25,267 nucleotides of DNA, from IMG/VR virus record IMGVR_UViG_3300025108_000349, positions 1 to 25,267 of that record, one strand, 5' to 3'. Shown here piece by piece: positions 1 to 25,267 of the stretch; the first letter of the stretch is position 1, and every line of letters begins with the position of its first letter. Below the pieces are notes generated by a model that was given only the letters and a program-made list of their open reading frames with translations, was not told the DNA's origin and did no database searches. A program made the position numbers and the translations under genes. The stretch is from a virus.

Positions 1-628
1 TTGAATCGTCAAATTCTCCGAAGTCAGTTGGAGCTAAGGCTTGACCGTCGATTGATATAAATTCAGCTAAATAACCATCAAAGAAATCATTATAGTTATT
101 TGCGTAAGTACCAATAGCGTGACCATAAGTATTGTTGTAAGGTGTTTCGTCGTTTTGACCGGCAACGGATCCGCTCCAAAACTCTTGAACACCATTAACG
201 TAAATTTTAACTCGATTAGATTCCGTGGCTTGCGTAGTATCTACAGCAACAACAACGTGATACCAAGCGGATGGGTCTCTAAATACTGCAGTTGTACTTA
301 AGCTGTTCCAAGAAGAACCAGTTATGTTAGTAGCAAACAGTATGCCGCCATCACCAGTGAAACGAAATTCTGTTCTAGGTGAAGATGAGCTACTTGCACC
401 GGGATTTGAAGAAGCAGTAATAATGTTTTTTTGGGCAGCTATATCCCCTAATTTTGCCCAAAACGAAAATGTAAAGGTTCTGCGGTTGCCAGAGGATGAA
501 AAAGTTTTATTTAAATAACTACTATCATCGTCGTTGAACCTCAAGCTACGTTGAATCTTATAGCCACCACCACCAGCAGCAGCTCCCGAAGAACCTAAAA
601 AGAAAGAACCTTGAGAACCTAAGCTCAT
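1..628 (-). CDS. LamG-like fibre/adhesin protein, 3' part missing
   Basis: This reading frame starts at ATG 628 and runs off the left edge, so only about 209 N-terminal residues are seen. After a Gly/Ala-rich leader (about residues 8-22) comes a beta-rich domain with pieces typical of concanavalin/LamG-like lectin folds: FTFSFWAKLG, AWYHVVVAVDTTQ, VKIYVNGVQ and DGYLAEFISIDGQAL. In marine phages I associate this arrangement with tail-fibre or virion-surface proteins that bind glycans, which would fit its place at the end of the fibre module. It overlaps the stop of the gene before it by 4 nt (ATGA), suggesting translational coupling. The LamG fold is clear by pattern; the fibre role is inferred. 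The plus-strand frames here lack protein-like features. Confidence 0.8.
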   Translation of the reverse strand, partial: MSLGSQGSFFLGSSGAAAGGGGYKIQRSLRFNDDDSSYLNKTFSSSGNRRTFTFSFWAKLGDIAAQKNIITASSNPGASSSSSPRTEFRFTGDGGILFATNITGSSWNSLSTTAVFRDPSAWYHVVVAVDTTQATESNRVKIYVNGVQEFWSGSVAGQNDETPYNNTYGHAIGTYANNYNDFFDGYLAEFISIDGQALAPTDFGEFDDS

Positions 629-1236
629 TTGTAATCAGCAGTGACGACAGCTTGGACTTCAGTAGGACTTGTGCAGTAAAACGAGAGAATGTCTACTCCA
701 CTTGCAGTAGTAGTTAAGGTAGGTGCGGTTCCGGCCGCAAAGTTCCAAACACCAGAATAGGCCAGAGTTCTCGACCCCACATCATCTTGACGGATTGTAA
801 TCACTCCTGTTTGACCGCCGCTAACGTTGGTCGGTGAATTTAAAGTTGAATTACCGCCCAAGACAAACTCAAAATTATTACCAGTGGCAAAATTTAGAGC
901 AATAAGCCCAGAGGTAAGAGCAGAATCTGTAATCTGACCGATACTTTGAGACTGTGTAGTTACAGTCCCTGTAATAGGTCCACCGGTAATGTCGTACTTA
1001 GTGGTTAAAGCTGCATTACCAGAAGCTAAAGCTTCCGCAGCTTCCACTAATGCTGCATTACCAGAGGCTAAAGCTTCGTGTGCTAATTCACCACTAGCCG
1101 TTGCGGCATAGCGAACATCTAAAACACCAACATCTACGCGTTTGTTACTAGTACCAGAACTTTGTATTACAGGAAAATAATCACCGCTAGCTAAAACGGT
1201 AATTGCTGAAAACTGAGATATCTTTTGACTAGCCAT
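625..1236 (-). CDS. Putative fibre-associated structural protein, 203 aa
   Basis: The protein begins MASQKISQFSAI, an opening I associate with phage fibre or tail-associated proteins. It carries an internal repeat in which EALASGNAAL occurs twice (encoded near 1010-1035 and 1052-1077), followed by a Gly/Thr/Ser-rich beta segment with GVITIRQDDVGSRTLAYSG and GVDILSFYCTSPTEV. The second half resembles small beta domains in phage tail appendages. It lies between the 158-aa protein and the LamG-like gene, with 2 nt to the former and a 4-nt overlap with the latter, so it is in a tight operon. No enzymatic motif is visible. Structural role is inferred from composition and context; the exact position in the virion is unknown. 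Confidence 0.65.
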   Translation of the reverse strand: MASQKISQFSAITVLASGDYFPVIQSSGTSNKRVDVGVLDVRYAATASGELAHEALASGNAALVEAAEALASGNAALTTKYDITGGPITGTVTTQSQSIGQITDSALTSGLIALNFATGNNFEFVLGGNSTLNSPTNVSGGQTGVITIRQDDVGSRTLAYSGVWNFAAGTAPTLTTTASGVDILSFYCTSPTEVQAVVTADYK

Positions 1237-1238
1237 AA

Positions 1239-1715
1239 TCAGGTAGAACTTTCTAGCTTAATTGTAGAGCCATCCTCTTGTAGGATAGCATCGATAATGG
1301 GCGAGCCTGAGTCCTCCAACATAAAAATAGCGACAGGATTTTCGACAAAAACAGGTCTAGTTAATTCAATATTAATTTTATTAGTAGTTATTGCACGACC
1401 AACATGAGTTACATATAAACCTTCGGCGTCAGTAAGCCCTACACCAGATGAAATAACATCATAAGTATCATATTTTCCTCTAGTTGTAGCTAAATACTGT
1501 ATTTCTCCAGGAACAAATGTACTTGTTGAGGTATATACAGAGTCACTAATTACTTGAATTAGAGATCCGGGAGAACCTGAAGTTAAAGCTACACCAACAA
1601 GACTGGCCCTATCTTGATTTAAAGCATCTCCTTTACTTGCTAAACCAGCTCCACTTGCGTAGACAGCATCACCTGCATCTATATTCTCACTAGTGCGGAG
1701 CGAAACAATCGACAT
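1239..1715 (-). CDS. Putative virion structural protein, 158 aa
   Basis: A short protein rich in Ser, Gly, Val and Thr, starting MSIVSLRTSENIDAGDAVY. The segment SENIDAGDAVYASGAG, then GVALTSGSPGSLIQVISDSV, looks like the small beta-rich domain of phage surface proteins that begin with 'ages or resets a value to default, then adds to it' repeats; I do not recognise the family by name. No cysteine, signal peptide or membrane segment is present. It follows the 40-aa basic gene after 25 nt and precedes the 203-aa gene by 2 nt, all on the same strand. Its place in the fibre block suggests a baseplate, fibre or capsid-surface part, but this is inference. Confidence 0.6.
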   Translation of the reverse strand: MSIVSLRTSENIDAGDAVYASGAGLASKGDALNQDRASLVGVALTSGSPGSLIQVISDSVYTSTSTFVPGEIQYLATTRGKYDTYDVISSGVGLTDAEGLYVTHVGRAITTNKINIELTRPVFVENPVAIFMLEDSGSPIIDAILQEDGSTIKLESST

Positions 1716-1740
1716 ATCGACCTAGTCAGTAGTTATTATT

Positions 1741-1863
1741 CTACCGTCTTCCTTGGCCACGAAGTTTTTTTCTGTTGTGGTTAGGCTTGCTGTTTTGTCC
1801 TTGACCTTGACGAGTTTTTTTAGGTTTCGTCTCAATTAAACATTCGGGGTTACCTTTGGCCAT
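1741..1863 (-). CDS. Small, highly basic protein, 40 aa
   Basis: This short gene starts at ATG 1863 and its start overlaps the stop of the preceding fibre gene by one base (TAATG), a typical coupled junction. The product is extremely basic: KPKKTRQGQGQNSKPN in the middle and KKLRGQGRR at the end, with a single Cys near the N-terminus. From memory, similar short Lys/Arg-rich proteins ending in RGQG occur in marine phages; I cannot confirm this here. Such charge suggests nucleic-acid binding or packing inside the virion, but no function is known. The exact fit between flanking genes and the protein-like composition argue that it is real despite its length. Confidence 0.65.
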   Translation of the reverse strand: MAKGNPECLIETKPKKTRQGQGQNSKPNHNRKKLRGQGRR

Positions 1864-2753
1864 TAGCTAATACTCTCCCAAGAAGATCCGTTCCAAACTT
1901 TTAGAACGTTTGTGTTTGTGTCTAACCAACCAGCACCTTCGGTTGAAGGAGCAGGTGCGGCTGGTCCGTAAGCAAAGGAACGCTCTGGTCCTGTTTCATA
2001 CCATCCGCTAGTTGTCATATCGTAGACAAATAGCGAACCCATGAGGGTGTTGTACCAAATACTTCCGTCACGAGGAGGAGAGTTTTCACCAGTACCAGAA
2101 GGTGGTGTATCACTTTTAAGTGCAATTGCTTCTGCATTGGTTTGATACCAGTCAGGACTAGATACCTCCGCTCCACTTGCATAGACAAAAAGACGACCTT
2201 CGTTTGTGTCGTACCACAGAGATCCGGTTGAGTAATCTGAGCCTGGTGCTCCAGAAACTATTACGGCAGATCCTCCTCCGCCTCCACCGCCTTGAGTGTC
2301 AGTTCCGCTAATTACAGCTGTACTGCCGCTATACAGGATTGTTACTGAACCTGCACCAGCAGCATCTAAGTTGACTTTTGTTCCGGCCTCGCTTAGGTAA
2401 ATACCTGAACCTGCAGAGATAGATATCCCGGACGCAGAAACAACAGTTGCATTAATAACTGTGTAGTCGCCGCTGCTTGTGAAGTAAATACCTGAACCAG
2501 CTGCAATGTCATCGCCGCCACCTCCGCCTTGAATGCCGCTGATACTTGTGTTTAAATCCTCTAGTGCTCGTACAACACCCTCAAAATTATAAGAGTAACC
2601 GTACTCACATCTAGAGTAAGAAACTGTTCCCACACCGCTTACCGTGTTAATGAGTAGGTCTAATACTGTAATGATACCCGCAAAATCGTGGGTATGAAGC
2701 GCCCTAGGTCTAGCACCATGCGTAAGACAAGGCGGGATATTAGTTTCTGGCAT
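1863..2753 (-). CDS. Gly-rich repeat-bearing tail fibre-like protein, 296 aa
   Basis: The N-terminal part (about 1-70) contains Cys, His and Tyr and may be the attachment end. The middle has two similar beta units, AAGSGIYFTSSGDYTV and SAGSGIYLSEAGTKV, separated by poly-Gly linkers. The last 140 residues hold three copies of a display repeat: GSLWYDTNEGRLFVY, GSIWYNTLMGSLFVY and GAGWLDTNTNVLKVW, each followed by a W and Y/S motif (WYQT, WYET, SSWESIS). This repeat type is known from phage tail fibres and baseplate-associated proteins. Related units appear in the 172-aa protein at 9948-10466. Host recognition or fibre scaffolding is the likely role; receptor unknown. Confidence 0.75.
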   Translation of the reverse strand: MPETNIPPCLTHGARPRALHTHDFAGIITVLDLLINTVSGVGTVSYSRCEYGYSYNFEGVVRALEDLNTSISGIQGGGGGDDIAAGSGIYFTSSGDYTVINATVVSASGISISAGSGIYLSEAGTKVNLDAAGAGSVTILYSGSTAVISGTDTQGGGGGGGSAVIVSGAPGSDYSTGSLWYDTNEGRLFVYASGAEVSSPDWYQTNAEAIALKSDTPPSGTGENSPPRDGSIWYNTLMGSLFVYDMTTSGWYETGPERSFAYGPAAPAPSTEGAGWLDTNTNVLKVWNGSSWESIS

Positions 2754-2809
2754 TAAAACTCAAGCCCTCCCTTACTCCCTAGTTTAACCGAGAGATCAAA
2801 AAATATAGA

Positions 2810-2968
2810 TCAACTTTTAGATAAACCCTGGATCGCGACTTTGTCTTCAGTAACATGAAAAGTCATTTCTTCAGCAAGCTTCCAGGCGGGTACTCCTAGT
2901 TTCTGCGCTTTTACACGTAGAGCAGACCAAGAAATGTTTTCTAGTGGTTTATCGGTGACCTCAGACAT
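2810..2968 (-). CDS. Small acidic/helical protein of unknown function, 52 aa
   Basis: The frame could begin at a GTG at 2998, but ATG 2968 gives a more natural start, MSEVTDKPLENISWSALR. The body, ALRVKAQKLGVPAWKLAEEM, looks like two short helices joined by a turn, somewhat like SAP or small HTH modules, yet too short to assign. It is the first minus-strand gene left of the divergent promoter region and precedes the fibre module by 56 nt. No clear Shine-Dalgarno sequence is visible before either start. The gene is plausible from composition and position; its function is unknown. Confidence 0.5.
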   Translation of the reverse strand: MSEVTDKPLENISWSALRVKAQKLGVPAWKLAEEMTFHVTEDKVAIQGLSKS

Positions 2969-3386
2969 GAAGCTTATGCAGCTGACTGAATTATACACTT
3001 TTTTTTAATTTTTTGTGTTCCACGGGTTTACCGTTTTCTTTTGTCCGAGTAAAAAGTTTTCTCATGCTGGCACCAGCAACAAAAAAATAACTCACTTAAT
3101 CTTTGTAAGTATATTAAAATAATAATCTTATTAGTTAATTAAATAATTAATTAGGGTGACATGACTTTTTTTTAAACACCTATACGGACCTTGTTAATTT
3201 TTTTTATCTTGTTTTGTCTCAATCTGGTTTTGTTGCTGGATTTCCCTTAATAAAAGAAATTAAACTTTGAAAATCTGAACCTACTACCTAAGAGGTGCCT
3301 GTTAAAACACTCTGTAAGCTTTGTGAGCGTTTAGGTCTCCTAAACCTCGAAAGAGTGTATGATACTCATGTAGCGCATGCTTTCTT
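2969..3386. promoter_or_regulatory. AT-rich divergent intergenic region between fibre module and island 1
   Basis: This 418-bp stretch separates leftward fibre genes from rightward island 1, so it should hold promoters for both. It has long A/T runs, an AT palindromic core near 3133-3152 (TTAATTAAATAATTAATTA), a 12-bp inverted repeat (CCAGCAACAAAA at 3073-3084 and TTTTGTTGCTGG at 3228-3239) around that core, and a short hairpin TGCTGG-CA-CCAGCA at about 3066-3079. A possible plus-strand -10 box TATGAT occurs at 3359-3364, without a good -35. A 24-codon minus ORF (2991-3065) lies within it but lacks support. Promoter function is inferred. Confidence 0.5.
3307..3358 (+). promoter_or_regulatory. 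Nested dyad: possible structured leader or operator
   Basis: A perfect 7-bp outer helix (ACACTCT 3307-3313 with AGAGTGT 3352-3358) encloses a perfect 7-bp hairpin GTTTAGG-TCT-CCTAAAC (3329-3345) and a weaker 4-bp arm (GCTT/GAGC). It ends 28 nt before the start codon at 3387. As RNA it would form a three-way junction; as DNA the inner 17-bp palindrome could be an operator next to the TATGAT box at 3359. It lacks the CUGANGA core of a hammerhead ribozyme. Confidence 0.45.
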
Positions 3387-4079
3387 ATGGTGTTAAACCT
3401 ACGAGCTGTGAGCCTTTTGGGTCTGCTCGATATTGATACAGATGAACTAAGTAAACCTGTCTCAGCGCCTATCTCAGTTGAGACTCAAGGACATTGGCGT
3501 GTTGAGCACCACAAAGAACTTTCCGTGTGGCAGTGCTTGTGCGGCAGATCAGACTCAATCCTTGTCCCCGCAACTCACCGCAAGCGAGTTCGACTACCTA
3601 ATGACCTGGTCAAAGCTTGTGAGGTGTGTAGACACCAGCTGGAAGTAGCTGGTACAGGCAAGTCAGCTTTGTTTAAAGCGTGGCTAGAGAGAAACAGGCC
3701 ATTAATCTCTCCTGACTCTTGTCTGGAGTACCCAGAGGACGCTGGATGGCTATACAGCGAGAACGATCAAAGGACCACGAGAACTGAACGCGCTGCCTAC
3801 GAGATGTTTTATAAAGTAAATCTTAAGCCGGATGACTTTGTGTGTTCTGTGTGCTCTAATGACAACTGCATTAATCCTCATCATTTACGTGTCAGATCTG
3901 CCCCAAGACTCAAAGTCACATCAAAAGTAGAAACAGCTATTGTCAAACTTAAAATTCAAGGTTTTTCTGCTAGCGCAACAAAAACTGTGCTTCAAGAAAA
4001 ACTAGGAACTAATCTATGCCTTTCTACTATTTACAAAATCAGAGGAGAGAAAAAGCTATTGAGCGCCACAACGGGTTAA
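3387..4079 (+). CDS. HNH-like zinc-loop protein with C-terminal helix-turn-helix, 230 aa
   Basis: Three parts can be seen. Residues 48-83 hold a zinc-ribbon-like set (C50, C52, C78, C81). Residues 150-168 match the zinc-binding loop of His-Me/HNH endonucleases, C156-x4-C161-x-NP-x-HL. Residues about 178-220 look like a helix-turn-helix of the recombinase type (AIVKLKIQGFSASATKTVLQEKL then LSTIYKI). In phage HNH proteins a His normally sits two residues before the first loop Cys; here it is Ser154, so nuclease activity is doubtful. It opens the rightward operon and is followed after 2 nt by a winged-helix gene. DNA binding is likely; a nuclease or a transcription regulator both remain possible. 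Confidence 0.65.
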   Translation: MVLNLRAVSLLGLLDIDTDELSKPVSAPISVETQGHWRVEHHKELSVWQCLCGRSDSILVPATHRKRVRLPNDLVKACEVCRHQLEVAGTGKSALFKAWLERNRPLISPDSCLEYPEDAGWLYSENDQRTTRTERAAYEMFYKVNLKPDDFVCSVCSNDNCINPHHLRVRSAPRLKVTSKVETAIVKLKIQGFSASATKTVLQEKLGTNLCLSTIYKIRGEKKLLSATTG

Positions 4080-4081
4080 TC

Positions 4082-4297
4082 ATGGACCTCAGATCAATAC
4101 AGCCTGCTAGTATCAGTGAGCTTGCTTCAGAATCGGGGCAATCGTCTTCCGCTACAAGATCAAAATTAAACGAACTTATTCCATTAGAAATTATCAAACC
4201 AGTTCGTTTTGAACACCACACTCTTTTTTGTTTAAATGGCTGTCACGACTTACAGATCTCCTCAGTACTCTCACTCCTCTTCGACAGAGACGAATAA
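4082..4297 (+). CDS. Small winged-helix-like DNA-binding protein, 71 aa
   Basis: The frame is open from 4016, but that upstream stretch lies inside the end of the preceding gene; ATG 4082, two bases after its stop, is the better start. The product has a helix-turn-helix pattern, ISELASESGQSSSATRSKLN, then a short strand pair with IIKPVRFEHHTLFCLNG that could be the wing. This is the usual plan of small winged-helix repressors or MarR/ArsR-like modules. Two further His (H41-H42 region) and one Cys occur near the wing. It is placed among other DNA-binding proteins in island 1. Regulatory role is inferred from fold only; the target is unknown. Confidence 0.55.
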   Translation: MDLRSIQPASISELASESGQSSSATRSKLNELIPLEIIKPVRFEHHTLFCLNGCHDLQISSVLSLLFDRDE

Positions 4298-4691
4298 ACC
4301 TAGCTTGTGGGATAAAGAATTTATGATACCTAACCTTCCTCCTTGGATTTACACCGACAACAAACCTCCTGAAACAGTTAAAAGCTGTAAAGCACAAATT
4401 AGTTCGACTGAATTTACTATCAAAGACATAGACCTTCAGATAGAAATTAGAAACATGGAGATGAAAACAGGTAAGTCTCGACACAGCTCATCTTTTGAAT
4501 GTGATCGATGGAAAACAGGAGCACTAAAAGCAAAACAAACACACATGTACCTGCTCAACGCTTATAAATTTTGGTTAATTAAAAACACGTCAGAGGAAAC
4601 TGATGTAGGCAATAAGCTGAACGACCTTATTAAGTTGCTTGTAGAAGACCCTACAGATTTTTGCGAAAAAGCCAAACTGCTACTATACTGA
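4236..4691 (+). CDS. Conserved-looking helical phage protein, up to 151 aa
   Basis: Residues about 60-115 form a charged, helical region (IKDIDLQIEIRNMEMKTGK, then ALKAKQTHMYLLNAYKFWL) that looks like a coiled coil or helical hairpin. The N-terminus is Ser/Pro-rich and includes NLPPWIY. Two starts are possible: ATG 4236 overlaps the winged-helix gene by 62 nt, while ATG 4323 (residue 30) lies just after it and yields a 122-aa protein. Neither has a clear Shine-Dalgarno sequence. I vaguely recall similar helical proteins in cyanophage genomes but cannot name a family. Function is unknown; the position after two DNA-binding genes suggests an early, non-structural role. Confidence 0.55.
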   Translation: MAVTTYRSPQYSHSSSTETNKPSLWDKEFMIPNLPPWIYTDNKPPETVKSCKAQISSTEFTIKDIDLQIEIRNMEMKTGKSRHSSSFECDRWKTGALKAKQTHMYLLNAYKFWLIKNTSEETDVGNKLNDLIKLLVEDPTDFCEKAKLLLY

Positions 4692-4693
4692 CG

Positions 4694-4812
4694 TGGTCTT
4701 GTGGGTAAGAACGGTCCCACAAAACCAAGCTGGGAGTGCGTGTTCGTTTTTATCGTTTCCGACACGCCGCAAGTTTCTGATTGCCTGACATCGGGTGGTT
4801 AAGAGGGCTCCC
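4694..4812 (+). ncRNA. Candidate structured RNA element in the leader of the HTH gene
   Basis: The 144-bp gap between two plus-strand genes contains a 12-position hairpin, TGGTCTTGTGGG (4694-4705) with CCCACAAAACCA (4716-4727), having one C-A mismatch and a 10-nt loop. It is followed by a multibranched fold closed by GGGAGT (4732-4737) and GCTCCC (4807-4812). Inside that are GCGTGT/ACACGC (4738-4743 with 4762-4767, extended by CG/CG) and GCAA/TTGC (4769-4772 with 4781-4784). The fold ends 23 nt before ATG 4836, suggesting a cis-regulatory leader or a small RNA. No known riboswitch consensus was recognised, and no U-tract marks it as a terminator. Pairing was done by eye. Confidence 0.45.
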
Positions 4813-4835
4813 AAAAAATTCATCACTTTTTATCA

Positions 4836-5159
4836 ATGGACATCATCAAAGAAATTAAACAAATCAAAGTTGCTGTAGAAAGCATCGATGTTTCGTTACA
4901 ACTCTTAGCTTCAGAAAACACAGGAGCACGTCGAACTTCTGGTTTTGTAAGTAAAAGAGTAGTAGCTCAAAGGCTTAATATACCTAGTGTAACTTTAGAT
5001 AAGTTAATCCACCAAGGTATAGTCAGTGACGGCAAAACAGGGCTTATCGAAGGTACTCACTTCTGTAAGATAGATCCAGTAGAGAAGAACAGCTCTAAGT
5101 TTCTCTACGACATACACAGTATTATCCACTCTGCTTGGAACAATTTTAAAAATGGTTAA
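4836..5159 (+). CDS. Excisionase-like helix-turn-helix protein, 107 aa
   Basis: Residues 1-25 form a short amphipathic helix (IKEIKQIKVAVESIDVSLQLL). Residues about 37-80 match the MerR/excisionase-like helix-turn-helix layout: SKRVVAQRLNIPSVTLDKLI, then a Gly-containing turn and the EGTHFCKIDP strand expected after the recognition helix. The C-terminal tail is helical (FLYDIHSIIHSAW). Such proteins bind DNA in phage regulation or directionality of recombination; no integrase is in this window, so a regulator is more likely. Its leader contains the structured element at 4694-4812, and its stop overlaps the next gene's start by 8 nt. DNA binding is well supported; role is not. Confidence 0.65.
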   Translation: MDIIKEIKQIKVAVESIDVSLQLLASENTGARRTSGFVSKRVVAQRLNIPSVTLDKLIHQGIVSDGKTGLIEGTHFCKIDPVEKNSSKFLYDIHSIIHSAWNNFKNG

Positions 5160-5571
5160 TCTTTCTCGCGGAGCAGCAGACTTAGTCAAAACCCTGTTTA
5201 AGGGAGAGGAAAAAGAAAGAATGATTTCCGCAGGAGTCGTAAGAACGATTCTTGCAGACATGATCAAACTTTACTTTGAGCACAAAACTGCGGTAGGAAA
5301 AGGTGTTTTAGTTTTTAACCCAGTACAACCAGAGTTATCTAATTACCTAACAGTAAAGGATTTAGAAAATGATCTAGCTGTTGCTCAAGAGTCAATGAAC
5401 AGAGAACTAGAAGAGCTGTTTGAGTTGATTATTAAAGTTATTCAAAAAGAAGACAGCAATGAGTTAGCTTTGATAGCGATGATTCAGGATTCAGAGGTAG
5501 CTGTACACCTGATAGACCCCGTGGAGGCAAATAAAAACATAGATGAACTATCAAACGGTATTATTTTCTGA
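5152..5571 (+). CDS. Unknown helical phage protein, 139 aa
   Basis: The start ATGGTTAA overlaps the stop of the preceding HTH gene by 8 nt, and its end overlaps the methyltransferase-like gene by 29 nt, so all three are probably translated together. The protein is mostly helical and acidic; a likely coiled-coil stretch runs from LTVKDLENDLAVAQESMNRE to ELFELIIKVIQKE (about residues 65-105). No cysteine, zinc ligand, nucleotide-binding or membrane motif is seen. I do not recognise it. Being locked between a DNA-binding gene and a Dam-like gene hints at DNA or transcription work, but this is only context. Confidence 0.55.
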   Translation: MVNLSRGAADLVKTLFKGEEKERMISAGVVRTILADMIKLYFEHKTAVGKGVLVFNPVQPELSNYLTVKDLENDLAVAQESMNRELEELFELIIKVIQKEDSNELALIAMIQDSEVAVHLIDPVEANKNIDELSNGIIF

Positions 5572-6130
5572 GGACGACTACGTATCGCCTCCAGAACTAA
5601 TAGCCACTACCACAGCTTTTTTTGGTGGTTCCATAAACTTAGACCCCGCTAGTAGCGAACAAGCGCAGTCTGTCGTACAGGCAGATAATTATTTTTCTTG
5701 GAAAGAAAACGGACTAAAACAAGAGTGGAACGCTAAAAATGTATTTTTATATCCTCCAAAAAATTTATTAGCCGGTAAAGAGCAGCCACCAGACAATAGG
5801 TTGTTTGTTAAAAAACTTAGATTTAAAAAGTCAGCACAAAGGGTATGGCTAGAACTTTGCTACTCAAAGTGGTTAAGAAGAGAGTTTGACGAAGCTATTG
5901 TATTTCTTACAAGTACTGAGGTTGCTCTGTTAGTCACACAAAAAATTAAATTTGATTTTCCTTTGTGTGTTATGTCAGAAAGACCGAAGTTGCTTAAAGA
6001 AAAAAATCTTAAACCTGTAAACGCAAGAGTATTTGGTTTTATTTACTACCTACCAAAGCAAAATAAGTACGAGGAATCAATCAGTACTTTTGATACTTAT
6101 TATAGTACTCTGGGAAGGGTTTATATTTAA
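5543..6130 (+). CDS. Dam-like DNA N6-adenine methyltransferase homologue with altered catalytic motif, 195 aa
   Basis: Residues 9-75 follow the phage Dam family (PF05869-type) closely: DDYVSPPELI, then INLDPAS (31-37), the ADNYFSW and GLKQEW segments, and KNVFLYPPKN. The family is expected to have (D/N)PPY or NPPF here as the catalytic motif IV; this protein has Y70-P-P-K73. The two prolines remain, but the first polar residue and the final aromatic are replaced. The rest (VWLELCYSKW, AIVFLTSTEV) fits the fold. It is probably an inactive relative or one with changed function, for example binding adenine sites without methylating them. It ends the rightward operon and overlaps the opposite gene by 50 nt. 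Confidence 0.7.
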   Translation: MNYQTVLFSEDDYVSPPELIATTTAFFGGSINLDPASSEQAQSVVQADNYFSWKENGLKQEWNAKNVFLYPPKNLLAGKEQPPDNRLFVKKLRFKKSAQRVWLELCYSKWLRREFDEAIVFLTSTEVALLVTQKIKFDFPLCVMSERPKLLKEKNLKPVNARVFGFIYYLPKQNKYEESISTFDTYYSTLGRVYI

Positions 6131-6380
6131 TAGGGTCTGCAGAAGCCCACGATTCGTCAGGTCCGAATCCATCGTTTTCGGCAAAACCAAGTTTTATTTC
6201 TGGTTGAGCTTCTTGCGGTTTAATTTTGTCTCTATTAGCTGTTAAGTTTTCGGCTAAGGTTTTGCCGAACAACTCCCCCGCAAATCTTTGAGTGCGGGTT
6301 TCTCTTTCTCGCTGGTTGTATCTCCTTTCAACAAAAGACTCAACTCTGTTTTCGAGTGAGTTTGACTTTAATTGAGCCAT
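6081..6380 (-). CDS. Charged unknown protein, 99 aa
   Basis: ATG 6380 is chosen over a TTG one codon earlier because it shares a base with the stop of the preceding gene (TGATG). The N-terminal half is rich in Arg and Glu (VESFVERRYNQRERETRTQRF) and probably helical; the C-terminal half is Pro/Tyr-rich (KYKPFPEYYNKYQKY). It is the last gene of the lysozyme-containing leftward block, and its final 50 nt overlap the end of the Dam-like gene on the opposite strand. No family is recognised. Its operon partners look like virion proteins, so a minor virion or assembly role is possible. Confidence 0.5.
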   Translation of the reverse strand: MAQLKSNSLENRVESFVERRYNQRERETRTQRFAGELFGKTLAENLTANRDKIKPQEAQPEIKLGFAENDGFGPDESWASADPIKYKPFPEYYNKYQKY

Positions 6381-7225
6381 CAACCAACAGAGCCGTAACT
6401 CATCAAACCAGCTACATCTCCACTAGTGTTGTAGTACTTACCAATAGCGTCAGCTGTTTTGTCAGAGCCATAAATAAATTTAGAAGTCTGAGGATCTCCG
6501 TAGTCGTAAGCTTGCTTGTACTTGGCATTTAGTAGTCGATCGCCAGCCGCATCAAGTCTTCCTTGATCCATTTGAACGACGCCTTCTCCTCTCGCGATAT
6601 TTCCGTAACCACCGACTTGAGACGCCAAATTGTACTGGTTGTTATTTAAAATGTTCCCTACTCTTGTAGAAAGTCTGTTGTACTCTTGATCAATTTCTGG
6701 TCTGTTAGCAAGTTGACTCAAGCCACGATCTTCTACACGTGCGATGGTGTCTGAAAAAGCGTCATAGTACTTATTGAGTGCTTCCTCTCCAGTCAGTCCT
6801 GTAAGACCTGGATATACGTCAGCTGCATAAGATGCAACTTTGTCTTCTGTTTCATCCGTTAACTTATTGAGAGTATCAGTAGACTTTTTGACGTAGTCAG
6901 AAATCGCATCAACTCCTGTTTTTGAGGATGAACCGCCAAATAGGGTTTTTATGTCGGCACCGAGACCGCCGACGTTAGCGGCCAAAACATCTAGAAAACT
7001 GTTATTTCCCGCACCAGGCGTAAAATTTGCTCCACTTAAATCAAACTGAGATCCATCTGCAATACCAATGGTGGTTCCTTCAGGGAAGGAATAAGTACCC
7101 CCAGGATCGAACGCACCCTCATAAGGCGTGTACTGCGGGCCATTATCTCCGAAAACGTTTTCGTAAGTAAAGCCAGGTTCGGGTATATAACCACCTGTAC
7201 CAAAATTAAAGACTGGGTTGCTCAT
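6380..7225 (-). CDS. Putative virion protein, Gly-rich N-terminus, 281 aa
   Basis: The N-terminal 26 residues contain FGTGGYIPEPGFTYENVFG, identical to a segment of the neighbouring 144-aa protein and encoded by a 58-bp perfect repeat. Residues to about 80 are Gly/Pro-rich and disorder-like. Then comes a mainly helical part with FLDVLAANVGGLGADIKTLFGG and a long polar helix region (DYVKKSTDTLNKLTDETEDK, SRVEDRGLSQLANRPEIDQEY). Such a mix fits internal or tail-tube-associated phage proteins. It is 5 nt from the 144-aa gene and one base from the 99-aa gene, in the same operon as the lysozyme. Function is inferred from this context only. Confidence 0.55.
   Translation of the reverse strand: MSNPVFNFGTGGYIPEPGFTYENVFGDNGPQYTPYEGAFDPGGTYSFPEGTTIGIADGSQFDLSGANFTPGAGNNSFLDVLAANVGGLGADIKTLFGGSSSKTGVDAISDYVKKSTDTLNKLTDETEDKVASYAADVYPGLTGLTGEEALNKYYDAFSDTIARVEDRGLSQLANRPEIDQEYNRLSTRVGNILNNNQYNLASQVGGYGNIARGEGVVQMDQGRLDAAGDRLLNAKYKQAYDYGDPQTSKFIYGSDKTADAIGKYYNTSGDVAGLMSYGSVG
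7149..7206. repeat. 58-bp direct repeat, copy 1
   Basis: Identical over 58 bp to 7466-7523, by direct reading. It lies in frame inside the 281-aa gene and encodes FGTGGYIPEPGFTYENVFG there. Confidence 0.9.
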
Positions 7226-7230
7226 AGCTA

Positions 7231-7665
7231 TTAAATTACAGATCTAGGTTCTTTAAATGAGTCTATAGCATTTGCTAACAAAGAATTCATTCTCTGTTGA
7301 GTGTTGCCGACATAAGAAGAACGTGGTCCCCCAAAGCTACGAGAAACTTCTGAACCCGCATAGGGATCAGCAGGCAAAGATCCTCCACCAAAAAGATCTC
7401 CCACAGATCCAATTAAATTGTCTAAAAAGCCTCCCGACTTCTTTGCTCCGGTTCCGCCAGCACCGCCGAAAACGTTTTCGTAAGTAAAGCCAGGTTCGGG
7501 TATATAACCACCTGTACCAAAATCAACGCCATAGTCAGCAAATTCAGGTACAGGAAAACTGCCTGTACCAAAACCACCGAAATCATTTGTAGGAAAACTA
7601 CCTGTACCAAAGTCAACACCTAAGCCTCCTGTGTCGACAAGACCATCAAAGTTAAAAGAGTCCAT
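7231..7665 (-). CDS. Gly-rich putative virion protein with internal repeats, 144 aa
   Basis: The N-terminus is built of a repeated unit: VDFGTGSFP, GGFGTGSFP and VDFGTGGYIP. The last unit continues into the 19-residue segment shared exactly with the 281-aa neighbour (residues 49-67). After it, GGFLDNLIGSVGDLFGGGS parallels the FLDVL...LFGGSSS part of the neighbour, so the two genes look like tandem paralogues, this one shorter. The C-terminus is polar and Ser/Asn-rich. Low-complexity Gly-rich stretches fit a surface or tail component, but no activity can be named. It is 29 nt downstream of the lysozyme gene on the same strand. Confidence 0.55.
   Translation of the reverse strand: MDSFNFDGLVDTGGLGVDFGTGSFPTNDFGGFGTGSFPVPEFADYGVDFGTGGYIPEPGFTYENVFGGAGGTGAKKSGGFLDNLIGSVGDLFGGGSLPADPYAGSEVSRSFGGPRSSYVGNTQQRMNSLLANAIDSFKEPRSVI
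7466..7523. repeat. 58-bp direct repeat, copy 2
   Basis: Second copy of the repeat at 7149-7206; starts 317 bp after the first. It lies in frame inside the 144-aa gene and encodes the same 19 residues. Perfect identity suggests a recent duplication or ongoing gene conversion. Confidence 0.9.
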
Positions 7666-7694
7666 GATTGCTCTACTTATCCCACAAGTTTAAA

Positions 7695-8483
7695 TCAGAT
7701 TATGGACTTAGGTGTAGCAAAACTGGACATAGCTTTTTGTACGAGGAGAGCTGCTGCCTGTTTTGAAGCGTTAGCTTGATTAATTAAACGATTGTTTTCC
7801 TCTTCTAATTTTTTCTTCTGTTCTTGTTTATTTTTTGCTTCTTGTAGAAAAAGATCAAAAAGTTTATCTTCATAAGAGAAATCCGCTTTTTCATTCTGAT
7901 CAACACTAGTTTCAGTAACGGAACTAGTAGGATCAGACATAAAATCCCTTCGTATATCGGGTTGTTGAGCTGAAGTTGACTGTGATCGAAAGGGTTGAGT
8001 ACTGGTTTCTTCCGAAGCAACTGGTCCAGAAAAAGTAGACGCAAACTTAATCAACACATTAGAGGGTTTAGCCGTTTGATTTGGGTAATAACTAACTTCG
8101 TTTTTAGTTGGTAGGGATGCCCATTCCGGTGAAAGCTTTGAAAGGTTTTCTCTGTCAATAGGAGCTGTATCGGGATCTACACCTCGTGCTCTAATAAGAT
8201 CTAAGGCAGCTATATCTTGAGCTTCAGGCCCAAAGTTAGGGAGTCCAAGAGAACGTTGTACTCCATCCCAAGTACTAGGCATAAATTGATAAGCACCTGC
8301 TGCAGCGCTGCTGTGTCCACCGGAATTAACAACTTTTCTTGGGTGACCAGAAAGGTCATTTATTTTTTGATAGCCAAAAGTTACGTCGTAAGTAGGAGCA
8401 CCTTTGCTTTCATCCCATGTGCCTTCCGCATAAGAAATCGTGTTAAGCCACTTACGTGCGTTAGGGCTGATAAGTTCAGTCAT
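7695..8483 (-). CDS. GH104-type lysozyme (lambda R-like) with C-terminal extension, 262 aa
   Basis: Residues about 8-145 resemble the phage lambda R transglycosylase family: WLNTISYAEGT with the catalytic Glu at residue 20, SYA-EGTW, YDVTFGYQ, LSGHPRKVV, SAAAGAYQFMPSTWDGVQ and EWASLP. Lambda R is about 158 residues; here a polar extension of roughly 110 residues ends in a coiled coil (LFLQEAKNKQEQKKKLEEEN). This length fits a virion-associated wall hydrolase as well as a lysis enzyme. ATG 8483 is preferred to the upstream TTG-like frame start because it overlaps the previous stop naturally (ATGACTGA). It would cleave the glycan strand of peptidoglycan. Fold strongly supported; time of action is not. 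Confidence 0.8.
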   Translation of the reverse strand: MTELISPNARKWLNTISYAEGTWDESKGAPTYDVTFGYQKINDLSGHPRKVVNSGGHSSAAAGAYQFMPSTWDGVQRSLGLPNFGPEAQDIAALDLIRARGVDPDTAPIDRENLSKLSPEWASLPTKNEVSYYPNQTAKPSNVLIKFASTFSGPVASEETSTQPFRSQSTSAQQPDIRRDFMSDPTSSVTETSVDQNEKADFSYEDKLFDLFLQEAKNKQEQKKKLEEENNRLINQANASKQAAALLVQKAMSSFATPKSII

Positions 8484-8712
8484 CTTCTTCAGCAAATATA
8501 TCTACATTAGTATCTACATTTAAACCAAGGTCATCGATAACAGTTTTATAAGCGCGTTCGCGACAGACAAACCTAAGAATTGTCTTCCAGAGGTACTTGT
8601 TTTTGGCGTCTCCTCGTAAAACACTAGCCTTGTTCTTTAGTCGAGTGAGAGTAAAGTCATCTTCCATTGTCAGACTAATGACAATGCTTTCGCCAGGATC
8701 TTCTCTCATCAT
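8476..8712 (-). CDS. Acidic unknown protein, 78 aa
   Basis: The frame has a TTG start at 8727, but ATG 8712 within MMREDPGESIVISLTMEDD is likelier. The protein is acidic at both ends and has a basic helical middle (TRLKNKASVLRGDAKNKYLW, then LRFVCRERAYKTVIDDLG). Its end overlaps the lysozyme start by 8 nt, so translation is probably coupled. No family is recognised. Its fixed place between the conserved 82-aa protein and the lysozyme suggests a virion or lysis-related job, which I infer from context only. Confidence 0.5.
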   Translation of the reverse strand: MMREDPGESIVISLTMEDDFTLTRLKNKASVLRGDAKNKYLWKTILRFVCRERAYKTVIDDLGLNVDTNVDIFAEEDD

Positions 8713-8768
8713 CTCTGGTTCGTTCAACTAAAACCACTCTAGTTCAAATTAAAAGACAAAAGCAAAGC

Positions 8769-9017
8769 TCACCAAGCTTTACAAGACCAATAACGTGCTT
8801 TTAATTTGCTTCCAGGGTTTTCACAGTTATGACGTGCTCTAAAACTTTTTCTGTTAGCTGGTATGTGTTTTTTGATCTTCATGTTTGGGTCACCAAACCT
8901 GACTAGACGCACTGTGTCTCCTTCTTTTGCGGCTACTGCAAACTTCTTACCTCCGTCTGAGTCTCTACGTGGCTTGTTGTACCCAGAGAACTTTTCTCCT
9001 GCGATGCGTATAGCCAC
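8769..9017 (-). CDS. Conserved small marine-phage protein, 82 aa
   Basis: The start is GTG 9017; an in-frame TGA lies 7 codons upstream and no ATG is available. The C-terminal half, KIKKHIPANRKSFRARHNC then ARYWSCKAW, with H63, C65 and C79, is a pattern I associate with short conserved proteins of unknown function in marine phages, possibly binding a metal. The protein is strongly basic. It is the first gene of the leftward lysozyme operon and starts just left of the divergent region shared with island 2. The family match rests on memory of the motif, not on a search, and no function is known. Confidence 0.65.
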   Translation of the reverse strand: MAIRIAGEKFSGYNKPRRDSDGGKKFAVAAKEGDTVRLVRFGDPNMKIKKHIPANRKSFRARHNCENPGSKLKARYWSCKAW

Positions 9018-9151
9018 GGGTTCTTCGTCTACGTCTCAACATTTTACTGTAGAAAAAAGTAAAAAGACTGTGAAAACGGTGATCATGTAGTTGCTTTATA
9101 CAGATCTCTGCTAACCTTCTATCGTTAACTACACTGTCAACCTCACCTTTA
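9018..9151. promoter_or_regulatory. Divergent control region between the 82-aa gene and the Dps island
   Basis: Leftward and rightward genes start on either side, so both promoters should be here. A 7-bp inverted repeat, TGTAGTT (9086-9092) and AACTACA (9127-9133), encloses a central CAGATCTCTG near-palindrome. A TTGACA-like -35 exists on the minus strand at 9135-9140 but has no fitting -10; a TATACA box on the plus strand is near 9098-9103 without a good -35. The HTH protein encoded next door is the natural candidate to bind here. Confidence 0.4.
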
Positions 9152-9406
9152 ATGGAACCTACACAATTCCTGACTATTGCTGAAACCGCAAAGCTCTTGA
9201 ACTGCTCCGCTGGTTTTGTGCGTAAGCGGATTGCCCTTACAGAAGCTAATCAGAGCGGCGGATGGCCTAAGGAGATCTTTGTAAATTTGCAACCCAATGG
9301 AGCTAAGTCTTTGTATCGAGTAAATCAAGATGCGTTGGAATCTTACCTAAACGCACAACCAGAAGAGGCTAAAGTAGAAGAAACTCAGGTTTGTTCCGTA
9401 ATTTAG
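9152..9406 (+). CDS. Excisionase-family helix-turn-helix regulator, 84 aa
   Basis: Residues 5-30 (FLTIAETAKLLNCSAGFVRKRI) match the HTH_17/excisionase type of small DNA-binding protein. The following stretch, GGWPKEIFVNLQPNGAKSLYRV with a Trp and Pro, fits the wing and the DALESYLNAQ helix that usually ends this domain. The tail is acidic and polar. It starts the two-gene rightward island 2, five bases before the Dps-like gene, so both are probably on one transcript and the regulator may control itself, its partner or the late genes. No integrase or recombinase is nearby. The DNA-binding fold is well supported; the target is unknown. Confidence 0.65.
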   Translation: MEPTQFLTIAETAKLLNCSAGFVRKRIALTEANQSGGWPKEIFVNLQPNGAKSLYRVNQDALESYLNAQPEEAKVEETQVCSVI

Positions 9407-9411
9407 ATCTA

Positions 9412-9951
9412 ATGAACTCTTCTAGTATCACTGAAATTTTTCAGAACGCTTCTGAGGTTCCGAAGCAAGAAGTAATGCTAGAAGAAGTCATTACCACGAA
9501 GGAGGCCAGTGCTGATAATTTGGTTTATCAGATGGTCTCTTTCGGTTCTTACCTCTATCAACTCAATACTCAGGCGCACTTGCTGCACCTAAACCTAGAG
9601 GCTCCCTACTTTTTGGCGGTACACAAGTTCTTAAAAAAACAGTACAACCAGCACATTGAAGACTTTGACACTGTTTCAGAACAGGTACGAAGCATGGATT
9701 ACCGCATGCCTATGTGTCAGTGCGGACTTATGGATGCTTACAAAAAGTTTCCTCTTGTAAAAACTTATGAGGCTAGGGAAAGCCTGATTGTGTATACAAA
9801 AAATCTTGAAAATGGGGGTTTCTTAGCTAAAGACTTAGTTGAAACTGCGAGAAATGTGGGGGCACCTGACATTGAAAATGAAGCCGCAAACATCTGCGGC
9901 CATCTGTTTAAAGGTTCGTGGATGCTTAAATCAACTTTGAGAGACTGCTAA
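9412..9951 (+). CDS. dps-like: Dps/ferritin-like iron-binding protein, 179 aa
   Basis: ATG 9412 is preferred over TTG 9391, which lies inside the previous gene. After a polar N-terminal tail of about 36 residues, a four-helix Dps pattern follows. Ligand positions and spacing equal those of Dps ferroxidase sites: H59 (in LHLN), H71 (12 later), D86 (15 later) and E90 (4 later), as in E. coli H51, H63, D78, E82. The fifth ligand, Asp67 in E. coli, is Lys75 here. The end, NVGAPDIENEAANICGHL to WMLKSTL, matches the final Dps helix. Dps proteins oxidise and store iron with hydrogen peroxide and shield DNA. Here that may protect phage DNA or a light-stressed host; that is inferred. Several Cys (102, 104, 162, 179) are unusual. 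Confidence 0.75.
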   Translation: MNSSSITEIFQNASEVPKQEVMLEEVITTKEASADNLVYQMVSFGSYLYQLNTQAHLLHLNLEAPYFLAVHKFLKKQYNQHIEDFDTVSEQVRSMDYRMPMCQCGLMDAYKKFPLVKTYEARESLIVYTKNLENGGFLAKDLVETARNVGAPDIENEAANICGHLFKGSWMLKSTLRDC

Positions 9952-10466
9952 ACAGCTACCCAGGTCGTTCCGTCAGAGGCGTATAGCGTACCCGTCCCGG
10001 TATCAAAAGCTAAACTTCCAGCTACTCCTACAGAGGGTAGGGTTCCTGTAAAAGTAGTGGCTACCTTGCCAGTACACTCCAAAGCTACATTAGCTGTAGT
10101 AGCTGTAGTAGCTGTAGTAGCTGTAGTCGCGGTGTTCGCTAGCCCAGCTATGTCCGCAAAACCAGCTCCTACTTTTTGCCAAGCAGATCCGGTCCAGACT
10201 TGTAGATAAAAACTGCCTGTGCTGAGTGTCCACAACTCACCTACAGAATTACCTGCAGAACCTGCTGGAGCTGAGTTAGGGGCTGTAGTCGCATAATGGC
10301 TACCTCCAATCTTTCTAATTGCACCAGCAGAGTCTTTGAAATAAAGTCCTGGGTCAGCCCCACCGAAGCTAAGGGCTGGTTCTCCAGCTTGAACTGTTAC
10401 TGTGTTTGGTCTATCTGAAGAGTTACCTGTTCGCTTGAGAAGCAGGATTACAGGAGTAGAAGCCAT
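9948..10466 (-). CDS. Fibre-associated protein with Thr-Thr-Ala repeat, 172 aa
   Basis: The N-terminus (LLLKRTGNSSDRPNTVTVQAGEPALSFGG to GLYFKDSAGAIRKIGG) is a module I know from phage fibre and baseplate-associated proteins, in which a value is repeated as 'display' units. A Thr/Ala linker (TTA repeated four times, encoded at 10092-10127) links it to units GELWTLSTGSFYLQVWTGSAW and GSLAFDTGTGTLYASDGTTW, which resemble the units of the 296-aa fibre at 1863-2753. Its stop shares four bases with the stop of the Dps-like gene on the other strand (CTAA). Probably a virion surface protein; the exact structure is inferred. Confidence 0.65.
   Translation of the reverse strand: MASTPVILLLKRTGNSSDRPNTVTVQAGEPALSFGGADPGLYFKDSAGAIRKIGGSHYATTAPNSAPAGSAGNSVGELWTLSTGSFYLQVWTGSAWQKVGAGFADIAGLANTATTATTATTATTANVALECTGKVATTFTGTLPSVGVAGSLAFDTGTGTLYASDGTTWVAV
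10092..10127. repeat. Four perfect copies of a 9-bp unit (AGCTGTAGT)
   Basis: Four contiguous perfect 9-bp copies, in frame in the 172-aa gene, encode (TTA)4. Because the unit is a multiple of three, copy-number change would lengthen or shorten the linker without breaking the frame. Confidence 0.9.
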
Positions 10467-10467
10467 A

Positions 10468-12030
10468 TTAGTAAGTACCTCCGTTTGTTATTGAGGGGAA
10501 GGACGGATATGGAGTCAAACCGCCATTCACGTAAGAACCGCCATCGTAGATGAGACTAGCGCCACTAACCAAAACACCATTGAAGTATTGACCTCCATCG
10601 ATCCTTGGTGTTGTCTCTGGGTCAGGAGGGAGAAAAGGGTTGTACTGATCAATGTCAAACATCTCAAACCCACTAGGGTTTAGCGGGTTTGTAACACCTG
10701 AGTTAAGTGTGTCAAAGTTTAAAACTTTTGTGACAGTGGGATTCATGTCGGGATACAACATGTGTACTGGTGTCGTGTTTCTAGAAGGAGAGAATTTTTC
10801 CCACCAGGAAAGCCTTTTCTCCCGGCACTTGAAACTTGTCTGTTTTTCCATATTTGTGTAGAACTGATTTAAATAAGCACCATCCATAGGTTCGTCTGAA
10901 GGTTGATTTAGCCACGTTGGTTCAATAACGTCTTTGCCAAATTTGTTTTGTAAATCCCAAAAACTTGCATAAATATGCTTACACCACCTAGGTCGCCAGT
11001 AAATAAGATTAGGGTCTGAATATACTTTTTCATTGTCTCTATACTCAGCTATCTCAAGTAATTTTTGAATGTAGATAAAACCAAAATCTCTTGTGTAGCC
11101 GGTGTAATCACGAGTATCTACTTCACGTGATTGACCTTCTTTAGTAAAGTCTGCTCCCACGTCGTAAACACCTGGTTTTAAGTCTTGAACTCTTGTATAG
11201 GGGTACTGTCTTTTTGTATTGTATTTATAAAGATTAAACTCTTCACGACCTAAATAGTCAGGGCAGTTGCAGCCAAAACGCATCTCAGTAGAAAAGTAAT
11301 CTCCTGGTGTAGGTAGATCAGCAGGAGCTTTAAGAGTACTGTTATCTACTACTTTCCAACTATTATCTGTGTCAAGGGATATAAAAATTGTGTTGAATAT
11401 AGGAGCAAAATTAGGGACCAGTGCATTCGGTCCGTTACCCACACCGATTACAACGTAACTGTTGTAAGTAGCTTTCTCTGTGCCGTCAGGATTAAATCGA
11501 TCAGATAAAACTTCTCCTGTAAAGAAAGAAATTGGAGCACCGAAGTTACTAGAAAGTTCTATGGCATAAACATTCTCTGTGGAAGTAGGGATAATTGATT
11601 TAATCGAAAACCCAAAGTCGAGAAAGTTAAATGAGTCTCTTGGTCTAATAACTACCATCCGCATAGCCATGTCCTGACTCATGCTTGGGTACATATAACA
11701 AATCCCTGGTAGAGCGGCCCCTACACCAGCTTCACCAGAAATAAAATAGCGAAACGAATAATTTAAACCTACATACGCCTGGTTGGCGTACATATACAAC
11801 TCATAGCCACGCCTCCATCGTGTCCACATGGATGCGTACTGGTAGTCATACAGAACACTAAAGTCTTTCAAGTTGAAGTTAGGTCTAAACTTCTCCTTGA
11901 TAGGTATTATTTTATTTAATTGATTTGTAGTACTAGCGCCTCTAACTCCGCCGAAACTAAAGTCAGATTGAGGACTTTTTTCGTTTGGGCTTTTAAAACC
12001 AAAGTTATCTGACCCTTTCCTCCTGGCCAT
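10468..12030 (-). CDS. Large structural protein with SWIM-type zinc motif, 520 aa
   Basis: The protein is 520 residues with many aromatic residues in the first 130 (FSVLYDYQYASMWTRWRRGY and YFISGEAGVG). A SWIM-like set of ligands occurs: C254-x-C256 in FGCNCPDYLGRE and C350-x-H352 in WCKHIYASFW. The 93-residue gap between them is much longer than usual. The C-terminus carries Gly/Tyr-rich repeats (DGGQYFNG, DGGSYVNG). It follows the 185-aa gene after 3 nt and precedes the 172-aa fibre protein after 1 nt, which places it in the tail or fibre part of the late operon. SWIM domains usually bind DNA or proteins; this role in a virion protein is unclear. I am sure of the motif pattern, not of its use. 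Confidence 0.6.
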   Translation of the reverse strand: MARRKGSDNFGFKSPNEKSPQSDFSFGGVRGASTTNQLNKIIPIKEKFRPNFNLKDFSVLYDYQYASMWTRWRRGYELYMYANQAYVGLNYSFRYFISGEAGVGAALPGICYMYPSMSQDMAMRMVVIRPRDSFNFLDFGFSIKSIIPTSTENVYAIELSSNFGAPISFFTGEVLSDRFNPDGTEKATYNSYVVIGVGNGPNALVPNFAPIFNTIFISLDTDNSWKVVDNSTLKAPADLPTPGDYFSTEMRFGCNCPDYLGREEFNLYKYNTKRQYPYTRVQDLKPGVYDVGADFTKEGQSREVDTRDYTGYTRDFGFIYIQKLLEIAEYRDNEKVYSDPNLIYWRPRWCKHIYASFWDLQNKFGKDVIEPTWLNQPSDEPMDGAYLNQFYTNMEKQTSFKCREKRLSWWEKFSPSRNTTPVHMLYPDMNPTVTKVLNFDTLNSGVTNPLNPSGFEMFDIDQYNPFLPPDPETTPRIDGGQYFNGVLVSGASLIYDGGSYVNGGLTPYPSFPSITNGGTY

Positions 12031-12033
12031 TAC

Positions 12034-12591
12034 TTAATAGAAACCGCCCTGCGCCATGATTGTGACGCCGGAAGGACTCAATCCACCAGAAACAGCAGCG
12101 GGTCCGTTACCCAAGTAACCGATGCAGAGAATGTAACCTTTTTCCAGGTACATAGCTTCAGACTTACCTCGTTCAATCGGATAAACAAGGGTTGTGTCGC
12201 CAACCTGAGGAGTTGGTGCAACGGTTGCTGGTAGTTCAACTCGTTGAATAACGCCTTCAGTTCCTCCAGACAAACCGACCTGAAACTTACCTACGAGAAG
12301 AGACGTGGAGGTAGAAGGTGCTGCTTGGTTTGGAGCATAGACATAAACACCAAATGCAGCTGTCCTTACTCCGCCATCGTCGGGATAACCTTCAGATGAA
12401 ACAAGAAAAATATCTTCAACTAGGCCACCGTCTTCTGAGGGGATGTCTCCCACACGGACTAGTTGAATAAGATCCCCAAAGTCAGGGTTACTGGGATTAG
12501 CAACAACAGTAGTACCGTTGTTGATTCGAGCGCCCCTAAAGAAAGGACGATCAACCATAAGGGGTTGCTTGTTGGTACTAGTTGAAGCCAT
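12034..12591 (-). CDS. Putative structural protein, 185 aa
   Basis: A beta-rich, Gly- and Val-rich protein with MVDRPFFRGARINNGTTVV near the start, then IQLVRVGDIPSEDGGLVED and a C-terminus ending in VTIMAQGGFY. Repeated turn-forming segments (DDGG, SGGL) and absence of Cys except one near the end resemble decoration, fibre or tail-tube-like phage proteins, but no family is recognised. It begins 37 nt after the 177-aa gene's stop and has no clear Shine-Dalgarno sequence. Its location among head-to-tail candidates supports a structural role, which is inference. Confidence 0.55.
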   Translation of the reverse strand: MASTSTNKQPLMVDRPFFRGARINNGTTVVANPSNPDFGDLIQLVRVGDIPSEDGGLVEDIFLVSSEGYPDDGGVRTAAFGVYVYAPNQAAPSTSTSLLVGKFQVGLSGGTEGVIQRVELPATVAPTPQVGDTTLVYPIERGKSEAMYLEKGYILCIGYLGNGPAAVSGGLSPSGVTIMAQGGFY

Positions 12592-12628
12592 TGTATGTTC
12601 AGGGTGTGTTTAGGGGTCGGTTAGAAGT

Positions 12629-13162
12629 TTAAAATCCTATTACGTCACTAGCTTTACTTCCGATATTTAATCCACGGTTACGTGCGTTTTCACCAAGTTC
12701 TTGTAGCTGATCAAAGGTTGTACCAGGATAATCCTGTAAAACCCCTTTAATATCCTCCATACCAAAACCCTCCAAACCATACTTACTGTAGTCAAAGGTT
12801 TCAGGATTAAGTACAGACTCAGGTGCATCAAAGCTAGGCATCACACCTGATGTAATACCTTGAAGATACTGTTCCTTAGAAATATCTCCTCTGTTATACA
12901 AATTTGTTAGTAAACGAGAATTTCTAGATTTTTCATCCGCTTCCATACGTGCAGCTCTAGCTGCATCAGCTCTTTCGTCATTACGACGCTGTGACTCCAA
13001 AATCATATCTTGGAACCTATCAGATGCTAAACGTGTACGATTACCGCGATAAAAATCTGGGTTATCGTAACCGCGCTTGAAGTCCGCAGCCATGCGAACT
13101 CCCTGGATTAACGCGTTAAGGAATTTACCTCCTTGGTTATTATTTTCTGGGGATGAGTCCAT
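12629..13162 (-). CDS. Putative virion or assembly protein, 177 aa
   Basis: The first 60 residues are basic and polar (FKRGYDNPDFYRGNRTRL), followed by a strongly helical, charged stretch (DMILESQRRNDERADAARAA, RMEADEKSRN) likely forming a coiled coil at about residues 50-85. The C-terminal half is acidic and Gly/Tyr-containing. No enzymatic, zinc or membrane motif appears. It lies 30 nt after the 582-aa gene on the same strand, so it is probably a partner in the internal or head-neck part of the virion. I do not recognise it; the helical-core pattern is what I see, and the role is context. Confidence 0.5.
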   Translation of the reverse strand: MDSSPENNNQGGKFLNALIQGVRMAADFKRGYDNPDFYRGNRTRLASDRFQDMILESQRRNDERADAARAARMEADEKSRNSRLLTNLYNRGDISKEQYLQGITSGVMPSFDAPESVLNPETFDYSKYGLEGFGMEDIKGVLQDYPGTTFDQLQELGENARNRGLNIGSKASDVIGF

Positions 13163-13192
13163 GAAATAAACCTAGTTGTATTTAAGTTTAGC

Positions 13193-14941
13193 TCAATAAC
13201 GGTAGGCGGAGTCTAGGTAAGACTGAATCAAATTAAGACTCTTAGCGGGGATAGGGTCAGTAGCACTCTTCAAGTCTTGTGCTCCTTGCTCTCCTGTAAC
13301 AGCTGCTTCGCCTGCGAAGAATGCATTACCTGCAGCGTTGTTCTCTACTTGAGGTCCCATCTGAGTTCCAGTCTGATACGAAGTAGTGACTGATTCCGCA
13401 GACTGTTGATTTGCCTGTGGATTGCTCATCGACCGACGTTGAAGTTCGTAGGCAAGAGCAGGATAAGTTTCAGCCCACGTGGCCATATCGCCTTCCATTT
13501 GACTCGCAAGTTGCGCACGGATAGAGGGTTGAGAAGCATAGTTTTGACGAGCTGCGTAGTACTCAGCAGCACTGCCGTACTTTTCAGGACTCATAGGCTC
13601 TGTAGCTCGCATAACTGCAGCAGCAACAGGATCAGCTTGTTGAAGTGCTTCGCGCACTACGCTCCGCCTTTGATCGTTACCGCCGGTTACTGTTGGAGCG
13701 CGGCTTTCAGGGTTAGCTCCTGAGCTGCTCTGAATTTCTCTTAGCAAACGACCTAACTCACTTTGCTCAGAAAAACTGCCGCCGAGTGCAGATCCATCAG
13801 GCTCACGGAAGAGAGGGTTGGCGTTGAGATCTCCGGTGAGTCTTTCAGCGATACGAAGGTCAGGATCCTGAGAAACTGGTGCTTGAGGAGTTACTGCTTC
13901 TTCTCCGCCCCCTTGGTTCATCATTCCAACACCAACGGCACCTAAACCTGTAGCTCCTAGAGCCGCAAGAATTCTAGGATCTGAAAGCATCTTGCTCAAA
14001 TCAACTTGCCTCGCCCCAGTCGCGCTGTTCATTGAAACAACAGGATCTACTGCAGCTGAAGCTCTAGGTGCGGACGGGTCCACAGAAACACGGACTCTTT
14101 CAACAGGAAGGTCGTCCATCCCACTTCGCACTAAACCACCGCGTCCAAACTCAGGAACAGGTGCTTGTCTTCCAACGGGTGCAGGCATACCGCCCATGCG
14201 AGCGATATTGAACCTTTCGATAGCTTGCTCTACTTCAGACTTAGGGGCAAAAAGATTTGTCTGTCCGTCAAGGAACGGATCCGCACTCATAGGAGAGTTC
14301 CTAAAGCCCTCGTAAGTTCCTGCATCCCTAAGATCTCTTACTGAAGCAGCTTCTGGGTTGTAAAACTGGCCTCCAACGTTAGAGCCTTCTGGTTTAATAG
14401 CTCCTTTTGAAGTGATGACTTCTCTAGAGCTACGCGCACCCGCAGGAAATCTCAGATCAAGACTTAACTGCCTTGTGTTACTTGAAGGTACGACGGGAAC
14501 ATTCTCAGCCGTTGGACGCATGAAAGATTCACTAGGAATTTCTCGACGAGGAGCAGGGGCAGCTTGAGGATTTACAGGAACAATGTCACCGCCGCGAGTG
14601 CGTGGCCCTATCGGAGCAACGGGAGATGTTTGAGGAATAAAAGGACTTCTTGCTTCAACATTTCCACCGAAACGAGGCGCTGGTGCTTGAGTACGTCGTA
14701 CAGCATCAATTGCTTGGTTTACAGCTTGAGGCGACTCACCAATTAAACCAGGTCGAGGAAGAATGGGCAGATTCCTCATACCCATGTTGTGCCCTTCTTT
14801 AATCACCTTCTCCACAATCAGGTCATCACCCGTCATCTGTGCAGCGGGAAGCACAACGTTACGGATCAAATCATCAACAGTTCTAATTCCAGCTTGACCG
14901 AGTTCTATCCCAGCTTTTCCTATAACATTAAAAAAACCCAT
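13193..14941 (-). CDS. Large Pro/Ala-rich putative internal virion protein, 582 aa
   Basis: The N-terminal 60 residues are helical and partly hydrophobic (NVIGKAGIELGQAGI, DLIRNVVLPAAQM). The middle is disordered and Pro/Ala/Arg-rich. Residues about 324-341 (ILAALGATGLGAVGVGMM) form a Gly/Ala-rich hydrophobic segment that could cross a membrane. The C-terminal third is helical and Gln/Ala-rich. This layout is compatible with internal or ejection proteins that enter or cross the cell envelope, but no lysozyme or protease motif is seen. It is 35 nt downstream of the 206-aa gene's stop and runs with the same operon. Function is inferred from shape and location only. Confidence 0.5.
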   Translation of the reverse strand: MGFFNVIGKAGIELGQAGIRTVDDLIRNVVLPAAQMTGDDLIVEKVIKEGHNMGMRNLPILPRPGLIGESPQAVNQAIDAVRRTQAPAPRFGGNVEARSPFIPQTSPVAPIGPRTRGGDIVPVNPQAAPAPRREIPSESFMRPTAENVPVVPSSNTRQLSLDLRFPAGARSSREVITSKGAIKPEGSNVGGQFYNPEAASVRDLRDAGTYEGFRNSPMSADPFLDGQTNLFAPKSEVEQAIERFNIARMGGMPAPVGRQAPVPEFGRGGLVRSGMDDLPVERVRVSVDPSAPRASAAVDPVVSMNSATGARQVDLSKMLSDPRILAALGATGLGAVGVGMMNQGGGEEAVTPQAPVSQDPDLRIAERLTGDLNANPLFREPDGSALGGSFSEQSELGRLLREIQSSSGANPESRAPTVTGGNDQRRSVVREALQQADPVAAAVMRATEPMSPEKYGSAAEYYAARQNYASQPSIRAQLASQMEGDMATWAETYPALAYELQRRSMSNPQANQQSAESVTTSYQTGTQMGPQVENNAAGNAFFAGEAAVTGEQGAQDLKSATDPIPAKSLNLIQSYLDSAYRY

Positions 14942-14975
14942 TTGCTACAAACCAAAAACTATTCGTGCTTTAAGT

Positions 14976-15596
14976 TTAGCGCCAGTTTGCATAAAAATAC
15001 AGGCGGTCAGCTCGTGACACATCAGGAGGACCAGGAATTGCCTGAATAAACTCTCCTCCACTTCTTTCAAACCTATACCGAGCTGCCACGGGGTTCTTGT
15101 AGTTAGGGACGTAAAGCATTTCAGCTAGACGATCACACTCGTACAGGTAGTTAGCTCTCCAAACTTTTGTTACTTCGTTTTTGTCTTGAATGCTGATAGA
15201 ACGAGAAACGTCACCAAGAATTGTTTCTTGTCTACTAGTTGCTCGACCTGTAGCCAGCTCAGTCAAACGTTCAGCTTCTTCGCACCTTTCAAGCTGCTGA
15301 ACAATTTTGTCGTAATAAAATTCACTCGGAATGCTATTACAAGCTTCTAATAGTCTTGCGTAATCTCCAGCAGGTACAGTCGCAATATTAAAACCTAGGT
15401 GATACGCAGTACGACTAAAGTTAAAGTCGTCTAGCGCATAACCAAAGGTCTGTGCTGGGTTTCTGGATAACTGGTTAACTGCTGCGTAAATTACTTCACG
15501 CTTAGTTGCATCAGTTGACGTAGCGTTAAATGTGACGCCCTGCTGAGCCAGAAAACTCTGGATTTGTTCTAGCTCGTTAATTGAGAGCTGCGCCAT
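14976..15596 (-). CDS. Putative head-tail connector or neck protein, 206 aa
   Basis: Mostly helical, beginning MAQLSINELEQIQSFLAQQG, and then TKREVIYAAVNQLSRNPAQT. A long helical middle (IPSEFYYDKIVQQLERCEEAERLTEL) is followed by a W/Y-rich tail (DRLYFYANWR). The size and helical start fit small neck or adaptor proteins, but no precise family is recognised. Its start codon follows a hairpin whose loop contains a near-consensus ribosome-binding site (see 15602-15625). It lies between the HhH gene and the 582-aa gene in the main late operon. Confidence 0.5.
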   Translation of the reverse strand: MAQLSINELEQIQSFLAQQGVTFNATSTDATKREVIYAAVNQLSRNPAQTFGYALDDFNFSRTAYHLGFNIATVPAGDYARLLEACNSIPSEFYYDKIVQQLERCEEAERLTELATGRATSRQETILGDVSRSISIQDKNEVTKVWRANYLYECDRLAEMLYVPNYKNPVAARYRFERSGGEFIQAIPGPPDVSRADRLYFYANWR

Positions 15597-15601
15597 TTTT
15601 T

Positions 15602-15625
15602 AAGTACCCGCCACCTTAGGTACTT
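15602..15625 (-). promoter_or_regulatory. Hairpin with Shine-Dalgarno sequence in its loop
   Basis: On the minus strand, AAGTACC and GGTACTT form a perfect 7-bp stem around a 10-nt loop TAAGGTGGCG, which contains the AAGG/GGTGG ribosome-binding sequence. The stem's 3' arm lies between that sequence and the ATG at 15596, so the linear spacing is about 14 nt and would shorten when folded. There is no U-tract, so it is not a terminator. It may tune translation of the 206-aa gene. Confidence 0.5.
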
Positions 15626-15633
15626 ATTGTAGG

Positions 15634-16098
15634 TCACTCAACATAAACAACTCCAGTAGCAAAAACTTCCGCCCATTCAACTCGCTTAATTGATTCCAAC
15701 TGATCGAGCTTACTAAACTTTTCTCCAGGCAAACTTTGCTTTAACTCGATAATTTCTTTAGCTGTTTTCAGACCAACGCCCGGTAAACACTGAGTCAGAC
15801 CTTCTGCAGTCAAAGTGTTTAAATTAATTCTGTTGTCTGCAGGAGGAAGAGGCTTAACCACGGTGTTTGTTTCTTCTTTTACCTCTTCTCCCTTTACAGC
15901 ACGTCTCCCGCGCCTTGTTTTCAATGCGTTTGACTTTGGAGTCGGTGTATTTGCCTCCATAAAGTCGTCAACTTGATCTTTATGCGCAAAAAAAACTTTT
16001 CCTGTCGTGTTTGAACGACACATGAAGTATTCACCGTCGTCGTGAGTCGAAAGGATATCTACTTTTACGCCGCTGGGCTTAAAAACCTTCGTAGTCAT
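15634..16098 (-). CDS. Helix-hairpin-helix protein, 154 aa
   Basis: The N-terminal 45 residues form a small beta-like unit (KVDILSTHDDGEYFMCRSN), then a basic linker (LKTRRGRRAVKG, residues 59-70). Residues 91-140 contain a ComEA-type helix-hairpin-helix: INLNTLTAEGL, LPGVGLKTAKEIIELK and KLDQLESI. This module binds DNA backbone non-specifically and is found in DNA-uptake and DNA-repair proteins. It starts the operon that leads to the head-tail candidates, so a function at the DNA-filled head, or as a regulator of DNA, is possible. DNA binding is well supported; the actual partner and virion location are inferred. Confidence 0.7.
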   Translation of the reverse strand: MTTKVFKPSGVKVDILSTHDDGEYFMCRSNTTGKVFFAHKDQVDDFMEANTPTPKSNALKTRRGRRAVKGEEVKEETNTVVKPLPPADNRINLNTLTAEGLTQCLPGVGLKTAKEIIELKQSLPGEKFSKLDQLESIKRVEWAEVFATGVVYVE

Positions 16099-16151
16099 CT
16101 ACAGATCACCATTTATCGTCAGTGTATATCAAAATACTGCAAAAGCACTAG

Positions 16152-16412
16152 TCACATCAGCATTTTTTTAATTGCTTCGTCAATTCCATCGATAAATGCC
16201 GCTCTTTTATCCCAAGTATCACCTTCTTCACTACCTTTCATAGGGTTTATGCACTTTTCTGAGTTTGCTCGGTTGCAAACAAGCCCAGCTAGGTCATATT
16301 CATTACCTTTTGCCCCTGTAGCCCAAAAATGCTGTCCATTTAACCACGTAGCGCCGCATTTTTCGCATTCTTTTCTGTCTAACTTTAAATCTGAGATTTC
16401 TTTATTAGCCAT
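16152..16412 (-). CDS. Four-cysteine zinc-ribbon protein, 86 aa
   Basis: The open frame extends to 16895, but the upstream part is an out-of-frame shadow of the 291-aa gene; ATG 16412 (MANKEISDLKLDRK) is the real start. Four cysteines, C16, C19, C46 and C54, form a zinc-ribbon pattern around ATWLNGQHFWATGAKGNEYD and LAGLVCN. I associate this protein with cyanophage and other marine-phage genomes, where it is of unknown function. It lies just after the terminator at 16492-16520, so it needs its own promoter or readthrough. The 79-nt gap upstream is AT-rich. Function unknown; zinc binding likely. Confidence 0.7.
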   Translation of the reverse strand: MANKEISDLKLDRKECEKCGATWLNGQHFWATGAKGNEYDLAGLVCNRANSEKCINPMKGSEEGDTWDKRAAFIDGIDEAIKKMLM

Positions 16413-16491
16413 AAGTGCTTCATGAGCGCAATGGAGTAAGTCAACTCTACATATTTTGAAAAAAATTAGTTTTATATGTTTACTAAAGCAC

Positions 16492-16520
16492 AAAAAAAGA
16501 CCCCTCTGGCGGGAGGGGTC
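16492..16520 (-). terminator. Strong rho-independent terminator after the 291-aa gene
   Basis: On the minus strand, GACCCCTC and GAGGGGTC form a perfect 8-bp G/C-rich stem with a 6-nt loop, followed directly by seven T residues. It sits 22 bp after the end of the 291-aa gene, so it probably ends the abundant capsid transcript, separating it from the zinc-ribbon and HhH genes. Confidence 0.9.
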
Positions 16521-16542
16521 GTCCGTGTTCCTAATTAGTGTA

Positions 16543-17418
16543 TCAGGAAGGTGAGGTGGAGGTGTAAACCTGTGACTCAACCAAACCGTCAGGTTGCAGA
16601 GCAACGTCTTGACGCTCGGGGGGTTCGTCAGGAAGGATCCAACAAACTTCGCAGATAGCGAGAGCCTTGTCATCACCAGACAGCTTGTTAGCACCGGCAC
16701 GGGGATCGTAGATACCTGAGCCTTGAGCCAAACCAGAAGCAGCAGAGCCGCCCAGGTTGGTCGTGGTAAACAACTTCCACTGAGTCTCGGATCCCAAAGC
16801 AGCAAGTGTGCTGGAATCGACGATGTTGGTGGAGGCCACGCTGCCGTTAGCGATGCGGCTGCTAGAGCCGACAATCGAAACGCCGAACTGACCACTGACG
16901 ACGGTGCCGTCAGCAGAAAGACCTTCGCCCACCGCAGGGATGAGAGTCAGGGTTGGGGTGGCAGAACCACCGGCAACACCAGAACTGACAACGTCGCCGC
17001 CGTCAACACGAAGTGATGCACGATACGCGTAAGCACCTGCAGGTGCCTTAAGGCCATCAGTGATGTCAGCCCGAACATCCTTATGGAAGTCAGGAGAAGG
17101 GATGATGACGTTCGCGTTGAGGAACGGCTGATTAGCGTCGTTAGACCCAGAGCCGTAAGGCTGTGTGTAGTAGCTCAGCTGATTGTTAGTGCCGAGAGCC
17201 TGATAACTCAGGTCGACATAACCGACTGCCTGTTGAGCAATCCAACCGGGACGGAACACAACGCCGACAGGACCGCCGACAGGTTGGTTCGTGTAGCTCT
17301 GTTGAACGCCATTTGCGTTCTCGAACTGCATGGTCTTGACTTCGTGCCAATACCGCAGAACGTTTACGTAGTTTCCAGGATAAATCTTGGAAACGTGAAG
17401 CTGGTTAGCGTTAATCAT
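16543..17418 (-). CDS. Putative capsid-associated protein, 291 aa
   Basis: A beta-rich protein directly after the major capsid gene (14-nt gap) with the strongest Shine-Dalgarno in the window, AGGAGGT, 8 nt before ATG 17418. Its base composition is visibly G/C-richer than most genes here, as expected for high expression. Residues 31-50 include NGVQQSY, which also occurs as NGVQQTY in the 273-aa protein on the other side of the capsid gene. The C-terminus has CEVCW and a Ser/Thr-rich tail. A decoration, cement or neck protein is most likely. No family was recognised. It ends in the terminator at 16492-16520. Confidence 0.65.
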   Translation of the reverse strand: MINANQLHVSKIYPGNYVNVLRYWHEVKTMQFENANGVQQSYTNQPVGGPVGVVFRPGWIAQQAVGYVDLSYQALGTNNQLSYYTQPYGSGSNDANQPFLNANVIIPSPDFHKDVRADITDGLKAPAGAYAYRASLRVDGGDVVSSGVAGGSATPTLTLIPAVGEGLSADGTVVSGQFGVSIVGSSSRIANGSVASTNIVDSSTLAALGSETQWKLFTTTNLGGSAASGLAQGSGIYDPRAGANKLSGDDKALAICEVCWILPDEPPERQDVALQPDGLVESQVYTSTSPS

Positions 17419-17432
17419 TGTTAGTTACCTCC

Positions 17433-18548
17433 TCAAGCGTCGAATGAGTAACCAACGGTTACGAAATCTGCATTAAGCAGCTCGAAACCTGCATACAACG
17501 ACCAAATCATCATGATATAGCGACTAAAATCGTCGTTATTGTTCAAGAGGACTTGAGCATTGGATCCACCGATACCCACGCCAATGGCTTGAGGACCGAA
17601 GAAGATACCAACAGCTGCGTTGTAGTCTTGCGCTGTCGCTGCAATCGTGGCAGCTTGAGTCTGAGTTGGCATGTTTGTGGACTCGAAGAAGCGAACTCCT
17701 TCAAACACAAAGCCGGTAGGCATGATCGGCTCGCCAGCCAAGAAGGTGGCTTGCCCAAAACCCTGACCCATGTAGAGAGCAGCGTTAGGCTGCATCCCAG
17801 ACATAAGTGGGTTGATTTGGCCGTTACCGGGGTAACGTGCAACCTCGCGGAAGTCAGAATTCTGACGGAGGTGCATCAAAAAGGTGGGATCGCAAATACA
17901 GCGATAGAAACCATCTTGGAATGTAGGAGTGTTCCGCTTACGCAGAGACTTAACCACACGAAGGAGGTCATCCTTAACGTCGAACTTAGCTTGCTCGGCG
18001 TTGGTGTAAGTTAGGGCTCCAGTTGCAAGATCACCGGGGAAGTAGTAACCACCCTGGCTATCGGAAGACTGGCCTTTAGAAACAGACTTAAGAAGTTCGT
18101 TTACAAAGACGCGGTCGCGCCAACGACGATAATCATCCAGCAGAGTCAGCGAACCGATGCTCTGGTGGAAAGTTGTAAGGTTGCCTGTATCAAGCAGAAG
18201 GCGCTGCGCTGTGATGAGAGTTTCACGCGCAATCTTAAAGGTAGAAGGCTGTGTAGGATCTGAAGGATCCGCAGGGCCGGTATACTCTTTAAGGGTTACC
18301 AGAACCTTGTCTTTGACAATGTTCCGGCTGTTAGCAGTACCAATGGTCTGCTCAGCGGTACGCTCGCGTGACTCTTTAGAGCCAGGGTTTCCGAAGAACC
18401 GGTAACGATCAAGCTGTACCGTCTGGCCTGGCTGCTTACTAAAATCGTGTACGACCACTGGTTCAGCGGCCATTTCTACGATGTAAGCAGGGTGCGGACG
18501 GTAAAGCTCTGCACCGAGAATCTTCGGGAAATCATTGTCGATGAACAA
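17433..18548 (-). CDS. Probable major capsid protein, 371 aa
   Basis: Assigned mainly from position (after portal, scaffold and a 273-aa virion protein) and from size typical of a HK97-fold capsid protein. Sequence features include a hydrophobic/polar mix (QPGQTVQLDRYRFFG), a helical stretch DDYRRWRDRVFVNELLKS, and a C-terminus rich in aromatic residues (YIMMIWSLYAGFELLNADFV). The start is TTG 18548, with no in-frame ATG before a stop; GAGGG lies about 7 nt before it, so it is a good initiation site. G/C content is above that of its surroundings. Fold not verified by a family motif, so capsid identity is inferred from context. Confidence 0.7.
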   Translation of the reverse strand: MFIDNDFPKILGAELYRPHPAYIVEMAAEPVVVHDFSKQPGQTVQLDRYRFFGNPGSKESRERTAEQTIGTANSRNIVKDKVLVTLKEYTGPADPSDPTQPSTFKIARETLITAQRLLLDTGNLTTFHQSIGSLTLLDDYRRWRDRVFVNELLKSVSKGQSSDSQGGYYFPGDLATGALTYTNAEQAKFDVKDDLLRVVKSLRKRNTPTFQDGFYRCICDPTFLMHLRQNSDFREVARYPGNGQINPLMSGMQPNAALYMGQGFGQATFLAGEPIMPTGFVFEGVRFFESTNMPTQTQAATIAATAQDYNAAVGIFFGPQAIGVGIGGSNAQVLLNNNDDFSRYIMMIWSLYAGFELLNADFVTVGYSFDA

Positions 18549-18640
18549 TGGATTCCCTCGAAAAAAACTACTTTATAAATATAAACCAGTAGATACTGTT
18601 TGAACGAAAATTGTGTCGCATTTATAGTGGTTTAATGAAG
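18549..18640 (-). promoter_or_regulatory. Possible promoter/operator region of the capsid gene
   Basis: This 92-bp gap is A/T-rich on the minus strand (TTTATATTTATAAAG) and contains the palindrome CAGTA-TC-TACTG, 12 bp, near 18587-18598. A -35 like TTCAAA is followed by A/T-rich -10 candidates, none convincing. The palindrome might be an operator. The TTTTTTTCGAGGG sequence before the TTG start carries the ribosome-binding site. Promoter activity is inferred. Confidence 0.35.
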
Positions 18641-19462
18641 TTAAATGCCTTTTTGATTAGAGCTATTAACACCAGGACTAAAGGTGCGTACCATGTTCCT
18701 AACTCCTTCTCCAAGTTTTCCATATACGGAGCCGTAGTTTGGTACGTAACGCGAGGACTTACCTCGGTAGCTGTTACGTGTTGGGGAGCCCATCTGACCT
18801 GGTGCTGAGCTATATCGCGTCTCAACCAAACTCTGACAATAGATCGGATAGTGGTACACCCAAGCTGCTCTTGACCCCGTAGTGTCATTAGTTGGGTTAG
18901 TTAATGCTGGAGCACGTAACCTAGGTTGCGTTATACCTCCGCCGGTAATTCCTCCTCCTTCACTTGAGTTGTCATTAGATCTAGGAGTTTGGAACGGACT
19001 ATAAATTTGATTATCTGGTACTTGTTCTCCATACCACGTGAATGATCCAAAGTTCCGTAAACCTGGTTGAGGACCGATCGCGGTTTGAACCGTTGAGTTT
19101 GCTGTCTTATACAAACCTTGTGCTCTAAAGCCTACATAGCTGTCTAGTAGACCTGAAGCATGAGGGTTTACGTTGTCGTAATTTGTCCAGTAACCACTTA
19201 TTGCCGGTGGTACTGCCTTCCACTCGGTATTAAAGTAACCGCTGATGTTTGGCGGACCTACTCGAATAACTCCAAAGTCAGCACCCTCGCTACTTACTGA
19301 CTCATAGGTTTGTTGAACGCCATTAGGCATCACGTAGCCACTAGAAAAAGTTAAGTACGTATCTGTTCGATCTAAGTTATCTCCTGTTCGTTGAGGTCCA
19401 GACTGAATCGAGTGGTAAAGGCTTTTGTCGTATTTCCAGTTGGAAGTAGGGATATAAACCAT
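18641..19462 (-). CDS. Putative virion protein, 273 aa
   Basis: Rich in Ser, Gly, Tyr, Asn and Pro, and disordered-looking in the middle (NDNSSEGGGITGGGITQPR). Near residues 45-80 it has MPNGVQQTYESVSSEGADFGVIRVG and a repeated SGYFNTEW/SGYWTNYD. The NGVQQ(T/S)Y and following G-V-I/V pattern also occur in the 291-aa protein, so these two flank the capsid gene as possible distant paralogues. The C-terminus is basic and aromatic (SSRYVPNYGSVYGKLGEGVRN). A neck, connector or surface role is possible. No Shine-Dalgarno is clear before ATG 19462; the other strand begins the holin gene. Confidence 0.55.
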   Translation of the reverse strand: MVYIPTSNWKYDKSLYHSIQSGPQRTGDNLDRTDTYLTFSSGYVMPNGVQQTYESVSSEGADFGVIRVGPPNISGYFNTEWKAVPPAISGYWTNYDNVNPHASGLLDSYVGFRAQGLYKTANSTVQTAIGPQPGLRNFGSFTWYGEQVPDNQIYSPFQTPRSNDNSSEGGGITGGGITQPRLRAPALTNPTNDTTGSRAAWVYHYPIYCQSLVETRYSSAPGQMGSPTRNSYRGKSSRYVPNYGSVYGKLGEGVRNMVRTFSPGVNSSNQKGI

Positions 19463-19592
19463 TACGTAAAATCAACTCATATAAGTTTACCTGAGTTAAA
19501 ATTAAACAAGCTTAGGTTCTTTTGCTTGGCTCTGGATGCTATTTTTTGGAGCAAAGGTACTCGGTATCTTGATAAATGATGGAGAGGGTATT
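19463..19592. other. Divergent intergenic region upstream of the holin candidate
   Basis: About 130 bp separates a leftward virion gene from the rightward holin gene. It is A/T-rich (GTTAAAATTAAACAAG) and includes possible -10 boxes (TATTTT) without a matching -35. A strong Shine-Dalgarno (GGAGAGG, 19581-19587) precedes ATG 19593. No other gene or clear hairpin was seen. Confidence 0.4.
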
Positions 19593-19859
19593 ATGGCCTC
19601 AGTAGCAGGTTCCCTTACGGACTCTATCGTCCATAAAAAAAACATGAAACACATGGGTTTCATGCTTATAAGAACATTAGTAGTTGGTTATTTCTTAGCT
19701 GTGTTCGTTAGTCCTGCTGTATCAGAAAAGTTTAATTTATCAAAGTCAGAATCTGTAGCCACGTCCTTTGTATGTGGTTATGCAGGGATTCGACTTTTGT
19801 CTATGGCGGATAAAATCTTAGAAGCAAAAGTCAAAAAACAAACTTCAGATTTAACCTAA
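19593..19859 (+). CDS. Holin-like two-helix membrane protein, 88 aa
   Basis: ATG 19593 is preferred over upstream starts because it has a strong Shine-Dalgarno (GGAGAGG) 5 nt before it. The protein has a first hydrophobic segment at about residues 21-42 (MGFMLIRTLVVGYFLAVFV), a short loop with EKFNLSKSES, a second hydrophobic segment at about 55-70 (VATSFVCGYAGIRLL) and a basic tail (ILEAKVKKQTS). Size and layout fit class II holins, which open the inner membrane so lysozyme can reach peptidoglycan. It is the only gene of island 3 and is far from the lysozyme gene at 7695-8483. The two-helix plan is clear; holin function is inferred. Confidence 0.6.
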   Translation: MASVAGSLTDSIVHKKNMKHMGFMLIRTLVVGYFLAVFVSPAVSEKFNLSKSESVATSFVCGYAGIRLLSMADKILEAKVKKQTSDLT

Positions 19860-19994
19860 AGCGACTGACTCATCAAAAATTTGATTTGATTCTGAAGCAG
19901 CTGGAGGATTAGGAGTCTCGACAGGAGCTTCTACGGTTTTTACCTCTTTTGTTTGCTGAGGTTGTTTCCGCTGCTTATCACCAAGAGTACGCAT
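19851..19994 (-). CDS. Small Pro/Glu-rich protein, 47 aa
   Basis: A short frame on the minus strand starts at ATG 19994, with AAGG eight nt before, and runs to TAA at 19851. The product MRTLGDKQRKQPQQTK... is basic at first and then Pro/Glu/Ser-rich (VEAPVETPNPPAASESNQ), looking like a soluble disordered tail. Its last 9 nt overlap the end of the holin gene on the other strand. It lies just left of the terminator after the scaffold gene, so it needs readthrough or its own promoter. It may be a real small gene; no family is recognised. Confidence 0.45.
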   Translation of the reverse strand: MRTLGDKQRKQPQQTKEVKTVEAPVETPNPPAASESNQIFDESVALG

Positions 19995-20027
19995 TTTAAA
20001 AGCCTTAATTAAATAAAGAATAGCAAG

Positions 20028-20077
20028 AAAAAAGCCCCCAGTTAGGGAGCTTAATTTCGCTGATTAACTTAACTGGG
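20028..20077 (-). terminator. Rho-independent terminator after the scaffold gene
   Basis: Reading on the minus strand, the stem CCCAGTTA (20070-20077) with TAACTGGG (20037-20044) is perfect over 8 bp; inner AGTTAAT and ATTAAGCT can pair further. After the hairpin come GGC and six T residues (20028-20033). It begins on the first base after the scaffold stop codon and closes the portal-scaffold block. Confidence 0.85.
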
Positions 20078-21010
20078 TCAGGAAGGATCCATGAACAAAA
20101 GCTTTGAGCGCATAGCTTCTGGTCCCATGGCACCAAGAACACGCCAAGCGTTTTCAGGGTTACGGTTCATCACATCAGTGAACTGATCCCACTGCTGTTG
20201 AGGAGCAACCCCTTGTTGTGAACCTGCTACACCAGCTGAAGGAGCGGGCATGTCGTAGGTCTGTTGATAGGCTTGACCTGCTTGCTGACCTTGCATGGCC
20301 AGAGCGTTGTCATCAACATCCACAGGCACGACTTCAGTGAAGTAGCGATCTGTGTAGTTAGCCAGATGATCAGGGTCTGTCAAAATTGTCTGCATCGCAT
20401 CATGACGAGCAGCAATAGTGTCAAGCTGGGTAGCTTGATTAACTAGAAGATCTTCGAGTCCGCAGGCGTACTGATTAAGAATGCCCGGAGCTTCGATACC
20501 GAAGTGGCTAACTACTTCTGCGGTTACGTCGCTGATTCCTGCTTTCGTTTCCGTAGAAGTTGGATAGGAAGCCTGGGTCGGTGTAACGCTGGTAGGTAAG
20601 GTCTGCGCTGCCTGGGGTGCCTGATAAGCCCAAGGCTGGGCCTGTAAAGTCTGACTGTTCTGTGGAGTAGCCTGCGCCTGCTCCGCCTGGTAGTAAGACT
20701 GTGGAGTTTGGCTGAGGGATGTCGAGTTGACTTGACTCAGCACCCGCTCCAACGAACCCATCGCTGCTTCCCACGGATTGCTGGGGGAGGATGGAGATGT
20801 TGACTGGCTGTACTGGTTGTTGGTAGAAGGGTCCGAAACCAGTGCCGCCTGCGACGGCTGTTGGTGCATAGGAACCGAAGCTACCGCCTGGGTAGGTGGT
20901 GCTTGGGTTTGTGGAACCCATTGTGGTGTTCCTACCGAACCCTGATCCACCGCCGGGGCTGCCGCCGGGGAGACCGGGCTCGGGATCGAAGCTTGGATCT
21001 GCTGGCTCAT
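20078..21010 (-). CDS. Scaffold-like capsid assembly protein, 310 aa
   Basis: The first 160 residues are Gln/Pro/Ala/Ser-rich and disorder-like (QAPPTQAVASVPMHQQPSQ). The remainder has a helical part (VTAEVVSHFGIEAPGILNQY, GLEDLLVNQATQL, MQTILTDPDHLANYTDRYF) and a Gln/Ala-rich end with DVMNRNPENAWRVLGAMGPE. Placed between portal and capsid gene, and with a typical scaffold composition, it is likely the internal assembly scaffold. The first 503 nt overlap the portal gene's 3' end in another frame. A start at Met86 (20755) would shorten the overlap to about 248 nt, but the domain VSHFGIE... at the portal stop shows that some overlap is unavoidable. Confidence 0.65.
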   Translation of the reverse strand: MSQQIQASIPSPVSPAAAPAVDQGSVGTPQWVPQTQAPPTQAVASVPMHQQPSQAALVSDPSTNNQYSQSTSPSSPSNPWEAAMGSLERVLSQVNSTSLSQTPQSYYQAEQAQATPQNSQTLQAQPWAYQAPQAAQTLPTSVTPTQASYPTSTETKAGISDVTAEVVSHFGIEAPGILNQYACGLEDLLVNQATQLDTIAARHDAMQTILTDPDHLANYTDRYFTEVVPVDVDDNALAMQGQQAGQAYQQTYDMPAPSAGVAGSQQGVAPQQQWDQFTDVMNRNPENAWRVLGAMGPEAMRSKLLFMDPS

Positions 21011-22733
21011 AGCTACCCGAGTAAGTTAGTTCTTCAGCGAGGTGGTCAAACGTCCTGTAAAGGAGCGGTGTAATATTCAGTCTAGGATCAGCCGCTAGAG
21101 GCTGATTAGGCGCAAGAGGATGCGGAGACTGCAACATCTGGCTTAATAATACCAGAAATTGTTGCATGGCTGATTGTGTTTGTTGGACCATCCTAAAAGG
21201 AAAGCCTTTTAACATTTCAGCTCTTTCTGAATCAGTCTTTTCAGGGAAAAGAAACTTCAGAGCTTCTATGCTATCAACACCCAGCTCCTGCAGGTTCCTA
21301 ACGACAATCGACTTTTGATTGATGTCGTAGGCAGTGTCTTCGTAGACATCACCTTGGAATCTGTAGGTTACTTCGCGCTCTCCGTCTTCAGGTAGACCGA
21401 CAACACCTGGAGGAACTGTATTAGTCTCCAGTGCGACTTTCATCGCTTGATTTACTTTAGCTTCAAATTTGACAAGTGACTGCTGATATTTTTCAATTGA
21501 CTCATCTGTTTCTTCTTTTGGAGGTTTGGGTTCTTTAAGCCCAGCCAGACTGACAAATGATTCTCTAAAAATTACTTCTTGGTGATAGATCATCATCTCA
21601 AGAAGACGATTAAAGCCGTAAGTCAAAAATCCTTTGTTTTTCCGAAGAGCCGTTGCCTGGGCTCGTCCCATCAAACCTTTAATCTCTGTGGCAGTAGCAC
21701 CAGCAGAAATAGAGATCTCATCAACCCCACCTAAGGCTGTTCTGATCTCCTCTCTCAACAAAAGAATGTATCGGTTCATGTCACCTGACACTGGGTCAGG
21801 AGTCATATAGCCCACACGATCCGAGGGTTCGACGTTGGCGATAATCCTTGGAACACGTAAACCGGAACCCATACCTGCTCCGAACGGCTCAGAAACCCGA
21901 GTCGACGGTTGGTTCATTCCCGCAAAACCACTTTGACTACTAATAGTGGGCCTAAAAGTAGACTGACTGTCGTTTGCTTCTACAAGATCGGTTCGTGGCC
22001 GAGAGCTAATAAGCGTTGGGTTACCAAAAAACTCAATGTTCTTAGCAACGTTTTTCGTAAGTTGATTGTGTAAAACAATCTGCTCCATAAACGGATCAAA
22101 CTCACCTTCTCCTTCTGTTCCACTTGAGTTTGGTTTATTGAGGACTTCCACGGCTGGGATGAACCCAAGTGTGTTAGGTCTACTCTTAGTTGGAGTTAAG
22201 ACTGAACCAGGCTCCAACTCAAAGCTAACTTCACTGTCAGTCTCAACTTCAGTAATTTCTTTGGCAGTGATTGTTAAACGAACATACCTTTTGTTTTGGC
22301 CGTAAGTGTCGGTAGGTAGCCCTAAAGAAGCGTTCTTTACCTTGTAGCTGTAGACAATTACGACTTCTTCTACATTACCGTTCGTGTCATGGTATACACG
22401 GTATTGATTTTTGTTAAAAAAGTAAATTTGATACTTAAGTTTTGGGTCGGGTCTGAAGTAAAAAAGACCGCAACCATCGATAAGAAAGTTACGGATGATT
22501 GCTGGGAATCGGATGTCTAGTTTATTAAGACTAATGACATCGTTTAAAAATCTTGTACGACCTTTAAACGTGTCTTGGTCACAATAAAAAGCCAAGCCTT
22601 TTTTCATCATCAACAGAATCATCTGCTGAAGATGACTCAAAACCACCATCGTGGACGATGAGTTACTTCGATCTTGAGTGCGTGAAGCCTCCAAAATCTC
22701 GGTAAAAGCTGTTCTAGTTTCGGAGGAACTCAT
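20508..22733 (-). CDS. Portal protein, 741 aa
   Basis: Residues about 30-400 have the portal pattern: a long helix near the start (SHLQQMILLMMKKGLAFYC), beta strands through YQIYFFNKNQYRVYHD, a conserved-type stretch NTLGFIPAVEVLNKP, the stem-helix motif FMEQIVLHNQLTKNVAKNIE with FFGNPTLI, and LLREEIRTALGGVDEISISAG then ATEIKGLMGRAQ. Portal proteins form the dodecameric DNA channel at the capsid vertex. From about residue 575 the protein becomes Gly/Pro/Ser/Gln-rich, without secondary structure, and ends basic (NQRRNRRSS); this part overlaps the scaffold gene out of frame by 503 nt. The terminase gene usually near the portal is not in this window. Confidence 0.85.
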   Translation of the reverse strand: MSSSETRTAFTEILEASRTQDRSNSSSTMVVLSHLQQMILLMMKKGLAFYCDQDTFKGRTRFLNDVISLNKLDIRFPAIIRNFLIDGCGLFYFRPDPKLKYQIYFFNKNQYRVYHDTNGNVEEVVIVYSYKVKNASLGLPTDTYGQNKRYVRLTITAKEITEVETDSEVSFELEPGSVLTPTKSRPNTLGFIPAVEVLNKPNSSGTEGEGEFDPFMEQIVLHNQLTKNVAKNIEFFGNPTLISSRPRTDLVEANDSQSTFRPTISSQSGFAGMNQPSTRVSEPFGAGMGSGLRVPRIIANVEPSDRVGYMTPDPVSGDMNRYILLLREEIRTALGGVDEISISAGATATEIKGLMGRAQATALRKNKGFLTYGFNRLLEMMIYHQEVIFRESFVSLAGLKEPKPPKEETDESIEKYQQSLVKFEAKVNQAMKVALETNTVPPGVVGLPEDGEREVTYRFQGDVYEDTAYDINQKSIVVRNLQELGVDSIEALKFLFPEKTDSERAEMLKGFPFRMVQQTQSAMQQFLVLLSQMLQSPHPLAPNQPLAADPRLNITPLLYRTFDHLAEELTYSGSYEPADPSFDPEPGLPGGSPGGGSGFGRNTTMGSTNPSTTYPGGSFGSYAPTAVAGGTGFGPFYQQPVQPVNISILPQQSVGSSDGFVGAGAESSQLDIPQPNSTVLLPGGAGAGYSTEQSDFTGPALGLSGTPGSADLTYQRYTDPGFLSNFYGNESRNQRRNRRSS

Positions 22734-22767
22734 CTATACACACACAGTGGTTTGTAATTTCTTAGAA

Positions 22768-22920
22768 TTACTTTTTGGAACTCATTTCTTTAGCTTTGCG
22801 AGCTTTAGAAAGAGCGGATTTACGCTTATCTTTCTTTTGGTCCTCTTCGTTAGAACCTGATTTTTCTTCTCTACTTTTCTTGAACTTTTCGAGAAGCTCG
22901 GGGGGCATTTTATTAGCCAT
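22768..22920 (-). CDS. Small Lys-rich protein, 50 aa
   Basis: Starting at ATG 22920, the gene overlaps the stop of the GT17 gene by 8 nt (ATGGCTAA), and ends 34 nt before the portal. An internal ATG at 22908 is an alternative start. The protein, MANKMPPELLEKFKKSREEK and SALSKARKAKEMSSKK, is rich in Lys, Glu and Ser and mostly helical. It may bind nucleic acid or assist portal/scaffold assembly; I do not recognise it. The tight junction supports reality. Confidence 0.6.
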   Translation of the reverse strand: MANKMPPELLEKFKKSREEKSGSNEEDQKKDKRKSALSKARKAKEMSSKK

Positions 22921-23725
22921 CAGGAAGTAAATACGCCTTAACTCTTTCTAGTTTAACTGCTTCAGGCATCAAATTTTCAACAGGGTAAGAAGTCAACAGA
23001 TGATCCTCTCGACCCAACATGTCTGTTTTACCTTCTTCAGGTTCAAAGTCCTCACACAGTTTCTGTACTTCAGGGCGATCCCATATGTAATATTCAGCAA
23101 TAGAACGAAGTTTTGTCTTTCGCTTATCTGAATCACCCATCCAACTCAAGTGCCAACCTGCGTCACGTTCTCCAAAATAATGATTCTCCGTACTAGCTCT
23201 CATTGAGGAAAGAGTACCAAAATCTTTGAATTTACCGACAGTACTTACAATTCCGCATCGCCAATCAAACAGCTCTCCCGTAGGAGATACAAGCTGTCTG
23301 TCAGCTCTGCCGTAGTGCATGCTCATGCTGAGTCTAACAATTTTTTCTTTCTCCTCTTTTACTACTTCCATAAGTTCAGAAAACCGAGAAGGGTTAGCAA
23401 TTTCATCGCAATCGGAACAGATGAAAATATCGTCATCATCCATTAAATCGAGACCGACACCTAGTGCGTCTCTCTGGCCACGCTCTCGAATCCATGGGTC
23501 TGGGACTTCTTCATAAGAAGGTAGTTCCACATGCAAGACTTGAATTTTTTCCTCTGGCAGACCAAGCTCTCGGATTGTTTCTAGGCATGTAAAGTTTTTC
23601 TCCTCACCTCTATGAGTTCTATTGGCGTCAGTGATCAAGAAACCATCGACGTGATCTTCTAATGTCCGAATACGCAGTTCGAGAAGTTCACGTTCATTAA
23701 AATAAGGAAAGCAATCTAGAAGCAC
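22913..23725 (-). CDS. GT17-family glycosyltransferase, 270 aa
   Basis: The start is GTG 23725; an in-frame TGA upstream leaves no ATG. The sequence matches the GT17 (beta-1,4-N-acetylglucosaminyltransferase-like) family: LLDCFPYFNERELLELRIR near the start, TLEDHVDGFLITDANRTHRGE, the WIRERGQRDAL stretch, and DDDIFICSDCDEI with a D105-C-D107 motif for metal and nucleotide sugar. The length fits the single catalytic domain. It is 37 nt after the 96-aa gene and overlaps the 50-aa gene. It could decorate virion proteins or host envelope glycans to change adsorption; acceptor and sugar are unknown. Family assignment by motif is strong. Confidence 0.85.
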   Translation of the reverse strand: MLLDCFPYFNERELLELRIRTLEDHVDGFLITDANRTHRGEEKNFTCLETIRELGLPEEKIQVLHVELPSYEEVPDPWIRERGQRDALGVGLDLMDDDDIFICSDCDEIANPSRFSELMEVVKEEKEKIVRLSMSMHYGRADRQLVSPTGELFDWRCGIVSTVGKFKDFGTLSSMRASTENHYFGERDAGWHLSWMGDSDKRKTKLRSIAEYYIWDRPEVQKLCEDFEPEEGKTDMLGREDHLLTSYPVENLMPEAVKLERVKAYLLPDG

Positions 23726-23762
23726 TGTGAAGTCACGTCAATGACAACATACTACCTCGAAA

Positions 23763-24053
23763 TCAACCTCTGAGGTATTTGGATACCTTTGCTTTAGCTC
23801 TTTCGACCGAATTCCCGTTAGCTCCTGCCATTTCTTCTTCCTGCTCGTTTGCTCCAAACTGATTGTATTGATCTGCAGGAGGAGCAGGCTCCATACCTGA
23901 GGGGGAGTAGTTCAATGCCTTTTCCTCATCCATCATCTCTTCTGTGAAGGCATTGTCTGAAGGCGAGTTAGCGCTACGCTGCTCATTTGCTGCCCTCATA
24001 TTCATTTGATATGCTTTCGCAAAGCCGAAAGCTGCCTTGTCGTAAGGGTTCAT
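23763..24053 (-). CDS. Unknown acidic protein, 96 aa
   Basis: ATG 24053 (MNPYDKAAFGFAKAYQ) is preferred over TTG 24083, which lies in the previous gene; its stop is only 4 nt upstream. The middle is acidic and Pro/Met-rich (TEEMMDEEKALNY, GMEPAPPADQY, NEQEEEMAG), and the end is basic (ERAKAKVSKYLRG), possibly helical. No motif is recognised. It lies in the same operon as the glycosyltransferase and portal, so a role in DNA packaging or virion assembly is possible but not shown. Confidence 0.5.
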   Translation of the reverse strand: MNPYDKAAFGFAKAYQMNMRAANEQRSANSPSDNAFTEEMMDEEKALNYSPSGMEPAPPADQYNQFGANEQEEEMAGANGNSVERAKAKVSKYLRG

Positions 24054-24057
24054 AGCT

Positions 24058-24342
24058 TTAGAAGAGAACGATAGCGCCTTCAATAGAACCGCCGCTAATC
24101 CCAGTTAAGGCAAACGGCAGTTTTTGGTCACCTATTAAATTTTCAACATGAATATACTGACCAGGACCGTCACTAAACTCGACAAAAACATCGTCTTTGC
24201 CTGACGACGATTTAGCTTCGATAAAGACGCTACGGCAGGTTGAAAATGTTTTCTGACCATCAGCAGGTTTCCATAGAAACCCACTGGCCATTGGTAGTTC
24301 ACTGGTCTGACCAAAGACAGAACCAAAAGCTCTAATATTCAT
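24058..24342 (-). CDS. Unknown beta-rich protein, 94 aa
   Basis: The protein begins MNIRAFGSVFGQTSELPM and is rich in Gly, Ser, Phe and Val, with a likely small beta-sheet fold (STCRSVFIEAKSSSGKDDVF, then VEFSDGPGQYIHVENLIG). No catalytic, zinc or membrane motif is seen. It lies 35 nt after the DUF3310 gene and 4 nt before the 96-aa gene on the same strand. Size and fold suggest a small capsid decoration or tail-associated protein, but no family is recognised and the role is inferred. Confidence 0.5.
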   Translation of the reverse strand: MNIRAFGSVFGQTSELPMASGFLWKPADGQKTFSTCRSVFIEAKSSSGKDDVFVEFSDGPGQYIHVENLIGDQKLPFALTGISGGSIEGAIVLF

Positions 24343-24377
24343 ACGCTTGCTGTACGTCTCTCTACTTTAACTGTAAT

Positions 24378-24644
24378 TCAAACTTTTTCGCTAAATGAGA
24401 CAAGTCTGTCCATGTACCACTTTGCTTTCTTACAGTCCTCGATTCCGTTTTTAAAACGCTCACGAGATAAATATTTCAAAATATTACCTTTAAGGAAGCC
24501 TATATACTCATCACGAGTCAGAGCAGACTCCAGGTAATCAATGGTCTCTATACCCCCTGTGTTGTAATGCGTAGGGTGATCTACACGACTTGTTGTAGGG
24601 GCACAGTTAGCTGCGTCCTTCACTCTGCACTCAAAGTCAGTCAT
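24378..24644 (-). CDS. DUF3310 protein, 88 aa
   Basis: The core, HPTHYNTGGIETIDYLES then GFLKGNILKYLSRERFKNGIEDCKKAKWYMDRL, is the DUF3310 domain, widespread in phages of many bacteria, sometimes annotated as nucleotide kinase-like; its activity is not established. A TTG start at 24665 lies within the preceding gene, so ATG 24644 (MTDFECRVKD) is chosen. It is followed after 35 nt by the 94-aa gene. The family assignment by motif is confident; function is not known. Confidence 0.85.
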   Translation of the reverse strand: MTDFECRVKDAANCAPTTSRVDHPTHYNTGGIETIDYLESALTRDEYIGFLKGNILKYLSRERFKNGIEDCKKAKWYMDRLVSFSEKV

Positions 24645-24654
24645 TTCTTGAAAA

Positions 24655-25267
24655 TCAGAGTTCAAGCATCGTCTCTACTGTTATCAGCGAATCTACTCCT
24701 TGAAACAACTGTTCGCTGTACTTAGTGTCCTGATGCTTCACCAAACCACAACTAGCAATTTGAATTGAGTCGCCGTTACGCACAACAGGCACTAAGCGCC
24801 TGTGGTCTTGACCAGGGAGTAAATTTTCAAAACAAGTACCTAAAGAACTTCTGTCACCTTCTGGCCAGCAACGAAAAGAGACTCTATTAGTACTTTGTAC
24901 AAAATCTGCACTTATAGAATTTATGTAGGTATCAGCCATTTCTTGATCCAGAACCATCAGACCAGAATATGGATTTCCTAAAGTTACAAACCCAAGAAGT
25001 TCTTGGTCATCTAACGCAGGTACAGTCTCTACCTTGTAAGGTCTATCACCCCACACATTTTTTGTTAGTCCATTTAGCTTCCAGTTGCGATAATTATCAA
25101 AGGGAATTTTTTGATCTTGAAATTCTTCGTAACGACAAAAGGAGGGTTCATAATTAATTTTTTTTAACTTATCCTTGTACCCGTACCAAAAGTCAAAGTT
25201 TTCTCTCGTAAAGAGCATGTCGTTTTCTGAGTACATATAAATGTCATGCGACTTTTTTTTAACAGCA
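24655..25267 (-). CDS. Glycosyltransferase-like protein, N-terminus beyond window, at least 203 aa
   Basis: The frame is open to the right edge (ten further codons upstream of ATG 25236 without a stop), so the true start may be outside the window. The opening SHDIYMYSENDMLFTRENF and the following EPSFCRYEEF resemble sugar-nucleotide glycosyltransferases with a Y-x-E-D-D-M/N-F pattern; here E-N-D replaces E-D-D. The C-terminal GLVKHQDTKYSEQLF also resembles the end of that family. The gene precedes DUF3310 and lies close to the GT17 gene, suggesting a glycan-modification set. The match rests on motif memory, not a search, so it could be another Asp/Glu-rich protein. Confidence 0.55.
   Translation of the reverse strand, partial: AVKKKSHDIYMYSENDMLFTRENFDFWYGYKDKLKKINYEPSFCRYEEFQDQKIPFDNYRNWKLNGLTKNVWGDRPYKVETVPALDDQELLGFVTLGNPYSGLMVLDQEMADTYINSISADFVQSTNRVSFRCWPEGDRSSLGTCFENLLPGQDHRRLVPVVRNGDSIQIASCGLVKHQDTKYSEQLFQGVDSLITVETMLEL

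Follow-up and report, generated by a model that had tools for sequence, protein, structure and literature searches.

A long, conserved out-of-frame overlap between portal and scaffold-type genes in S-EIV1-like cyanophages

Two head genes sharing one stretch of DNA

The whole stretch of DNA analysed, here called the window, is a virus record of 25,267 bases and belongs to the Synechococcus phage S-EIV1 type. Its minus strand carries, in order, a portal gene (20508-22733(-), 741 aa, ending in TAG at 20510-20508), a scaffold-type open reading frame (ORF) in the +1 frame of the portal (20078-21010(-), 310 aa, starting at ATG 21010) and, beyond a short plus-strand ORF and one of 273 aa, the gene for the major head (capsid) protein (17433-18548(-), 371 aa; phrog_1357, E 6e-23). 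The first two overlap by 503 nt (20508-21010(-)), corresponding to portal residues 575-741 and scaffold residues 1-167, an arrangement supported by the ORF list, conservation and selection. A sequence-only reading of this DNA had run the portal to TAG 20508 and the scaffold from ATG 21010, in different frames and with 503 nt free of stops in both, and the ORF list agrees. An in-frame TAA five codons upstream of the scaffold ATG (21026-21028(-)) bounds the scaffold frame, and a terminator-like hairpin with a T-run (20032-20052(-)) lies directly 3' of the scaffold stop. A glycosyltransferase family 17-like gene is found upstream of the portal (22913-23725(-); Pfam PF04724, E 9e-13).

Calling the 741-aa ORF a portal is safe. 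It matched phrog_20475 (virion structural protein, E 6e-165) and phrog_64 (portal, E 3e-7), and Foldseek aligned its model, of moderate confidence, with the solved portals of E1004, SU10, T7, 80alpha and P-SCSP1u (best E 2.6e-9). Among the matches listed, S-EIV1 was the sole named phage matching the window portal and is the sole cultured relative, with 47% identity in the portal and 69% in the major head protein.

The second ORF matched no PHROG, Pfam or PDB family, and a fold search with its low-confidence model (mean pLDDT 46) gave no match. We infer a scaffold function from gene position and a helical C-terminus rather than from homology: the gene sits at a conserved position between the portal and the major head protein, the latter being downstream on the same strand in 234 loci, and the model, at low overall confidence, shows a long helix and a three-helix C-terminus, with helices predicted at residues 161-224 and 270-306. 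Scaffolds of unrelated phages are often without sequence similarity to one another, so the missing homologue lowers the case for scaffold membership but does not exclude it.

Composition and structure models set the shared stretch apart from the rest of both proteins. Portal residues 575-741 are rich in Gly, Pro and Ser, and the earlier description of this tail as disorder-like agrees with the portal model, which is disordered there; scaffold residues 1-167 are rich in Ala, Gln, Ser and Pro, and are predicted to be mostly disordered except for one short conserved helix (the alignments behind the models left out the S-EIV1 record). The 5' edge of the overlap falls just past the last portal-core helix and the 3' edge where the scaffold model turns helical, so the overlap would join a disordered tail to a mostly disordered arm.

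Conservation and selection in both frames

Portal relatives were taken from IMG/VR and from bacterial genome bins, with matches listed that favour close relatives. They form at least five portal clades, namely W (the window's), E (S-EIV1), M (marine), F (L289) and a deeper lineage (L447); portals of clade W are 42-48% identical to those of other clades, and F and E portals about 52% identical to each other. The +1 overlap was kept in all 268 first-set loci in which the portal stop was seen and, across the full set, a +1 scaffold-type overlap of 446-641 nt was present in 313 of 315 distinct sequences. The two exceptions are probably sequence, read or assembly errors: L444 differs from L267 by three single-base indels that lie outside the overlap, whereas L448 has a 122-nt deletion relative to L447, to which it is otherwise 99-100% identical. 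Relatives with a normal portal end, or close homologues that had lost one frame, were the cases that would have spoken against overprinting, and we found none beyond these two.

The overlap event predates the split of the sampled clades. No overlap-free outgroup occurred among the matches listed (seeds S-EIV1, L164, L289 and L267 plus genome contigs), although deeper ones may exist. Codon usage leans weakly toward the portal tail being older than the scaffold frame, since in clades E and M the codon usage of the portal frame resembles that of the gene core a little more than scaffold-frame usage does, with no difference in favour of either frame in W. Contigs L163-L167 of this phage group lie in bins labelled Rhodobacteraceae, Blastopirellula, Crocinitomicaceae and others; these labels probably reflect binning contamination, not hosts.

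Selection was measured in 74 independent pairs from the portal-core tree, with every change scored as synonymous or non-synonymous in each frame, and with two controls: a fictitious scaffold frame imposed on the portal core, and a fictitious portal frame imposed on the scaffold-only part. Portal-frame omega in the overlap was 0.41 for changes non-synonymous in the scaffold and 0.28 for scaffold-synonymous changes, compared with 1.54 and 0.96 where no portal is coded; scaffold-frame omega was 0.30/0.20, compared with 0.76/0.72 where no scaffold is coded. Bootstrap intervals for overlap and control did not touch, and clades W, E and M each gave the same pattern alone. Third-position divergence fell from 0.33 in the portal core to 0.10 in the overlap, and in the scaffold frame it rose from about 0.16 to 0.33 in a sharp step exactly at the portal stop. 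When we simulated evolution with one frame constrained, the other was broken in 48-55 of the 74 pairs, compared with none observed. The synonymous-rate check proposed in the sequence-only reading thus indicates purifying selection in both frames against matched controls, and its view of the locus as overprinting is upheld, both frames being conserved and under such selection in every clade tested.

Double openness of a single sequence by chance is moderately improbable. With the window portal residues fixed and core codon usage, the scaffold frame stayed open in 2.8% of resamplings, and with the scaffold residues fixed the portal frame stayed open in 0 of 1,000; for L289, openness given the other protein was 50%, which is not extreme. 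The other four frames over the overlap contain stops at 0.012-0.074 per codon. The decisive support for double coding is evolutionary, drawn from the sequence comparisons.

Portal and scaffold are 98% and 97% identical, respectively, to those of locus L003. As a control within the window, an ORF at 16152-16895(-) has a 353-nt out-of-frame overlap, and its identity in L003 is 69%, versus 97% for the main frame. This 247-aa ORF overlaps a 291-aa ORF (16543-17418) out of frame, and its upstream part evolves as a spurious reading; the real gene probably starts further in, at MANKEISDLK.

To see how the two proteins divide the shared DNA, we read per-site constraint in 10-codon bins counted from the scaffold start. 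Change fell mostly at portal third positions in bins +50 to +69, mostly at scaffold third positions in bins +70 to +99 (the region of the NP[WY]xxA helix) and again more at portal third positions in bins +120 to +139, where the GSADL-type motif lies. Constraint thus alternates between the frames, with the two proteins largely taking turns. The scaffold motif NP[WY]xxA[FM], with a predicted helix at residues 79-94, occupies 20729-20779(-), where scaffold-frame constraint is dominant. Two portal-tail motifs also lie in the overlap: [ILV]PxPG[ST]xL-like (here IPQPNSTVL; 20694-20720(-)), with P673 nearly invariant and P675 invariant, and G[SD][AP]DL (here GSADL; 20598-20612(-)), with G708 and D711 nearly invariant. 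The basic portal C-terminus (GNESRNQRRNRRSS; 20511-20552(-)) is encoded where, in the other frame, the part of the scaffold predicted to be helical begins.

The internal start and the rival readings

The scaffold start lies within the portal gene and is preceded closely by a stop, with 1-5 codons between the two in 265 of 268 loci. Of the 268 loci, 203 start with ATG and 65 with GTG. In clades E, M and F, AGGAG or GAGG occurs 5-10 nt upstream of it, and these Shine-Dalgarno sequences inside the portal gene are invariant or nearly so (E, aaaAGGAGatgagttATG; M, AAGGAGttaagttacaGTG; F, aaaaaGAGGtaacctATG). Paired with the 16S tail, they give duplex energies of -8.9, -7.7 and -7.1, respectively; for other sites in the portal gene, medians are about -2.4 to -3.7. 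The ribosome-binding site in clade W is weak (-3.8, versus -2.5 at control positions), so the start there must rely on something else. As a mechanism of production, internal initiation is well supported by these conserved signals. The same signals do not bear out the suggestion, as it was stated, that the stoichiometry of the two proteins is tied: scaffold translation has a separate start, served in most clades by a strong ribosome-binding site of its own, and could therefore be set independently.

As far as 60-90 codons ahead of the scaffold start, the portal gene already shows depressed synonymous change (21129-21300(-) in the window, and the same stretch in relatives). A conserved block, TGGTATTATTaa..CAGaTGtTgCAg, lies about 140 nt upstream of the start in clade W; the block of clade E, TTAGGTGTTGATAGCATTGAaGCACTG, differs from it and is located about 260-235 nt upstream. 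A third ORF behind this depression is ruled out by stops in the other frames; an internal promoter or a regulatory RNA is possible. The clade W block of depressed synonymous change at 21129-21160(-) holds TGGTATTATT, which matches an extended -10 element, yet such matches are expected by chance. A scan with the sigma-70 consensus found no promoter at the block, and a promoter role for it is conjecture. Near the scaffold start, RNA structure showed a weak alifold excess over column shuffles, and Rfam gave no match.

We considered whether a single coded frame could account for these data. Were the portal frame alone coded to 20508, the scaffold would start past the portal stop and the open +1 frame would be a by-product of composition; the S-EIV1 record does annotate a 133-aa product from 23 nt past the portal stop, and GC-rich, low-complexity sequence is readily open in a second frame, as in L289. 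Such an account is extremely improbable given the scaffold-frame omega (0.30/0.20 against 0.76/0.72 in the control), the NP[WY]xxA motif and helix conserved in that frame, the start codon, upstream stop and Shine-Dalgarno sequence conserved within the portal gene, and the retention of the scaffold frame in 313 of 315 sequences. Conversely, the portal might end near residue 575, with its tail an annotation read-through artefact and the scaffold frame alone coded, which would suit a portal fold that is complete ahead of the overlap and a tail predicted to be disordered. However, no intact relative has a portal-frame stop before 20508, portal-frame omega is 0.41/0.28 rather than 1.54/0.96, two short portal motifs are conserved over clades and some bins evolve purely as portal-frame coding, leaving next to no room for this account.

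A further alternative accepts both frames but derives the scaffold N-terminal part mainly from ribosomal frameshifting, giving a portal-scaffold fusion instead of internal initiation. The genes are adjacent and their frames stand in a +1 relation, but nearly all relatives have an in-frame stop 1-5 codons before the conserved start, most clades have a Shine-Dalgarno sequence at that start, and the window sequence scanned from 21233 to 20078 contains no X XXY YYZ slippery heptamer; we regard frameshifting as very unlikely. Our preferred explanation, with a probability of roughly 0.94, is a genuine, old, out-of-frame overlap of portal and scaffold-type genes in S-EIV1-like cyanophages, with both proteins made from one stretch of mRNA by means of an internal start. 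Ribosomes that begin at the portal ATG would read frame 0 up to TAG 20508, whereas others would start at ATG 21010, internal to the portal gene, where relatives have either ATG or GTG, and read the +1 frame to 20078; conservation of both readings suggests that both are translated. The shared DNA would then encode a disordered C-terminal tail behind the folded portal core and a mostly disordered N-terminal scaffold arm, two low-complexity regions that can share DNA because the short motifs of each mainly lie where the other tolerates change.

Possible roles and relation to known systems

We infer roles in assembly for both the portal tail and the scaffold arm. In P22, the scaffold builds a dome on the portal (PMC12005531), so the portal tail and the scaffold arm may plausibly be in physical contact. 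A stronger proposal is that the overlap persists for a benefit that it brings: the portal tail, disordered and with its two motifs and basic end, and the disordered scaffold arm would act together at the procapsid portal vertex, the shared DNA and internal start would couple and time their synthesis, and separating the genes would cost fitness even with both proteins intact. We consider this proposal speculative and on balance unlikely.

Judged from the sequence comparisons, the overlap of these two head genes is real, ancient and unannotated double coding. Long out-of-frame overlaps are expected in tiny genomes; the genomes here are large (79 kb for S-EIV1), which makes size pressure a poor explanation for an overlap lasting across portals of 42-48% identity. 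The cyanobacterial viruses bearing it form a large, mostly uncultured group, and their hundreds of natural sequences offer material for examining the sharing of one DNA stretch by two proteins. GenBank gives the scaffold-type gene of S-EIV1 in truncated form, and neither PHROGs nor Pfam contains the family, indicating that pipelines that forbid long overlaps hide a structural gene in a widespread cyanophage group.

The closest comparison is S-EIV1 itself (KJ410740), which shares the portal family, the overlap (554 nt) and the gene order with the major head protein, but there the overlap is unannotated: of the 325-aa scaffold-type ORF, the record annotates only the last 133 residues (AHV82225.1), from 23 nt past the portal stop. 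The portal of S-EIV1 has 767 aa, and its overlap corresponds to scaffold residues 1-185 and to portal residues from about 583 onward. The S-EIV1 major head protein also appears to be misannotated in GenBank. An intact plus-strand ORF of 383 aa (L081 9314-10465; KJ410740 60859-62010), which shares 69% identity with the major head protein of the window, lies in a region covered there by the minus-strand CDS AHV82227.1 and a 3' remnant, AHV82228.1.

A literature search of limited extent yielded no earlier account of such an overlap between portal and scaffold genes, although several known systems share parts of the arrangement. In lambda C/Nu3 and similar protease-scaffold pairs, the scaffold is likewise made from a start inside the upstream head gene, but in frame, so that protein sequence is common to both products, whereas here DNA alone is shared. 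The Rz/Rz1 spanin genes of tailed phages likewise have a conserved, long out-of-frame overlap, but they are lysis genes and often fully nested, unlike the portal and scaffold considered here. Terminal (+1) virus overlaps such as phiX174 A/K resemble this one in having the 3' end of one gene over the 5' end of the next on one strand, in their disorder-rich products and in selection on both frames (reviewed in PMC8227390). Across surveyed virus reference genomes, +1 overlaps have a median length of 14 nt (IQR 8-26; PMC8903798); those described here measure 446-641 nt and lie between two head-assembly genes in phages with large genomes.
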